Part shown: one piece after another, positions 1 to 64,000 of the stretch | Layout of the letters: every line of letters begins with the position of its first letter | How positions within the stretch are numbered: the first letter of the stretch is position 1 | DNA from: Asaia sp. W19 | GTDB taxonomy: Bacteria > Pseudomonadota > Alphaproteobacteria > Acetobacterales > Acetobacteraceae | NCBI RefSeq assembly: GCF_003994335.1 | Contig: NZ_PNQZ01000025.1 | Coordinates: 4-64,003 of the forward strand | Length of the DNA stretch: 64,000 nucleotides | Direction of reading: 5' to 3' | Notes under the pieces: generated by a model | What the model was told of the DNA's origin: nothing | The model's input: only the letters and a program-made list of their open reading frames with translations | Database searches by the model: none | Program-made: the position numbers and the translations under genes

Positions 1-2
1 TG

Positions 3-1439
3 ACGGAGATCGACCGTCATCTTGCCGGACAAGGTGCCGCCATCGCGGCTACCTTGCTCGCTGGCCATGGTGAGGGGATCAGCAAGGTCACGCGTACGGC
101 CTATGCGGCATCGGGACTGGCCCATATCCTTGCGGTAGCCGGGCTGCATCTGGGGCTTGTCATGGGCGTGGCTTTCATTGCCACCCGTCAGGCTCTTGTG
201 CTCTGGCCATGGCTCGGTCTGAGGGTGCCCTGCCGGGAAATCGCGGCTCTGGTCGCCTTGCTTATCGGGATGGCCTATGTTGCGCTTACCGGATTTCATC
301 TGCCAGCTTTGCGCAGCCTCGGCATGGCTGGCCTCGCCAGTCTGGCTTTGCTGGCCGGACGGCGGGTGCTGTCCATGCGCTCCCTCGCCGTTGTGGCGCT
401 GATCCTGCTCATCGCGTCTCCTGTTCTGGTCCTCGATCTGTCGTTCCAGATGTCCTTTGCGGCTGTCATGGCACTTGTTGCAGGATATGAGGCGCTCCGC
501 CCCTGGTTCATCAGTCGTGCCGAGCGAGGGATAAAAGGGGGGATCGGTCATCATCTGATCCTACTCTCCCTGACCAGCGCCCTCGCAGGCGGGGCGACAT
601 TGCCGTTGGTCATGGCTGGGTTCGGGAGTTTTCAGCCCTGGTTCATCATCGCCAATCTGGTGGCGGTACCTGTTGCAGCGTTCTGCGTCATGCCAGCCGG
701 GCTGGTGGCGCTTTTGCTCATGCCTTTCGGTCTGGCCGCCATACCACTCTGGGTCATGGGGCAGGGGATCGGCCTGATCTCCTTGATTGCTGACTGGGTG
801 GCGGCCCTGCCTCTGGCCCATGTCGCAGTCCCGGTCATAGGAGGTAAAGGGCTTGCACTCTATGTGCTTGGGCTGACCGGATTGTGTCTATGGCGAGGGA
901 GGGCGCGTTTCGGCTTTCTTGTGCCGGTCGTGGCCGGGCTCGTTTCTCCGTTTCTGAGCCCCTGGCCTCTGGTGCTGATTTCACCCGATGCCGGTCTGAT
1001 CGCCTTTTCCGAGAATCGTCGCTGGGTGGTCGGTGCCCATGGCGGGCTGGAAAACAGGGTGCTCGACGCCTGGATGCAGGCATGGCCCGGCCCGATGCGC
1101 GGGATAAATGACGCAGCCTCGTGCACGGGAGCGCGCTGCACTCTCTCCTATCCTGGTCAGCGACTATGGATCTGGCTTGCGCCCCTGTCGCCTGAAGAAT
1201 GGGGCGCGGCCTGTCAGCATGACGGGTTCGTCATCACTGCGCAGCCCCTGCCCGCAGGATGTCAGCCGGGTCGGTTCATCGATCGGTTTACCGTCTGGCG
1301 GGATGGGGCTGTCCTGATCATTCCCCGCCAGGGGAAACTGGAGATCCGTTCGGACCGCTCATGGCGCGGGGAACGGCTCTGGGTGCCACGAGTAGGGTTT
1401 CGGGGCGTACCCAACCTGCCCCAGGCCCTGTCGGAATAG
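3..1439 (+). CDS. comEC: ComEC/Rec2 family DNA-uptake channel, C-terminal part (5' end outside window)
   Basis: The reading frame is open from the first bases of the window, so the N-terminus is missing; about 478 codons remain. The visible start carries the competence-domain signature (GEGIS, then SGLAHILAVAGLHLGLVMG), which in ComEC/Rec2 proteins begins the polytopic membrane domain that moves single-stranded DNA across the inner membrane. About eight hydrophobic segments follow up to roughly base 960. The soluble tail of about 150 residues shows no HxHxDH metallo-beta-lactamase motif, so it resembles the shorter or degenerate tail of many alphaproteobacterial ComEC proteins. It ends one base before the convergent antiporter gene, leaving no intergenic terminator. 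Confidence 0.85.
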   Translation, partial: TEIDRHLAGQGAAIAATLLAGHGEGISKVTRTAYAASGLAHILAVAGLHLGLVMGVAFIATRQALVLWPWLGLRVPCREIAALVALLIGMAYVALTGFHLPALRSLGMAGLASLALLAGRRVLSMRSLAVVALILLIASPVLVLDLSFQMSFAAVMALVAGYEALRPWFISRAERGIKGGIGHHLILLSLTSALAGGATLPLVMAGFGSFQPWFIIANLVAVPVAAFCVMPAGLVALLLMPFGLAAIPLWVMGQGIGLISLIADWVAALPLAHVAVPVIGGKGLALYVLGLTGLCLWRGRARFGFLVPVVAGLVSPFLSPWPLVLISPDAGLIAFSENRRWVVGAHGGLENRVLDAWMQAWPGPMRGINDAASCTGARCTLSYPGQRLWIWLAPLSPEEWGAACQHDGFVITAQPLPAGCQPGRFIDRFTVWRDGAVLIIPRQGKLEIRSDRSWRGERLWVPRVGFRGVPNLPQALSE

Positions 1440-1440
1440 G

Positions 1441-2691
1441 TCAGGAGTTCTTGGGATAGAAGCGCAACGCGACACGCTCCATTGTCAGGCCCTGCACCAA
1501 AATAGTGAACACCACGATTCCATAGCAGATTGGCGCGAGGATATCCTTCATCGGCCCCGGCGGCAGGGTGAGAGCGAGGGAGAGCGAAATTCCCCCGCGC
1601 AGGCCGCCCCAGGTCAGTACCGCCAGCATGCGCCCGCGATCCTCGCCATAGAGATGGATCGGCAGGATGGCCAGAAACACGCTGAGCGCGCGCGCCGCGA
1701 TGGAAAGCGGAATCCCGAGAAGAAGCGCCCAGAAGGCGCGCAGGCTGGGAATGGCGGCCAGAACCTCGAAACCGATCATCAGGAACAAAAGCGCATTCAG
1801 GATCTCGTCGACGAGTGTCCAGAAGCTGTTGAGCTCCTCACGTGCATGGTCGTCCATGCTGCTCTTGGCGCGTTCGCTCCCGAGGCACAGCCCGGCCACC
1901 ACCACGGCAATTGGACCGGACATTCCAAGTGCATGAGCAAGGCTGAACGTGCCTGCGGCCAGACTGAGCGAGACGAGCAATTGCAGATGGCTGTCCCTTG
2001 CTGCACGGAAACACAGCAAGCCGATCAGCCCTGCCACAAAGCCCAGCCCCGCTCCGCCCACCGCTTCGACCCCGAAGGCTTCGGCGGCGTCCATGAGGGT
2101 AAGGTGATGCGCTTCGCCCGTGACCAGTGTCATGGCGAGACCGAAGATGACGATGCTCACCCCGTCATTGAACAGGCTCTCTCCGGCAAAGATCGCCTGG
2201 ATGGGGCCGGGCAGTCCGAGGCGGCGCAGCATGCCCACCACCGAAACCGGATCGGTTGGCGCGAGGATCGCGCCGAGCACCACGCACCACAGGAAAGGCA
2301 CCGGCAGCCCCACCTGCGCCATCACCCAGTACATGGCCCCACCCAGCATGAAGACGGCAAGAATGGTGCCGACGATGGCGAGAAAGAAGACCGAGAATTT
2401 CCGCTCCATCAGATGACGCGTATCGACCTGAAGCGCCCCGGCGAAAAGCAGAAATGACAGCGCCCCATCCAGCAGATTGCCTGGCAGATCGGCCGAAGCG
2501 AGGATCGTCATGGGCAAGGTGTGCAGATCCACGCTCGGCAGGGCGATATCCAGCCCCTTGACGATCAGAGACATCACCAGCGCGATTAGAAGAATGCCGA
2601 TCGTCATGGGCAGTTTGAGCAGCTTGTAGTTCAGGATGCCGCAAATCGTGCAGAGCGTCAGCAGGATCGCGAAAAGGCTGAGTGATGACAT
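1441..2691 (-). CDS. CPA1/NhaP-type Na+(K+)/H+ antiporter
   Basis: A 416-residue inner-membrane protein with about 12 hydrophobic segments. It carries the family signatures of monovalent cation:proton antiporter-1 proteins: APTDPVSV near residue 145, the ion-binding GESLFNDGVSIVIF segment near 170 with the Asn-Asp pair, and WGGLRGGISLSLAL near 365. It should exchange cytoplasmic Na+ or K+ for protons in pH and salt homeostasis. There is no long C-terminal regulatory tail, unlike eukaryotic NHE proteins. It is a single gene, convergent with comEC, and its upstream region (2692-2914) is shared with the divergent M23-like gene. The substrate ion cannot be read from sequence. Confidence 0.88.
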   Translation of the reverse strand: MSSLSLFAILLTLCTICGILNYKLLKLPMTIGILLIALVMSLIVKGLDIALPSVDLHTLPMTILASADLPGNLLDGALSFLLFAGALQVDTRHLMERKFSVFFLAIVGTILAVFMLGGAMYWVMAQVGLPVPFLWCVVLGAILAPTDPVSVVGMLRRLGLPGPIQAIFAGESLFNDGVSIVIFGLAMTLVTGEAHHLTLMDAAEAFGVEAVGGAGLGFVAGLIGLLCFRAARDSHLQLLVSLSLAAGTFSLAHALGMSGPIAVVVAGLCLGSERAKSSMDDHAREELNSFWTLVDEILNALLFLMIGFEVLAAIPSLRAFWALLLGIPLSIAARALSVFLAILPIHLYGEDRGRMLAVLTWGGLRGGISLSLALTLPPGPMKDILAPICYGIVVFTILVQGLTMERVALRFYPKNS

Positions 2692-2914
2692 GGAATCTCT
2701 TCGTCGCTGGTGCCGGGGAGGGTCGTTTTACCGCAAGGAAACGTGAACGCACGCCCTTCGTCCAGCTTCTCACATTATGTCATCCGAGCGACCAGGCTTT
2801 GCCCTGCTGAGCATCCTCTCCCATTCCGTCCATTGCGATGACCTGTCCTATGGGCCTAGCCTCGAAACAGGACACAAAGTGTCGGTTGGTTTCGCATCAA
2901 CGGAGGACATCTGT

Positions 2915-3628
2915 ATGGGCAAGACGGGAAAGATCGCAAAAACAATCTGCATCACCCTCCTTATGACGGCACTACCTCATGCTGTATCGCGTGCTCAGGC
3001 CGCACCCTCAGATAAAAGCGCGCTTGCCGCCTATCAGCGGGAATTGCGATCCATGGGTCTGCCGCCGGGACTAGGGGATCTGGCCAAGCCTTCCGATCCG
3101 ATACGTGAGGTCACGCTCGCCCCTCTTTTCCACGAGCCTTTTGCTTGTGGCGAGCATCCGCTGGGCCAGTTACCGGGAGCAGGCGATGCCTTGGGAACGG
3201 ATTGCATGATTGTGGGGGGCGCCACGGATGAGACGCACGGCTACAACAGGTTCTACCGGGGACTGGGTGAGAAAAACGAAGACTGGTATGGCTGGCATAA
3301 GGAAGTTCACGCGCCGTTCGACTCAGTCGTGACCTTCGTTCACGTGAATCCGGTCACCAATCTGCCCGGCAGCATGGGCAAGCCACCCGCAAGTATCATC
3401 CTGTTCCAACGCGCTGACGGCCTGAACGTCGTCTACGCTCATATCACCGATATCCGCGTCAAACCGGGCGATCATGTTAGAGCCGGGGATGTCGTAGCCC
3501 TCGACGGTAACAATGGATTTGCGCGCAACCCACATGTGCATGTCGGTGCCTATAAGGGCACGGAGCCGTTCCAGATCCGCTGGGACCTCAAGGCCATGGG
3601 GGCCGTCCCGGCACTTCGCGCCAATTAG
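2915..3628 (+). CDS. Secreted M23 (LytM)-like protein
   Basis: I chose ATG 2915 because GGAGG lies 8 bases upstream (2902-2906) and the protein then begins with a typical signal peptide ending near AQA (residue 28). The frame is open further upstream to 2777, but that extension looks non-coding. The mature 210-residue protein ends in an M23/LytM-like beta-sandwich: a GLNVVYAHI strand, KPGDHVRAGDVVALDGNNG, and the zinc-binding HxH in NPHVHVGAY. The usual upstream HxxxD metal motif is not clean; WHKEVHAPFD may replace it. It could be a periplasmic peptidoglycan endopeptidase or an inactive scaffold. It is monocistronic and followed by a strong hairpin at 3631-3662. Confidence 0.72.
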   Translation: MGKTGKIAKTICITLLMTALPHAVSRAQAAPSDKSALAAYQRELRSMGLPPGLGDLAKPSDPIREVTLAPLFHEPFACGEHPLGQLPGAGDALGTDCMIVGGATDETHGYNRFYRGLGEKNEDWYGWHKEVHAPFDSVVTFVHVNPVTNLPGSMGKPPASIILFQRADGLNVVYAHITDIRVKPGDHVRAGDVVALDGNNGFARNPHVHVGAYKGTEPFQIRWDLKAMGAVPALRAN

Positions 3629-3630
3629 GC

Positions 3631-3662
3631 TTGTTTGAGCCGCCCCCGGACGGCTCAAACAA
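3631..3662. terminator. Bidirectional hairpin between convergent genes
   Basis: A perfect 12-bp stem, TTGTTTGAGCCG paired with CGGCTCAAACAA, around an 8-base loop. It lies 3 bases after the M23-like stop and 15 bases beyond the stop of the convergent DUF1330 gene. The A/T-rich outer stem ends could act as the U-tract in either direction. Confidence 0.75.
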
Positions 3663-3676
3663 CGATCCCAACCGGA

Positions 3677-3964
3677 TTATACGCCTTCGACGATTGTCGC
3701 GCGATATTTCGCACCGGCAAAGCGATGCTCGCGCACCTTGCGATAGGCCTCACCGTCATACCAGGCCAGAGCCGACTCACGATCGGGGAACTCGACAATC
3801 ACCACGCCATCGGGACCGGTGCCTTCAAGGGTCTCCTGGTCGCCATAGGCAGCCAGAATCTTGACCGGGTGGCCCTTGAACGTTTCGCCGACGAGACGCG
3901 AATAGGTCGCCATCTCCTCAGGATCGAGAATTTCTTCACGCGTAAAGACGATATAGGTGCTCAT
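3677..3964 (-). CDS. DUF1330 domain protein
   Basis: A 95-residue cytoplasmic protein starting MSTYIVFTREEI. It matches the DUF1330 family, a small ferredoxin-like (dimeric alpha/beta-barrel) fold: the strand GVVIVEFPDRESALAWYDGEAYRKVREHRF is diagnostic. Biochemical function is not known for the family. The start at 3964 is supported by GGAGAA upstream and by a 4-base ATGA overlap with the stop of nth, so it is translationally coupled to the DNA-repair gene. The frame is open further upstream to 4042, but that part lies inside nth and is not needed. Confidence 0.8.
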   Translation of the reverse strand: MSTYIVFTREEILDPEEMATYSRLVGETFKGHPVKILAAYGDQETLEGTGPDGVVIVEFPDRESALAWYDGEAYRKVREHRFAGAKYRATIVEGV

Positions 3965-4686
3965 CCAGCTTCTCCTTTGCTGCTGCTGATCTGGGCCTTG
4001 AGCGGGAAAAGGCAAGGCGTGAAGGCAACGCAGCGTCCGCATTCAGGACTGCGTGCCTTGCACACGTAACGGCCATGCAGGATCAGCCAGTGATGTGAGG
4101 GGCGGAGCATGTCAGGCGGGATACGCTTGATCAGCCCCTCTTCGACAGCGCGCGTCGTCTTGCCCGGCGCCAGCCCGGTGCGGTTTCCAAGCCGGAAAAT
4201 ATGCGTGTCCACCGCCATGGCACTCTCGCCGAACATCACGTTCAGCACGACGCTCGCCGTCTTGCGTCCAACCCCGGCCAGAGCCTCCAGCGCGGCGCGG
4301 TCTGAGGGAACCTCGCCACCATGCAGGGCCAGAAGCTGCTCCGAGAGCCTGAGTACGTTTTTCGCCTTTGCGCGCCACAGTCCGATCGTCCGGATATGCG
4401 CGGCAATACCCTCTTCCCCCAGAGCCACCATGGCACGGGCATCGGGCGCGTCGCGAAAGAGCCCGATCGTGACCTTGTTGACCGATTTATCCGTTGCCTG
4501 CGCCGAGAGGACAACGGCCACCAGAAGCGAAAAGGCGTCGGTGTAAACCAGCTCGCTCTCGGCATCGGGCATGGACTCGGCAAGGGCGGTGATGAACTGG
4601 CGGGCCTGCGCGCGGGTCATGGCCCGCCTGGCCGAAGGAAGAGACATCAGAACCATTTCATCATGTTGCATAAGGGCGTTCGACAC
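3961..4686 (-). CDS. nth: Endonuclease III (DNA glycosylase/AP lyase)
   Basis: A base-excision-repair enzyme that removes oxidised pyrimidines and cleaves the abasic site. The helix-hairpin-helix LAGVGRKTA holds the catalytic Lys, AVDTHIFR holds the catalytic Asp, and the C-terminus has the [4Fe-4S] ligand pattern C-x6-C-x2-C-x5-C (VCKARSPECGRCVAFTPC). The domain order and length match E. coli Nth apart from an N-terminal extension of about 20 residues. The longest start is GTG 4686; ATG 4620 (MTRAQARQF) would fit family length better, so the start is uncertain. It is the first gene of a two-gene unit with the DUF1330 gene and is divergent from the ABC exporter. Confidence 0.95.
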   Translation of the reverse strand: MSNALMQHDEMVLMSLPSARRAMTRAQARQFITALAESMPDAESELVYTDAFSLLVAVVLSAQATDKSVNKVTIGLFRDAPDARAMVALGEEGIAAHIRTIGLWRAKAKNVLRLSEQLLALHGGEVPSDRAALEALAGVGRKTASVVLNVMFGESAMAVDTHIFRLGNRTGLAPGKTTRAVEEGLIKRIPPDMLRPSHHWLILHGRYVCKARSPECGRCVAFTPCLFPLKAQISSSKGEAG

Positions 4687-4762
4687 CCCACAATAAGCGC
4701 TTCCCGCCCGAGACTTCCAGTATGCCCGCCCGGTCGATCGTCAGGCGGAGGAGCTTTCTTTC

Positions 4763-6577
4763 GTGTCCGACATTGACCAGACTACCCGCCACAAGCGCGA
4801 CATCGCGTTTGTCGATATCGTGCGCTTCGTCATGCGTCGCTGGCTGGAGCATCCGGCTTTTCTGACACGTACCGTGCTCGGGATCGGGCTCGCGACCATT
4901 GCCGATGTCGCGACACCTGTGCTGTCGGGTCGCCTCGTTACCGATATTTCCAGTCATGCGGGCGGCGTGCCGCATGATGCGGCTCAGACCGCGCTCCGCA
5001 ACGACGCGCTTCTGATGGTGGGCGGGCTGATTGCGCTCGGGCTGGTCGGACTGCTCGGGCGGCGCTCCTCCTATCTGGGGATCACTCATCTCAGCCTTGC
5101 CATCATGCAGCGCGCCCTGTCGCAGGGCTTTGCACGCGTTCAGCGCTTCTCGACCGACTGGCATGCCAATAATTTCGCCGGCTCCACCGTGCGCAAGCTC
5201 ACACGCGGCATGTGGGCCATCGACACCCTGGATGACACGCTGCTCCTGCTGATCGCACCGGAAGTGCTGGTCCTGACCGGCACCACGCTCGTTCTGGCCT
5301 GGCATTCCCCTTTCATGGGGGCGGTGCTTGCGCTCTCGGTAGTGCTCTTTACCTGGCTCTCCGTGGTGCTGACGCTGCGCTATGTCGCGCCCTCCGCCCG
5401 CTCGGCCAATCGTTGGGACACGAAAGTAGGGGCAGCCATTGCCGATGCCGTAACCTGCAACGCCGTGGTCAAGGCATTCGGTGCCGAGCATCGCGAGGAG
5501 CGCCGTCTCGGGCGTGTTCTGCGTGCATGGAGCGCGCGCACCGCACGTACCTGGATCAGGGGAACGAACAGCGCCAATCTGCAGGGCTTTGCCTCGCTGG
5601 TCATGCGCATGTCACTCGTCGCGCTTATCGTCTGGCAGTGGTGGCAGGGCAAGGCGGGGCCGGGCGATGTGGCCTATGTGCTGACCATGGTGTTTCTCGT
5701 GCAGGGCTATCTGCGCGATCTCGGCCAGCAGGTGAGCCAGGTGCAGCGCTCGGTCAATGAGATGGAAGAGCTTGTTGCGATTTTCGACGAGGCGCCCGGT
5801 GTCCAGGACCGTAAAGGCGCCTGCAAGGCCGCCTTTACCGAGGGGCGCGTCCGCTTCGAGAACGTGACCTTCCAGTATCCCGGACAGGACACGCCGCTAT
5901 ACGAACATCTTGATGTCTCGATCGAGCCGGGTTCACGTGTGGCGCTGGTCGGGCCGAGCGGTTCGGGCAAGACCACCTTCACCAAGCTCATCCAGCGCCT
6001 GTACGATACGAGCGACGGGCGCGTGCTGATCGATGATGTGAATATCCGCGACGTCACGCAGGAATCGCTGCGCGCACGTATCGCCATCGTGCCGCAGGAG
6101 CCCATGCTCTTTCACCGTTCCCTCGCCGAGAACATCGCTTATGCGCGCCCCGGTGCGACCCAGGCCGAAATCGAGCGGGCGGCGCGTCTGGCCAATGCCA
6201 GCACGTTCATCGAGCGCCTGCCGGAAGGCTATGCCACGCTCGTCGGGGAGCGCGGCGTCAAGCTGTCGGGCGGCGAGCGCCAGCGCGTGGCCATCGCCCG
6301 TGCCTTTCTGGCCGATGCGCCTTTGCTCATCTTCGACGAGGCGACGTCCAGTCTCGACTCCGAGTCCGAAGCTCTGGTGCAGGACGCCATGCACCGCCTG
6401 ATGGCCGGACGTACCGTCATCGTAGTGGCCCATCGTCTTTCCACGGTCATGGAACTCGATCGTATTCTGGTCTTCAGCAAGGGCAAGCTGATGGAAGACG
6501 GAACCCATGGCGCGCTCGTGCAGCGCGAGGGCGGGATCTATCGCCGTCTGTTCGAACTCCAGTCTCTCGAGGGCTAG
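4763..6577 (+). CDS. ABC exporter half-transporter (MsbA/ATM1-like, fused permease-ATPase)
   Basis: A 604-residue protein starting at GTG 4763 behind GGAGGAG (from 4746). Residues about 40-320 form a six-helix type IV exporter membrane domain, and residues about 360-600 the nucleotide-binding domain: Walker A GPSGSGKTT near 396, Q-loop VPQEP, signature LSGGERQRVAIARA near 500, Walker B LLIFDEATSSLD near 521 and H-loop VVAHRLST near 554. It should work as a homodimer exporting a lipid, peptide or thiol-linked substrate. No accessory secretion gene is adjacent, so the substrate cannot be inferred. It stands alone, divergent from nth. Confidence 0.92.
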   Translation: MSDIDQTTRHKRDIAFVDIVRFVMRRWLEHPAFLTRTVLGIGLATIADVATPVLSGRLVTDISSHAGGVPHDAAQTALRNDALLMVGGLIALGLVGLLGRRSSYLGITHLSLAIMQRALSQGFARVQRFSTDWHANNFAGSTVRKLTRGMWAIDTLDDTLLLLIAPEVLVLTGTTLVLAWHSPFMGAVLALSVVLFTWLSVVLTLRYVAPSARSANRWDTKVGAAIADAVTCNAVVKAFGAEHREERRLGRVLRAWSARTARTWIRGTNSANLQGFASLVMRMSLVALIVWQWWQGKAGPGDVAYVLTMVFLVQGYLRDLGQQVSQVQRSVNEMEELVAIFDEAPGVQDRKGACKAAFTEGRVRFENVTFQYPGQDTPLYEHLDVSIEPGSRVALVGPSGSGKTTFTKLIQRLYDTSDGRVLIDDVNIRDVTQESLRARIAIVPQEPMLFHRSLAENIAYARPGATQAEIERAARLANASTFIERLPEGYATLVGERGVKLSGGERQRVAIARAFLADAPLLIFDEATSSLDSESEALVQDAMHRLMAGRTVIVVAHRLSTVMELDRILVFSKGKLMEDGTHGALVQREGGIYRRLFELQSLEG

Positions 6578-6840
6578 GCCGTAACATGCATCCTGCACTG
6601 CCCTGCGGGGCGAGCAGACACTCCTGTCAGAGCATGATCAGGAGGGGGCGATCAGGGCGCGTCCGCTACGGCCCTGAGGCCGAGTGAGACGATTGGGTTC
6701 GCACGGGCGCTTCATCGTCCGGATCTTCATCGAGGGGACTTCGAAAGCCTCCGCGCATTTTATGGGCTTTCAGGCGCGGTGGGCTGTGGCAGGGTTCGTG
6801 TGCACATTTTTCCCTCCTGCAAGACTAAGGGACGTCAATC

Positions 6841-7470
6841 ATGACCCTGCAAACCTGGTGGCTCTTTGTCGTCACCGTGTTCTTCATCTCGGCTACACCG
6901 GGGCCGAACATGATGCACGTGCTGAGCCGAAGCGTTCAGGTGGGGTTCAGGCGCAGTATCGCTGCCATGGCGGGCTGTATCAGCGCGTTGCTCCTGGCTC
7001 TCGTGCTTTCGGTGGTCGGGATCGGGGCGGTGCTGGTGGCCATGCCGCATCTATTCGCGATCATCCGGTACGCAGGGGCAGGATATCTGGTCTATCTGGG
7101 TATCAAGGCCTGGCGGGCAAGCGATGATCCCGAGCAGCCCGAGGCGCTGGTGGAAGGGCGTGCGGTCATGACCCCTTTCATGCTGTATCGCACCGGATTT
7201 CTGGTCGGGATCAGCAATCCGAAATTGCTGCTTTTCGCGGCGGCGTTTTTTCCGCAGTTCATCGATCATCATCAGCCTGTCCTGCCGCAATTCGGCATTC
7301 TGGTCGTGACCTATCTGTTTTCGGATGGGTTGTGGCTGACGGTTTACGGGTTGGGTGGCCGTTCGCTCTCGCGCTTTCTGGCGCGCCGACCGGTCAGACG
7401 GGCATTCAACCGTCTGACCGCCATCGTGTTCGTGGCGTTCGGGATCGTGATCTTACGAGCGAAGGCGTGA
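6841..7470 (+). CDS. LysE/RhtB family amino-acid exporter
   Basis: A 209-residue inner-membrane protein with about six hydrophobic segments. The N-terminal FISATPGPNMMHVLSRSVQVGFRRS is the classic LysE/RhtB signature. A charged cytoplasmic loop near residues 95-115 separates two three-helix halves. Family members export amino acids such as lysine, homoserine, threonine or leucine; the substrate here is unknown. ATG 6841 follows AAGGGA by 8 bases. Its last 18 bases overlap the 3' end of the convergent gene on the other strand. Confidence 0.92.
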   Translation: MTLQTWWLFVVTVFFISATPGPNMMHVLSRSVQVGFRRSIAAMAGCISALLLALVLSVVGIGAVLVAMPHLFAIIRYAGAGYLVYLGIKAWRASDDPEQPEALVEGRAVMTPFMLYRTGFLVGISNPKLLLFAAAFFPQFIDHHQPVLPQFGILVVTYLFSDGLWLTVYGLGGRSLSRFLARRPVRRAFNRLTAIVFVAFGIVILRAKA

Positions 7471-8199
7471 TGAGGCGACACCGTGGCGGGCGCTCAGCCC
7501 GGTGAGCGTGACCACCACCTGGTCGGGCGTCGTGCCGATGTCATCCACGACGTGAGCCCCGGTGCGGAACATGACCGGAATGGCGAGCGCCTTGGGCGCA
7601 AGGTGGAACTGGCTCTGCGTCCCGTTGATCTCGGTGCCTACCAACCCGTCCGGACGGGTCTGGAGCACGATATGCGCGCTATGGGTCGAGTCCAGTGTGC
7701 CGAGCGTCATGCCATTGGCAGTCGCCTCGTTGATCTGACCGTGCAGGACGATGCGATCGCCATCAACCAGAATGCGCATGACGGGCGCGTTATCGTCATC
7801 AGGCCCAAGCTCTGCCAGAATGACCGAGCCGCGCTTGGGAAAGCGGTCGATATGGATCGTGGTATCGAGCGACGCGCTTGCATCCTGTACCCGCCAGGGG
7901 CGGATTTCTGACAATTCGGTGCGCGGCTGGCGGGCATGATAGGCTGTTGGCTTGCGTGCCTCGCTGCTCAGCACGATGCCGCCCGGCACCAGACGATACG
8001 GAGCCGTCCCCTGAGCGAGGTTCTGCTTCTCGCCGAGTGAGGCGGCAGGCTCCACGGCAATGCTGAACGCCTTGGTCTCGCGCAGCTCGAAGCCGGCAGG
8101 GTCGAACGAGGGAACTGCAGGGGCAGCAAAAGCGACCATCTGCGACGCCGCCATGAAGGGAGCGAGCGCACAGGCAGCGAGAAGGAAGGGGCTCTTCAT
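7453..8199 (-). CDS. Secreted PL7 (alginate-lyase-2)-like beta-jelly-roll protein, probably catalytically altered
   Basis: A 248-residue protein; ATG 8199 is preceded by AGGAG and starts a clear signal peptide ending near AFA (residue 25). The body resembles polysaccharide lyase family 7: RTELSE corresponds to the R(S/T)EL(R)E strand, VLHGQIN to the QIH strand, and VMFRTGAHV to the Y-x-KAG-x-Y strand. In PL7 the catalytic residues are Arg, Gln, His and Tyr; here Arg and Gln seem kept, while His reads Asn and the Tyr position reads Met/Phe. It is probably a periplasmic or secreted glycan-binding protein or a divergent lyase. The family call is from motifs only. It is monocistronic, lying between lysE and rdgB. 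Confidence 0.6.
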   Translation of the reverse strand: MKSPFLLAACALAPFMAASQMVAFAAPAVPSFDPAGFELRETKAFSIAVEPAASLGEKQNLAQGTAPYRLVPGGIVLSSEARKPTAYHARQPRTELSEIRPWRVQDASASLDTTIHIDRFPKRGSVILAELGPDDDNAPVMRILVDGDRIVLHGQINEATANGMTLGTLDSTHSAHIVLQTRPDGLVGTEINGTQSQFHLAPKALAIPVMFRTGAHVVDDIGTTPDQVVVTLTGLSARHGVASSRLRS

Positions 8200-8230
8200 G
8201 GGGATGACTCCTGCAGGGGCTTCAGCATGT

Positions 8231-8848
8231 CTATGGCGCGACACAGCTTTCCAGAAACCGCGCCAACGCGCGACCCCGATGGCTGGTCGCATTCTTCTCA
8301 TCCGCCGAGAGTTCGGCAAAACTGCGGCGCTCGCCCTCCGGGACGAAAATCGGGTCATATCCGTGACCCTTGTCGCCCCGCGGGGGCCAGCAGACCTGAC
8401 CCGAGCAGCGTCCTTCGACAAAGCGCGTCACGCCATCGGGCCATGCCAGACAGAGCACAGCCACGAAAGCCGCCGAGCGGTCTTCATGTGCGCCCATTTC
8501 GTCATGAACACGCTGCATGGCATGCATCATGTCCCCGTCCGGACCGGCCCAGCGTGCGGAATACACGCCAGGTCGGCCATTCAGAGCCGAAACGCAGAAA
8601 CCGGAATCATCCGAGAGCGCAGGCAGGCCTGTGGCTTCTGACGCGGCAAGCGCCTTGATGGCGGCGTTGCCCTCAAAGCTGTCAGCCGTTTCCTCAGGCT
8701 CAGGCAAAGCGAGTTCGGCAGCAGAGACGATTTCGATACCGCTCCCGGCCAGAAGGGCCTGGAATTCGACCAGCTTGCCCTTGTTATGACTGGCCAGCAC
8801 AATGCGCTGGCCAGGATGCAGGCGACGGGGCGCTTCTGCCTCGCTCAT
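8231..8848 (-). CDS. rdgB: RdgB/HAM1 non-canonical purine NTP pyrophosphatase
   Basis: A 205-residue enzyme that hydrolyses dITP, ITP and XTP to monophosphates and so cleans the nucleotide pool. Family hallmarks are the substrate-binding [10 protein letters not shown] near residue 20, then [14 protein letters not shown], the catalytic SDDSGF segment near residue 75, and [15 protein letters not shown] 8848 overlaps the stop of rph by 4 bases (ATGA), the common rph-rdgB arrangement, implying translational coupling. Confidence 0.96.
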
Positions 8849-9576
8849 GCAACGCCCTTAAGTGCAGCGCGCTGCGCGTCGAACAGACGTGCCGTGCCGG
8901 TCTTGGCGAGCGCCATGAGGGCATTGAACTCAGTCTCGGAGAAGGGGGCGTCTTCGGCCGTGCCCTGAATCTCGACGATGCCGCCCTCACTGGTCAGGAC
9001 GAAATTCGTATCGGCCTGGGCAGAGCTGTCCTCGATATAATCGAGATCGAGCACCGCGCCGGCTTCGGTCAGACCGCAAGAGACGGCGGCCACCTGAGCA
9101 CGCAAAGGCGAACGCTTGAGCACACCCGCCTTCACCTGCTTGTCCAGCGCAATGGCCAGAGCCACCCAGGCACCGGTAATGGCAGCACAACGCGTGCCGC
9201 CATCGGCGTTCAGCACGTCGCAATCAAGCGTGATGGTCATTTCACCCAAAGCGCGCAGATCGACACAGGCGCGCAGGGCACGGCCAATAAGGCGCTGAAT
9301 TTCCTGCGTGCGGCCCGATTGCTTGCCCTTAGCGGCCTCGCGGTTGCCACGCGTATGGGTGGCGCGCGGCAGCATGCCGTATTCTGCGGTGATCCAGCCC
9401 TGGCCCTGCCCACGCAGGAAGGGCGGCACGCGATTTTCGATGGAGGCCGCGCAGAGCACCTCCGTACCGCCCACGCGGATCAGAACCGAGCCCTCGGCAT
9501 GGCGGGCGAAGCCCGGCTCGATCGAGACAGGACGGTTTTCATCGGCCTTGCGGCCTGAAGGGCGGGGGCTGGACAT
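8845..9576 (-). CDS. rph: Ribonuclease PH
   Basis: A 243-residue phosphorolytic 3'-5' exoribonuclease that trims tRNA 3' ends. It starts [20 protein letters not shown] at ATG 9576, with GAGGA 8 bases upstream. An upstream in-frame start at 9591 lacks a matching ribosome site. Family motifs include [34 protein letters not shown], the phosphate-binding [16 protein letters not shown] and [20 protein letters not shown]. It is co-transcribed with rdgB, whose start overlaps its stop. Confidence 0.97.
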
Positions 9577-9677
9577 CGGATTTTTCCTCACTCAGTGGCG
9601 CAGGCGCGCATGCTCGGTGCAGCCTTAGCGCGTCAGACCCGGATTGACAAAGCCGACGGCCCTGGGCGCGTCTCTGC

Positions 9678-10478
9678 TCAGCCCAGGATTTCCACGACAT
9701 CGCCCAGCCCGATCGACCCGCTCCGGCCGATCACGGCATTCTCCCCGAACATCACACCACCAGGGCGGAAGCGAAACCCGGTCAGGGTCTTGAGCGGCTC
9801 TCTCGGTACGGGGATCACGCCGGTTTCCTGATCGATGGTCGTCACGATGCAGCGGCTGCAAGGCTTGACGAGTTCCAGCTCGACCGCTCCGATACGCAGC
9901 CGGGTCCAGTCATCTTCCCCCCAGGGCGTTTCGCTCTCGATCACGATATTGGGCCGAAAGCGTTCCATCGGAACAGGCTCCCCAAGTCGCGTATTCAGAT
10001 CGTCCAGCGAGGCCGTATTGGTGACGAGCAGGGGAAAGCCATCGGCAAAACTCACACTGCCGAAATCCGTCGGTCGGGCTCGGTCCGGCTCAGCCATATG
10101 CACCAGACGGCACGGGGTATCGAGCTGCGCACTCAGCCAGTCTGCCGCCTCATCTCCGGCATCACGTGCCGCAATGGCGTGATCCTTCCAGACGCTGACA
10201 GTGCGCGCGTGGGCGTCGGGGGCAGGGGGCGCTACGCTGAGGGTAAGGCCAGGGTCCTGTGCCGCGCTCAGGGTCAGGATCTCGCCATCGAGCCGCGTCA
10301 GGATCAGCGCCATCGCCGGAAACTGACGCTGCGTCATGAACCGCCCGTCGGGTGTGATGACCAGCCAGCGCCTGTCCCCTCTGGGGCCCCAGGGGTCGAG
10401 ATCCATCCGCTCGACATCGATCCGATGCAGGCTTTTGACAGGATGAATATATAAGGCTGCAATACGGGTCACGGTCAC
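9678..10478 (-). CDS. MOSC domain protein (YcbX-like)
   Basis: A 266-residue cytoplasmic protein with an N-terminal MOSC beta-barrel (IAALYIHPVKSLHRID, RGDRRWLVITPDG) and a C-terminal MOSC domain with the conserved LVKPCSRCIVTTID, whose Cys would coordinate a molybdenum cofactor. YcbX-type proteins reduce N-hydroxylated compounds; this role is inferred from the family. It starts at GTG 10478 with GGAG just upstream; GTG 10472 is an alternative. It sits between rph-rdgB and hrcA, two loci that are neighbours in many alphaproteobacteria, so it may be an insertion there. Confidence 0.88.
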   Translation of the reverse strand: MTVTRIAALYIHPVKSLHRIDVERMDLDPWGPRGDRRWLVITPDGRFMTQRQFPAMALILTRLDGEILTLSAAQDPGLTLSVAPPAPDAHARTVSVWKDHAIAARDAGDEAADWLSAQLDTPCRLVHMAEPDRARPTDFGSVSFADGFPLLVTNTASLDDLNTRLGEPVPMERFRPNIVIESETPWGEDDWTRLRIGAVELELVKPCSRCIVTTIDQETGVIPVPREPLKTLTGFRFRPGGVMFGENAVIGRSGSIGLGDVVEILG

Positions 10479-10552
10479 GACTCCAGATCCGGAATTTGAG
10501 GCAGGCAGACCATGGCCTTTCTCGTCGGGCGGGTCACGCGAAAGGGCAGGGC

Positions 10553-11599
10553 ATGATCGATCTCTCCAACCTGCCGGGCGGCATGGATGCGCGGTCAGCC
10601 AGCGTGCTGCGCGAGATTGTCGAACAGTATATGGAAACGGGTGATCCTGTCGCCAGCAAGACCCTGGCCCAACGCCTTACACCTTCTCTTTCCCCGGCGA
10701 CCATACGCAATGTGATGGCAGAGCTGACCCAGGCAGGGCTCTTGTTCAGCCCGCATGTTTCGGCAGGGCGCCTCCCGACCGAGAAGGGGGTAAGGCTGTT
10801 TGTCGATGGCCTCCTGCAATTCGGCGCGCTGGACGAAACGGAAAGGGCCCAGATTGCGGGGCGTCTCGCATTGAGGGGGCGCTCGATGCAGGAGACCCTT
10901 GCCGAGGCCTCAACCATGCTGTCAGGCCTCTCGGCAGCCGCCGGTCTGGTGCTGGCACCAAAGGGTGATGGTGCGCTCAAGCATATTGAATTCGTGGCCC
11001 TTGGGCCGGGCAAGGCGCTGGTCATTCTGGTGGCGGCCGATGGCCAGGTCGAGAATCGGGTGATCGAAACGCCGCCTGGATTACCGCCTTCGGCTCTGGT
11101 CGAGGCTGGGAATTACCTGAATTCCCTTTTGGGCGATGTGACGCTCACGGCGCTACGCCAACGTGTGTCGGAGCATCTGCAGCAGAATCGCTCCGATCTC
11201 GATGCGCTTGCCACGAGTGTGATCGAGAGCGGTCTGGCCATGTGGGACGAGCAGCATGGCACGCTCTATCTGCGCGGTCAGGGCAACCTCCTGACCGATA
11301 TCACCGAGATCGAAAAGCTCACCACGATACAAATGCTGTTCGAGCGTCTCGAGGCGCAGGAAACGATGTTGCGTTTGCTGCAACTCGCGCAGGAATCCGA
11401 TGGTGTGCGGATCTATATCGGGGCGGAAAGCGGTTTTTTCGGCATGTCGGGCGTGTCGATGGTGGTGGCTCCGGCGCGTAACGAACAGAATCGTATTGTC
11501 GGTGCGATCGGGGTGATCGGGCCGACGCGCCTCAATTACGGGCGTATCGTACCCGTCGTGGATTACACGGCGCGCGTGATCGGACGCTTGCTGAGCTGA
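10553..11599 (+). CDS. hrcA: Heat-inducible transcription repressor HrcA
   Basis: A 348-residue repressor of class I heat-shock genes that binds CIRCE operators and is folded by GroEL. The N-terminal winged helix is unmistakable: VEQYMETGDPVASKTLAQRL, LSPATIRNVMAELTQAGLL, then SPHVSAGRLPTEKGVRLFVD. The C-terminal ligand-like domain ends INYGRIVPVVDY-type (LNYGRIVPVVDYTARVIG). I chose ATG 10553 (MIDLSNLPGG) over the longer frame from 10496 because family length and the GGGCAGGGC upstream fit better. grpE does not follow it here, and I see no CIRCE repeat in its upstream region. Confidence 0.96.
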   Translation: MIDLSNLPGGMDARSASVLREIVEQYMETGDPVASKTLAQRLTPSLSPATIRNVMAELTQAGLLFSPHVSAGRLPTEKGVRLFVDGLLQFGALDETERAQIAGRLALRGRSMQETLAEASTMLSGLSAAAGLVLAPKGDGALKHIEFVALGPGKALVILVAADGQVENRVIETPPGLPPSALVEAGNYLNSLLGDVTLTALRQRVSEHLQQNRSDLDALATSVIESGLAMWDEQHGTLYLRGQGNLLTDITEIEKLTTIQMLFERLEAQETMLRLLQLAQESDGVRIYIGAESGFFGMSGVSMVVAPARNEQNRIVGAIGVIGPTRLNYGRIVPVVDYTARVIGRLLS

Positions 11600-11921
11600 T
11601 TTCGGATGCTCCGGTCCAGAAAAGGGGTTTCCTGACGACGGGCTCTGCCATCAGGGGCGCCATACGGGTAATAGCTCCAGCGCGAATGCCGATCCCGTGC
11701 GTGAGAGCTGGATGAGCAAGGTCCTGCCCCGCGATTCACAGGCGGTGGATGGATAGGGAGAAGAGGGCCGTAGATCGACGAGCAGCTGAACTCCGTCTGC
11801 CGCTCTTCCTCAGAGAGGTGAGGGCGGGCTGACATGTTTTTTAAGAATCGCTCGCAATTTATATATTGAGAATTATTCTCATATGCTGTTAGGGTCGTGC
11901 CGTTCTGGAGTGGAATGGCTG
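11600..11921. other. Intergenic region hrcA-bfd
   Basis: 322 bases. The first 230 bases are GC-rich and hold no ORF I can support; a minus-strand frame at 11563-11835 lacks a ribosome site and is rejected. The last 80 bases are AT-rich and contain the bfd promoter region with the Fur-type palindrome. Confidence 0.6.
11867..11881. promoter_or_regulatory. Fur/iron-response box upstream of bfd
   Basis: A perfect 7-1-7 palindrome, TGAGAAT-T-ATTCTCA, in an AT-rich stretch 41 bases before the bfd start. It matches the 7-1-7 form of Fur boxes (TGATAATnATTATCA) closely. This predicts iron-repressed expression of bfd. Confidence 0.75.
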
Positions 11922-12152
11922 ATGATCGTCTGTTCGTGTAACGCCCTGACCAATCATGATATCGCCGACGCCGTTCGTCGGGGCGCCTCACGACCCAAGG
12001 AGGTTTATGCCTCCAAGGGCTGCAAGGCGCAGTGCGGCAATTGCGTACCGGGCGTCGTGTGCGCTTTGCGCAGCCTCATTCGTGAACGCAAGGAGGCCGC
12101 AATGGCCTTCGCCCCTGTTGATCAGGGTGTGGGTAGTGTCGCCTACGCCTGA
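11922..12152 (+). CDS. bfd: Bacterioferritin-associated ferredoxin (Bfd-like [2Fe-2S])
   Basis: A 76-residue protein. The start MIVCSCNALTNHDIADAV is typical: CxC near the N-terminus and CKAQCGNC (C-x2-C) about 33 residues later give the four [2Fe-2S] ligands of the BFD-like fold. It transfers electrons to bacterioferritin to release stored iron. ATG 11922 follows GGAG by 11 bases. The bacterioferritin gene is its convergent neighbour, and the Fur box at 11867-11881 suggests induction in low iron, which fits iron mobilisation. The last 20 residues are not conserved in the fold. Confidence 0.93.
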   Translation: MIVCSCNALTNHDIADAVRRGASRPKEVYASKGCKAQCGNCVPGVVCALRSLIRERKEAAMAFAPVDQGVGSVAYA

Positions 12153-12173
12153 ATGGGGGCGGACCTAAAAGAA

Positions 12174-12201
12174 AACCCGCCAGCCTCTCGGCTGACGGGT
12201 T
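12174..12201. terminator. Rho-independent terminator between bfd and bfr
   Basis: A 12-base stem with one mismatch, AACCCGCCAGCC against GGCTGACGGGTT, with a 4-base loop. On the minus strand it is followed by TTTTCTTTTAGG, so it mainly ends bfr transcription, and probably bfd as well. Confidence 0.8.
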
Positions 12202-12269
12202 CTCCATCTCATCTTCGCAACCTGGATCCTCGAGGGACACAGCTGACCCAGCGTTGAGTGCCGAAACGC

Positions 12270-12761
12270 TTACTCTGCCGTCTGTTCGGGAGCCGGCGAG
12301 GAGTTCAGCGTGATGTAGCGCTGGATACCGACCTGCTTGATCAGGTCGAACTGGCGATCAATGAAGTCCTCATGCTCTTCCTCGTTGGCGAGGATGCGGA
12401 TCAGCAGATCACGCGACACGTAGTCACGCACGCTTTCGCAATAAGCGATGCCTTCGCGCAGATCAGCCAGAGCCTTCTCTTCAAGCTTGAGATCGCAGGC
12501 CAGGATTTCCTCGACGCTCTCGCCGATCAGGATCTGGTTCAGGCGCTGCACGTTCGGCAGGCCGCCCAGATACAGGATGCGCTCGATCAGCCAGTCGGCA
12601 TGACGCATCTCTTCGATGGACTCGTCATATTCCTTCTTGCCGAGCTTGGTCACGCCCCAGTGGTTCAGCGTGCGCGCATGCAGGAAGTACTGGTTGATGG
12701 CGGTCAGTTCGTTCGTCAGCTGAATGTTCAGATGCTCGACGACTTTCGGGTCCTTCAGCAT
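12270..12761 (-). CDS. bfr: Bacterioferritin
   Basis: A 163-residue heme-containing ferritin that oxidises and stores iron in a 24-mer shell. All key residues can be seen: ferroxidase Glu18 (LTNELTAINQ), Glu51 and His54 with heme ligand Met52 in IEEMRHADWLIERIL, Glu94 (REGIAYCES) and Glu127/His130 in ANEEEHEDFID. ATG 12761 has AAAGGAGC 6 bases upstream. Its partner bfd is adjacent and convergent. A near-palindromic Fur/Irr-like site lies about 140 bases upstream. Confidence 0.97.
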   Translation of the reverse strand: MLKDPKVVEHLNIQLTNELTAINQYFLHARTLNHWGVTKLGKKEYDESIEEMRHADWLIERILYLGGLPNVQRLNQILIGESVEEILACDLKLEEKALADLREGIAYCESVRDYVSRDLLIRILANEEEHEDFIDRQFDLIKQVGIQRYITLNSSPAPEQTAE

Positions 12762-12896
12762 GGAATGCTCCTTTCTCTGTCCTGTGGCGATGGGGCAGCA
12801 CAAGGCTGTCCCTGACAGGCTGTGTGCAGTCCTTCAAGCATGGAAAAGATATCGGTGCAACAGAAATAACTTTGATGATAATAAAAGTATCGGTGT

Positions 12897-12911
12897 TGAG
12901 AATGACTCTCT
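12897..12911. promoter_or_regulatory. Possible Fur/Irr-type site upstream of bfr
   Basis: TGAGAAT-G-ACTCTCT is an imperfect 7-1-7 repeat sharing its left arm with the perfect bfd box. It lies in an AT-rich stretch 136 bases before the bfr start. The match is weaker, and regulation by Fur or Irr is inference. Confidence 0.4.
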
Positions 12912-12990
12912 TTATTTCTACAGAATCAATAAACGAAGTTGATTTTCAGTCGCAACAACATCCCATATTCTGACTCTGCCTCTCAAACGC

Positions 12991-13019
12991 AAAACGCCCC
13001 GCACGAGGCGGGGCGTTTT
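12991..13019. terminator. Strong rho-independent terminator of the helicase gene
   Basis: A perfect 12-bp stem, AAAACGCCCCGC with GCGGGGCGTTTT, around a 5-base loop. It lies 74 bases after the DEAD-box helicase stop (minus strand) and points outward from it. Confidence 0.85.
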
Positions 13020-13092
13020 AAGGAGCACATGCGAGGCGCGCCCACTATTGGGCCTGACAGGGCAGGCTTGTATCAAGGGGAGGGCGGAAAGA

Positions 13093-14922
13093 TCAGTAGC
13101 GCTTGCGCGAAGAGCCCTTGCCGTTGCCGACATTGCTGCCCTTGCGGAAGGACGGACGATCCCCGCCCCGGTCACCACCGCGCTCGCCGCGATCCCCGCC
13201 ACGGTCGCCACCGCGATCCCCACGGAAACCCCCCTTGCCACGGGGCGCAAAGCCCCCTTCACGCGGGCGGCGCGGTCCACGCGGCGGAGCGGACGGGCCG
13301 GTCGGTGCCGAAGCGGGTTCGATCTTTGCTTCGTCAGCATCCGCACCTGCCACGCAGGACCGGAAACGCTCGGCGCTATCGGGAGCGATTTCGAACAGGG
13401 TGTGCTCCACATCGATATGGATCGCCCCGATCTCGCTCTTGGTCACGCCGCCCAGACGGCAGATCAGAGGCACGAGCCATTTCGGGTCGGCACGTTCGTT
13501 ACGTCCGATGGCGAGGCTGAACCACTCACCCCCGAGACGGTCCACGCGGCCGGTGAATTCACGCGGAGCGCGATCGTCACGGGTGCCACGCGCCGAGGCA
13601 TCAACGCTGACAGGGCGAATGGACTCGACGCTTGGCAGACGACTCTTGTAGAGGCGGACCAGAGCGGTCGCGAGCTGATGAGCGTCATGGACATCGGCAA
13701 GCTGCGACGCCAGCGCGTCTTCATTCGCCTGTGAAGGCGCGAAGAGCGTCTCGTCTTCCATGAGGCGCTTCGCATCCTGCTCCAGAATTGCGTCAGCCGA
13801 GGGAACGCTCTCCCACTCGGCATTGCTGATCTTGGCGTAGGAGAGCAGACGCTCTGCCTTGCGACGCTGATTGACCGGTACCATCACCACGCAGGTGCCC
13901 TTGCGTCCGGCGCGGCCCGTACGGCCCGAACGGTGCAGCAGGGTTGCGGCCTCGCTCGGCATATTGGCGTGGATGACCAGAGAAAGAGCCGGAATATCGA
14001 TGCCGCGAGCGGCTACGTCGGTCGCCACGCATACGCGGGCAACACCCGAACGCAGGGCCTCGATGGCGCGCGAGCGTTCGTTCTGACCCATCTCGCCCGA
14101 AATTGCGACCGAGGCAAAGCCGCGCTCGACCAGGGCTGCCTGCACCTGCGCGACCATGGCGCGCGTGTTGCAGAACAGCATGGCCGTGGGGCTCTCGTAG
14201 TAACGCAGTACGTTCACGATCCCGCGGCCGATATCATTGGGCGACGTCAGTACACATTTATAAGTGATGTCGTCATGCTGTTTGCTGGTTGATACCGTGT
14301 TGATCCGCTCAGCGTTCTTTTGAAAACGACGTGCCAGATTGGCGATTTCCTTGGCAATGGTCGCCGAGAAAAGCAGCGTGCGACGCTCTTTGGGAGCGGC
14401 GTCCAGAAGCTGCTCCAGCTCTTCGCGGAAGCCAAGATCGAGCATCTCGTCGGCTTCGTCGAGAACCACGACGCGCAGATCCGACAGGTTCAGGGCGCCG
14501 CGCGACAGATGGTCGCACAGACGGCCCGGTGTCCCCACCACGATATGCGCACCGTTGGACAGGTTGCGTGCTTCGCGGCGCGCATCCGTACCACCGATGC
14601 AGCTCACGATCCGCGCGCCTGTCTCGGCATAAAGCCACTGCAATTCGCTCTGCACCTGAAGCGCGAGTTCACGCGTCGGGGCGATCACCAGAGCCAGAGG
14701 GCTGTTCGCGGGGGGGAGGCGCTCACTACCCTCGGGAATGAGGGTCGGGGCGAAGGCAAGACCAAAAGCGACCGTCTTGCCCGATCCCGTCTGCGCTGAA
14801 ACGAGCAGATCGCGTGTCTCCAGCCCCGGCTGCAACACAGCTTCCTGCACGGCGGTCGGTGTTTCATATCCGCGTGCCGCCAGAGCGCGACTGAGAGACG
14901 GGACGGTATCGGGAAAGGGCAT
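13093..14922 (-). CDS. DEAD-box RNA helicase with DbpA-type RNA-binding domain and RGG-like tail
   Basis: A 609-residue helicase of the DeaD/CsdA type. RecA domain 1 has the Q-motif, AQTGSGKT (Walker A, near 44), PTRELALQV, GTPGRLCD, DEADEMLDLGF and SAT; domain 2 has VATDVAARGIDIP and HRSGRTGRAG. Residues about 470-545 form a DbpA-like RNA-binding domain (FTGRVDRLGGEWFSLAIGR). The last 60 residues are a basic Gly/Arg/Asp tail with DRGGDRGG repeats, a disordered RNA-binding region. It probably remodels RNA in ribosome assembly and cold adaptation. It is a single gene, divergent from the FUSC gene. Confidence 0.95.
   Translation of the reverse strand: MPFPDTVPSLSRALAARGYETPTAVQEAVLQPGLETRDLLVSAQTGSGKTVAFGLAFAPTLIPEGSERLPPANSPLALVIAPTRELALQVQSELQWLYAETGARIVSCIGGTDARREARNLSNGAHIVVGTPGRLCDHLSRGALNLSDLRVVVLDEADEMLDLGFREELEQLLDAAPKERRTLLFSATIAKEIANLARRFQKNAERINTVSTSKQHDDITYKCVLTSPNDIGRGIVNVLRYYESPTAMLFCNTRAMVAQVQAALVERGFASVAISGEMGQNERSRAIEALRSGVARVCVATDVAARGIDIPALSLVIHANMPSEAATLLHRSGRTGRAGRKGTCVVMVPVNQRRKAERLLSYAKISNAEWESVPSADAILEQDAKRLMEDETLFAPSQANEDALASQLADVHDAHQLATALVRLYKSRLPSVESIRPVSVDASARGTRDDRAPREFTGRVDRLGGEWFSLAIGRNERADPKWLVPLICRLGGVTKSEIGAIHIDVEHTLFEIAPDSAERFRSCVAGADADEAKIEPASAPTGPSAPPRGPRRPREGGFAPRGKGGFRGDRGGDRGGDRGERGGDRGGDRPSFRKGSNVGNGKGSSRKRY
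13158..13230 (-). repeat. Imperfect DRGGDRGG-coding repeats in the helicase tail
   Basis: The 3' part of the helicase gene holds six to seven imperfect 12-base units coding for D/E-R-G-G. Such in-frame repeats can expand or contract without breaking the protein. Confidence 0.6.
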
Positions 14923-15176
14923 GCGGTTCGGACTCGATCAGGACTATGCGAAGGGGGAACGCCGTAACAGGAATGCGCTGTCCGAGCGTGGCTCGCGGCG
15001 TAAGGAAGGCGGTCAATAAAGAATATGCGAGCCGAAATCTAGGATTAAACGGCAGAGCTGCCGAAAAGGCTTCTCTCCTGGATGTGACTCGTGTCTGCCC
15101 CAATATATGGGATTGTCGACATGATTTGAAGCGATCACGGCCATGCCTTGCCTAAATTTCGGGTAAGACGCGGGGC

Positions 15177-17357
15177 ATGATTGCAGCTTATCTTGCCCGA
15201 CAGAACGCGGCGCTCGCGCGTTGGCGGGGGCGTCCCCGGCCTTTTTCGTGGCTCTTCGCCCCAAGCATGAATGCGGTCGAGTTTGCTCTGCGCAACACCA
15301 TCGCATCGCTCGTCGCCCTCGGTATTGCTTTCTGGATGGAACTGGGCGAGCCGCAATGGGCGGCCATGACCGTCTGGATCACCGCCCAGGGCTCACGCGG
15401 GGAGAGTCTGTCCAAGGGGCGGTGGCGCCTCGTCGGAACGGTACTGGGGATGGTGGGCGCGGTCACGCTCGTCTCAGCCTTCCCGCAGGCACCCTGGCTG
15501 TTCATTCCGGCCCTTGGGCTCTGGGCGGGGCTCTGTACCGGTCTCGCGACATTATTCCAAAATTTCCGAGCCTATGCGTTTGTGCTGGCGGCTTATACCT
15601 GCGCCATCATTGCGACCGGAGCGCTGAACGTCCCCGATCATGTGTTCGAAATCGCCATGGCGCGCGGAACCTACATCTTTCTCGGTGTAGTGTGCGAGAT
15701 GGTGGCCGGGTTGGTATTTTCGGCCTCGCTCGCGGTCAAGGCGCGCCGCACCATGAAAGCCTGGCTGAACGAGGCAATAGGCGCCGCCTCTCATCTTATC
15801 GGCGATGTGCTCGATGGCGCCGCCCCGCCGGAGGCAGCCATACGAGCCGTTTTCAGCAGGACGCTGAAACTCAACGAGCAGCTTGAATTTACGGTGGTCG
15901 AGGTGGGGCGCAGTGATCATGCGATCGCCTGCGCCTATGCCACGATCGGCATTCTCTCGAAGATTGTCTCACGCGGCCTCGGTATGCAGGCGCGTCTTTC
16001 GACAGCGTCCGCGATCTCGCCCGCCACCCTGACCGATCTGCATGAGGCGGCGTCATTCATCCGGTCCCTGCCGACGAGGCTGAAAGACAAGACGATGAGA
16101 GCCGCGTTGCGAGCAGAGCTCACGCAACTAAGAGCGCGTTTCGATGGCGCTTCTCGTCTGGCCAATGAGTCTTCCGAAACCCGGCTTCGCCCGGAGGAGA
16201 TCCAGCGCCGCTCGGCAGAGGACAGGATCATCCTGCATGGCATCAGGCTCATTCTGGAGGAATACACGACTCTGTTGCTTTATCTCGAGGCAGATCCGCG
16301 TGAGGCGCTGGCTCCCGCGCGGTTTCGCCTGCGCCGGGTGGTCCATCTTCACGCAGCCTTTCACAACGCCATACGCTCTGCGATTGCGATCTGTCTGGCA
16401 GGATTGATCTGGGAGGTGACAGCCTGGCCCCAGGGGGCGTCCTTCATTTCTTTTATCGCGGTTGTGGTCGGTCGCTTCGCCACGACCGATAATACGGTCC
16501 TTGTCAGCAACAGGTTTTTCTATGGTGCTTGTCTGGCCGCGCTCGCCTCGATCATTCCCGTATTTTTCGTCATCCCCACAGGGACCGGATTCGAGGCCCT
16601 GATTGTCGCGCTTGCGCCCCTCATGTTCATCGGTGGTCTGGCAGCGCGCAATCCCGCCACCGCCACAGCGGCGGGCGCCTATAATACGTTTCTGCCTGCC
16701 CTCATCGGTCTCGATAACCACGCGCGCATCGACGAGCTAACCTGGTTCAATGCAACGATCGCGCTTGTTTTGGGCCTTGGCGCCGGAGTGCTGGTCTTTC
16801 GTTGTATTCTGCCCTTCAACATTCATCAGCTTTGTGTGCTGCTCCGTCGCCGCGCCCTACACGGGCTGATGCGTATCTGCGCGCCCAGACGCCGAATACC
16901 TGCGGAGAATCGCTGGATCGGCCTGATCACCCAGGGGATGGAACGGGTCATCCGCTATGCGGGCGCGCGGCTCACGCCTTTCATGGAGCTCAATCTCCAC
17001 GGCCTGCTTTCGGTCATGACGTTGGGCCGCAACCTGCTTTTCCTGAGGATGATGGCGCGCCGTCCCGCCCTTCCTTCCGAGCTGGCGGAACTCATCGCCG
17101 GGTTCTTTACGGGGCTCGGACCCCATCTTCTGCGCAGCGCGGCGCGCGAGGAGGCGGGCTTCACCCGAAAGATAGAGCAAAGCATCGCGATCTTACGCGA
17201 TCGCCTGGATACGGTCGGGGAGGAGACGCGCCCCGCCTATTGCGAGGTACTGGGCAGCCTGATGGTGGTCGATCATGAATGGCGCAACAATCAGACCTGG
17301 CTGGATGACCGGAGCTTCAGGCGTGCCTTGCAACAGGCGCGGCTGGAGGGCGTCTGA
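15177..17357 (+). CDS. FUSC family inner-membrane efflux protein (AaeB/YccS-like)
   Basis: A 726-residue protein with two blocks of about five to six hydrophobic segments (residues about 30-180 and 395-550), each followed by a large cytoplasmic region. This is the duplicated architecture of the fusaric-acid resistance/aromatic-acid exporter family (FUSC). The first block includes PQWAAMTVWITAQGSRGESLSKGRWRLVGTVLG, the typical conserved loop. It would export aromatic carboxylic acids or similar toxicants; in AaeAB or fusaric-acid operons a membrane-fusion partner is adjacent, but none is here. ATG 15177 follows a GGGG-type site. Confidence 0.88.
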   Translation: MIAAYLARQNAALARWRGRPRPFSWLFAPSMNAVEFALRNTIASLVALGIAFWMELGEPQWAAMTVWITAQGSRGESLSKGRWRLVGTVLGMVGAVTLVSAFPQAPWLFIPALGLWAGLCTGLATLFQNFRAYAFVLAAYTCAIIATGALNVPDHVFEIAMARGTYIFLGVVCEMVAGLVFSASLAVKARRTMKAWLNEAIGAASHLIGDVLDGAAPPEAAIRAVFSRTLKLNEQLEFTVVEVGRSDHAIACAYATIGILSKIVSRGLGMQARLSTASAISPATLTDLHEAASFIRSLPTRLKDKTMRAALRAELTQLRARFDGASRLANESSETRLRPEEIQRRSAEDRIILHGIRLILEEYTTLLLYLEADPREALAPARFRLRRVVHLHAAFHNAIRSAIAICLAGLIWEVTAWPQGASFISFIAVVVGRFATTDNTVLVSNRFFYGACLAALASIIPVFFVIPTGTGFEALIVALAPLMFIGGLAARNPATATAAGAYNTFLPALIGLDNHARIDELTWFNATIALVLGLGAGVLVFRCILPFNIHQLCVLLRRRALHGLMRICAPRRRIPAENRWIGLITQGMERVIRYAGARLTPFMELNLHGLLSVMTLGRNLLFLRMMARRPALPSELAELIAGFFTGLGPHLLRSAAREEAGFTRKIEQSIAILRDRLDTVGEETRPAYCEVLGSLMVVDHEWRNNQTWLDDRSFRRALQQARLEGV

Positions 17358-17523
17358 CACCTCAACGCTGCCGCACTGATCGAGTTAACACCGAAGTCAC
17401 AGTGATATGATGCTTTCATAACGAATTAATGTTCCGATTCTTTTGCTTAAAGAGAATATAAATTCCCGGACCGGCAGCATCTTCGCGATGCGGCCCGATT
17501 TCACTGGGAGTGGTGAGCGCATC

Positions 17524-18483
17524 ATGAAGATCGGATTTGTTTCTGACAGTCTCGGGAGCTTCTCGCTCGAGGCGGTGCTGGATCAGGCTGTGGCCCTTGG
17601 CGTCTCTGGGGTCGAGGTGAACACGGGAGGCTGGTCGCATGCGCCGCATCTCGATCTCGCCCAGCTGCGTCAAAGCCCGGCGGCACGGCGTGAGTTCACG
17701 CAGGCATTCGAGCGCAGAGGGCTCGAGATCATCGCTCTCAACGTGAATGGCAATCCGCTTCATCCCGTAGACCATCGTCAGAGCCATGATCTGCACGAGA
17801 CCATCCGTCTGGCCGGAGATCTCGGAATCACCAAGATCTGCACCATGTCCGGCCTGCCAGAGGGGCGCGAGGGAGATCTGTTGCCCAACTGGGTGGTGAG
17901 TTCCTGGCCGCCTGAAGGGCAGGTGGCCAAGGAATGGCAGTTCAGGGAGCGCCTAGTGCCCTACTGGGAAAAGATCTGTGCCATGGCCCCTGATCATGGG
18001 GTGACCCAGTTTGCGCTGGAACTTCATGGCGGACAATGGGCCTATAACGTGCCCAATTTCCTGCGTCTGCGCGAGGCGCTTGGTTCGATGATCGGCGCCA
18101 ATCTCGACCCGTCGCACATGTTCTGGATGGGTGCCGATCCGCTGGCGGCGATCGATGCGCTGGGCGACGCGATCTGCCATGTCCATGCCAAGGATGCGGG
18201 CTTCAACGAGGCGAAGCGCAGCGTCACATCCAATCTTGAAAACGGGCCTCTGGGTCTCCCCTCCGACCGGGCATGGTCCTATCTGACGCTGGGTTACGGT
18301 CATGACCCGCTCTGGTGGCGTCAGTTCTGCTATCGCCTTCGGATGGTCGGTTATGATGGGTGGCTATCGATCGAGCACGAGGATCCGCTTCTCGATCCGG
18401 TGGAAGGGCTTTCCAAATCCGTGGCCCTGCTGCGTGAGATTGCACCCGTCGCGATCGGGGGCTTCACCCAGCAGGAGATCTGA
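17524..18483 (+). CDS. Sugar phosphate isomerase/epimerase (xylose-isomerase-like TIM barrel)
   Basis: A 319-residue TIM-barrel protein starting MKIGFVSDSLGSFSLEAVLD at ATG 17524. The longer frame to 17443 has no ribosome site. Metal-ligand strands of the AP-endonuclease-2/xylose-isomerase superfamily are seen: LELHGGQW (Glu), GANLDPSHMFW (Asp/His), CHVHAKD (His) and LSIEHED (Glu). Proteins of this group isomerise or epimerise sugars and inositol derivatives; the substrate cannot be told. It is a single gene, and its 3' end faces the methyltransferase across a hairpin. Confidence 0.9.
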   Translation: MKIGFVSDSLGSFSLEAVLDQAVALGVSGVEVNTGGWSHAPHLDLAQLRQSPAARREFTQAFERRGLEIIALNVNGNPLHPVDHRQSHDLHETIRLAGDLGITKICTMSGLPEGREGDLLPNWVVSSWPPEGQVAKEWQFRERLVPYWEKICAMAPDHGVTQFALELHGGQWAYNVPNFLRLREALGSMIGANLDPSHMFWMGADPLAAIDALGDAICHVHAKDAGFNEAKRSVTSNLENGPLGLPSDRAWSYLTLGYGHDPLWWRQFCYRLRMVGYDGWLSIEHEDPLLDPVEGLSKSVALLREIAPVAIGGFTQQEI

Positions 18484-18545
18484 GAGCGTTTCCCCTGGGT
18501 GACGGGATCGGCACGCCAGGCTTTGTTCCGCACAGGACATGGCGC

Positions 18546-18568
18546 GCGGCTCCGTTGCCCGGAGCCGC
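18546..18568. terminator. Hairpin between convergent genes
   Basis: A 9-bp stem, GCGGCTCCG with CGGAGCCGC, around TTGCC, located between the isomerase stop and the methyltransferase stop. There is no T-run, so the termination role is inferred from position. Confidence 0.5.
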
Positions 18569-18576
18569 CGACAGGC

Positions 18577-19224
18577 TCACGCTGTCAGTTTCTTGCGCCC
18601 GATCACGGCATGGACCGTGTCGTTCCACGCGGTCAGGTCTTCGGGCGGGACGACCTCGCCTGTATCGAGATCGGTGAGCCCGGCACGATCGAGAAGCAGC
18701 GTGATCAGGCGGGTGCGGTCTGCGGGCTCGAGCGCCTGCCAGAGTGCCACTGCCTTCTGCGGGATGAAATTGTCAGAGAAGGTGACGATGAGCGGGGCAC
18801 CGGGGCGGAGCAGTCGATTGATCTCCGTGAGAATCGCGACCGGGTCGGTCAAGTAGGCGAAACCATCACAAAGGCAGACCGCATCCAGCGCGGAGTCCGG
18901 CAGATCAATACAGGGCTTCTCGTTGATGTCCTGCACCACACGCTGCGTGAGGGATTTGTTTGCGTCCAGCGCGGCCCCGTTCACGTCGAGTCCGATCACC
19001 GTGTCATGCGCGGATTCTTCGGGCAGGTGGCTCAGCGTTCCGGCCATCAGATCGAGGATCACCCCCGAAGCGGGCAAGGCGGTCTGGTAGAGCGCTGTCA
19101 CGGCAGTGCGTGCGCCTGCATCCATCTGGGTCGAGTCGCTACGCCCGGCGTAGAATTCGGGATCGGGGTCATTATTGGCACGGGTGAATGCCGCAGGATG
19201 CAGCCCCGACGGGGTATCAGTCAT
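18577..19224 (-). CDS. Class I SAM-dependent methyltransferase-like protein
   Basis: A 215-residue protein with a Rossmann-type methyltransferase layout: motif I appears as ILDLMAGTLSHLP near residue 57 (a DLMAG variant rather than E/DxGxGxG), VIGLDVNGAAL is the second strand with the acidic ribose ligand, and ALDAVCLCDGFAYL with LLRPGAPLIVTFSDNF resemble motifs II-III. The substrate is unknown. It lies downstream of the truncated monooxygenase on the same strand (77-base gap) and may be co-transcribed with it. Confidence 0.75.
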   Translation of the reverse strand: MTDTPSGLHPAAFTRANNDPDPEFYAGRSDSTQMDAGARTAVTALYQTALPASGVILDLMAGTLSHLPEESAHDTVIGLDVNGAALDANKSLTQRVVQDINEKPCIDLPDSALDAVCLCDGFAYLTDPVAILTEINRLLRPGAPLIVTFSDNFIPQKAVALWQALEPADRTRLITLLLDRAGLTDLDTGEVVPPEDLTAWNDTVHAVIGRKKLTA

Positions 19225-19301
19225 TGGCTCTGTCCTGTCTGGTTCAAAGGAGAATCAGGCAGGGATGCAGGGGCTGCGCCGTGGCGTCAAGGCAGGGCGG
19301 G

Positions 19302-19928
19302 TCAGAGTGCCGCGCCATGCCATTCGAAGGGACCGTTCGATATTCCTGCAATACGCGCATGGCCATCGAGCGGAATCGATTGCTGGCGCAGCAGGGGCAT
19401 CAGCGTTTCGCAGACGGCGCGATAAGGTGCACGAGCGCAGGGCGCCATGAGTATGACGTCGAAAATGCCGAGCTTTCGATAATCGTTCAGGCGCTGCGCG
19501 ATCTCTTGCGGGGTCCCGATCAGGGCGGAGGCTGCAATCTGGGTAGGTAGACCCTCATGGATGAGGGTCTCGGCGTCTTCCCAGGCCTCCTCCGTGTTTT
19601 CACGCAGGACAATGTCCAGCGCGACGACCGAGCGAGCAGGGTGGTCTGCAATCTGCGAGGGCAGGCAGTGAAGATAAAGCGCCATCGTCTCCGCCAGGGT
19701 GCCATCGAAGCGCAGGCGCTCTATCCCGGCATCGGTCCGACGCAGCAGATTATGGCGCGGCGCCTGCTGGCGGAGCCAGTCAATATCTTCATCAGCAACG
19801 AGAAGGCTCGACCCTGTCGGCAATTGCGACAGACACGATTTCATGTCCTCCCGGCTCATATCAAGGCACGACCAGATCAGGCGCAGGTGACGTGCGATGG
19901 CAGGCGTATCGTGGGAGGTAATGAACAT
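19302..19928 (-). CDS. Truncated luciferase-like monooxygenase (C-terminal half)
   Basis: A 208-residue protein. Residues about 100-190 match the C-terminal part of bacterial luciferase-like flavin monooxygenases of the SsuD type: VALDIVLRENTEEAWEDAETLI, then ALIGTPQEIAQRLNDYRKLGIFDVILM, and the LMPLL helix. Full proteins are about 340-380 residues, so most of the TIM barrel with its FMN site is missing. The upstream dapF leaves no room for a split N-terminus. ATG 19928 has AGGA 12 bases upstream. It is either a decaying gene or a small derived protein without oxygenase activity; I favour decay, but the frame is intact. Confidence 0.55.
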   Translation of the reverse strand: MFITSHDTPAIARHLRLIWSCLDMSREDMKSCLSQLPTGSSLLVADEDIDWLRQQAPRHNLLRRTDAGIERLRFDGTLAETMALYLHCLPSQIADHPARSVVALDIVLRENTEEAWEDAETLIHEGLPTQIAASALIGTPQEIAQRLNDYRKLGIFDVILMAPCARAPYRAVCETLMPLLRQQSIPLDGHARIAGISNGPFEWHGAAL

Positions 19929-20002
19929 GGGTCAGTTTTCCTGCATCGCGGAAGGCGATGCGTCGGCATGAAAAAAATACGAGATGAAACCGGAGGTTTC
20001 CC

Positions 20003-20854
20003 GTGCCGGACAGGCCCGGACCCTCTATAACTGCGCAAATGATGATCCGGTTTCATAAGATGCAGGGCCTCGGGAATGACTTCGTCATCATCGACAGGCG
20101 CCACAAGCATTTCGACGTCCCATTACATACTATGTCCCTGCTGTGCGACCGACGTTTCGGCGTCGGATGTGATCAACTCGTGCTGCTCGATCCCCCTGAC
20201 CGTGACGGGGCGACTGTCCAGGTGAGGTTCTTCAACCCGGACGGGTCCGAGGCCGGGGCATGCGGGAATGCCTCGCGCTGCGTTGCCGCCCTGCTGGGCG
20301 ATGCACCGGTGCTTCAGACCCGCGCCGGGTTGCTGCCCAGCTTCATCACGCCCGAGGGGGAAATTGGTGTGGATATGGGGCCACCCGCTCTGGACTGGCA
20401 GGATGTGCCCCTGGCCCGCCCCATGGAAACGCTCGAATTACCTCTCTCCGGCAGCCCCGCAGCCTGCTCGATGGGCAATCCGCACGCGACTTTTTTCGAC
20501 GGAATGGAGCGCGCCGAACGCGATGGCGCGGCGCTCGAACGCGACCCTCTCTTTCCGGAGCGCGCCAATATCGGCTGTGCCGAGATCGTGGCACGCGATC
20601 ATATCAGGTTGCGTGTCTGGGAGCGCGGGGCGGGACTGACCCTCGCTTGCGGCTCGGGCGCCTGCGCAGCTGTGGTCAACGGGGTGCGTCGCAGCCTCCT
20701 GGACCGCGAATGCCGGGTGGAAATGGATGGCGGGTCCCTGCGTATCCATTGGCGCGAGGCGGATAATCATGTGCTGATGATCGGCCCTGCCACCCACGTG
20801 TTCGAAGGGCTTTGGCCGACTGTCTCGATAGAGGGGGCGAAGCCAGGCGTATGA
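20003..20854 (+). CDS. dapF: Diaminopimelate epimerase
   Basis: Interconverts LL- and meso-diaminopimelate for lysine and peptidoglycan synthesis. The 283-residue frame has both catalytic cysteines: [16 protein letters not shown] (first) and [12 protein letters not shown] (second), plus [15 protein letters not shown] at the start and MGNPHATFF in the middle. GTG 20003 lies 6 bases after GGAGG and is the best-supported start; ATG 20039 or 20042 would fit homologue length but has no clear ribosome site. Its stop overlaps the mtaB start (ATGA). Confidence 0.96.
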
Positions 20855-22095
20855 GCGGCGCGCGGCTTCTGACCTTTGGCTGTCGCCTCAATTTGCATGA
20901 GAGCGAACGCATGCAAGCCCTGACAGCTCACCTGGATGATGTGGTGGTGGTCAATACCTGCGCCGTAACCACCAGTGCGGAGCGTCAGGCGCGGCAGGCC
21001 ATACGCAAATCCCACAGGGAAAACCCGGACAAACGCATTGTGGTGACCGGTTGCGCTGCCCAGATTGCGCCGGAGAACTGGCGTGGCCTTCCGGGTGTGG
21101 CGCAGGTCATGGGCAATACGGAGAAGCTCAAGGCGGCGAGCTGGACCCGGGACGCGCTGCGCCGTGAGAGCGTCATTGCCGACATCATGGATACTGCTCC
21201 CGTGCCAGCCTCTTCCGTGGTCGAGACAGGCGGCCATGTGCGGGCGCTGTTGCAGGTTCAGCAAGGCTGCGATCACCGCTGCACCTTCTGCATCATCCCC
21301 TATGGGCGCGGTCGATCCCGCTCCGTACCCGTCAGCGAGGTTATCGAGCGCGCGCGTGGGCTCGTGGAGGCCGGACACCATGAAATCGTTCTGACCGGTG
21401 TCGATATTGCATCATGGGGGCGTGATCTCGATGGAACACCCGCGCTCGGGACCTTGTGCCGGGCGGTGTTGCAGGCAGTGCCGGAGCTTCCGCGCTTGCG
21501 GCTTTCCTCGCTCGACCCGGCCTCTGTCGACCACGATTTGTGGCATCTTCTGGCAGAGGAGCCCCGCTTCCTGCCGCATCTGCATCTCTCACTCCAGGCT
21601 GCGAGCGATCTCGTGCTCAAACGCATGAAGCGACGTCATTCCGTACGGGATGCGGCGGATCTCATCAGGCGCGCCCGCTCCCTGCGCCCCGATATCGCCA
21701 TCGGTGCGGACCTGATTGCCGGTTTTCCGACCGAGACGGACGAGCAGGCTCAGGAGACGCTGGATTTCGTCACGGCCCATCGCCTGCCTTATCTGCATGT
21801 CTTTCCCTATAGCGAGCGTCCCGGTACTCCGGCGGCACGCATGCCCAGTGTGCCGAATGCCAGGCGTCAGGCCCGTGCGGCGGCCTTGCGGGCGGTCGGA
21901 GAGACCAATCGGCAGGCCTATTGGCTGGGAATGATCGGTCAGCCTCTCGACGTTCTGATGGAGGGGGCGGAGCGCGGCCACTCCGCGCATTTCATCCCTG
22001 TGCGCCTGAAGGGCGGCCAGGCACAGCGAGGGCAACGCCTGACCCTGAAAGCGCGTACTCTTGACGAAGCAGGGCTGGTAGCAGAGATCAACTGA
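20851..22095 (+). CDS. mtaB: MtaB-type tRNA t6A37 methylthiotransferase (radical SAM)
   Basis: A 414-residue enzyme that adds a methylthio group to N6-threonylcarbamoyladenosine-37. The N-terminal UPF0004 domain has cysteines in [17 protein letters not shown] and VVTGCAAQ (auxiliary cluster); the radical SAM domain has [19 protein letters not shown] (CxxxCxxC), and a C-terminal TRAM-like region follows. The short TFGCRLN start separates the MtaB subgroup from MiaB and RimO. ATG 20851 overlaps the dapF stop by 4 bases and ftsY starts 2 bases after its own stop, so the three genes form one operon. Confidence 0.93.
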
Positions 22096-22096
22096 C

Positions 22097-23059
22097 ATGG
22101 CCGGATTTTTCTCACGTCTGAAACAGGGGCTGACGCGCTCGACGCAGAAGCTGAATGCTGCTCTCACCCATCGCTATCTCGATGAGACGGCGCTGGAGGA
22201 GCTCGAAGACGAGCTGATCGCTGCCGATCTGGGTCCATCGGTGGCTGGACGTGTGATCGAGGAGTTCCGCAGCTCTCGCTTCGGGCGCAACGTGACGACC
22301 GAGGAAATCCAGGAAGCCCTTGCGACGGAAATCGCGCGTGTGCTCGAGCCCGTGGCCCAGCCCTTCGAACTCAAGACCGAGCACAAGCCTCATGTGGTGC
22401 TGGTTGTGGGCGTCAATGGCGTAGGCAAGACCACCACCATCGGCAAAATGGCCAAGTGGTTCCGTGATCAGGGTCGCTCTGTCATGATGGTGGCGGGCGA
22501 TACCTTTCGCGCGGCGGCCGTCGAGCAGTTGCAGGTCTGGGGCGAACGCACGGGCGCACCTGTCATCGCAGGCAAGCCGGGTGGCGATGCGGCAGGGCTG
22601 GCCTATGAGGGCATCAAACAGGCGCGCGAATCCGGCACGGATCTGCTTTTCGTCGATACGGCCGGGCGTCTGCATAACAAGGGCGCGCTCATGGAAGAGC
22701 TCGCCAAGATCATCCGCGTGATGAAGAAATTCGACGAGACGGCGCCGCATTCGGTCCTGCTGGTTCTTGATGCGACGACCGGGCAGAATGCGATGGAGCA
22801 GGTGCGTGTGTTCCGTGAACTGGTCAATGTGACCGGTCTGATCGTCACCAAGCTCGACGGTTCGGCGCGTGGCGGGATCGTGGTCGCGCTGGCTGACGCG
22901 TTCAAGCTGCCCGTGCATCTTGTGGGTGTGGGTGAGCAGGTGGAAGACCTGCGCCCCTTCTCGGCGCGGGATTACGCTCGTGGTCTTGTGGGTGGGACCG
23001 GCGGCGATCTGACGCGGCATCTTGTCGATGAGCCGCAAGACCCGCCCGAACTGGGCTGA
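22097..23059 (+). CDS. ftsY: Signal recognition particle receptor FtsY
   Basis: A 320-residue SRP GTPase that docks ribosome-nascent chain complexes at the membrane. The N domain (residues about 1-85) is followed by the G domain: G1 GVNGVGKTTTIGK near 109, DTFRAAAVEQLQ, G3 DTAGR, G4 TKLDGSARGG, and the closing VGVGEQVEDLRPFSARDY. The long acidic A-domain of E. coli FtsY is missing, as in many alphaproteobacteria. It is the last gene of dapF-mtaB-ftsY. Confidence 0.97.
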   Translation: MAGFFSRLKQGLTRSTQKLNAALTHRYLDETALEELEDELIAADLGPSVAGRVIEEFRSSRFGRNVTTEEIQEALATEIARVLEPVAQPFELKTEHKPHVVLVVGVNGVGKTTTIGKMAKWFRDQGRSVMMVAGDTFRAAAVEQLQVWGERTGAPVIAGKPGGDAAGLAYEGIKQARESGTDLLFVDTAGRLHNKGALMEELAKIIRVMKKFDETAPHSVLLVLDATTGQNAMEQVRVFRELVNVTGLIVTKLDGSARGGIVVALADAFKLPVHLVGVGEQVEDLRPFSARDYARGLVGGTGGDLTRHLVDEPQDPPELG

Positions 23060-23462
23060 CCAGCCGGGCTTGCCTGCCTTGTAACGGTGAGACGGGACAT
23101 ATTTATGGCCTTCATGGACGCGGTCGCCCAGGTGGCGGCTCTCGCGAGCCCGACAGGAGCGCGGCACAGGGCCTTTTTCATTAATCGTTAAAAGAGCCGG
23201 AGGAGCCGGAAGAAGCATTGCGTGCGCTTGCTTCACTGCTTTGGCGGCACATTTGGGGCAGACGGCCCGAGAATTGTGTCTTTTACGCAACGACTATCTG
23301 GATAGAAATGTCAGAATTGACGTTAATTTGACGAATTAACGCTAATTCAAATTATTTTTAAAGTTCGACACAAAGCAGCAATATTAAGTCGCACTCATCT
23401 TTTTCTCGTTATGCCAGCGTTACGTTTCGATTAAATGTCGTTACGTATGGAGCGTGTGAACG
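23060..23462. other. Intergenic region ftsY-TonB receptor 1
   Basis: 403 bases. A small GC-rich hairpin (GGCTC-TCGC-GAGCC, 23137-23150) follows ftsY. A 28-codon frame (23105-23191) has no support. From about 23290 the region turns AT-rich and holds the inverted repeat at 23322-23340; this is the likely promoter and operator region of the receptor. Confidence 0.6.
23322..23340. promoter_or_regulatory. Inverted repeat upstream of TonB receptor 1
   Basis: GTTAATT-N5-AATTAAC, a perfect 7-bp inverted repeat 122 bases before the receptor start, within an AT-rich stretch. It may be an operator; I do not recognise the regulator. Confidence 0.35.
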
Positions 23463-26294
23463 ATGGCGTTGAGCCTGCGCAGATCTTTTCTTTTGACGTT
23501 TACGGCCGTTGCCGGCCTGTCCGCCTCTGGTTTCCTTTCCGCCTCGGCTGCAAGCGTTCCCATGGACGCCACCGCCACCAAGAAGAAGACCGTGGTCAAG
23601 ACCAAGGACGCCTCGCCCAAATCCGAGACCATCATGGTCACGGGGTCTTATCTGCGCAGTTCCAACAACAGTTCTGCCAACCCGGTCCAGGTCATCACGG
23701 CCAAACAGATCCAGCAGACCTCGGCCATTTCGCTCGGCGATTATCTTCAGCGACTGCCGTCGATCGGCTCTTCAGGTACGCCGAACCAGCAGACCAATGG
23801 CGGCGGTGGCGTGAGCTGCACCGATATCCGTAATTTCGGCTCCAAGCGTGTACTGATCCTGATCGACGGCAAGCGTACGGCGATCAACGCGGCCACGTCC
23901 TGCGTCGATCTGAACACGATCCCTGTTGAGGAGATCGCGAGCGTCGAAATGCTCAAGGATGGCGGCTCGGAGCTCTACGGCGCCGATGCCGTCTCGGGCG
24001 TGATCAATATCAAGCTGCGCCATGATGTGACCAAGGCCACCATCACCATGCGCGGCGGTATCTCGCAATATGGCGACGCCAAGACCGGTTTGCTCTCGGC
24101 CATGAAAGGCTTCAATTTCGATCATGGCCGCGGCAATGTCACGCTATTCGGCCAGTACAATACCTCCGGCGGAATCATGAGCCAGGATCGCGCCTGGGCG
24201 GCTAACCCACAGCAGACCAATCCGGTCACCGGTACGCCGGTCTATGGCTCATCCATCATCCCGGCTGGCCGCGTGACCAACCCGATCACGGGCGCCAATC
24301 TGGTATCGAATGGCGACGGCACTTTCCATCGCTACAGCAATGCTGATCGCTATAATTTCGCCAAAGATACAATGGTGCAGAATTATAATCAGAACTCGGC
24401 GCTGTCTGGCGATGCGCATTATGATGTCGACAGCCATTTCAAGCCCTACGCCAATGTGCGTTACAGCCATACCACCACGGCGCGCCAGATGGCTGCGGCC
24501 CCTGTCTCGGGTGGCATCAAGCCGTCTCCGCTTCTGTCGTCCTGGACGATTCCGGCGGGTAGCCCCTATAATATCTGGGGACGTGACGCGATCATGTCGC
24601 GCCGCATGAACGATCTCGGCCCGCGCAAGATGGATTATGCGACCGATACCTGGACCGTGATTGGTGGCGCCAAGGGCAAGATCTGGCGTGGCTGGGACTA
24701 CGACGCCTCCATGACCTACGGTCAAAGCCAGTACACGGCCAATACCCAGAACATGGGCAATTACCGTCATCTGCTTCAAATGACAGGCGTCCGCCAGCTC
24801 GATCCGACCAACCCTGCGAGCAAGATCGTCTATGATCCGACGGTCTGTACCAGTCAGCCGGGCTGCGTTCTTTCCAACCCGCTCGCGCCGCTTTCCCCTG
24901 CAGCTGCTGAGTACGGCAAGTTCACACAGCACGATCACGCCATGTATCAGCTGCGCGACTTCAATCTGCGCATCAATAACAGCAATGTGGCGAAGATGCC
25001 TTGGCAGCATGGCGGCGATCTGGGCATTGCCTTCGGCATGGAGCATCGCAGCGAGCAGCTGAGCAGCAAGCCTGATCCAATCGTCATTGCTGGCGACTCC
25101 ACGGGAAATGCCACCAGCTATACGGGTGGCGGCTTCAACGTGAATGAGGTCTACGCAGAAGGGCAGATTCCCCTGCTGCAGAATGCGTTTCTGGCCAAGG
25201 ATCTGACGATCGACGGCCAGGGGCGGTGGTCCGATTACAATACCTTTGGTTCGACCAAGAACTGGAAAGTATCGATCAATTGGGCCCCGGTGCGCGATAT
25301 CCGCTTCCGGGCCACGCTCGGTACGTCCTATCGCCAGCCGAACGTCTATGAGCTTTATGGCGGCCAGCAACTGGGTTATCCGTCTGCTGTCGATCCCTGT
25401 GCATCGCTCTCGAATTACGGAGGCGCACAGGCGGCTGCCGTTCTCGCGCGCTGCAACGCGCAGGGCATCAACCCCGCTACATTCGTGTCCCAGAACACGA
25501 GCCAGGTTCCCACCGTCTCCGGCGGTAACGTGAAGCTGCAGCCGGAAAGCGGACGGACCTACACGATTGGCACTGTCGTGACGCCGCGTTGGGTTCCGGG
25601 GCTGTCAGCATCGGTGACCTACTGGCATTACTCGCTCAATAATACCATCGGCACTCTGACCACCCAGTATATTCTTGATCAGTGCTATACAGGTGCGGAT
25701 ACGAGCCAGTGTGGTGCCATCGCGGCGCGCTCGGTTTCCCAGCAGTTGACTTCGGTCAGCGCCATCTATCAGAATCTGGGCGGTATCCGGACCAGCGGTA
25801 TCGATTTCGATCTGGACTATCATGTACGTCTGACGCCGCATGACGGGCTTACCATCTCGAACAACATGCAGCAGCTCGTCAGCTATCTGCAACAGAACGT
25901 GCCGAATGGGCAGTGGTACAACTATACTGGCCGCCTGTTCTATCAAGGTGGGAGCGGTCAGCCGCGTGTCAGTGACTACGCTCAGGCGACGTGGCAGCAT
26001 GACGATTTCAGCTTCACCTATATGATGCGTTATATTGGTGGCATGGTCTGGAACAACGGTGTGACTGACGTGACCCCCAAGACGGGTGGTCAGTACAAGA
26101 CGCCGGGTATCTTCACCCATGATATCACACTCGGATACCGCCTCAATCGCTGGAATTTTGAGGCCGGTGTGAGCAATCTGTTCGACAAGAAGCCACCTTT
26201 TGTCATGGATACCTCGACCAATACGAATATCTACCAGTACGGCAGCCTGATCGTCGGCCGCTACGCGTTCCTTCAGGCCGGGATCAGCTTCTGA
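23463..26294 (+). CDS. TonB-dependent outer-membrane receptor 1
   Basis: A 943-residue protein with a signal peptide (cleavage near ASA-AS, residue 31), a TonB-box-like SETIMVTGSYLR near 55, a plug domain (ANPVQVITAKQIQQ ... DIRNFGSKRVLILIDGKR ... ELYGADAVSGVINIKL) to about 180, and a 22-strand barrel ending in aromatic LQAGISF. The plug style (ERTLVLIDG, GSSAVYGADAV-like) is that of the large receptors common in Sphingomonadales and Acetobacteraceae, often linked to carbohydrate or metal-chelate uptake. No siderophore or sugar gene is adjacent, so the ligand is open. ATG 23463 follows GGAG by 11 bases. Confidence 0.92.
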   Translation: MALSLRRSFLLTFTAVAGLSASGFLSASAASVPMDATATKKKTVVKTKDASPKSETIMVTGSYLRSSNNSSANPVQVITAKQIQQTSAISLGDYLQRLPSIGSSGTPNQQTNGGGGVSCTDIRNFGSKRVLILIDGKRTAINAATSCVDLNTIPVEEIASVEMLKDGGSELYGADAVSGVINIKLRHDVTKATITMRGGISQYGDAKTGLLSAMKGFNFDHGRGNVTLFGQYNTSGGIMSQDRAWAANPQQTNPVTGTPVYGSSIIPAGRVTNPITGANLVSNGDGTFHRYSNADRYNFAKDTMVQNYNQNSALSGDAHYDVDSHFKPYANVRYSHTTTARQMAAAPVSGGIKPSPLLSSWTIPAGSPYNIWGRDAIMSRRMNDLGPRKMDYATDTWTVIGGAKGKIWRGWDYDASMTYGQSQYTANTQNMGNYRHLLQMTGVRQLDPTNPASKIVYDPTVCTSQPGCVLSNPLAPLSPAAAEYGKFTQHDHAMYQLRDFNLRINNSNVAKMPWQHGGDLGIAFGMEHRSEQLSSKPDPIVIAGDSTGNATSYTGGGFNVNEVYAEGQIPLLQNAFLAKDLTIDGQGRWSDYNTFGSTKNWKVSINWAPVRDIRFRATLGTSYRQPNVYELYGGQQLGYPSAVDPCASLSNYGGAQAAAVLARCNAQGINPATFVSQNTSQVPTVSGGNVKLQPESGRTYTIGTVVTPRWVPGLSASVTYWHYSLNNTIGTLTTQYILDQCYTGADTSQCGAIAARSVSQQLTSVSAIYQNLGGIRTSGIDFDLDYHVRLTPHDGLTISNNMQQLVSYLQQNVPNGQWYNYTGRLFYQGGSGQPRVSDYAQATWQHDDFSFTYMMRYIGGMVWNNGVTDVTPKTGGQYKTPGIFTHDITLGYRLNRWNFEAGVSNLFDKKPPFVMDTSTNTNIYQYGSLIVGRYAFLQAGISF

Positions 26295-26723
26295 TCACAG
26301 AGGGAGACGCGGGTCAGGGCACTTTTTGCGCAGTGCCTTGATCCGCTCGCTCAGCGTTGGTGTCGAAGCCAGCGCGAGGCGAAACATCTGTCACTTCTTC
26401 CTGGAGAAGAGACATTCGACGAAGGCCGCGATTGCCGTTTTCAGTCGTCTCGGTTTGCCGACCCGTTCGGTCATTTCCGTAAAATCACGCACATACGCTG
26501 ATACCTGGAGATAGGCGGGTGAAACGCTGGGTAGCCGAACTCCTGCATCCGGCAACCAGCGGGGCTCTGGACTGAGGCTTCGCCTCTGAGGGCACGCCTT
26601 GGACAGACCTCAGGATTCAGGCGCGTGATCCCCTTGCAACACAACAGCTTCCGCCTTCGGGTGAGTAGGGAACGGCCCGCTTTCATCACGGTTAGGTGAT
26701 ATAAGCCCGTATCTCCTCTTTCC
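26295..26723. other. Intergenic region with an unassigned minus-strand open frame
   Basis: 429 bases. A G/T-tolerant stem (TCAGGGCAC with GTGCCTTGA, 26314-26341) follows the receptor and may end its transcript. On the minus strand a stop-free frame runs from about 26612 to the stop at 26391, without a clear start or ribosome site; its reading includes YVRDFTEMTERVGKPRR, and I cannot assign it. A small GAGGC-TTC-GCCTC hairpin lies near 26574-26586. Confidence 0.4.
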
Positions 26724-27536
26724 TTGCTTGCGGATTGTCTGTTGCGCCGTCTTCGCCTCCCTGTGTTTCATCCGGAGAGCATAGCCGTTCTCACGCTGCT
26801 TGCTCCGATATTCCTCAGCATCCCCTGCATGGCGCAGCGTACTGAGGGCGCACAATCGGCGGGTGGGTTTGCTCCCGGCGCGCGCGCCTCGGCTTCGGCC
26901 AATGCAACACTGGATAGCGTGGTGGGTAATCGCCCTTCACCGGTGAAAAACGAGGTTTCTCTCGGCGGCATCACCTACCGGGTTTCGCCTCAGGGTGTGG
27001 TCAGCGGTCCTGACGGAAAGGCCGTGGCGGGGGGATGCCCGTCTCCCGTTTCCGTGGCTTCGGGTCAGTTCGTAGCGGGCGGAGCACCCGCCGAGCCAGC
27101 ATTGCTCGGCTCTCATGGTGCGGGGATCGGAGCGGGGAAGAGCGAGGCGGTCATGATCGGGGTGACGAAACAGGCCCCTCGAATCGCTTCATCGAACGCA
27201 CCGCCCGCATCAGGGGATATGCGGAATTATGCCACGATGAACGCGTCTTTCGGCCCCTCTGGCGTCTATGTGCTGCCCCATCCCTGCCGTATCAGCGGTG
27301 CGGGTAAGCAGGCCATGATCGCAGACGCTGCAGCGTCTCTCGCCTCGGCGGGGGGGAATGCCTTTGCTCTGGCCGGTAATCGCGAGGGTGTCCAACAGGT
27401 GGATCGTGCCACGCTTCTGCCTGGTGGCGACGTGATGCTCAGCTCCGATCAGGCCGCAAAGGCGGCGCCACAACTGACAACAAATGCCTCTGAGCGGCAG
27501 GGTGCGCCCGCCATACCCGCAGGCGAGCAGCCATGA
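26724..27536 (+). CDS. Secreted protein of unknown family, coupled to a TpsB porin
   Basis: A 270-residue frame with a hydrophobic segment near residues 18-37 (signal peptide, cleavage near CMA-Q). The mature part is rich in Ala, Gly, Ser and Pro with two spaced cysteines (GGCPSPVS, LPHPCRIS), a possible disulfide. I recognise no domain, and there is no TPS secretion domain or haemagglutinin repeat. Its stop overlaps the start of the TpsB gene (ATGA), so the two are made together. It could be a cargo, a periplasmic cofactor or an anchor. The start is uncertain: TTG 26724 or 26742, or GTG 26763; none has a good ribosome site. Confidence 0.6.
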   Translation: MLADCLLRRLRLPVFHPESIAVLTLLAPIFLSIPCMAQRTEGAQSAGGFAPGARASASANATLDSVVGNRPSPVKNEVSLGGITYRVSPQGVVSGPDGKAVAGGCPSPVSVASGQFVAGGAPAEPALLGSHGAGIGAGKSEAVMIGVTKQAPRIASSNAPPASGDMRNYATMNASFGPSGVYVLPHPCRISGAGKQAMIADAAASLASAGGNAFALAGNREGVQQVDRATLLPGGDVMLSSDQAAKAAPQLTTNASERQGAPAIPAGEQP

Positions 27537-29278
27537 GGCGCCGTCGCACTTTAGCGGGCCTGATCATTCTGGTCGCCGGGGCGTTTCTCCTGCCGCATGA
27601 AAGCGCAGCGCGTTCGATACTCAGGCCGGGTGGGGCTGCCTCTGCCTTGCCAGAACTCTCCTCATCCGCCCCCCGAAAACCGGCGCTCGTTCCCCAGGCG
27701 CTTAGCTCCTCCCGTCCGGCTTTACCACTTTTACGGGCGCTGGTTATCGCCCCGATGGGGATGAGCGCGCAACAGGAGCGGGACAGAGCGCTCACTACCG
27801 TCAATCTACCCTTGCTTGAAACCGCTGCGTTCTCCAAGCGGATCATGCCCTTCATCGGGCATTCCCTCAGCTTCGGTCAGATGCAGGGACTGGTGGATAT
27901 TGTCGTCGGGTATTATCGCGAAAAAGCCCATGCCTTCGTGACCGTCAGCGTACCCCCCCAACGCGTTCATGCGGGCGTCCTGCGTCTCGACGTGCTGGAA
28001 TATCGCATCGGCGCCCTGCGCGTGATCGGCAATCAGTGGTTCTCTGACCGTGTCATCCGCCAGCAAAGCGGTCTCTCCAGCGGTCAGGTGTCGACGCTCG
28101 ATGCATTGCAGACGGATCTGCGCTGGCTCAACACCAACCCGTTTCGCACTGTCGATATGGTGTATCGGCCAGGCACCAAACCCGGCGTGACCGATGTTGA
28201 TCTGCGCGTGGCCGATCGCCTGCCGCTTTACGTGTATGGTGCTTATGACAACCAGCTCGACCCTACTTTGGGGCGGCTGAACTGGGATTTGGGCGTCTCC
28301 TGGGGAGACGCATTCCACCTTGGCCAGACACTGACCTATCAATTGCAGCGCAGCGTATCAGGGCGGTTCACCGGTCATAACGCAAGTTGGGAAATTCCCC
28401 TTACATCCCGTGATGCCCTGCTGGTTTTCGGCAATTATTCGGTCTCTTACCCGGTGGCTGACCAGCCTTTGAGCAATAAGGGTATTTCGGGGCAGGCCTC
28501 GTTACGCTGGCTGCACATGCTGCCCCATCTGGCCCTTGGGGCGCGGTTTGGTGTGGACGGCACGGTTCAAGCGGGGTTCGACTGGAAATCCACGATTTCA
28601 GACCAGTTCAGCGCCGCCGTGCCCCTCATTCTGGCCAATGCCGAGACCAATCAGTTCGTTCTCGGCTTTATCGGCTCCGTGCAGGACCCTTGGGGCAAGA
28701 CCGAAATCAATAATCAGATTGTCTATGGCCCGCCGGGTATCTCCGCCTATAACAAAAGGGGATGGTACGAGACCATTTTTCCTAACGCCAAGCCGAATTA
28801 CGCCTATGACCGGCTGCTCCTGAAACGCGCCCTTTCTCTGCCTTTCGGTCTCACGGCCAATACGAAATTCGGCTGGCAGGGCGCCACGCATAATCTGCTC
28901 TACAGTGAGCAGCTCATGATTGGCGGCATGGGTACCGTGCGCGGGTATTACGTGAATACCTCCTTTGGCAGTCGCGGTCTGATGGCGAGCGAGGAAATCG
29001 ACACACTTGGCTTTTCTCTGGGTAAATGGATCGGGCTGAATGCGCTTGATGACAAGAACACGTTGGGTGCCTTCTGGGACTGGGGCGATAATTCCCAGGT
29101 TCACCCTGCGGGGATAGGGCCGCGTGTCGTGACATTATCGAGCCTTGGCACCGCGCTGAGCAGCAAGATCAACCGTCATCTGAATGTGAGCGTCGATGCT
29201 GGCTGGAGGCTCCGGCGGGCTGCCAGCCGAGGAAGTCGAGGTGTGTTCTGCGACTTCAATCTCGTCGCTGGATTCTGA
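27533..29278 (+). CDS. TpsB outer-membrane transporter (ShlB/FhaC/HecB family)
   Basis: A 581-residue two-partner-secretion porin of the Omp85 superfamily. After a signal peptide (about 1-26) a POTRA_2-type region lies at about 95-210 (GLVDIVVGYYREKAHAFVTVSVPPQRVHAGVLRLDVLEYRIG), then a second POTRA repeat, and a 16-strand barrel with the conserved loop-6 motif as GGMGTVRGYY near 465. It ends in an aromatic (LVAGF). Family members export a large exoprotein (TpsA) with an N-terminal TPS domain. None is next to it; instead the 270-residue gene overlaps its start. Confidence 0.88.
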   Translation: MRRRRTLAGLIILVAGAFLLPHESAARSILRPGGAASALPELSSSAPRKPALVPQALSSSRPALPLLRALVIAPMGMSAQQERDRALTTVNLPLLETAAFSKRIMPFIGHSLSFGQMQGLVDIVVGYYREKAHAFVTVSVPPQRVHAGVLRLDVLEYRIGALRVIGNQWFSDRVIRQQSGLSSGQVSTLDALQTDLRWLNTNPFRTVDMVYRPGTKPGVTDVDLRVADRLPLYVYGAYDNQLDPTLGRLNWDLGVSWGDAFHLGQTLTYQLQRSVSGRFTGHNASWEIPLTSRDALLVFGNYSVSYPVADQPLSNKGISGQASLRWLHMLPHLALGARFGVDGTVQAGFDWKSTISDQFSAAVPLILANAETNQFVLGFIGSVQDPWGKTEINNQIVYGPPGISAYNKRGWYETIFPNAKPNYAYDRLLLKRALSLPFGLTANTKFGWQGATHNLLYSEQLMIGGMGTVRGYYVNTSFGSRGLMASEEIDTLGFSLGKWIGLNALDDKNTLGAFWDWGDNSQVHPAGIGPRVVTLSSLGTALSSKINRHLNVSVDAGWRLRRAASRGSRGVFCDFNLVAGF

Positions 29279-29340
29279 TGGGGATAAAGTATCGTCCGTC
29301 GTAACCTCCAGTAAGTATTGCCTGGGATACGAGACCTATA

Positions 29341-29367
29341 CTTTGGTATAGAGAGATCATACCAAAG
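29341..29367. promoter_or_regulatory. 9-9-9 inverted repeat upstream of the TonB receptor/two-component operon
   Basis: CTTTGGTAT, nine bases AGAGAGATC, then ATACCAAAG: a perfect 9-bp inverted repeat with a 9-base spacer, 60 bases before the receptor start. Size and spacing fit a dimeric regulator site; the FixJ-type regulator at the end of this operon is the natural candidate. A transcript hairpin is the alternative. Confidence 0.55.
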
Positions 29368-29427
29368 AGGGCATTTGATCAGAAGCGTATTGTCATTAGG
29401 GAATCCCCGAACAGGGAAGATCTCGAC

Positions 29428-31893
29428 ATGAGCCATGATAAGCATCTCCGGAAAATCGCCTTTTCCTGTGGGAATCAGACCATTTTCGCGCGTCAGGCGG
29501 CCTGCATGGCAGGCCTGATGCTACCGCTCCTCCTGCCCTGTGAAGCTGCGCTGGCCGCGGAGCGTATCGCGACGGCAAAAGCCACTTCTGAGGGGAAAAA
29601 TCATGCCGGAAACGCGGCCAGATCCGCAGATCGGAAAAACGGCCGAACTGTCAGCCGGGCGAAAGGAGGGGACCGTCAGATTTCGGGAAAAACTGCTGCG
29701 TCCCAGACCGAGACCATCAGGGTCGCCAGAGATGCCCATCGCGCAGTCCAGCCCAATATGACCGTGCTGACCCCGGCCGACTGGCGCAATACGCTGAGTG
29801 GTTCCAATCCACTCGCACTCCTCGCCCAGACGCCCGGTGTTTCCTATACGGCCTCGGATTCCTACGGTCTCGATGAGTCCGATGCGAGCCTGTTCCTGCG
29901 CGGGTTTCATATGAACGAACTCGGCATTCTCTTTGAGGGCATTCCGCTGAATGATTCGAGTTTCGGAACGCTGAGCGGAACAAATGTGCTCAATATCAGC
30001 GTCCCCGATACAATCGGTTCCATTGTCGTGTCGCCTGGCACCTCACGTGAGAGCACCTATTCGAGCAGCAATAATGGCGGCGAAATTCGCTACGCGCTCA
30101 TGGCGCCCACGGAAACGCGCAGCCTTGCCGTCAATCAGGCCGTAGGCAGCAACAACACCCTTGTCACGACGCTCATAGGGCAATCTGGTACGCTTGGCAC
30201 GTCGGGACCGCGTGTGCTCGCCGGTTTCCAGCGCATCAGTAAGGATAAATATCAGGGGCAGGGCTCGCAGAACATGCTGCGCGGCAATATCAAGGCGGTG
30301 CAGGATGTCGCCTGGGGCGATCTGACCGCCTTTTTCTCGGCCTCGCAAGCGCAGGTCTGGGGCTATAACAACGTGTCTCACGATATGCTGGACAAGCTAG
30401 GCTGGCGCGGCGCAGATTTCACCTATCCGAATTATGGGGCGGCTTACGACATGGCGCGTCCCGAAAATGCCGAGGCGCAATGCGGTCCCTATAGCTGTGC
30501 GGAGCGTGCGGCCCTGACCCCGTATGACAGCGGACAGGTCTCGCAGGATTTCATAGGGTCCCTGGCTCATCGCTTCAGGATCGGGAACCGCCTTTACGGC
30601 AAGGCGCTTTTCTACGGGGCGGGCACTTATACCGACGCCAGTGTTTCAGACCCGACAACCCCTTCCGAAACTGGCGCCCCGTTTTCAGAGCAGGTCTGGC
30701 ATTCTGCGGTCCGGCGCTTCGGCGGCAGCCTTACCCTCGACTACCGGATCGGCCATCATCTTCTTTCTGCAGGACTCTGGCAGGAGACATCGCGTTCGGT
30801 GGCCGATCAGTCCTGGTATAACGAACCGCTCCTGGGGACTGGGGCACCACTCAGGGCTATCGGACCGTTTGATCGCTACGGACCCGCTTTTCAGACACAA
30901 AATCTCTCCCATTGGCACACATCTTCGCGCCAGATCTTCTTGCATGACGACTGGAAGCTCACGCCCTCCCTGCTCCTGGGGTTGGGGTTCAAGGCAATAG
31001 ATGTGCATTCCTCGGGGGGCGGTGTTGGGGATGATGGCGCCCCCCGCGGGAATCTGCGCTCGCAAAACGGCTTCCTGCCGCATCTCTCCCTGCTCTGGAC
31101 ACTGTCGCCCCGTCAGGATCTGTTCATTGATGCCGCCCAGACCCAGAGCGGCTACCGCATGTCGCCTCGCGGCAATATCGGCTACTCCGCCTCGATCTGG
31201 TCCGCTTCGGATCAGGCAAGTTTCGATGAGGCCCTGTCGCGTATCGCCCCCGAAAAGGACATGACAGTCACGATCGGCGGACACCGAAAAGAGGGGCGCT
31301 TCAGATTGTCATGGGACGGGTACTTCTCGCTTGTCGAGAACCGGCTTGTTTCCGCATCGATCGGCACGTTGCACAGCCCGGTCAACACCGTCGGGATCGT
31401 GCGGGCATCGCATATCTGGGGGGGAGATGTCGCGGCCAGCCTGCCTCTGGGACCGTATCTGACACTCAGCCAGTCACTTTCGGTCAGTCGCTTCCGTTAC
31501 GGTGGCGATCTGGTCGCCGGAGGTGAGATCTTCCCGATCAGGGGAAAGGCCCAGCCGGGTTACCCGGCGCTGTCTCTGCAAAGCTCGGCCTTTGTGCATG
31601 TCGGACAGGTCGAGGCCGGTGCGACGAGCGTCGTGTATCTTGACCGTCCTTTCTCGTACACCAACGACATCATGGGGCCGAATTACTGGAACACTACGGC
31701 CTATATTGCGTGGAAACGCCCTGGCCATGCAGGCTTGCCACCGCTCGACATGCGTCTTGATGTCTATAATCTGCTCAACAGCAAGATGATCGGCAACCTC
31801 AATGTGGACGGCGCCCCGTTCTCCGGAGATTATCAGACCATGCAGCGCTCGGCGCCGAGACAACTCGTTTTCAGCCTGGGTACGAGGTTCTGA
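29428..31893 (+). CDS. TonB-dependent outer-membrane receptor 2 (two-component-linked)
   Basis: An 821-residue receptor. The signal peptide ends near AALAAE (residue 46), a basic Lys/Arg/Ser-rich linker follows, then a TonB-box-like TETIRVARD near 93, a plug (MTVLTPADWRN ... LLAQTPGVSYTASDS ... SLFLRGFHMNELGILFEGIPLNDSSFG) and a barrel to the terminal LVFSLGTRF. There is no FecA-type signalling domain before the plug, so signal is not passed through an anti-sigma factor. The histidine kinase starts 2 bases after its stop, forming a receptor-kinase-regulator operon. The ligand is unknown. Confidence 0.92.
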   Translation: MSHDKHLRKIAFSCGNQTIFARQAACMAGLMLPLLLPCEAALAAERIATAKATSEGKNHAGNAARSADRKNGRTVSRAKGGDRQISGKTAASQTETIRVARDAHRAVQPNMTVLTPADWRNTLSGSNPLALLAQTPGVSYTASDSYGLDESDASLFLRGFHMNELGILFEGIPLNDSSFGTLSGTNVLNISVPDTIGSIVVSPGTSRESTYSSSNNGGEIRYALMAPTETRSLAVNQAVGSNNTLVTTLIGQSGTLGTSGPRVLAGFQRISKDKYQGQGSQNMLRGNIKAVQDVAWGDLTAFFSASQAQVWGYNNVSHDMLDKLGWRGADFTYPNYGAAYDMARPENAEAQCGPYSCAERAALTPYDSGQVSQDFIGSLAHRFRIGNRLYGKALFYGAGTYTDASVSDPTTPSETGAPFSEQVWHSAVRRFGGSLTLDYRIGHHLLSAGLWQETSRSVADQSWYNEPLLGTGAPLRAIGPFDRYGPAFQTQNLSHWHTSSRQIFLHDDWKLTPSLLLGLGFKAIDVHSSGGGVGDDGAPRGNLRSQNGFLPHLSLLWTLSPRQDLFIDAAQTQSGYRMSPRGNIGYSASIWSASDQASFDEALSRIAPEKDMTVTIGGHRKEGRFRLSWDGYFSLVENRLVSASIGTLHSPVNTVGIVRASHIWGGDVAASLPLGPYLTLSQSLSVSRFRYGGDLVAGGEIFPIRGKAQPGYPALSLQSSAFVHVGQVEAGATSVVYLDRPFSYTNDIMGPNYWNTTAYIAWKRPGHAGLPPLDMRLDVYNLLNSKMIGNLNVDGAPFSGDYQTMQRSAPRQLVFSLGTRF

Positions 31894-31895
31894 TC

Positions 31896-33098
31896 ATGAG
31901 AAGAGGGAGCGGCACGCCCGAGACCGCCCGCATGGTCGCCCGCATGGCCCGGCAGGGAAAACGGCAGGGTCCCGAGCCACGTTATCCCGGTTCACTCGGC
32001 TCGGGCTCGGGCTCTGGCTCTGGCTCTGGCTCCGGGAAGGGGGGGCATGGTGCACGACCCGTTGCCAGTGCGACCCGTCCCATCCTGCTTGGCCTAGCCA
32101 TGGCCGCCATTTTTGCTGCCGATACGATCACCCATTACGAGATCGCGATACCGGTACTCTATACGGTGGTGCTGCTGGGTGCCGCCTTCTCTTTTCGGCC
32201 CGGAAGTCTGATCTGGCTTGGCTGCCTGTGTCTTGGCCTGACCGGGGTGAGTTTCGCCTTCACCCTGCATGGCAACGCGGCCACCGGATTGATCAATCTG
32301 CTGATCAGCTCGGCGGCGATCGTCATCACCGCCTGGCTTGCCATCCGGCTTCAGCATGCCAAGGAACTGGCCCTGCAGGGACAGTCCCAGCTGGCACGCA
32401 TCGCTCATGCGCAGATGGTCAGTGGTCTGACCTCGTCCATCGTGCACGAACTCAACCAGCCCCTCGCAGCCATCGCCACCAGCGGGCAGGCGTGTCAGCG
32501 CTGGCTCTCCGCAACACCGCCAAATGTCGACCGCGCGAATGCCGCGCTCGAGCGTATCATACGCGACACGACGCGCGCCGCTGATATCCTGACACGCATG
32601 AAGGATCTGACACGTGGCAAGGTGACCGAATGTCGGCGTTTCAACCTGGTCGATGCTGTGATGGATGTGGTGGCCATGGCTCAGCATCGTCTTGAGCGCC
32701 ACGACATCGCGGCACGTATCCGCTGCAAGGCGGGCACTCTGTCTGCCTGGGGAGATCCGGTTCAGATTCAGCAGGTTGTGAGCAATCTCCTGCTCAACGC
32801 GATCGAAGCAATCGCGGTGCAGGGTACGGGTGGCGGCCATATAGAGATCGCCCTATGGGAGGAGGATGATTCCTGCCTGTGCCGGGTGAGCGACGACGGT
32901 TCCGGGATCGCCCCCACCCTCACGGATCACCTTTTCGAGCCCTTTTGGAGCACGAAGCAGGAAGGGACAGGTATTGGCCTCGCGATCAGCCGCACACTGA
33001 TCGAAGCCAACAAGGGCCGGATCTGGCTGGCTCAGGATCGTCGCGAAGGGGCAGCGTTCTGCTTCAGTATCCCTGCGGCGCGCGAGGAGGAATCGTGA
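31896..33098 (+). CDS. Membrane sensor histidine kinase
   Basis: A 400-residue kinase. Residues 1-50 are basic with a (GS)n run; four hydrophobic segments (about 60-155) form a compact membrane sensor with almost no periplasmic domain. The HisKA box is SSIVHELNQPLAAIA near 177 (phosphorylated His); the ATPase part has the N-box NLLLNAIEAI, G1 DDGSGIAP, F-box FEPFWSTK and G2 GTGIGLAIS. The HELNQPLAAI type is related to FixL/DctB-like kinases. It starts 2 bases after the receptor stop and its stop shares one base with the regulator start (TGATG). Confidence 0.93.
   Translation: MRRGSGTPETARMVARMARQGKRQGPEPRYPGSLGSGSGSGSGSGSGKGGHGARPVASATRPILLGLAMAAIFAADTITHYEIAIPVLYTVVLLGAAFSFRPGSLIWLGCLCLGLTGVSFAFTLHGNAATGLINLLISSAAIVITAWLAIRLQHAKELALQGQSQLARIAHAQMVSGLTSSIVHELNQPLAAIATSGQACQRWLSATPPNVDRANAALERIIRDTTRAADILTRMKDLTRGKVTECRRFNLVDAVMDVVAMAQHRLERHDIAARIRCKAGTLSAWGDPVQIQQVVSNLLLNAIEAIAVQGTGGGHIEIALWEEDDSCLCRVSDDGSGIAPTLTDHLFEPFWSTKQEGTGIGLAISRTLIEANKGRIWLAQDRREGAAFCFSIPAAREEES
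31998..32036 (+). repeat. GGCTCN hexanucleotide repeat in the kinase gene
   Basis: Six tandem hexamers (GGCTCG twice, GGCTCT three times, GGCTCC) followed by GGG code for a Gly-Ser run at kinase residues about 36-47. Changes in unit number keep the frame, so the linker length could vary between strains. Confidence 0.8.
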
Positions 33099-33748
33099 TG
33101 GATGCTCGAAATGGGCTTACCGGAGAAACGATCGTCTACGTGGTCGATGACGATGCCTCGATCCGTCAGGCACTTGATGATCTGTTGAGCGCGGTTGGGC
33201 AAAAAGTTCGCTGCTTCGCCGATGCGGAGAGCTTCATTGTTGCGCCGAAAGAGAACTGCCCTGCGTGCCTGATCCTCGATATCCGGATGCCGGGCCTGTC
33301 CGGCATGGATTTTCACAGGCGCATGGCCGGGCTCGGTCTGGATTATCCGGTGGTCTTCATCACCGGCCATGGCGATATTGCCATGGGGGTCGAGGCCATG
33401 AAGAACGGGGCGATCGAATTCCTCACCAAGCCGTTTCGCGATCTTGATCTGCTTGATGCCATCCAGCGCGGCCTAGCAATCAATGAGGCATCACGGCGAG
33501 AGAGGGCGGAAGGCGAGGCGCTTCTGGGACGCTGGCGCAGCCTGAATGCGGGTGAAAAGCAGGTCGCCCGTCTCGTGGTGACGGGGCTGCTCAATAAACA
33601 GACGGCGGGAATACTGGGTGTCAGTGAGATCACTGTGAAAGTGCGCCGCGCGCAAATCATGCGCAAGATGGAGGCGGGCTCGCTGCCCGATCTCGTGCGT
33701 GAGATGGATCGTCTGAGAGGGCTCTCGCCAGCCGAACTCGAAAGCTGA
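33098..33748 (+). CDS. FixJ/NarL-type response regulator
   Basis: A 216-residue regulator. The receiver domain (residues about 10-125) has the acidic pair VVDDDAS, phospho-acceptor Asp in LILDIRMPGLSG near 60, Thr in FITGHGD and Lys in EFLTKPF. The C-terminal LuxR/GerE helix-turn-helix reads LNKQTAGILGVSEITVKVRRAQIMRKM. It is the cognate partner of the kinase just upstream, one base overlapping, with GAGGAGG before ATG 33098. It probably controls its own operon through the 29341-29367 repeat (inference). Confidence 0.94.
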   Translation: MDARNGLTGETIVYVVDDDASIRQALDDLLSAVGQKVRCFADAESFIVAPKENCPACLILDIRMPGLSGMDFHRRMAGLGLDYPVVFITGHGDIAMGVEAMKNGAIEFLTKPFRDLDLLDAIQRGLAINEASRRERAEGEALLGRWRSLNAGEKQVARLVVTGLLNKQTAGILGVSEITVKVRRAQIMRKMEAGSLPDLVREMDRLRGLSPAELES

Positions 33749-33769
33749 AGGAAGGCCGATCCGCATGCT

Positions 33770-34222
33770 TCAGTTGAGCGGGATGGCAACCGCTACACCG
33801 GCGGCCATCGAGCCATGGCCCCGTCTCTGGTCATTGGCAGCGGCCCCGCCAGAAAGCGCATCACCTACCTGATGATGGTTGCGCTGGAAAAAATCGGCCT
33901 TCAGCGTAGCGTCGTCATTGCCGCCGTGTTCCTTCGGCGCATCCATGTCCTCATCGGGGAGAGGGGCTTCGCTGAAACCATTGGCCGCTGACGTAATGGG
34001 CGCCTTTACCGTCAGGGAAGCCTGCCGGATCAGTGGCTCGGTGGTCGTGACCGGGTCGAGGGAGAACGAGGAGACAGCGCCAAGCCCGGTCCCAGAGACC
34101 GACCGATGAATGCTGTGATGAGAGGCAGACGGCGCTGGCTGCGACACGGTATCGTCCGCCCAGACAGGCCTAGGCAAGGCACAGGCAACCAGGCCGAGCA
34201 ACAGAACAGGATAGAGACGCAC
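33770..34222 (-). CDS. Small exported protein of unknown function
   Basis: A 150-residue protein with a typical signal peptide (MRLYPVLLLGLVACALPRPVWA, cleavage near residue 22). The rest is low-complexity, rich in Ser, Ala, His and Asp, with no domain I recognise; the end (MAAGVAVAIPLN) is weakly hydrophobic. The start is followed by normal codon use, but the ribosome site (GGAACGCG) is weak. It is convergent with the response regulator, 21 bases away. Confidence 0.5.
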   Translation of the reverse strand: MRLYPVLLLGLVACALPRPVWADDTVSQPAPSASHHSIHRSVSGTGLGAVSSFSLDPVTTTEPLIRQASLTVKAPITSAANGFSEAPLPDEDMDAPKEHGGNDDATLKADFFQRNHHQVGDALSGGAAANDQRRGHGSMAAGVAVAIPLN

Positions 34223-34383
34223 CGACGCGTTCCTTCTTGCGGATAACAGTATCGATTTACCGGGGGCCGGTGTGATGGCCAGCGACGAATACTGTAATCA
34301 GGCAGGAAAAGCGGATGCAACAGGAATGGACCGATTGTATCACGTCGACATCAAACGTGATGCAACCGGTCCGGGCAGGATAC

Positions 34384-35601
34384 TCAGATCGGGAAGGCGT
34401 TATGTGCTGCGTCGGTCAGCACCGCAATTCCCGGGAGGAGCTTGCCCTCGAGCCATTCAAGGAAGGCACCGCCAGCTGTCGATACATAGCTCATCTTGTC
34501 GGCTGCATCGGCATGGCGCAGGGCCGATACCGTGTCACCGCCACCGGCAATGGTCTTGAGCTGCCCAGCCTTTGTCAGCGCGGCGGCCTTTTGAGCCACC
34601 GAGACGGTTGCCGCGTCGAAAGGCTTGATCTCGAACGCGCCAAGTGGACCGTTCCAGACCAGAGTCTTCAGGGCTTCGAGCTTCGCATTGATCAGCGCGA
34701 CGGTTTTCGGACCGGCATCGAGGATCATGGCATCCGCCGGTACCGCATTGATGTCGCACACTTCCGAAGGGGCTCCTTCGCGGAATTCGCGTGCGATCAC
34801 GGCATCAACCGGCAGGATGATCTCGCACTGGCCGTCCTGGGCCTGCGCCATGATCTTGCGCGCCGTCTCGTGCATGTCGGCTTCCTGAAGCGACTTGCCG
34901 ACAGAAACGCCCTGCGCCGCAAGGAAGGTATTGGCCATTGCGCCGCCAATGAACAGCACATCGACCTTGCCCAGCACGTTCCCGATCAGATCGAGCTTGG
35001 TCGAGATCTTGGCGCCACCAATCAGGGCCCCCACCGGGCGTTCCGGCAGTTCGAGCGCTGCAGTCAGTGCGTTCAGCTCCGCTTCCATCAGGCGTCCGGC
35101 ATAGGCCGGCAGATGATGGGCCAGACCCTCGGTCGAGGCATGGGCACGATGTGCGGCCGAGAAGGCGTCATTCACATAGACGTCGCCCAGACGGGCGAGC
35201 ATGTCGGTGAAAGCCGGGTCGTTCTTTTCCTCACCCGCATGGAAACGGGTGTTTTCGAGAACGCAAACTTCGCCATCCTTGAGCTTTGCAACGGCTTCTT
35301 CCGCCTTCGGTCCAACGCAGTCGGACACGAAATGCACCTTGTGCTGGATCTTGGATTCCAGCATTTCGGCCACGGGAGCAAGCGACATGCTGGGCACGAC
35401 CTGACCTTTGGGACGGTCGAAATGGCTCAGAATGATGACGCGCGCGCCCTTGTCGGCCAGCTCGCAGATGGTCGGAATGACGCGGTCGATACGCGTCGTG
35501 TCCGTGATGGCGCCTTCACGCACCGGCACGTTGAGGTCGGCGCGCAGAAGAACGCGCTTTCCCTCAGGAGACAGGTCATCGAGCGTGTGGAAACTGGCCA
35601 T
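34384..35601 (-). CDS. pgk: Phosphoglycerate kinase
   Basis: A 405-residue glycolytic enzyme that transfers phosphate from 1,3-bisphosphoglycerate to ADP. Motifs: [12 protein letters not shown] near residue 16, LSHFDRPKG (RPKG substrate loop), [39 protein letters not shown], and the C-terminal [10 protein letters not shown] nucleotide loop. It lies 27 bases after gap on the same strand, forming a gap-pgk operon. Confidence 0.98.
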
Positions 35602-35628
35602 GCGCTATACTCCCGTTTTTCTTGGTTT

Positions 35629-36648
35629 TTAGAGGGTGCCGAAAAGCGCTGCCGTGTCGGACATGCGGTTCGAGAAGCCCCACTCATTGTCGTACCAAGA
35701 GCAGATGCGCACCATCTTGCCGCCATCGATCAGCGCCGTCTGGGTGGAATCGAAGGTCGAGGAAGCATAGGAGTGGTTGAAGTCGCTGCTCACCAGCGGG
35801 GCATCATTATAGTCGAGCACCCCCTTCAGCGGGCCCTCGGCAGCGGCGCGCAGGGCGTCGTTGATGGCCTGAACCGATGCCGGAGCGCGGCTCGGAATGA
35901 AATCGAGCGAGACGACGGAGACATTCGGCGTGGGAACGCGGATCGAGGTGCCATCCAGACGGCCCTTGAGGTGCGGCAGAACCAGACCGATGGCCTTGGC
36001 AGCCCCCGTCGAGGTCGGGATCATGTTCAGCGCGGCGGCACGAGCGCGGCGCGGGTCGCGATGATGCGTGTCCACCGTGCGCTGGTCACCCGTATAGGAG
36101 TGGATGGTCACCATGTAGCCGCATTCGATGCCGAAGGCCTCATCCAGCACCTTGGCGACAGGAGCCAGACAGTTGGTCGTGCAGGATGCGTTGGAGATGA
36201 CCGTCATGTCCTTCGTCAGCATGGCATTGTTCACGCCATAGACGATGGTGGCATCGACATCGGTGCCCGGAGCGGAAATCAGGACCTTGCGAGCGCCAGC
36301 CGTGATGAGGGCGGAAGCCTTCTCCTTGGTGGTGAACAGGCCCGTACATTCCATGGCCACGTCAACACCCTGGAACGGAACCTTGGTGGGATCGCGCTCG
36401 GCGGAAACGCGGATCGGACCATAGGTGCGACCATTGGCTTCGATGATCAGGTTGTTGCCGTCGACGCGAATGGTACCGGGGAAGCGGCCATGCACGCTGT
36501 CATAGGCCAGCAGATGGGCGTTTTCTTCCACCGAGCCGAGGTCATTGATGGCGACAGGCACGACATCCGTACGTCCGCTTTCAATGATACCACGCAGCAC
36601 CAGACGTCCGATACGTCCAAAACCGTTGATCGCGATTTTCACAGCCAT
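35629..36648 (-). CDS. gap: Glyceraldehyde-3-phosphate dehydrogenase
   Basis: A 339-residue enzyme starting MAVKIAINGFGRIGRLVLRG at ATG 36648; the upstream in-frame start at 36696 is not needed. The catalytic Cys is in SNASCTTNCLAPV near residue 155, the catalytic His in HSYTGDQ, and Arg in LDGTSIRVPTPNVS. Cofactor choice looks NAD-type, with acidic or neutral residues after the first strand. It is the first gene of the gap-pgk unit, divergent from the lipoprotein gene. Confidence 0.98.
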   Translation of the reverse strand: MAVKIAINGFGRIGRLVLRGIIESGRTDVVPVAINDLGSVEENAHLLAYDSVHGRFPGTIRVDGNNLIIEANGRTYGPIRVSAERDPTKVPFQGVDVAMECTGLFTTKEKASALITAGARKVLISAPGTDVDATIVYGVNNAMLTKDMTVISNASCTTNCLAPVAKVLDEAFGIECGYMVTIHSYTGDQRTVDTHHRDPRRARAAALNMIPTSTGAAKAIGLVLPHLKGRLDGTSIRVPTPNVSVVSLDFIPSRAPASVQAINDALRAAAEGPLKGVLDYNDAPLVSSDFNHSYASSTFDSTQTALIDGGKMVRICSWYDNEWGFSNRMSDTAALFGTL

Positions 36649-36819
36649 TGTAGTCTCCCGGCCAGTAGGCGGTTTCGTTATAAGAGGCGAAACCATAGCA
36701 CCCTTGGAAGACGAGACGAGAGGGGGCTACCAAGAATCTTATCGATATTTTCGTGAAAACTGGTCTTTCTGTTCCCGCTCTCTTGCTTGTGTCCGGTCTT
36801 CCTGCAAGTTCTCTAGGTC

Positions 36820-37305
36820 ATGACGATGACGAATGCTTCCAATTGTGGTTTTCTGAAATTTCGCGCTTTGGCAGGCATCGCCATTTGCCTGTTTTCAGGC
36901 GTATTGACCGCCTGTACGCCACCCGACCAGCGCCTGTTCAACGCTAATGCGGGCAAGCCCCCCAAGCCCTATATTCCACCGCCGCCGCCCTCCAAGCCGC
37001 CACCGGCACCGTTCCTGCAGATCGTGGCAGGCACCCCGAAAGAGGAATGGGCTCCCGCCGTCGAACGCAGCACGAAACTGGCCCTGTCGCGCAGGCCGAC
37101 CATCGTTTTCGTCGTCAATGTGCTGTCTCCGGAGGCTGGAAGTCCGGTCGCACAGGTCAAGTCGATCGAGGCCTTGACCCAGCAGGACGGCCAGGCAGTG
37201 GCTGATCAGATCGTGGCCGCGGGAGCCCCCATCAATCAGGTGCAGATCGAGGCCAGAACCGACACGTCCAGCCCCAAGGGCCGTATCCGTATCGATTTGC
37301 GCTAG
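36820..37305 (+). CDS. Putative lipoprotein with proline-rich linker
   Basis: A 161-residue protein with a lipobox (SGVLTAC, Cys at residue 32) after a hydrophobic segment, so it should be lipidated and anchored. A Pro-rich spacer (KPPKPYIPPPPPSKPPPAP) leads to a compact domain of about 95 residues (TIVFVVNVLSPEAGSP ... ALTQQDGQAVADQIVAAGAPINQVQIEARTD). The end has an OmpA-like rhythm (VADQIVAAGAP), but the peptidoglycan-binding residues are not seen. Function is unknown. It is divergent from gap. Confidence 0.65.
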   Translation: MTMTNASNCGFLKFRALAGIAICLFSGVLTACTPPDQRLFNANAGKPPKPYIPPPPPSKPPPAPFLQIVAGTPKEEWAPAVERSTKLALSRRPTIVFVVNVLSPEAGSPVAQVKSIEALTQQDGQAVADQIVAAGAPINQVQIEARTDTSSPKGRIRIDLR

Positions 37306-37435
37306 GCGGATACTCTCTTGCGCCGCTCCCTCGCTGACCTCATCGCGGCCAAGGTATGACATCCGGCTTTGGGCCATTCCGTAAACCGGGCGGGGGTGTT
37401 AACCACCCTCGATATTGGCCCAAGGAGGAATGATC

Positions 37436-38353
37436 ATGGGTTTGCGCAAGGATATCTGGCGGACGGGCATTCTCGAAGCCCCGCTCGCCACGCTGATCGA
37501 GACGTCCGACTGGTCCCGAATTCCCTGCCATTTCCTGCCTGACATGCCTCGCGCCTTTCAGTTCCGCGCTGACCCGTTCGGCGTGTGGCATGACGACATG
37601 CTGCACATCTTTCTCGAGATCTATGATTATCGTGATCGCATCGGCGCCATAGAAGTCTTTGTCTATGACCGGGCTTACACACTGCTCCGGAACGAGGTCG
37701 TCCTGCGTGAGCCATGGCATCTGTCCTATCCGCAGGTGATCGAGGCCGAAGGGAGTTATTGGATGCTCCCTGAAGCGCACCGCTCCGGCACGCAGACCCT
37801 CTATCGTGCCGAACGCTTTCCGGATCGCTGGGTCCCGGAAGCGACGATCGACCTCGGAGGCGAGATTGCGGTCGATGCGACCCTGCATTTTCAGGAGGGT
37901 CTCTGGTGGCTGATCTACACGCCGGTGGAAGCCGCCAAGAAGGCGCCGAGCCGCCTGCATGTAGCCTATGCCCGAACCCTGCATGGGCCCTGGACGCGTC
38001 ATCACCAGAATCCTGTCCGCATCGACCCCTCAAGCGCCCGAGCGGGGGGAACCCCCGTGATGATCGATGGGCGGCTCATGCTTCCCGTGCAGGATTGCGC
38101 CCGGACCTATGGCGGGGCGATCCGGCCGCTCTGGTTCGATGAGCTCACGACAAAGCGTATCAAGACTCGCGCGGGCGCGGCTTTGCCCATTACCGCGACC
38201 TATGCCCCCTACAATGAGGGCATGCACACACTTTCTGCCGTGGGAGAGGTCACACTGTTCGATATCAAGCGCACTGAACTCTCCCCTCATGGCCTGGTGA
38301 TCGAGGCCGGACGCGAGATACGCAAGCTGCGCAGGCGTCTCGGCCTGTCATGA
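37436..38353 (+). CDS. Beta-propeller protein resembling the GINT1 N-terminal/GH43-like fold
   Basis: A 305-residue cytoplasmic protein. Repeated blades are visible (RADPFGVWHDDMLHIFLEIYDY, LSYPQVIEAEGSYWMLPEAHRSGTQTLY, AVDATLHFQEGLWWLIYTPV, GGTPVMIDGRLMLPVQDCA), as in the five-bladed propeller of glucosamine inositol-phosphorylceramide transferase-like proteins and GH43/62 enzymes. It may bind or modify a glycan; the glycosyltransferase domain found in GINT1 is absent. ATG 37436 is 7 bases after AAGGAGG, whereas ATG 37430 would be too close. It is a single gene, convergent with rtcB. Confidence 0.65.
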   Translation: MGLRKDIWRTGILEAPLATLIETSDWSRIPCHFLPDMPRAFQFRADPFGVWHDDMLHIFLEIYDYRDRIGAIEVFVYDRAYTLLRNEVVLREPWHLSYPQVIEAEGSYWMLPEAHRSGTQTLYRAERFPDRWVPEATIDLGGEIAVDATLHFQEGLWWLIYTPVEAAKKAPSRLHVAYARTLHGPWTRHHQNPVRIDPSSARAGGTPVMIDGRLMLPVQDCARTYGGAIRPLWFDELTTKRIKTRAGAALPITATYAPYNEGMHTLSAVGEVTLFDIKRTELSPHGLVIEAGREIRKLRRRLGLS

Positions 38354-38482
38354 CACGCCCGCGCTCTGTCGACGCAGCCGATCCTGCTTGACGATTGCAG
38401 GCAACGACATCGGCACAACCCGCCATCGGGCGTATCTGTCGCCATCACACAGCATGCCGGTAGCGACAGACCTCGGACTTTT

Positions 38483-39886
38483 CTAACTTCTGCGGCCCGA
38501 GCGATGCCCGCTCATCCAGGGTGGAGGCATGTCCCCCGCCATGATGCAGCCAACGGGGTCGATATAATCCTCGATATCGGCGAGGCCGTATCGCCCGATC
38601 TGCTCCACGACGCTCGACGCCCGCTTGTAGCTCGACGGGAGTTCCGACACATCGATCCTGCCGCCCGAGAACCGGATATCCAGTCCGGGTGTCTCGGCAG
38701 CGAGCAGGGCCTCGGGAGTGGCATCGCCCATGCGCCGACGATGCTCGGTACGTGACATGTTGCGCCCTGCACCATGGGGCGCAAAGCCCAGCGCATGAGC
38801 GGCATTGCGTCCCCGCGCGACCAGAACTGGCTCGGCCATGTTCAGCGGGATCAGCACCTTGCCCGTCGCGTCATCGGCATAGCTTCCCCAGGCGGGGGTA
38901 GCGCCTTTGCCATGATGGTACAGACCGTCGCGCTCGAAAACGAAATTATGCTCATTCCAGAAACGCTCCACCGGGGTGAGGCGCAGGGTCTCCGTTACCG
39001 CCTGATGAATGGCATTGTGGTTCGCCTTGGTCCAGCGACGGATGATCTGCAATGCCCGCCAGTAATCGCGCCCCTCATCACTATCGGCCGGAATCCAGGC
39101 GTTCTGGCGCAGCGTCTCGGGTGAGAGACGTCGCCTCCAGCGTTCTGCCACCTCCACTCCGGCGCGATAGAGCTGAGCCCCTGGCCCGCGTGATCCATGA
39201 TGCGTCACAAGAGCGGTATGACCTGTCGCGCGAGACCGACCGACGAACAGGAAGTGATTGCCATCGCCCTGCGTGCCCATATGGGCCTGCGCCGTATGCA
39301 GCATCTTCTGATGACCCAGAAACGGATTGGCACGAAATGCATCGAGCAGATCGAGTGACAAGGTGAAGCGCCGCCCCTGATCGCGCCCGCCTGCGCCGAA
39401 ATGCGTGATGCCCGCAGCCGCATCGAGCACGGTGCCCGGATCTACCGGCCCAAGATCCGTCATCATGACCGAGCAGCAGATATCGGGCGAATGCATGCCA
39501 GGATGAATCGCATTGCGCGTGCTCACAATGCCGCCGACGGGGATTGTGCCGAGCGGTCCCGCCGGGCAGGCATCCGGCATGATCGCTGCTGCAACCACGG
39601 TCGGGGTGCGTACAAGGGTACGCATCGTGTCGATCACGCGCTCACGGTTTTCCGCCTCGTCCTGTGTGTCCGCGTCGAGCGAGATATGTAGCGGAATGGT
39701 AGCCGCTTCCTGCAAGGAGAGCTTCTCGGGCAGCGGCGGAGGGGGCACCGCAGCGCGAATGGCGGCCTCGTCGTCGCCCTGCGCTGCGAGTGCGCGCGCC
39801 CTGTCGAGCACGGCTCCAAAGCCAGGGCCGGGCATATGGCCCCAGCCAATAAGAACTTTCCCGTCGATCTCCATGGGCGCGGTCAT
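38483..39886 (-). CDS. rtcB: RtcB-family RNA-splicing ligase
   Basis: A 467-residue Mn2+/GTP-dependent ligase joining 2',3'-cyclic phosphate or 3'-phosphate RNA ends to 5'-OH ends. Visible motifs: GGIVSTRNAIHPGMHSPDICCSV (metal Asp/Cys), GTQGDGNHF, HHGSRGPGAQLY, NHNAIHQAV, HGKGATPAWGSYADD, and the HGAGRNMSRTE loop with the guanylated His. It is divergent from its regulator gene rtcR. ATG 39886 lies 7 bases after AGGA; ATG 39892, one base after it, is less likely. The sequence is divergent from E. coli RtcB, but catalytic positions look intact. Confidence 0.93.
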   Translation of the reverse strand: MTAPMEIDGKVLIGWGHMPGPGFGAVLDRARALAAQGDDEAAIRAAVPPPPLPEKLSLQEAATIPLHISLDADTQDEAENRERVIDTMRTLVRTPTVVAAAIMPDACPAGPLGTIPVGGIVSTRNAIHPGMHSPDICCSVMMTDLGPVDPGTVLDAAAGITHFGAGGRDQGRRFTLSLDLLDAFRANPFLGHQKMLHTAQAHMGTQGDGNHFLFVGRSRATGHTALVTHHGSRGPGAQLYRAGVEVAERWRRRLSPETLRQNAWIPADSDEGRDYWRALQIIRRWTKANHNAIHQAVTETLRLTPVERFWNEHNFVFERDGLYHHGKGATPAWGSYADDATGKVLIPLNMAEPVLVARGRNAAHALGFAPHGAGRNMSRTEHRRRMGDATPEALLAAETPGLDIRFSGGRIDVSELPSSYKRASSVVEQIGRYGLADIEDYIDPVGCIMAGDMPPPWMSGHRSGRRS

Positions 39887-40069
39887 GTTCATGTCCTTTC
39901 TCTTCGATTGATGCTTCTGGTCTCAGCATGGAGCGGGAAAGGTTTTGCCGATAGGAAATCCTGGAATCCTTCTAGGGAATTGATTTATATGATTTATTTC
40001 GAGTTTTCAATTTGCGGATTTTCTGGAAACGATCTTTCCGTATCGTGATTTATCTGAAATGATCAGATC

Positions 40070-41650
40070 ATGAGAAACGTTGTCATCGGCCTGCTTGGTA
40101 CCAAAATCGATCGGATGCGCGGAGTCGGTTCGTGGCAGCCCAGTATCAAGCTGTGCGGCCACGACTCCCTTCCGGTAGATCGCTTCGAGCTGCTTCATCC
40201 CGGTTATGCCGAGGCTCTGGCCCATCATGTCGCGCGTTGCATTGCCGCGCTCTCGCCGGACACAGAGGTGCGTCTCACTCCGCTCGATTTCGACAATGCA
40301 TGGGACCTCGAGGAGGTCTATGCCAAGCTCTACGACTTCGCGCAGGCCTATGGGTTCGATGAGGACCGTGAGCGTTATTTCGTTCACCTGACCACTGGCA
40401 CCCATGTCGCCCAGATCTGCTGGTACCTGTTGACGGAGAGCCGCTACGTTCCGGCCCGGCTGATCCAGATGGAGCCGGAGCGACCAGGCACCGGGCCGAA
40501 CGGGCGCCTGAACGTCATCGATCTCGATCTTGCGCAATATGATGCGATCCAGCAGCGTTTCGATCTGGCTTCTGCCCAGCATTCGACATTGCTTCGGGGT
40601 GGTATTGGCGGCACCGATCCGGTGATCGAGCGCCTTATCGATCGGCTCGAGCAGATAGCCCTGCGCTCGGACGCGCCTATCCTGATCACAGGCGGAGTCG
40701 GGAGTGGCAGGAGCACACTTGGCGCGCGCGTCCATGAACTGCGACTTCAGCGCCGGCAGCTGCGCGGGAAACTGGTGCGCGTTAGCGGCACAGCCCTTGC
40801 GACACCGGATGGGGCCGCGATGCTGATGGGTCAGAAGCGCGGCCTCGGCAGCGCCACAGGAGCTGAACGGGCTGGATTACTGGCGCAGGCGCATCGCGGC
40901 ACATTGCTTATCGAGGGGATGGAGCACGTCCCCCCGGCCCTGCGCGACAATCTCGTCCGCGCCGTGGAGTGCGGGCAGTACCGTCCGGTTGGCGGGGAGA
41001 CAGATCTCGATATACAGATCCGCCTGATTGCTACTGCCCGAGATGGCGCAGGGCTGGAAACGCTTTTCCAATGGATCCTGCGCCTTCCTCCTCTGCGGGA
41101 GCGCCTGACAGATCTCGAATTGGAATTCGATCACGCGCTGGATGTCGCTGAGCGACGACTGGGTGCCAAAACCGGTTTCGCCCCAGGTGCCCGTGCACGG
41201 TATCTGCGTTTTGCGCGGTCTGCCGAGGCACGCTGGGCGGGAAATTTCCGCGATCTCACGCAATCGGTGCTCAGGCTATGTACCCTAGCGGATCGTGGAA
41301 GAATCACACTCCCCATGATCGAGGACGAGATCGGGGAACTGACCGAACGATGGCGAAACTGCGAGGCTGACACAACCAGCCTGGCTCGGCCCGATGACCG
41401 GGCGTTGCTGGCAGAGATCCTGCCTGATCCCGCAGAGATCGATGTTTTTGATAGCGTCCAGCTTGCCGCGGTAGTGCGTGTTTGCCGTCTGTCGGCCAGT
41501 CTCTCCGATGCAGGCCGCGCCTTGTTTGCGGTCTCGCGCACGCAGCGCGCAAGCCGTAACGATGCCGATCGCCTGCGCAAATATCTCGCCCGCTTCGGCC
41601 TCGACTGGGATGGCGTGAGATCAAGGGGCGGCCCTGGATTGCCCGTCTGA
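40070..41650 (+). CDS. rtcR: RtcR-like regulator with CARF sensor and degenerate sigma-54 AAA+ domain
   Basis: A 526-residue homologue of RtcR, the activator of rtcB. The N-terminal CARF-type sensor is well kept (GLLGTKIDRMRG, FDNAWDLEEVYAKLYDFA, VHLTTGTHVAQICW). The C-terminal Fis-type part is also kept (SLSDAGRALFAVSRTQRASRNDADRLRKYLARFGL). The AAA+ core is not: Walker A reads GGVGSGRS (Lys to Arg214), the GAFTGA loop reads GSATGA (260-265), Walker B reads LLIEGM where LFLDEI is expected (E282, G283), and the FREDLY arginine-finger stretch is shortened. It probably cannot drive sigma-54 open-complex formation. It is divergent from rtcB, and I see no clear -24/-12 promoter between them. Confidence 0.9.
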   Translation: MRNVVIGLLGTKIDRMRGVGSWQPSIKLCGHDSLPVDRFELLHPGYAEALAHHVARCIAALSPDTEVRLTPLDFDNAWDLEEVYAKLYDFAQAYGFDEDRERYFVHLTTGTHVAQICWYLLTESRYVPARLIQMEPERPGTGPNGRLNVIDLDLAQYDAIQQRFDLASAQHSTLLRGGIGGTDPVIERLIDRLEQIALRSDAPILITGGVGSGRSTLGARVHELRLQRRQLRGKLVRVSGTALATPDGAAMLMGQKRGLGSATGAERAGLLAQAHRGTLLIEGMEHVPPALRDNLVRAVECGQYRPVGGETDLDIQIRLIATARDGAGLETLFQWILRLPPLRERLTDLELEFDHALDVAERRLGAKTGFAPGARARYLRFARSAEARWAGNFRDLTQSVLRLCTLADRGRITLPMIEDEIGELTERWRNCEADTTSLARPDDRALLAEILPDPAEIDVFDSVQLAAVVRVCRLSASLSDAGRALFAVSRTQRASRNDADRLRKYLARFGLDWDGVRSRGGPGLPV

Positions 41651-41786
41651 GGCCGTGCAGTCAGGGTTCGATGAGGGCGCGTATGTTCACGGCCATGGGC
41701 AGGCAGATCGGAGGAACAGAGTATGCGCGCAGGATCTGCACGCATCCGAAGGTTGTAAGCCAGTCAATGCGGGGGAGATGTCCGGT

Positions 41787-42845
41787 TTAGCGCGTAACGC
41801 GCTCGAAATCCTCGATCTGTGCAGCCAGATCGGCCCGCGTGCCATCGAGTATCTTCGCCAGATGTCCGTCCTTGGTGATCAGGGCAATTGCCGGGATCTG
41901 ACGCACACCAAAGCGTGTAAAGGCAAGATTGTCGCTGTCCAGCAATACCCGGAATCCTGGGCCGAATAGCGTGCCGAATCCAGCCATATCTCCCTGTTCG
42001 GTCCAGAGCCGGGCACCGATGACCGTCCAGTCGATCCCGGAATGGGGCATGAGCTTTTGAGCAAGCTCTCTTGCGCGGGCGCAGTGGCGCGCGGTCGGTG
42101 GATCCATAGTCGCGAGGTAGCTCTCGCACCAGGGTGCGGTGAACAGCAGGATCTGAGCCCGCGTCGATCCTTCCGGGCGGAGGGAAGCGCTGGCGCCCTG
42201 CGTATCCGTGAGGCTCATCGCCGGTAGCTTTGCCCCGACGTCCAGGCTTGCCGTTTGGGTAACATCCGCAAAATGAAGGTCGTTCGTCGTCCGAGGCGTG
42301 GCCAGGACGCGTTCCAGGGCTGCGCTGAGCGCCGGGCCATCCTGATGGCCGAGATAGGCGAGGCGCCCGTTACGATCAATCAGCACGTGCAGCGGCGTCG
42401 CGCGGATCTGAAGCCAGTCGCTCAGTTTCCCGTCATCCATCACGACCGGCATGGTCAGTCCGGTCTTGCGCACGAAAGCGGCGATTTTTTCGCGGTTCTC
42501 GCCAAAGCCGATATCGACCGCAACGACGCTCATACGGGATTTGTAGCGCTGATAAAGCGCCTCGAAGCCCGGCATCTGGGCACGGCAGGGAATGCAATAG
42601 GTCGCCCAGAGTTTGAGATAGACGGGGCCCTTGCGGGTGAGCGCCGCCATGTCGAGCGTCTGTCCATCCAGTGTCTGCCAGCGCATGGCGGGGGCGGGGC
42701 GGCCGACCCTCTGCGCAAGTGCGGGGTCTTCCGCAATGAAACCTGCCGGGTCGGGCGCAGGTGCTGTCTCGGCCCGGGAGGATGAGGGGAGTGAGCACAA
42801 GGCAAGCAGGGCGATGGCTGCAAGGCCATGGTGAAAACCGGGCAT
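41787..42845 (-). CDS. Exported TlpA-like protein with two thioredoxin-like domains
   Basis: A 352-residue protein with a signal peptide (cleavage near SRAE, residue 25). Domain 1 (about 45-180) is TlpA/ResA-like with active site WATYCIPCRAQMPGFEALY and the cis-Pro ATPLHVLID. Domain 2 (about 210-350) repeats the fold (LLFTAPWCESYLATM ... VRQIPAIALI) but has a single Cys at the active-site position, so CxxC is lost. It should act in periplasmic thiol chemistry such as cytochrome c maturation; no ccm genes are adjacent. Confidence 0.82.
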   Translation of the reverse strand: MPGFHHGLAAIALLALCSLPSSSRAETAPAPDPAGFIAEDPALAQRVGRPAPAMRWQTLDGQTLDMAALTRKGPVYLKLWATYCIPCRAQMPGFEALYQRYKSRMSVVAVDIGFGENREKIAAFVRKTGLTMPVVMDDGKLSDWLQIRATPLHVLIDRNGRLAYLGHQDGPALSAALERVLATPRTTNDLHFADVTQTASLDVGAKLPAMSLTDTQGASASLRPEGSTRAQILLFTAPWCESYLATMDPPTARHCARARELAQKLMPHSGIDWTVIGARLWTEQGDMAGFGTLFGPGFRVLLDSDNLAFTRFGVRQIPAIALITKDGHLAKILDGTRADLAAQIEDFERVTR

Positions 42846-42923
42846 GGAATTGCTCCGTAGCGTCAGAAGGGGAGAGGAATGAAGGCACTGCGTCGATCAG
42901 CGCAGAATGCCGGAAGCCCGGCG

Positions 42924-44354
42924 CTAGAGGGCGGAGCGCATCAGGGCGAGGAGCTGGCGGCAGTCGCCCTCGACCCGCTCGGGGCGGCTATTCGCGATGC
43001 CCAGAATGACGCCCGATCGCGCTCGCGATCCCTTGGCGAACCACGCCGAGAGAGGGGAGACACCCAGCGACGCCGCACGTGCCTGCAGGGCAAGGCGGGC
43101 ATCGTCAAACCCCGAGGGCAGGGGGACCATGACGGACAGGCCTGCGCTCTGAGCCGCGGGAGCACCGCATCGTTGCAGCGTGTCGCATAGCAGTGATCGG
43201 CGTTCGGCATAGATCTGGCGCGACCTGCGGAGATGCCGGAAATAATGTCCTTCGCGCATAAAACGTGTCAGGGCAATCTGCACGGCATTATTAGGTGGGG
43301 TGGCGAGCCACCAGGCCATCTCGGTCAGGCGTTTCACGAGGCCCGGGGGCGCTACGACAAAACCCAGCCCTATCATGGGGGCAAGTGTCTTGCTGAAAGT
43401 GCCGATATGGATCACGCGATCCGCACCCTCGCCTGAGGCGAGAGCGGGCGGCGCACGTCCCTCGAGATGCAATTCGGCCAGATAATCATCCTCGATGATC
43501 CATCCATGGCTCTCTCTCGCCCAGTCCAGCAGGGCTTTGCGCCGTGCGGGGCTGAGGGAAACTCCCATGGGGGCCTGCTGTCCCGGTGTCACGAGGGCGA
43601 AAGATGCCGAGGGCGCCATGAAACGCCCCTGCGCGACATCGAGCCCCTCAGGGTCCACCCTGATCGGAACAGGATGTACCCCGGCGCTTTCCAATGCCAT
43701 GCGCGTAACGGGAAAGCCCGGGTCTTCCACCCAGGCCTGTCTTCCGGGACTATCGATGGCGCGAAGCACCATAGCGAGCCCGCTGCGAAATCCCGTGGTG
43801 ATCAGGATCTGATCGGGCGTGCAGCTCAGCCCGCGCGCAAGGGCGAGATGCGATGCCAGAGCCGCCCGTAATTCCGGCAGGCCGCGTGGGTCCATCACCC
43901 CGGCATGCAGTGCCGATATCTGGACGCCGTGGCGGTGCAGCCGCGCCCAGAGTGTGGCGGGAAAGGCATCCTGCGCCGGGATACCCATCTGAAAAGCAAG
44001 CGGCTGCTCGTTTCTATGCCGGAACAGGGCCAGCGCGCCATAATCGTCGGATACGGAAATCTCCCCTCTGACAGAAGCGTGCGGCACTTTGGGGGGCTCA
44101 GCCACCCGCGTCCCTGCAGCCCCGGCGGCCCGCAGCAGATGGCGATCGATCAGCCGGTCATAAGCGGTACGCACTGTGCCGCGTGCGACCCCAAGCTGCG
44201 TCGCAAGGTCACGCCAGGAAGGAAGGCGCGTGCCTTCAGGAAGCGCGCCTGAAAGAATGGCGCCTTCGATATGCTTCGCGATCTGCTCGCTCAGGCTAAG
44301 CGGATTGTCCCTGTCGAGCGAAAGGCTTGCGAAGGGCGGTCGTGAGTCTTTCAT
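42924..44354 (-). CDS. MocR/PdxR-type regulator (GntR HTH fused to aminotransferase)
   Basis: A 476-residue protein. Residues about 15-85 are a GntR winged helix (LSEQIAKHIEGAILSGALPEGTRLPSWRDLATQLGVARGTVRTAYDRL). Residues about 115-470 are a fold-type I aminotransferase domain with the PLP Lys in HIGTFSKTLAPMIGLGFV and LVTPGQQAPMGVSLS near it. MocR proteins use PLP as a ligand and control vitamin B6, GABA or other genes. Its start overlaps the stop of the azoreductase gene (ATGA), so the regulator is made with azoR. No pdx gene is nearby. Confidence 0.9.
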   Translation of the reverse strand: MKDSRPPFASLSLDRDNPLSLSEQIAKHIEGAILSGALPEGTRLPSWRDLATQLGVARGTVRTAYDRLIDRHLLRAAGAAGTRVAEPPKVPHASVRGEISVSDDYGALALFRHRNEQPLAFQMGIPAQDAFPATLWARLHRHGVQISALHAGVMDPRGLPELRAALASHLALARGLSCTPDQILITTGFRSGLAMVLRAIDSPGRQAWVEDPGFPVTRMALESAGVHPVPIRVDPEGLDVAQGRFMAPSASFALVTPGQQAPMGVSLSPARRKALLDWARESHGWIIEDDYLAELHLEGRAPPALASGEGADRVIHIGTFSKTLAPMIGLGFVVAPPGLVKRLTEMAWWLATPPNNAVQIALTRFMREGHYFRHLRRSRQIYAERRSLLCDTLQRCGAPAAQSAGLSVMVPLPSGFDDARLALQARAASLGVSPLSAWFAKGSRARSGVILGIANSRPERVEGDCRQLLALMRSAL

Positions 44355-45037
44355 ATGTGCGACCGGGACAGATGGGCCGTGCGCGCTCGGGCGTCAGGCC
44401 CTGACGAGGTGCCTGTCCCGATAGGAGAAATCGTGGTCAGGAGAACTGGGTCGAGCGCCAGGAGAGCCTGATCGAGAGCGGACTGGCAGGCTTTGCTATC
44501 GTGGAAGGCAGTCCCTTGTACCGGGATGAAATGCACATTGAACAACCCGATACATCCGAGAACCGCCCGAAGATACGGGGTAAAGAAATCCGGCTGTTGC
44601 GCCTCTCCGCCCAGAATGAATCCGCCCGCTGCGACACCGATCAGAACGAGCCGATCGGCAACGAGCCCCTGTTTTCCATTGGCGCCCAAGGCGAATGTGC
44701 GGTTCATCCGCACCACATGATCGAGCCAGGATTTGAGTGCGGCCGGTACCGTGAAATTATGCACGGGCGCTCCCAACACCATGACGGACGCAGCCTCGAC
44801 TTCGTGGATCAGGATATCCGACAGTTCCGTCGACCCTTCGGTTCCCTCGTCGTTCGCGTCGGCAGGACTTGCGAGCAAGGCAGCGTAAGATGCATCCGGC
44901 GGGGTGAGCGTACTGATGTCACGTTTGACGATGGTCGCCTCAGGAATCAGCGTGCAGATCCGCGCAACGATCTCCGCAGAGATGCGCCTGCTCTGCCCAT
45001 CCTGTCTGGGGCTGCAATCGATATGGAGGATCTGCAT
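44351..45037 (-). CDS. azoR: FMN-dependent NADH-azoreductase
   Basis: A 228-residue flavodoxin-like quinone/azo reductase. It begins MQILHIDCSPRQDGQSRRISAEIV (FMN phosphate loop) at ATG 45037; the frame is open further upstream, but that part overlaps the divergent promoter region. The FMN loops APVHNFTVPAALKSWLDHVVR and GVAAGGFILGG are typical. It detoxifies quinones and azo or nitro compounds using NAD(P)H. It is followed by the MocR gene with a 4-base overlap and is divergent from an AhpD-like gene. Confidence 0.9.
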   Translation of the reverse strand: MQILHIDCSPRQDGQSRRISAEIVARICTLIPEATIVKRDISTLTPPDASYAALLASPADANDEGTEGSTELSDILIHEVEAASVMVLGAPVHNFTVPAALKSWLDHVVRMNRTFALGANGKQGLVADRLVLIGVAAGGFILGGEAQQPDFFTPYLRAVLGCIGLFNVHFIPVQGTAFHDSKACQSALDQALLALDPVLLTTISPIGTGTSSGPDARARTAHLSRSHI

Positions 45038-45240
45038 CGCCGGGCACCGTGCGGTTCTCGAAAAGGGGCTTGTGTCATCAATCCACCGGACGCGTGATGA
45101 CAGGCCCATGAAACCGATATCGGAGTATACCAAGAATCTTGGTCCTCTCGGAATCTGCGTTCTTCCACCTGTCATGCGCCCCGGCATGACGGGAGAAGAG
45201 GTGAAGCGCCTTGGCGTTCCACCGAAGGAGATACCCGCTG

Positions 45241-45684
45241 ATGACACAGCGTCTCGACTACGAAGCTCTCGCCCCGGAAGCTGTGAGCACCCTGGGGGAA
45301 GTCTATCGCTATGTGGCGCGGTCAGGGTTGGATGCTGGGCTGGTCGAACTGGTCTATCTGCGCATCTCCCAGATCAATGGCTGCGCCTACTGTCTCGATC
45401 TGCATAGTCAGGCTCTGCTGACCAGAAGAGTGCCCTCTCGTAAGCTTGCTGTGCTTCAGGTCTGGCGTGAGGCCGAGGGATTTTTCAGCGCGCGTGAAAC
45501 CGCCGCTCTCGCCTGGGCTGAGACGGTTACCTGCGTGCGTGAGAGTGGTATTCCGGATGGCGAATTCCAAGGGCTCATCGGGATCTTTACGGAAAAGGAG
45601 ATCGTCGATCTGACGGTCGCCGTGGGGATGATGAACCTGTTCAATCGTCTGGCGATCGGATTCCGACGCGCACCCGCCCCCTGA
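45241..45684 (+). CDS. Carboxymuconolactone decarboxylase/AhpD-like protein
   Basis: A 147-residue all-helical protein with the AhpD core: LVYLRISQINGCAYCLDLHSQALL carries CxxC plus the His four residues later, the peroxidatic thiol set of alkylhydroperoxidase-like proteins. It should reduce hydroperoxides or act in thiol relay. ATG 45241 follows AAGGAG by 9 bases. It is divergent from azoR across about 200 bases, probably under the MocR regulator made with azoR. Confidence 0.9.
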   Translation: MTQRLDYEALAPEAVSTLGEVYRYVARSGLDAGLVELVYLRISQINGCAYCLDLHSQALLTRRVPSRKLAVLQVWREAEGFFSARETAALAWAETVTCVRESGIPDGEFQGLIGIFTEKEIVDLTVAVGMMNLFNRLAIGFRRAPAP

Positions 45685-46197
45685 TAACGCAAGAAGCAAG
45701 CTGACCCGCTCACGCATCCGCTTCCATCAAACGACGCTTCGGGCGCGAATCACGTCCTCGGCCGGGTTTCACTGCCCGGCCCTTGTCCCTGCAGCGCCTA
45801 GGCGGCTTGCTGATCCTGAGGCCTGATCCGGTTCGTGGGTGACGTGGATCCGTCGCCTGGATCGGGCGTTCACTTCCCTGATCAGCACAATGGTCCGGCT
45901 GTCTGAACGCACCCGACTGCGCCGTTTCATCTGTTGGGACGGAAACGTCGTTCGTCAAAAACGACCGTTATAGAGCCCTTCCGCAGCGCTGCATGAAGCG
46001 AGGAGTCTGGCGCCGGCATCCGGTATCACTCCGTAAAATCGCGTCACAGAATTGTACGTCTCCTGACCGTATGTTGCGATTAAGCAACAAAGATCACGAG
46101 AGTTCGTTAATCACCCATTATATTGTTTCGATATCGAAAAGCAGACTTACTATGACACATGTTGAAATAACGACAGCTATGACGAAAGGGCCCAGGA
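45685..46197. other. Intergenic region AhpD-like gene to TonB receptor 3
   Basis: 513 bases. A hairpin GGCCGGG-N8-CCCGGCC (45760-45781) may end the AhpD-like transcript. The middle part has short frames on both strands with no support; a minus-strand frame (45710-45958) lacks a ribosome site and homology. From about 46020 the DNA is AT-rich and holds the 14-bp palindrome at 46126-46139, the likely receptor control region. Confidence 0.5.
46126..46139. promoter_or_regulatory. Perfect palindrome upstream of TonB receptor 3
   Basis: TTTCGATATCGAAA, 58 bases before the annotated receptor start, in an AT-rich stretch. It is a plausible operator; the regulator is unknown. TTTCGAT also occurs upstream of receptor 1 (near 23425). 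Confidence 0.4.
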
Positions 46198-49100
46198 ATG
46201 GCATCCGGAGTGATCTTGCCGCAGCGCATTAAGGGGTTGAGGCATAACGCCCTTATGGTCTCTCTGCTTTGCACGGTTTTCGCCTGCCCGACGATGGCGC
46301 AGGCCCAGACCCAGACTGGACCGACGGCAACGCCCCATAAGAAGGTCTCGACGCACAAGGCCTCGAAGGCAAGGCGCGGGACGGCAGCGCGTGCGTCAAA
46401 AGTCGTGCCAGCCGGGACGACTGCCCAGGCGAATGCGCCTGCTTCGGCAACGCCCCCGGGCACGAATACGCCTCAGCCCGTTCTCGCCAGCAGTGCCGCA
46501 TCGATGCCAGACGCTGCTCCTCAGAAAGAGATGATCATCGTCACGGGCACACGTCTTTCACAGTCGCGTCTGACCAATGTCATGGCCGGCTCGACGCTGA
46601 CCGCCGAGCAGATCCATCGACGCGGGTATTACGATCTGGGAACGGCGCTGCTGCGTGAAAACCCGGCCATCAGCCAGGGCGGCAATTCGACGATAGGCAA
46701 TCAGGGGAGTTTTGGTGCCGGTCAGTCCTTTATAGGCCTGCTCAACCTGGGCGCCGAACGTACCCTGACGCTCATCGATGGCATGCGCATGGCGGGCGGT
46801 GCGACTGCCTCGATCTATGGCGCAGGGTCAGGCTCGCAGGTGGATGTCAGCACCATTCCGACATCGCTGATTAAGGGCATCGATACGCGTCTTGGTGGTG
46901 CCGGCGCGGCCTATGGTGCCGATGCCGTTGCGGGTGTGATGAACTACACGCTCGATGATCATTTCACAGGTGTCGATTTCAACGCACAGGGCAACTGGTC
47001 GCAGAAGCTCGATGCTCCTGGCGAAAAGCTGACATTCAAGGCAGGCCGCAATTTCGATCATGACCGGGGTGGTATCGTCTTCGACGTCGAATATCGTAAC
47101 CAGGGCGGCATGGTCGCCAATGACAGGCCGGATGTGTTCGGGCGCGATGCGGTGCTCTATCATCGCGTACCTCTGGGACAGAGCGCACCGTACACGTATG
47201 TTCTCGGAGCGGGATCGCGCTTCATCCAGAACTCGGTCACGGGTATTCCCATGATCACAGGCGATTATGGGAATCTCCCCGTATATGCAGGCTCGGCAGG
47301 TGCTGCTCTGGCGGGGCAAGCCAATAATGCGGTAGCCAATGCAGCCAATCAGCCGCTCATGTTCAGTCAGAACGGGCAGTCGCTCATTCCGCTCACTGCT
47401 GGCACGTTGCTCAAGGGCGATACGACGCATGGTATTGGTGGCAATGGCATCGCGCTTCAGGACTACAACCAGCTGATTGCGCCCAATGACAAGCTCAATC
47501 TTACCCTGTTGGGCCATTACGACATTACTCGCCATATCCATGCGACATGGCAGGGATGGTATGCGCGCGGCAGCGCGGAGAGCCAGGTCGGTCAGGGAAC
47601 ATGGAGCACAACCCAGTTTGACAATCCGCTGACGCTCAATACCGCTGGCCCCATGAGCAGCAGCTACTACACCAATGATGTGGTCAATGGTGCCTATGCG
47701 CTCAGCACCAGCAATCCTTATCTGACCAGCGCAGAACAGCAGACCATCAAGAATGCCCTGGCAGCCAACGGCCAGCCCACCGACACGTTTTATCTCAACA
47801 GGCTGAACCAGGATCTCGACGCCGGGCTCTATCGCACCACGGTGCAGATGTACCGCTTTCAGGGGGGGCTTGCGGGTGATTTCAATGCGGTCGGGCGCAA
47901 GTTCGACTGGAAGGTACGTGGTGAATACACGCGCTACATGAACAATACCTGGACGCCCTCGATCGTCACAGCCAATCTCGTGAACGCGCTGAACGCGGTG
48001 CAGGATTCCAGCGGCAATATCGTCTGCGCGCCTGGTTACCAGAATGCGCCCATCGCCACCCGCAGCGCGACCTGCGCACCGCTCAATCCGTTCGGCTATA
48101 ATCAGATGACGCCGGGTGCGCGTGATTACGTTATTTCCGACGCGCATTCGACCAACAAGAATACGCAGCGCGATATTCAGGCCGAACTGAGCTCCACCGT
48201 TTTCCGCCTGCCTGCCGGCGATATTCGCTGGGATCTCGGGTATGAGCATCGCCGCGAAGGCTACCACTTCGATCCGGGTGCGTTTTTCCGCGGCTGGCCG
48301 CAGGGCGATGGCACCTATCAGCAATACGGCAACAGCACGGCCATTCCCCCAACGGGCGGCGCCTATCATACCCATGAGGCGTTCGGCGAACTCGACGTTC
48401 CCTTCGTGTCGCCCGCCATGCATGTGCCTGGCATCTACAATCTTTCAGCGACGGCAAATGGCCGCTTCATCAATAACAGCATGACCGGCAATTACTGGAC
48501 GTACATGTTTGGTGGGGCCTGGTGGCCGACCGAGGATTTCGGCCTGAGTGGCAATTACGCCCAATCTGTGCGTAACCCTTCCGTGACTGAACTCTTCTCG
48601 CCGCGTTCGACCGATTATGAATCGGGCACCGATCCCTGCTCTGATGCCGGTATCGGCTCGGGTCCCAATCCGGCCATTCGTGCAGCAAACTGCGCCAAGG
48701 CAGGCATCACCCAGCCCTTCACCTCGAACTTCAATTTCTACACCATTCCGGGTACGACTGGCGGCAACCCCAATCTGAAGAACGAGACGTCAAAGAGCTA
48801 TACGGGATCGCTCGAGTTTCGTCCGCATTTCGTCCGTGGTCTCGACATGAAGGCCTCCTTCGTCGACGTGAAGGTCAAGAACGCCATCACCTCGCTCGGG
48901 CCGCAGGATCTGATGAATGCCTGCTATGACTCCAGCAGCTACCCGTCGAACGCCTTTTGCAACAGCTTCATCCGTGACTCTTCGGGCCAGCTTTCGACCT
49001 TCAATGCTGGCTATTACAATATCGCCAAGTATGAGACCCAGGCGCTGCAGGCGACCATGGACTATTTCACCCCGCTCACCCGTTTCGGCTTCGGCGCTGG

Positions 49101-49515
49101 TGCTGGCGAAATCGACCTGAGCGGCAACTACGTCCATTATCTCAAGAGCCAGGACACCTATCTGGGAAGCACCTATCTGCTCTCGGGCACGACGGATGCG
49201 CCCAATGACAACTTCACGCTCAACCTGAATTACATGAATGGTCCGTTCTCGGCCCAGTGGCAGACACTCTGGTATGGCCCGACGCAGTATAAGGTTCAGG
49301 TGCCTGCCACACGCTATCAGGATAACAAGCGTCCGTCATTTGCCTATTTCAACCTCTCACTGGCCTATGACATCACCAAAAATCTCTCGGCCAATTTCGT
49401 GATCAACAACATCACGAACGCCCTGCCTAAGGATCCTGGGATCTATGACACCAATCGCTACTACGAAGCGCTCATCGGACGGAATTTCCAGCTGAATATC
49501 GGCGTTCATTTCTGA
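46198..49515 (+). CDS. TonB-dependent outer-membrane receptor 3
   Basis: A 1105-residue receptor. The signal peptide ends near MAQAQ (residue 36); a 70-residue Ala/Thr/Lys/Pro linker precedes the TonB-box-like EMIIVTGTRLSQSR near 110. The plug runs to about 265 (AERTLTLIDGMRM, GGAGAAYGADAVAGVMNYTL) and the barrel ends NIGVHF. It is of the same plug class as receptor 1 but longer, with many large loops. AGGA touches ATG 46198, so TTG 46216 (after GGAG) is a possible true start. A strong terminator follows. It has no linked transport genes. Confidence 0.92.
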   Translation: MASGVILPQRIKGLRHNALMVSLLCTVFACPTMAQAQTQTGPTATPHKKVSTHKASKARRGTAARASKVVPAGTTAQANAPASATPPGTNTPQPVLASSAASMPDAAPQKEMIIVTGTRLSQSRLTNVMAGSTLTAEQIHRRGYYDLGTALLRENPAISQGGNSTIGNQGSFGAGQSFIGLLNLGAERTLTLIDGMRMAGGATASIYGAGSGSQVDVSTIPTSLIKGIDTRLGGAGAAYGADAVAGVMNYTLDDHFTGVDFNAQGNWSQKLDAPGEKLTFKAGRNFDHDRGGIVFDVEYRNQGGMVANDRPDVFGRDAVLYHRVPLGQSAPYTYVLGAGSRFIQNSVTGIPMITGDYGNLPVYAGSAGAALAGQANNAVANAANQPLMFSQNGQSLIPLTAGTLLKGDTTHGIGGNGIALQDYNQLIAPNDKLNLTLLGHYDITRHIHATWQGWYARGSAESQVGQGTWSTTQFDNPLTLNTAGPMSSSYYTNDVVNGAYALSTSNPYLTSAEQQTIKNALAANGQPTDTFYLNRLNQDLDAGLYRTTVQMYRFQGGLAGDFNAVGRKFDWKVRGEYTRYMNNTWTPSIVTANLVNALNAVQDSSGNIVCAPGYQNAPIATRSATCAPLNPFGYNQMTPGARDYVISDAHSTNKNTQRDIQAELSSTVFRLPAGDIRWDLGYEHRREGYHFDPGAFFRGWPQGDGTYQQYGNSTAIPPTGGAYHTHEAFGELDVPFVSPAMHVPGIYNLSATANGRFINNSMTGNYWTYMFGGAWWPTEDFGLSGNYAQSVRNPSVTELFSPRSTDYESGTDPCSDAGIGSGPNPAIRAANCAKAGITQPFTSNFNFYTIPGTTGGNPNLKNETSKSYTGSLEFRPHFVRGLDMKASFVDVKVKNAITSLGPQDLMNACYDSSSYPSNAFCNSFIRDSSGQLSTFNAGYYNIAKYETQALQATMDYFTPLTRFGFGAGAGEIDLSGNYVHYLKSQDTYLGSTYLLSGTTDAPNDNFTLNLNYMNGPFSAQWQTLWYGPTQYKVQVPATRYQDNKRPSFAYFNLSLAYDITKNLSANFVINNITNALPKDPGIYDTNRYYEALIGRNFQLNIGVHF

Positions 49516-49543
49516 TCCGAGACCGATAGGAGAGTTCAATCGG

Positions 49544-49575
49544 AAGGGATGCCGCAGTTCGGCATCCCTTTTTTT
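49544..49575 (+). terminator. Rho-independent terminator of TonB receptor 3
   Basis: An 11-bp perfect stem, AAGGGATGCCG with CGGCATCCCTT, 5-base loop CAGTT, followed by a run of seven T (49569-49575). It lies 29 bases after the receptor stop. Confidence 0.93.
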
Positions 49576-49635
49576 CGTCCAGGTGATGCCAACACCGACG
49601 ACGAAAGGCAGGCTCTCGACCGCAGGCTTGAGGTC

Positions 49636-51066
49636 TCAGGTGCCGCAGAATGTAGCCTGCACCACCTCCTCGGGGAGGGGCGGTGTCTCATAATCGGCGT
49701 CATCCTCGAACGGGCGCACGAGACGCGCGAGCAGACGCTGGAAAACCTCGAAATCTCCATGCTCGGCGGCGTCGATGGCCTCGGCGATCCGATGGTTGCG
49801 GGCGATCACTGCGGGGTTGCTTTGCGCCATCAGGCGGTCCTGCTCTGCTGGCAGGGCCTTTTCCCGGGCGCGGCGTGTCTTCCAGTCTGCCAGCCAGCCA
49901 CCGAGCGCGTCAGAGACAGGTTTTTCGCTGAGGGGCTCGTTCCGTGAGAGACGTCTGAAACTCAGCGTCCAATCCAGTTTTTCCTCTTCAAGGATCTCCA
50001 GAAACCGCACGATCAGCGTCTTGTCCTCAGCCTCGCTCTGCATAAGGCCCAGCTTCGGCCGCATGCGCTCCAGCCAGGCCGTATCATAAAGCGTGCCGAA
50101 CTGGCCAAGCGCCTCCTGTGCCCGGGCCAATGCGCGCTCCTCGTCAGGGTCAACAAACGGCAAAATTGTCTCGGCCAGACGAGCCAGGTTCCATCCTGCC
50201 AGGCGGGGCTGATTGCCATAGGCATAGCGCCCGTTCCGGTCGATCGAACTGAACACCTTGTCATGGCGGTATGCGTCCAGAAAGGCGCAGGGGCCATAAT
50301 CGATTGTCTCTCCCGAAATGGCCATATTATCTGTATTCATCACCCCATGCACGAAGCCCAGGCTCATCCAGTGCGCGATCAGCCGAGCCTGCGCGGCGAC
50401 GACATTTTCGAAGAGTGCGCGCACCGGGTTTTCCGCTGAGGCAGCGCCCGGATAATGGCGTGCAATCGCGAGATCACACAAAAAGCGCAGGGCCTCGCTG
50501 TCCTGGCGCGCGGCAAAATATTGAAACGTGCCCACGCGCAGATGGCTTGCGGCGACGCGGGTCAGAATGGCCCCGGGCAGGGGCCGGTCACGCCACACAG
50601 TCTCGCCTGTGAGCACGGCGGCGAGGGCGCGCGTTGTCGGAACACCCAGAGCGGCCATGGACTCGCTGACGAGGTATTCGCGCAGTACAGGGCCAAGTGC
50701 GGCGAGCCCGTCGCCGCGTCGGGAAAAGGGTGTCGGCCCTGAGCCTTTGAGTTGCACATCGAACGTGCTGCCCTGGGCCGTACTTACCACCCCGAGCAGA
50801 TGCGCCCTTCCGTCGCCCAGTTGTGGCACGAACTGCCCGAATTGATGGCCGGCATAAGCCTGCGCCACAGGCGGCACAGCCTCATCGCGCCATTGTCCGC
50901 TGAAAAGCGCCACGGCCTCTGGCGATCCGAGCCATTCCGGTGAGAAGCCGAGTGTCTGTGCAAGCGCCGAGTTGACGGCAATCAGACGCGGTGCCCTGAG
51001 CGGCGCGGGAGCGGCCTGAACGGCCATGCTGGTAGGAAAAGGAGCGCGACGGAGGGGAAGCGACAT
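49636..51066 (-). CDS. selO: SelO family protein adenylyltransferase (AMPylase)
   Basis: A 476-residue pseudokinase-fold enzyme (YdiU/UPF0061) that transfers AMP from ATP to protein Ser/Thr/Tyr. Family motifs: PVAQAYAGHQFGQFVPQLGDGRA, QLKGSGPTPFSRRGDG, LREYLVSESMAALGVPTTRALA, and the metal/catalytic MNTDNMAISGETIDYGPCAFLD. The two cysteines that form the regulatory disulfide in E. coli SelO appear kept: one in DYGPCAF and one near the C-terminus (ATFCGT). It is linked to redox stress in family studies. It is a single gene, divergent from the flippase. Confidence 0.95.
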   Translation of the reverse strand: MSLPLRRAPFPTSMAVQAAPAPLRAPRLIAVNSALAQTLGFSPEWLGSPEAVALFSGQWRDEAVPPVAQAYAGHQFGQFVPQLGDGRAHLLGVVSTAQGSTFDVQLKGSGPTPFSRRGDGLAALGPVLREYLVSESMAALGVPTTRALAAVLTGETVWRDRPLPGAILTRVAASHLRVGTFQYFAARQDSEALRFLCDLAIARHYPGAASAENPVRALFENVVAAQARLIAHWMSLGFVHGVMNTDNMAISGETIDYGPCAFLDAYRHDKVFSSIDRNGRYAYGNQPRLAGWNLARLAETILPFVDPDEERALARAQEALGQFGTLYDTAWLERMRPKLGLMQSEAEDKTLIVRFLEILEEEKLDWTLSFRRLSRNEPLSEKPVSDALGGWLADWKTRRAREKALPAEQDRLMAQSNPAVIARNHRIAEAIDAAEHGDFEVFQRLLARLVRPFEDDADYETPPLPEEVVQATFCGT

Positions 51067-51237
51067 GAAACCTCATGGGCGTAACCCGAATGACACCTGT
51101 CATCCCGGCAGGAACGAGCCTGATATTTGCTCAGAGATGGCGTTATCCCCGGCCGGTGCAAGCGCAAGGATCGAGGGGGCCGAAGTTTTTTCAATCCCTC
51201 TCTTCCCATTTCAGGGCGGCACGTTCACAACCCGTTC

Positions 51238-52683
51238 ATGCCGAAGCATCCGACAGCCGCAAAGAGGATCATCCATAATGTCAGCTTTCTGACCTTGGGG
51301 CGCATTGCCACGGCCATTTGCAGCTTCGCCTATATAGCGTTTGCCGTACGTGCCCTTGGGCTTGCCCAGTTCGGCCTGCTGATCCTGATCCATTCTCTGG
51401 GGATCATGGCGTCCACCTTCTCGCGTATGCAATCCTGGCAAACATTCATCCGCTACGGCAATGAGCCCTACGCGCGGCGTGACCTCGCGCTTTTGCGACA
51501 AATCCTCGGCTTCTGTATCCGGCTGGACATGCTCTCGGCGGTGGTGGCCATCGCGATCGGGGTCATCAGCGTCGCGTTTTATAGTCATGTTGCTCACTGG
51601 ACCCCCTGGGTCACGACGCTCGCCTATGGCTACGCTCTCATCTGTCCGTTCATGTATACCGGCTGGAGCAACGGGGTTCTGCGCCTGACGGACCGTTTCC
51701 ATCTCGTGCCGATCAGCGATACCTGCACCGCCATTTTCCGTACGGCGGGAACGGCGCTGGGCTTCGTGCTGCATCTCAAGCTCGGCTTCTTCGTGCTCGT
51801 CTGGGCCGGAGCCGTGTTGATGGATTACGGGCTGTTCCTGTATTTTGCGCTTACCACCCTGCACCAGAAAATCGGTTTGCGCCTGCATCCGCGTGATGTG
51901 TTCGGTCAGTGGCGCTGGCAATTGCCGGGAATGTGGGCCTTCACGCGTTCGACCAGCATCAATCAGACTCTTGGTGCCGTGTCCGGGCATATCAGCACGC
52001 TTGTCGTCGGGTCGCTTCTGGGTTCGGCCGAGGCCGCCGTGTTCCGTATCTGCCGACAGATTGCTGACGGGATCGTGACCCCGGCCCAGATGCTCTCTCC
52101 CGTGCTCTATCCCGAACTGGTCAAGATGCGCGATCGTCAGGACTGGTCGGGACTCAAGCGGATCACCTGGAAGATCTTCTTCATGCTCTGCGCCGTCTCG
52201 GTGGCGCTGCTGCTGGTGGCGGCGTTCTTCGGGGGGCGCATCTTCTCGCTGATGCTGCATATCCATCTGCACGGCACGACCTATTACATCTCGATCATGC
52301 TTGTCTCGGCGGTCCTGACCCTGCTCGTCGTGCCGCTCGAACCGCTGCTTACCGTCATGGGGCAGATCGGCTATCTGATGGCCAACCGCACCTGGATCAC
52401 CCTGGCCTATTTTCCGGTGCTCTATGGTCTGACTTCAGTATGGTCGCTCAAAGGCGCCTGCTATGCGACGGTGTTCAGCAGTCTGGCCATGTTTATCACG
52501 CGGCTCTGGCGCGCCATCATCTGCTCGCTGCGTCCCACGCAGCATGCAGGTGTGACCGGGGGAGGCGGGGTGGCCAAGGACACAGCCAGGGAAGCCTCTT
52601 CCGTCTCGCCGCCCGATACGGCTCCCGACAGGATCCTGAAGCAGCCCGTCGACGAAGAGGTGCCGATCAAGGCCTTAACCTGA
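51238..52683 (+). CDS. Polysaccharide/lipid-linked oligosaccharide flippase (MATE-like, Wzx type)
   Basis: A 481-residue inner-membrane protein with about 12-14 hydrophobic segments; the N-terminal IIHNVSFLTLGRIATAICSFAYIAFAVRALGLAQFGLL matches polysaccharide-biosynthesis flippases (MVF/MATE superfamily). The last 50 residues are hydrophilic and probably cytoplasmic. It should flip undecaprenyl-linked glycan for capsule, O-antigen or exopolysaccharide. No glycosyltransferase gene is adjacent. I chose ATG 51238 because the upstream part of the frame (from 51127) is not membrane-like; the ribosome site is weak. It ends 7 bases from the convergent hyfG-like stop. Confidence 0.85.
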   Translation: MPKHPTAAKRIIHNVSFLTLGRIATAICSFAYIAFAVRALGLAQFGLLILIHSLGIMASTFSRMQSWQTFIRYGNEPYARRDLALLRQILGFCIRLDMLSAVVAIAIGVISVAFYSHVAHWTPWVTTLAYGYALICPFMYTGWSNGVLRLTDRFHLVPISDTCTAIFRTAGTALGFVLHLKLGFFVLVWAGAVLMDYGLFLYFALTTLHQKIGLRLHPRDVFGQWRWQLPGMWAFTRSTSINQTLGAVSGHISTLVVGSLLGSAEAAVFRICRQIADGIVTPAQMLSPVLYPELVKMRDRQDWSGLKRITWKIFFMLCAVSVALLLVAAFFGGRIFSLMLHIHLHGTTYYISIMLVSAVLTLLVVPLEPLLTVMGQIGYLMANRTWITLAYFPVLYGLTSVWSLKGACYATVFSSLAMFITRLWRAIICSLRPTQHAGVTGGGGVAKDTAREASSVSPPDTAPDRILKQPVDEEVPIKALT

Positions 52684-52690
52684 AGCCATG

Positions 52691-54082
52691 CTATTGTTCC
52701 GCCCCGCCCGGATCATAGCCAAGCGAGGCCAGAACGAGGCGATCTTCCCAGCTGCCGCGCATCAGCGAGGGGAGGACCGACAGGGTTGCAAGGGCCGGGT
52801 CGCGCAGCATGAAGCCATCCAGGCAGGAATCGCGCAGTCTCACCCAGCACCAGATTTCGCCGTGCGGCCCTTCCACCGCGCCAATGCCCTCGCCGCTACC
52901 CGTCGCGATCGGCTCAGCCTGGGGAAGTGGCGCGCCAAACGCCGCAGCAACGCGCTCCAGCCGACGCAGGGAGTCGCGTATCTCGTCGAGGCGAAGGCAT
53001 TGTCGTGCCCAGCCATCGCCCCCCAAACGCGATCCGGCGCGACCGGGAACGTGGCGCATGTCGTCTTCGAGTTGACGCAGATCGAAGGAGCGCCCTGAAG
53101 CGCGAGCGACCAACCCGCCGAGACAATGCGCCTCGGCCCGCCCCGGCGTGATGACGCCAAGTCCCTCGAGGGATTCTGCCATGCGGGCGTGCAGCCCCTC
53201 GATCACGGCAAGGCGTGGCATGAGGGCGTCATGGATCCCATGAGCCAGCGCGCAGATATCGATCCCGAAGGCAATCCCATCGGGGGTGATCGTATCGGTC
53301 AGACGTCTTGTCGCCCCATGGTGAAGGCAAAGCTCAGCGCAGAGATCCTCGGCCAGAGCGGCGTGGCTTGCGAGAAGCGTGAACCCGGTCAGGCGTGCCA
53401 TGAGCGCCATATCGCGACAATGCACCGTGATGCGCTCGATTTCTGCCAGAATGATCCGGGCATCGCGCAATGCCGCAGAGGGGACGATGCCTAGCGCCTG
53501 CTCGATCGCCTGAGTATAGGCAAGGGGGGCCGCGACAAAAGCGGATGAAACACTGCGTCCGATCAGACGCAGGGCTTCCTCTGGCTTTCGGCCAAGGACC
53601 CCCTGCAGAAAGCCTCTATGAGCGGCACCAAGTATGACCTGTCCCATCTCCCAGGCGAAGGGCGGCATGTCGGTCTGAAGCGCCGTCCCGAAGGCAGCAG
53701 ATGGTGGAGCATGATCTGAGGGGACCGAACGGCGCGAGAGCGGTGCGATGCTGGCCCATCCCCCGCGATCGAGAGCGGGCTCCGTTTCAATCGCACCAAG
53801 AGGAAGGCATCCCCACAAATCCTGAGCAATACGCTCAGGCCATGACGCGGCGGGGAGCACGGATGAGAGCGCGAAATACCGTCCCTCGATCAGCGGCGTA
53901 CTGGCCATGACCGGTGTTTCCTGATCGAGAAACAGGACATAGGCCCGGTTGTCATCGCACCAATGGGCGATGAACCAGCCGGCCCTGGCCGCGATCATCG
54001 CGCGCCATTGAGTCTCATCAAGCGCATGATGGAAGGGCGCTATACGCTCGCCGGATCGGATGCGCGCGATCATGGTCGTCAT
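52691..54082 (-). CDS. hyfG: HyfG/HycE-like large subunit without Ni-binding cysteines
   Basis: A 463-residue protein. Residues about 25-100 resemble the 30-kDa (NuoC-like) domain fused at the N-terminus of HycE/HyfG (SSVLPAASWPERIAQDLWG matches VPAAxWYEREVxDLFG). Residues about 140-460 resemble the 49-kDa/NiFe large subunit: AHRGFLQGVLG, AYTQAIEQALGI and ILAEIERITVH align with HycE. Where HycE has RVCGIC, this has RSVSSA (V178, A181), and the C-terminal CxxC is absent (LASLGYDPGGAEQ). It cannot hold a Ni-Fe centre. ATG 54082 overlaps the hyfF-like stop. It is the last gene of the operon; no HyfI-like small subunit follows. Confidence 0.82.
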   Translation of the reverse strand: MTTMIARIRSGERIAPFHHALDETQWRAMIAARAGWFIAHWCDDNRAYVLFLDQETPVMASTPLIEGRYFALSSVLPAASWPERIAQDLWGCLPLGAIETEPALDRGGWASIAPLSRRSVPSDHAPPSAAFGTALQTDMPPFAWEMGQVILGAAHRGFLQGVLGRKPEEALRLIGRSVSSAFVAAPLAYTQAIEQALGIVPSAALRDARIILAEIERITVHCRDMALMARLTGFTLLASHAALAEDLCAELCLHHGATRRLTDTITPDGIAFGIDICALAHGIHDALMPRLAVIEGLHARMAESLEGLGVITPGRAEAHCLGGLVARASGRSFDLRQLEDDMRHVPGRAGSRLGGDGWARQCLRLDEIRDSLRRLERVAAAFGAPLPQAEPIATGSGEGIGAVEGPHGEIWCWVRLRDSCLDGFMLRDPALATLSVLPSLMRGSWEDRLVLASLGYDPGGAEQ

Positions 54083-55233
54083 GGCGCCATCCAGCCCAGG
54101 GAAAAATCCTGTCCTGTGTGCACCGCCGGGAGAAGGAAGGGCGCGACAAGACCCAGCCCAAGGAGCAGAAGCAGGATCAGCCGGTCGCGCCATGCGCAGG
54201 GAAGAGCGCCAGCCAGACCGGATCGGCTGGCCATAACTCCCAGCCCAATCACCGTGAGTAGGGCGGCGAGCCCGCCCGAGAGCGGGCTGCTCCGCATCAA
54301 TCCGGCCAACAAGCCGCAGCTCGCGGCAAATGGCGGCCAGGGGGGCAGGCCGCAGGCGACCCAGCGCCTTGAGCGGCTGTCGAGCGCCGGTTCGGCTGCG
54401 AGGGCGAGCCCCGTGCTCAGAAACAGCATCGCCGGAACATGCCCGCCCGGTATGGCGGTAGAGACGATGGCGAGTGCGATAAGAGAGCGTACGCCGTCCT
54501 GCCGCGCGAGAATTCCCAGCCACAGGGCAGCCAGCCCGGCCAGGACCAGCACGGTGTGCGTGATGTCGCGTTCGGGCAGCCGGATCATGAGGGCAATGGC
54601 GGCGATGCAGAGCAGCATGTCCAGAAGCGCGCTGGCGCGTTCGGTGGGCGGGATCAGGCTTGAATCGAAGGAAGAGGCCAAGCCACCCGGTGCACCCAGT
54701 CCCGCAAGCAGGCATAGCCCAATGGACAAGAGGAGATCGCCCAATCTCAGCGTGGCCGGATCAGGGCTGAAACTCGTCAGGCTTGAACCAAGCAGGGTCA
54801 GGATCGTCCCGGCCAGACGCAGGCGCATCGACTCCCAGGCCTGCCTTGCCCGTGTGGTGGCAAGGGACTCCCGCAGGGCGAGAAGGAGCGCCCCACAGGC
54901 AATCAGGCAGGCAACGGGGAGCACGGCATGAAGGCCGAGAGCGAGCATGGTCACGAAACAGGCGAGAAAATCGAGACAGAGCGTGAGGCGTCGGCTCCCC
55001 TCACGCCAGGAAAGAAAGGGAACACTTGCCGCCAGCAGCCAGGTCCAGCGCGTAATCAGATCCTGCCCGGCAACAAGGGGGGTGAGCAATACGGTCAGCG
55101 CCAGACCGGTCAGAGCAAAGAGACGTGCCGAGCCCGCTGCCCGCTTTTCCGGCAGCAAGGCGAGCAGACAGGCGGCAAGCAGGGGCCAGGTTGGTATCAG
55201 GAAACGGGCGATCTGATGCAGGGTTTCAGCCAT
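54079..55233 (-). CDS. hyfF: HyfF-like (NuoL/M/N-type) membrane subunit, shortened
   Basis: A 384-residue protein with about 10-12 hydrophobic segments; E. coli HyfF has 526 residues. By manual alignment LSIGLCLLAGLGAPGGL falls on the TM7 stretch GYGTKAGLAPMHTWLP of HyfF, with the proton-path Lys replaced by Leu (about L176), and the TM5 Glu region reads VACLIACGALL without Glu. The fold thus looks kept, but a working proton channel is doubtful. ATG 55233 lies inside the end of the HyfE-like gene (8-base overlap); the stop overlaps the hyfG-like start. Confidence 0.72.
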   Translation of the reverse strand: MAETLHQIARFLIPTWPLLAACLLALLPEKRAAGSARLFALTGLALTVLLTPLVAGQDLITRWTWLLAASVPFLSWREGSRRLTLCLDFLACFVTMLALGLHAVLPVACLIACGALLLALRESLATTRARQAWESMRLRLAGTILTLLGSSLTSFSPDPATLRLGDLLLSIGLCLLAGLGAPGGLASSFDSSLIPPTERASALLDMLLCIAAIALMIRLPERDITHTVLVLAGLAALWLGILARQDGVRSLIALAIVSTAIPGGHVPAMLFLSTGLALAAEPALDSRSRRWVACGLPPWPPFAASCGLLAGLMRSSPLSGGLAALLTVIGLGVMASRSGLAGALPCAWRDRLILLLLLGLGLVAPFLLPAVHTGQDFSLGWMAP

Positions 55234-55780
55234 GGCTGGTACTATCCGTTCTGAGCCAGGCCAGGCGGGGCATAAGCCAGCGTCCAAGGGCCAGGAGCCC
55301 GATCCAGACCAGTGCTGCGCCAAGAACGAGCGCCCAGCTTTGTCGGTGCGCCCCCATGAGGAGAAGGCCGTTCAGCGCACTCAGCAAGCCGGTGAGCTGC
55401 ATCAGGGGCATCGGCAGGGAGGCCGCGCAAAGCCCAGAGAATACGATCCCGATGCAGATCAGAACCGGCAAGCCCGGTGTTGCCGCAAGCGCCGTCAGAA
55501 GGAGCAGGGCGATGGAGGCACAGACAGCGAGGGAGGCAGCCTGCTGCGCAGCACGCCGCGCGCGAAGATCGCCGGCACGCCAGCCGGTATGGCGACGGAG
55601 CATCATCCAGCCTGCACCATTCAGCAAGGGAAGGAGGATCAATGCCGTCAGGGCGGGCGCGCCGTAGCCGATCGCGGAGACACAGGCGGCGGCGCAGGTG
55701 CCGTGAAAAGGCAGCACGCGGCTGTCGCGTCCTATGGCGGCGAGGGCGATCAGCAGCATCAGGCCAAGCAGAACCGTCAC
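55226..55780 (-). CDS. hyfE: HyfE-like (NuoK-related) membrane subunit
   Basis: A 184-residue protein with about six hydrophobic segments, close to HyfE (216 residues) in size and order of segments, placed between HyfC-like and HyfF-like genes exactly as in hyf operons. The identification rests mainly on position and hydrophobic pattern. The ATG overlaps the previous stop (ATGA) and its stop overlaps the next start. Its job would be lateral membrane assembly of the complex. Confidence 0.68.
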   Translation of the reverse strand: MTVLLGLMLLIALAAIGRDSRVLPFHGTCAAACVSAIGYGAPALTALILLPLLNGAGWMMLRRHTGWRAGDLRARRAAQQAASLAVCASIALLLLTALAATPGLPVLICIGIVFSGLCAASLPMPLMQLTGLLSALNGLLLMGAHRQSWALVLGAALVWIGLLALGRWLMPRLAWLRTDSTSHG

Positions 55781-56685
55781 GTACTCAGCCTCCCGGCAAG
55801 AACCAGCAGAATGGCCGCACCGCTCAGGACCAGGGCCAGACGCCCCGAGGGCAGCGGGCGTATGGCGCGCCAGGCAGCGGCGAGACAGACCAGCAGAGTG
55901 AGCTTAAGCGGAGCCGCGACGCACCAGAGCAGGGCGAGATGCCCGATGGTGGCATTGCTCGTGGCCAGGGAATCCGGCCAGACCAGATCGGCGACCAGAA
56001 GATACCAGCAACAGACAGAGAGATCGTGGCGGTAGCGCATCAGGCTGCGATGGCGCCCCTGCGCCCCTGCAATCAGGTCCTCGTTCCAGGATTGGGACAG
56101 GAAGCGCCGATTGAGGATGAGCAGGATCGCAGCCGCCATGAAGACGAGACCGCCCATCAGGGCCGGGGCGGGCTGCAGCAGGCGTTGTTGCAGCAGACCC
56201 AGAAGCGTCCCCGCGCCGGGAAGCCCGACCGTGATCAATGTTCCTGTGAGTGCGAGCAGAGGCACCAGAAACATAAGATCGTGCCCCAGCCTCCCGAGGG
56301 CAGCCCTAAGACGCAGGGCGATCATGGGGGTCGGGGCAGCGTTGACAGTCTGAGCCCAAAGACAGCCCGATGCCAGGATCAGCAGGACACCGCAGGCGAG
56401 AGGCTCGGACAAAAAGCCGAAGAGCAGCCTCGTGCTGGCCAGGGGGATGCCTGTCATGGCGAGAAGAACCGAGCACAGGCTCAGTCGGCTCAGGGCTGGA
56501 ATAGCCCCTCTCTTGCGCCAGCCTGCACGTATCTGTCGCCAGCGCCATCCGGGCAGGACACCGCTGCGGCCAGCCAGAAGATTACCGGTCAGGCATTCCA
56601 GATCGGTCAGGAAGGGCGCCAGAAGCGCGATCGTGACCATCTGGGCGACGGTGATGAGCAGAGCCAGAAGAAACGCAGCGATCAT
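55777..56685 (-). CDS. hyfC: HyfC-like (NuoH-family) membrane subunit
   Basis: A 302-residue protein with about eight hydrophobic segments, near the family's usual length (HyfC 315, NuoH 325). After the first helix, LTGNLLAGRSGVLPGWRWRQIRAGWRKRGAIPA aligns with the HycD/HyfC loop RRGPGVWQDYRDIVKLLKRQ. NuoH-type subunits join the membrane arm to the large/small subunit pair at the quinone or ferredoxin site. Start and stop both overlap neighbours by 4 bases (ATGA). Confidence 0.75.
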   Translation of the reverse strand: MIAAFLLALLITVAQMVTIALLAPFLTDLECLTGNLLAGRSGVLPGWRWRQIRAGWRKRGAIPALSRLSLCSVLLAMTGIPLASTRLLFGFLSEPLACGVLLILASGCLWAQTVNAAPTPMIALRLRAALGRLGHDLMFLVPLLALTGTLITVGLPGAGTLLGLLQQRLLQPAPALMGGLVFMAAAILLILNRRFLSQSWNEDLIAGAQGRHRSLMRYRHDLSVCCWYLLVADLVWPDSLATSNATIGHLALLWCVAAPLKLTLLVCLAAAWRAIRPLPSGRLALVLSGAAILLVLAGRLST

Positions 56686-58097
56686 GCCGTCCAGCCCAGC
56701 CAGGCGAGGGCAACCGCCAGTACTGCCAGCCAGAGCGGGAGTGCTTGCCGGATGAGTGGGGTCTCAAATGCGCGGGTCGATCGCCCGTTCATCTGCCCCA
56801 TGTCCCTCGCGCCGTGCAAAAACGTCACGAGCGCACCAAAACGCTGCCTCCCGGTTACGATGAAACGCTTGATCGTCCACGGCAGGCGCAGCCGGAATTC
56901 CGGAATCGGCCAGGGCGGGATGCCTGTACGAGTGGGCAGGAGGGGCCCGATCAGGAGAGGCGCGACGAGGGCTGGAATCAGGAAAATCAGCGCAGGATAC
57001 CAGAAGGCGCCATCGCCCCCGGCAAGCGACCAGAGCGGCCAGCCACGCCAGGTATCGCCGCTGCTGCCCGCCATCACGAGCAGGGCCTTGTGCACGAGAC
57101 CGAGAAACAGACCGGGACAGATCGAGAGGACCAGCCCGAGCGTGACCGGAGCAAGAGATGTCTGGCTCAGAGAGGGTGGAGAGCGCGCAGCCTGCTGCCA
57201 TGCGGCGAGCCAGCTTCGGATCATGAGCACGCCGATCACGAGGCTCAGCATGACTCCGCCAGCGGTCCAGGCAGGAGAGAGACCACAAAGCGCATCAATA
57301 ACGTGAAGGGCCAGCCAGAAGGGCAGGAACCCGGCAAGTGGAGGCAGGGGCGTCCGGAAAAGGAAGCCGGTTTTCCCGAGCCCCGTCAGAGCCAGTGCGA
57401 GGATCGTTGCTTCTGCGCCCGCCATGGCCGTGTCAGGCAGATTACCGATCCGGGCGCACATGGTCAGCCCGAGCAGGAGCAGCGGAAAGCCTGCGAGTCC
57501 CTTGCCGACTGGCATTGTCAGGCAGAGCCCGCCTCCCAAGAGGATCAGGCAGAGTGGCCAGAACAGGGAGGTCGTGTCGAGAAGGGTAGGCACGAGAAGC
57601 GCATAGGCCAGAAGCGGGAGCTCGGCGAAAGCCGGCAGCAAGCCGAGTCCAGCCAACGGTGCCAGAAACGCCAGGGCGGGGACGAATGGAAGCAGGGCAA
57701 GGAGACAGGAGGCCGGCGCCAGCAAGCCCAGCCGCCAGGCTGAGTGGGGCGGCGCCACGTCTGCATCCGGTATCTGTCTGTGTGTCTGCGCGAGACAGGG
57801 CAGAAAGCAAAGCAGGGCGAGCGTCGTGCTATCGCAAAGCAGGCCAAGCCCGCCCAAGGCCTCTGTCAGGGCATTCTGTCTCGCGGCGTGAGGGATGCGC
57901 GACACCGTCCAGAGCAGCAGCCAGCAGGCATTGAGCGGGTCGAGCGTCAGGGCGGAAAGATTGGCTTCATGCGGACTGAGCGCGCCACAGAGCGCTGCAA
58001 TTGCTTGCAGGCCAAGAACGACGCCGCGCAACACTGCCGCTGTCGGTCCCTTCAAAGGTGCCGATACCAGGCGCACGACCAGGCAGATCAGCAACAA
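56682..58097 (-). CDS. hyfB: HyfB-like (NuoL/M-type) membrane subunit, shortened
   Basis: A 471-residue protein with about 12-14 hydrophobic segments; HyfB is about 670. LSALTLDPLNACWLLLW matches the early LxxDxLSAxF motif of NuoL/M proteins. LGKTGFLFRTPLPPLAGFLP aligns with GFGAKAGLVPLHVWLPxAHPAAP, keeping the TM7 Lys (K242), but no Glu is seen in the TM5-like stretch. The frame starts at TTG 58097 without a ribosome site; upstream the frame stays open as PLFPAFALALLL back to a stop at 58147-58149, with a CTG at 58124 after AGGA as a possible start. It is the first gene of the five-gene operon. Confidence 0.74.
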   Translation of the reverse strand: MLLICLVVRLVSAPLKGPTAAVLRGVVLGLQAIAALCGALSPHEANLSALTLDPLNACWLLLWTVSRIPHAARQNALTEALGGLGLLCDSTTLALLCFLPCLAQTHRQIPDADVAPPHSAWRLGLLAPASCLLALLPFVPALAFLAPLAGLGLLPAFAELPLLAYALLVPTLLDTTSLFWPLCLILLGGGLCLTMPVGKGLAGFPLLLLGLTMCARIGNLPDTAMAGAEATILALALTGLGKTGFLFRTPLPPLAGFLPFWLALHVIDALCGLSPAWTAGGVMLSLVIGVLMIRSWLAAWQQAARSPPSLSQTSLAPVTLGLVLSICPGLFLGLVHKALLVMAGSSGDTWRGWPLWSLAGGDGAFWYPALIFLIPALVAPLLIGPLLPTRTGIPPWPIPEFRLRLPWTIKRFIVTGRQRFGALVTFLHGARDMGQMNGRSTRAFETPLIRQALPLWLAVLAVALAWLGWTA

Positions 58098-58366
58098 GGC
58101 GAGGGCGAAAGCTGGAAACAGGGGAAAGTCCTGACATGGCCGGGGTGTTCAGGACCTGTCTTAACGCAATTCCCGGTCGAGCCCAATTCCTGCGTGGGAA
58201 ATCCGGGGATGCGAAGCTTCCTCCGGCGCGTCCCGTATCCGGCGCGGTGGGTGGAAGGCGCTTCGCTAAAACCAGTCGATCCAGTGCGCCAATAGGTCCT
58301 CGGAGGGTCCTGAGCGCCTCGCCGTCATTTCAGAGCGTCGGATCACGCGCTGTTCACCATGGCGCT

Positions 58367-58642
58367 TCAGAGCGGACCGTATTCCCCGGCGCGCTGCTGC
58401 GCGAGCGTCAGCAGATCATTGCTGCCATTGCCTGCGGCTTCGGGGTCGTAGAGCACGAATTCCAGTTCAGGCTCGATCTGCCTGAAGGCGAGAGTCATAC
58501 CAAGACGCTCGCCAAGAAATGCCGTGAAACGCTCTATCTGGGTGCTGGGAAGGCTCGAAACCCAGACCCGGCGCTCACGCTCCAGATCACGGGAAATCTG
58601 GGGGTGTGCCACGAGATAGGTCTCAAATTCTGCTTTCGTCAT
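58367..58642 (-). CDS. Small protein of unknown function
   Basis: A 91-residue acidic, soluble protein starting MTKAEFETYLVAHPQISRDL. ATG 58642 has GGCGGAG 7 bases upstream, which supports translation. No domain is recognised. It lies upstream of the Hyf-like operon on the same strand with a 269-base gap, so it is not clearly part of it. Confidence 0.55.
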   Translation of the reverse strand: MTKAEFETYLVAHPQISRDLERERRVWVSSLPSTQIERFTAFLGERLGMTLAFRQIEPELEFVLYDPEAAGNGSNDLLTLAQQRAGEYGPL

Positions 58643-58837
58643 CCCGTTTCTCCGCCGGAGATTGTTTTATGTCAGGATTATCGCGCGGGGAATGTGCGTT
58701 ATCCAAGTAAACAATTCTATGACTTCAAGCATTGCAGGCTATTCTACTGGTATGAAACGTAGGCAAGGAGCGATCGGAACGCATCTCGCACCTGGATTGC
58801 GTCTGCCAGTCCAGGTTGCCTGCGTCATTCTGTGGTG

Positions 58838-59683
58838 TCAGATCATTTCGAGAGGCCTCTTTTCATCAGGTGGTGTGAAATGCGCGTCCAGCTGGGCCAG
58901 ATCCTCTGACGTCAACTCTATGGACAGCGCCGCTATGTTTTCACGCAGATGGCGGCGTGAGCCTGCCTTGGGGATAGAGAGAAGGTTCGGATGCCTGATC
59001 GTCCAGGCAAGGGCGATCTGGGCCGGTGTGGCAGGGCCGTTTTTCGTCTCATGGGCGCGGGCTATGGTGGCAAGTACGGGCTCGTGCAACAGGGCGCCCC
59101 CCTGACCCAGGGGCGAGTAGGCCATCGAAACGATCTGCGCCTGCCGGTCGCGCGCCAGCAGGTCATGATCCACGCCGCGCGCTTCGAGATTGTACAGAAT
59201 CTGGTTTGCGGCACAGTCCTCGTTGAGGCTGTCCAGCTCCTCCATATCTTCCGTGTCGAAATTCGAGACCCCCCAGTGTCGGATCAATCCCTGATCCTGC
59301 AGATGAACGAGCGCATCCAGCGTTTCCTCAAGCGGTACGCCACCACGCCAGTGCAGCAGATAGAGATCGAGATGATCGGTTCCCAGCCTTTCGAGCGAGG
59401 CCGTGCAACTGCTGAGCGTTCCCTCATAGGTGGCATTGGAGGGCAGAACCTTGGAGACGAGAAAGACCTGATCCCGCCTGCCGCGTATGGCCTCTCCTAC
59501 CAGCCGCTCAGACCGGCCACCGCCATACATCTCCGCTGTGTCGATCACGCTGAGCCCCAGATCGAGCCCCTCCTGCAGGCTGGCGATCTCCTCAGCGCGC
59601 GAGGCCACCGAGTCGCCTATGTTCCAGCTGCCCATTCCCAGTGCTGGAACCGAGAGGCCATCGCGAAAAACCACCTGTTTCAT
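58838..59683 (-). CDS. Aldo/keto reductase
   Basis: A 281-residue NAD(P)H-dependent (alpha/beta)8-barrel oxidoreductase. The catalytic tetrad can be read: Asp and Tyr in IDTAEMYGGGRSE, Lys in FLVSKVLP, His in LYLLHWRGG. GVSNFD, and the cofactor-binding SIPKAGSRRHLRENIAAL near the C-terminus, complete the family set. It reduces aldehydes or ketones of metabolic or toxic origin; the substrate is open. It is a single gene, divergent from the bicupin. Confidence 0.94.
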   Translation of the reverse strand: MKQVVFRDGLSVPALGMGSWNIGDSVASRAEEIASLQEGLDLGLSVIDTAEMYGGGRSERLVGEAIRGRRDQVFLVSKVLPSNATYEGTLSSCTASLERLGTDHLDLYLLHWRGGVPLEETLDALVHLQDQGLIRHWGVSNFDTEDMEELDSLNEDCAANQILYNLEARGVDHDLLARDRQAQIVSMAYSPLGQGGALLHEPVLATIARAHETKNGPATPAQIALAWTIRHPNLLSIPKAGSRRHLRENIAALSIELTSEDLAQLDAHFTPPDEKRPLEMI

Positions 59684-59858
59684 GAAAACTTCCTTTTCAT
59701 TCCAGGGATCGAAGCGCCAGATGAGGAAAGACGTTTGTTGACGTGCTTCAGCGACCGATCACGACTCCGTGAATATTAGGCGTTTCTTTCCGGCCTGACG
59801 TTATCCTGCGCGCGGGGAATCATGGAGATCGCAGCCGAACCAGAAAAGGAGGCCAGCC

Positions 59859-60824
59859 ATGGCGTCTTTCGACCATCGCGTTATCCAGCGACTGTTCGGG
59901 CTGAACGGGTCGATGGCTGAACCGTCCAGCGAGGGACGGCCTGGTCCGTTCTGGGCGACGCGTTTTCGTGACAGAGCGCGCTGTCGCGTGCGGTCGCCAG
60001 GCGCAGGAACCGAGGGATGGGCGTGGTCTGAACGCGTTGCCCCTTATGGCGTGCCCGATGTCAGGGTCGAACATCATCATCTCGGTGCCGGTTCGGATGA
60101 GGGGGCTTCCCGCTGCAAGGCCAGAGGTTGGGGGATGGTGATCTCCGGTTCTGCCCGGCTCGAAATGGCGTATGGAAGCTTGGGTGATCACCGCCATGAC
60201 ATGCTCGAGGCGGGTGACGTCTGGAGCGTTCCCGCTGATGCAGAGGCATCTTTTCACGCCCATGGTCCAAGCGGGGCGAGTCTCATAGCCTTCATAGGAG
60301 GTCGCGAAACCCAGGATAACGCGCTTGGCGAGCCCTGGGGACGTGAGGACAGCTATGGCCATAAGGGCGCGCTGCGCCATGGTCTGCTGTCCCAGGAGGC
60401 CGAACGGACGGGCTGGGGCAGCATCAGGGTGGTCGAGGCCGACGTCTTCAGCGATCCCGATGCGCTTTCTGCAGCCTTCGTTGAAATCATGCCGGATTGC
60501 CGGACGGATCTGCATTGGCATCTCAATACGGCGGTCTGGCAGATCTGCATTGAAGGCACTGGCCTGTTGACCCAACTCGCATCAGGACACAGAGGCGAAG
60601 TCACGCGTCTCGCACCGGGAATGGTGTGTCATGTGCCCCGTGGGGAGGGGTATCATCTGCGGAATGATGGAGAGACCACACTGACAGTGTTGGAAATCTT
60701 CCGTTCGGATCATTATCACGACCTTTCCCTGCCACAATGGCTTGCCGCCGCCTCCCCTGAGGCGATCGCCGCGCATCTCTGTGTCGATGTGGGCACGATC
60801 GCCCGTCTCTCCCGCGCAGGCTGA
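59859..60824 (+). CDS. Bicupin protein (oxalate-decarboxylase-like) with altered metal ligands
   Basis: A 321-residue protein with two cupin domains, about 65-150 and 205-295. Domain 2 has DLHWHLNTAVWQICIEGTG where oxalate decarboxylase has ELHWHPNADEWQY: both His (near 218 and 220) are kept but the Glu is Val. The late His may be in GEGYHLRNDG. Domain 1 lacks the paired His motif (GWGMVISGSARLEM follows a Cys/Lys/Arg-rich stretch). No signal peptide is seen. It is a cupin fold with at most one, non-standard, metal site; role unknown. ATG 59859 follows AAAGGAGG by 8 bases. Confidence 0.72.
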   Translation: MASFDHRVIQRLFGLNGSMAEPSSEGRPGPFWATRFRDRARCRVRSPGAGTEGWAWSERVAPYGVPDVRVEHHHLGAGSDEGASRCKARGWGMVISGSARLEMAYGSLGDHRHDMLEAGDVWSVPADAEASFHAHGPSGASLIAFIGGRETQDNALGEPWGREDSYGHKGALRHGLLSQEAERTGWGSIRVVEADVFSDPDALSAAFVEIMPDCRTDLHWHLNTAVWQICIEGTGLLTQLASGHRGEVTRLAPGMVCHVPRGEGYHLRNDGETTLTVLEIFRSDHYHDLSLPQWLAAASPEAIAAHLCVDVGTIARLSRAG

Positions 60825-61016
60825 CGGATCGAGCCCGTCAGCGCGCGGACCGAAGCTGGAAACAGGCATGGTCAGCTGAGGCTCAATCTGAAGGCAACAT
60901 GGGGCGGTCGGCTGACGGTCGGGTCCCGTCTCTCTGGCTGGACCTCGGGAGACGGAATAGGGTAGTCGTGAGGACAGGCTTCCTGGTCCATCGGACCGTC
61001 TGTCGATGAGTCCTGC

Positions 61017-62387
61017 ATGATCAGCCTGTTCGATCTCTTTAAAATCGGTATCGGTCCGTCCTCCTCACATACGGTTGGCCCCATGCGGGCAGCGCAGCGT
61101 TTCATGGCAGGGCTTCATGACCTTGCTTCTGTCGCAAGCCTCCGTGTCACGCTCTATGGCTCTCTGGCCTGGACGGCCCAGGGTCATGCGACGGACAAGG
61201 CGGTGATTCTCGGCTTGTGCGGCGAAATGCCCCAGAGCGTCGACCCTGATGCTGCCGACGGGATCGTGTCACGCGTTGCCGAGATGAAACAGATCAGTTT
61301 TCAGGACTGCTTCATCCCTTTCGATCCGGAGAAGGATCTGGTGCTTGACCGGGAAACCGTCCCACCTGTCCATCCGAACACCCTGCAATTCGAAGCGCTC
61401 GATGCGGACGGTGACGTGCTTGATCGCGCGCGTTTTTGCTCTGTCGGCGGTGGGTTTATCGTTTCCGAAAGCGTGACCGAGAGCGCGGGCTATGCCCAGC
61501 CCGTCGTGCCTCACCCTTTTACCAGCGGGGCGGAGCTGCTGCATCACGCTAGGACCAGCGGGCTCAGCATCGCTGCCCTGGTTCTGGAAAACGAATGTGC
61601 CCTGCGGCCAAGGCAGGAGGTCGAGGCGTATCTCGATGAAATCATCGCCGTGATGATGGCCTGCATCGCGCGTGGCATGGGTCAGACCGGTATCCTGCCG
61701 GGCCGGTTGAAAGTACGGCGTCGCGCTGCCGCCCTGCATGAAAAACTGATCGAGCGCGAACGTGCCAATATGCGTTCGGCCCATGGGATCATGGACTGGA
61801 TCAGCCTCTTCGCCATTGCGGTGAATGAGGAGAATGCGGCGGGGGGCCGTGTGGTTACAGCCCCAACAAACGGGGCGGCGGGCATCATTCCATCTGTCCT
61901 GCGCTATTATCGCGATTACTGCATGCCGTTACCCCCTGCGAGTACCCAACAGGGGATGCGTGATTTCCTGCTGACGGCGTCAGCCATTGGAGGGTTGTTC
62001 AAGCTCAATGCCTCGATTTCGGGCGCCGAGGTCGGATGCCAGGGTGAGGTCGGTGTGGCCTCCTCCATGGCGGCGGCGGGGCTGGCGGCAGCCCTGGGCG
62101 GCACGCCCGAACAGATCGAAGATGCGGCCGAGATCGGCATGGAGCATCATCTGGGTATGACCTGCGATCCTGTAGCGGGCCTCGTGCAGATCCCATGCAT
62201 CGAGCGTAATGCCTTCGGTGCGGTGAAGGCCATCAATGCGGCCTCGCTTGCGCTGAATGGCGATGGTGCCCATCTCGTCTCACTCGATCAGGTTATCCGC
62301 ACCATGGCCGAAACCGGGCGGGATATGAACCAGCGCTACAAGGAAACCTCGCTGGGCGGGCTCGCCGTCAACCTGCCGGAATGCTGA
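61017..62387 (+). CDS. sdaA: L-serine dehydratase (single-chain, Fe-S type)
   Basis: A 456-residue enzyme that deaminates L-serine to pyruvate. The beta domain starts [23 protein letters not shown], the family signature. The alpha domain has [42 protein letters not shown] and [23 protein letters not shown], where the cysteines bind the [4Fe-4S] cluster used to activate the substrate. The length matches E. coli SdaA/SdaB (about 455). It is a single gene. Confidence 0.97.
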
Positions 62388-62453
62388 GCTTCTGAACGGA
62401 TAATCGCCTGGCGGGGCCGGCATGGTTTGCGGACCCCGACGATGGATCTGGAC

Positions 62454-63233
62454 TTATCGATAGACGATTCCGCCATCGGTCAGGATCGACTGGCCGGTGA
62501 TATAGTCGGAGTCCGCGCTGGCCAGAAACGCGACGAGGGCTGCCACGTCATCCGGCGTCTGGGCCCGGCCAAGAGCGATGCCATCGACATATTTCTTGTA
62601 GGTCTCGCCTTTGGGCGTCCCTGTCAGCGTCGAGAAGCGCTCATCGATTTCGACCCACATATCCGTACCCACGATACCCGGACAATAGGCGTTCACCGTA
62701 ATGCCTGAGCGCGCATATTCCTTGGCTGCCGATTGCGTGAGGGCGCGTACCGCAAATTTCGTCGCGGAATAGACACCCAGCAGGGCAAACCCGTCATGCC
62801 CGGCGATCGAGGACGCATTGATGATCTTGCCTTTCTGGCCGCGTGCCTTGAATTTGGCCGCTGAGGCCTGAATACCCCAGAGCACACCCTGGATATTGAT
62901 GCGCAAGATGCGCTCGACCTCCTCGGGCATCACATCGGCAATCGGGTTCACCTGCGCGATCCCGGCATTATTGATCATCACATCAAATCCGGCGAGTGCA
63001 GTCTCGGCATGATCGATGGCGGCATAGACCGCATCGCGCTGGCTGACATCAGCAGCAAAGACGCTCGCCTTGCGGCCAAGAGCCTCGATCTCGCCGCGTA
63101 CGCTCTCAAGCTTGTCCGTCTTGAGATCCACAAGGGCAATGTTTGCCCCTTCGCTGGCCAGTCGCAGCGCAATGCCGCGCCCGATCCCCTGAGCCGCACC
63201 GGTGACCAGAACGATTTTTCCATCGAGACGCAT
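62454..63233 (-). CDS. budC: Acetoin/diacetyl reductase (meso-2,3-butanediol dehydrogenase), SDR family
   Basis: A 259-residue short-chain dehydrogenase. Cofactor motif [14 protein letters not shown], then Asp in ALVDLK (NAD preference), NNAG, and the catalytic Ser-Tyr-Lys in [55 protein letters not shown] and [15 protein letters not shown] follow BudC closely. It interconverts diacetyl, acetoin and 2,3-butanediol. ATG 63233 follows GGGAG by 9 bases. Confidence 0.88.
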
Positions 63234-63467
63234 GGGTGGTTTCTCCCTCATCATGGGCGGGCAACACCCGTGATGGCGTCGCATGGCCCCGTGTCCGAGA
63301 GGGAAACGGCGGAACCCAGGCTCAGGTCAGGGTCATGAGCGTCTTGTGAACTTCGAGACAGAACATGTCATGACCTGGGATGAAGGTTCTTGATTCAAGA
63401 AGGCAGAAACGGGTGTTCTGGCGTGGAGCTCGTTGTGACGGGGCAGGAGGGGCCCGTTCAGTCAGGC

Positions 63468-63914
63468 TCAACCGGCTTTCTGCCAGCCCCGTTCCTGCTG
63501 CTGCCAATAGGCCAGGTCATGTCCGGCCTGTTTCGCGCTGCTCCACAAGCTGCGCGCGCGACTGACGGCCTGAGTGTCATTGCCATCGAAAAGGGTGAAG
63601 ATACGTTCGAAACGCTCGAGCGCCGTATCGATGCCGCCATCAAGCAGAAACAGAAAACGCGCCTCATTGGGCACGTCATCGCCCTTTGTAAGCCAGATGG
63701 GCTGTCTTGGACCATGCCCCATGCTCTGGCTGCCATGAGGCAGCCAGAGGGGGGATTTTGCTTTCCACAGGGCTTCATCGAGTTGCTTGACCTGTGCGGC
63801 ATCACGGCACCGGATCACGGCGCGCTGCCCGGAGTCGAGCGTCCGCCCCAGAAGGGGAGGCAGCGCGTCTTCCAGCGTTGTGCGCGTCAGGTGATAGAAG
63901 CCGATTGCGCTCAT
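63468..63914 (-). CDS. holC: DNA polymerase III subunit chi
   Basis: A 148-residue clamp-loader subunit that binds SSB. Typical features are IGFYHLTRTTLEDALPPLLGR at the start, RAVIRCRDAAQVKQLDEALW, LPHG near the middle and QPIWLTKGDDVPNEARFLFLLDG. ATG 63914 overlaps the stop of pepA (ATGA), the widespread pepA-holC order. Confidence 0.95.
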   Translation of the reverse strand: MSAIGFYHLTRTTLEDALPPLLGRTLDSGQRAVIRCRDAAQVKQLDEALWKAKSPLWLPHGSQSMGHGPRQPIWLTKGDDVPNEARFLFLLDGGIDTALERFERIFTLFDGNDTQAVSRARSLWSSAKQAGHDLAYWQQQERGWQKAG

Positions 63915-64000
63915 GAAGCGGCTGTTTCTCCCTGCTCGTGATGGCGCACGAGCGCATCGAGCAAACGCACGCCGAAGCCGGTTGCGCCCTTGGGGCATTG
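63911..64000 (-). CDS. pepA: Leucyl (cytosol) aminopeptidase, C-terminal end only
   Basis: The last 29 codons of a gene entering from the right edge: PKGATGFGVRLLDALVRHH is the conserved C-terminal helix of M17 aminopeptidases (PKGATGxGVRxLxxL). It overlaps holC by 4 bases, which supports the identification. Confidence 0.85.
   Translation of the reverse strand, partial: QCPKGATGFGVRLLDALVRHHEQGETAAS

Follow-up and report, generated by a model that had tools for sequence, protein, structure and literature searches.

The window analysed here is a 64,000-nucleotide stretch of Asaia sp. W19 DNA and part of contig C152; the assembly has 3.94 Mb in 228 contigs and a contamination score of 8%. As an earlier preliminary description of this DNA had stated, five overlapping hyf-like genes are found on its minus strand, reading from position 58097 to 52691. 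These genes and their upstream neighbours are as follows.

58838..59683, minus strand: aldo/keto reductase gene (PF00248)
58367..58642, minus strand: 91-aa ORF between the reductase gene and hyfB, with no Pfam family
56682..58097, minus strand: hyfB-like gene, 471 aa; antiporter-like subunit with a predicted HycC/NuoL fold; the start codon (TTG at 58097) is uncertain
55777..56685, minus strand: hyfC-like gene, 302 aa; NuoH/HyfC type, without a stretch conserved in intact copies
55226..55780, minus strand: hyfE-like gene, 184 aa; GTG start
54079..55233, minus strand: hyfF-like gene, 384 aa; antiporter-like, with a predicted fold of the Complex I NuoL/M/N type, without the TM5 Glu and the TM7 Lys
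52691..54082, minus strand: hyfG-like large subunit gene, 463 aa, without Ni-ligating CxxC

Every junction overlaps, by 4 bases at B/C and F/G (ATGA in both), 4 bases at C/E and 8 bases at E/F. The overlaps and the 8-base junction had been described correctly, but ATGA had been given for three junctions, and the one at C/E is GTGA. Since hyfC and hyfE overlap, there is no gene between them. Congeners have the same order, hyfB-C-E-F-G, and so do 43 of 44 named loci; the remaining one (L139) begins at hyfC near a contig end. These counts cover L121-L164 among 56 loci and leave out the 12 more distant ones (L165-L176). The aldo/keto reductase gene is the upstream neighbour of hyfB in 28 of the 44, and in Gluconobacter japonicus (L131) it lies about 70 bp ahead of the first matched HyfB residue. 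The 91-aa ORF is present in all five other Asaia loci compared, with 41-56% identity. Synteny with other Asaia holds for the hyf genes and their neighbours; the genus-mates of the window include A. siamensis (G192), A. lannensis (G085), A. krungthepensis (G228), A. bogorensis (G259) and A. prunellae (G286). A candidate SelO gene lies at 49636-51066 of the window, PF02696 having been matched in the corresponding gene of an A. siamensis locus (L066).

Neither Pfam nor NCBIfam has a family that HyfB or HyfC matches, and HyfE and HyfF have no match above the cut-offs of these collections. The identity of the four is drawn from iterated sequence profiles with collinearity and from profile-profile comparison, and for HyfB and HyfF also from predicted folds; together with the HyfG matches given below, this bears out the subunit names first proposed. 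A direct profile search of the PDB with HyfB and HyfF returned nothing at E 1. The predicted structure of HyfF matched 51 chains in Foldseek with E < 0.001. Since Foldseek gave HyfB no match below 0.001 (best E, 1.2e-3), its fold call rests on VIA-align, by which the predicted structure is nearest to HycC. The HyfF profile built from the named loci alone did not match intact HyfF significantly (E 0.076), while the profile including intermediates did (E 1.9e-6). Across this boundary between reduced and intact forms, the HyfB and HyfF alignments are weak in places.

The large subunit and its small-subunit partner

HyfG matches PF00346 with 30.8 bits (cut-off, 24), and its matches to NuoD models all fall under the model cut-offs. 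A 20-row HyfG profile found HycE (7z0s_E, E 1.6e-28), which is the closest by sequence. The motifs H155-R-G and E214-I-E-R-x3-H221 are recognizable, and the scaffold features H155, EIER...H221, GRASGR and GEGIG are retained. In the alignment with E. coli HyfG, V178 and A181 take the places of C243 and C246, and the C-terminal CxxC is absent, just as the preliminary description had read these motifs. Its view of a reduced relative of Complex I lacking the [NiFe] site is supported. Hydrogenase activity was rejected because the Ni ligands are absent from HyfG.

Is the loss of the Ni site peculiar to Asaia? None of 45 Acetobacteraceae HyfG has a complete CxxC at either site, let alone the pair that binds NiFe in Group 4 [NiFe] hydrogenases. 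A single aligned Cys is retained in each of two HyfG (G030 and G117); in several intact-type rows the residue just ahead of the third ligand position is an isolated Cys. In a sample of the class, close relatives of an intact-type HyfG (E 1e-120 or better) turned up in 23 of 289 genomes, and all 23 have Ser or Thr at ligands 1-3 and a gap at the fourth. The ferredoxin-like HyfA and HyfH of Group 4 hydrogenases are likewise absent, the E. coli queries finding no match and no HyfH/NuoI-type protein in the 45 family loci. In the source genome, the HyfH query found a NuoI-like gene at 87 kb of C152 and a weak match at C205, and the HyfA query only a weak match at C112. By these sequence comparisons, the Ni loss and the missing electron-input proteins are old. 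The preliminary description had treated them as distinctive; they are instead usual for operons of this type, both of them in the family loci examined and the Ni loss also in the class sample.

The same description was right that genes for HyfA, HyfH and HyfI are absent from the operon. HyfI, however, is not lacking altogether. A PF01058 search of the source genome found two proteins: a NuoB (C152, near 79 kb) and a HyfI-like protein encoded on another contig.

G000:C35:188213-188692: hyfI-like gene, 160 aa (PF01058, 74.9 bits)

A partner encoded elsewhere had been suggested as one possibility, and this HyfI supports the suggestion. In the source genome and in L005, its stop codon overlaps the start codon of an NrtR gene (PF21906) as ATGA. 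In the source genome NrtR is followed by nadA, nadB and nadC, with a Nudix gene on the opposite flank of hyfI; the NadA of this contig is 95% identical to that of two Asaia. Other Asaia, Brytella, G025 and G046 likewise have HyfI next to NrtR, and in loci of Bombella and Saccharibacter it is close to nad genes. All 50 aligned HyfI rows, which include a few organisms twice, have the cysteines corresponding to C36, C39, C103 and C138. A separate motif count gave 42 of 44, missing G143 and G151, of which G151 has all four in the alignment.

The survey of Acetobacteraceae suggested in the preliminary description, for the five-gene order and for a HyfI elsewhere, found the order as given above and HyfI in all 33 relatives. 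Each of these has at least one PF01058 protein, and a true absence of HyfI was rejected on this ground and on the protein in the source genome. The 33 comprise 32 other genomes with a HyfG match and G126, whose HyfG is in pieces; counting the source genome, the search of 299 family genomes gave HyfG matches of E 1e-69 or better in 33. Eighteen of the 33 relatives have exactly one PF01058 protein, at the place of HyfI, and no NuoB of Complex I was found in them. In seven Asaia genomes, the source among them (G000, G085, G149, G192, G228, G259 and G286), hyfG and the nuoB of Complex I share a contig, some 25-27 kb apart.

HyfI comes right after HyfG in 23 of the 44 named loci (20 Gluconobacter, Tanticharoenia, Saccharibacter and Acetobacteraceae ESL0709), lies about 1 to 4 kb off in 12 (11 Bombella and relatives, and Brytella) and is outside the fetched locus in nine (seven Asaia, Swaminathania and Acidomonas). 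Judged by this placement, hyfI probably followed hyfBCEFG in the ancestor and became separated from it in the Asaia lineage. Quick trees of HyfG and HyfI from 44 genomes have 13 of 41 splits in common, including an Asaia and Swaminathania clade (support, 100 for HyfG and 99 for HyfI). The correlation of HyfG and HyfI distances is 0.54, while 1000 permutations gave at most 0.24.

Charged residues of the membrane arm

The Glu of HyfF TM5 (E143 in E. coli) is present in 12 of 13 intact rows and in none of 28 reduced rows, the latter being 20 close and 8 intermediate sequences. None of the 28 has a basic residue in the columns of H343, H347 and K351. In TM7, the Lys of GTKAGL has become Leu, and in HyfB of the window the Glu of SEW in TM12 has become Phe. 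HyfC lacks the stretch ENxRxPVDNPATHLELTMVHEAM carried by intact copies, which I take to be the conserved loop of NuoH-type subunits. The other HyfC charges are mostly retained (R52, D104 or E, K270 or R).

A count of charged columns depends less on alignment across the boundary. Charged columns conserved in at least 80% of rows fall from 27 in intact to 5 in reduced HyfB and from 27 to 9 in reduced HyfF, the sets being unequal (8 rows versus 40 and 39). The remaining charged positions include an invariant H265 in HyfB and the conserved E134, R137, R139 and D205 in HyfF. Judged from sequence, it is the stripped membrane arm that is new. The preliminary description missed this loss of conserved charge; its interpretation as a whole is supported in part.

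Distribution, tree and selection

In a quick tree of 69 HyfG sequences, the label of reduced or intact changes once, at SH-aLRT 100, and all 28 rows labelled as having a reduced HyfF lie on one side of one branch. The labels comprise 28 reduced (reached by the HyfF profile of the window), 12 intact and 29 neither; the changes on the HyfG tree were counted separately, with E. coli as intact. Two loci on metagenome-assembled contigs labelled Asaia bogorensis (L167 and L170) have a HyfG only 30-31% identical to that of the window, and a HyfI adjoining it. They differ from the isolate Asaia, and the labels are probably wrong.

The hyf genes look to be under selection, going by substitution rates. 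Pairwise dN/dS is 0.13-0.30 for HyfB, 0.12-0.26 for HyfC, 0.08-0.22 for HyfE, 0.19-0.31 for HyfF, 0.10-0.15 for HyfG and 0.07-0.12 for HyfI, from seven pairs per gene (six for HyfI) among the window, four Asaia and Swaminathania; the values are rough because dS is near saturation. For the aldo/keto reductase against A. bogorensis dS is saturated, and rows for the polysaccharide gene of the window are left out of this set. Chance ORFs were rejected on the conserved gene order in congeners and named loci and on dN/dS below 1.

Some assemblies have broken genes. Fragmented HyfG genes occur in A. prunellae (L127, G286), A. astilbis (L129) and G126, while in A. platycodi (L124) the broken ones are HyfB, HyfE and HyfF; the loci of these Asaia assemblies and of G126 with broken HyfG or other hyf genes are L124, L127, L129, L212 and L210/L211. 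In A. platycodi, A. astilbis and G126, neighbouring genes are broken as well, and a sequencing error is therefore indicated in these. Both neighbours inspected in A. prunellae are unbroken, and thus a real loss is possible. In G126, HyfG, HyfI and the reductase gene are interrupted, and NrtR and NadA are open. A joint decay of the former was considered there; with a gene next to hyfG also broken, errors in sequencing are equally likely.

A possible role of the complex

The usual view of Complex I and its relatives is that of ion pumps driven by redox chemistry, and there is debate on the way this chemistry is linked to the antiporter-like subunits. A series within one family, from charge-rich to charge-stripped arms on the same scaffold, would be a test set for coupling residues and would show what use such a complex has without pumping. 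Isolates of Gluconobacter and Asaia have the complex, among them some whose genomes yielded no NuoB of Complex I. Among the matches listed from a search of open-licence literature (titles and the starts of abstracts), none describes this complex in acetic acid bacteria.

I suggest that HyfB, HyfC, HyfE, HyfF and HyfG of the window and HyfI of C35 form one membrane complex, which would descend from a Ni-less alphaproteobacterial HyfBCEFGI complex. Within a clade to which the acetic acid bacteria belong, the membrane arm has also lost the greater part of its conserved ion-path residues. HyfG would hold the single [4Fe-4S] cluster of HyfI in a module that is anchored to the membrane and does not pump, and this module may act as an electron relay or redox switch for a putative cytosolic partner. 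The cluster site, the HyfG scaffold and the antiporter-fold anchor are kept, while the features for H2 chemistry, the NuoH-type stretch and most canonical ion-path charges are lost; therefore, a non-pumping module is favoured. I put the probability of this six-subunit Hyf/Ehr-like reading at roughly 0.45. Several observations count against it: ions might take another path along the remaining charges of HyfB and HyfF and the mostly kept R52, D104 (or E) and K270-type charges of HyfC; the HyfB and HyfF alignments between reduced and intact forms are weak in places; HyfG is broken in A. prunellae, A. astilbis and G126, with whole neighbours in A. prunellae; and the HyfG and HyfI trees have no more than 13 of 41 splits in common. 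The general form of the idea, that a complex of the Complex I fold without the Ni site, the NuoH-type stretch and the ion path has been kept across an Acetobacteraceae clade as a one-cluster membrane redox sensor or relay and not as a pump, is a tentative one. The link to NAD metabolism (NrtR, nadABC) and the upstream aldo/keto reductase are leads only.

How does such a complex compare with known systems? Ehr complexes have been described in Nitrospira (PMC10284858), Margulisbacteria (PMC6349859) and Geobacter (PMC7894505). Judged by features and the published passages, the Asaia complex resembles them in having a group-4-like large subunit without Ni-ligating CxxC, a small subunit (HyfI, whose four Cys would hold a proximal-type cluster) and antiporter-like membrane subunits, NuoL-like and HyfE-like. 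It differs in that the membrane arm lacks most canonical charges and the HyfC stretch, and in that HyfI is encoded in trans. The ion-path residues missing from its antiporter-like subunits concern the presumed function of Ehr, suspected of charge translocation in one of these passages (PMC6349859), and lie outside the definition given in these passages. Compared with E. coli hydrogenase-4 and formate hydrogenlyase (Hyf and Hyc; 7z0s, 7z0t), the HyfB fold is like HycC and the HyfG sequence like HycE, but the Ni site is gone and the loci have no HyfA or HyfH. Respiratory Complex I (Nuo) shares NuoD-like and NuoB-like sequences and antiporter-like folds, but it has a separate nuo locus in the same genome, at about 79-87 kb of C152.

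It is rather unlikely that the complex is a deranged one with a purely structural role, stabilizing another membrane or metabolic complex without redox chemistry of its own. There is a precedent in the same bacterial family, where a non-functional bc1 complex, retained despite lost cofactor ligands, has been proposed to act structurally (PMC10715153); its proteins are unrelated to Hyf, and the term 'hyf' does not occur in the main text of that article. The joint loss of the Ni site, the ion-path residues and the HyfC stretch would fit such a role, but the four Cys of HyfI are retained in every aligned row. Moreover, stabilization of Complex I is not a general role, because no NuoB was found in the 18 genomes with a single PF01058 protein.

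The neighbours of hyfI raise the thought that the state of its cluster signals redox conditions or the NAD pool to NAD metabolism via NrtR and nadABC. The ATGA overlap with NrtR, the adjacent nadABC and the recurrence of this neighbourhood in other genera agree with such a sensor. It is nevertheless improbable: in all 20 Gluconobacter loci, HyfI follows HyfG, and the flanking DNA covered (at most 9 kb to either side, less in L133, L139 and L144) showed neither nad genes nor NrtR; the linkage may be inherited gene order only.

Returning to the membrane arm, an Ehr-like oxidoreductase that still translocates ions by other titratable residues and takes electrons from a cytosolic donor protein would suit the predicted antiporter-like folds of HyfB and HyfF and the charges remaining in both. 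I consider it quite improbable, since the TM5 Glu and TM7 Lys of HyfF and the TM12 Glu of HyfB have given way to hydrophobic residues and the HyfC stretch is absent. Finally, a decaying pseudo-operon could account for the low identity of HyfB (48-55% between the window and five congeners, 18-46% outside) and for the broken HyfG genes, but it is very improbable, as the five frames are open in the window, dN/dS is below 1 for every gene and the gene order is kept across many genera.
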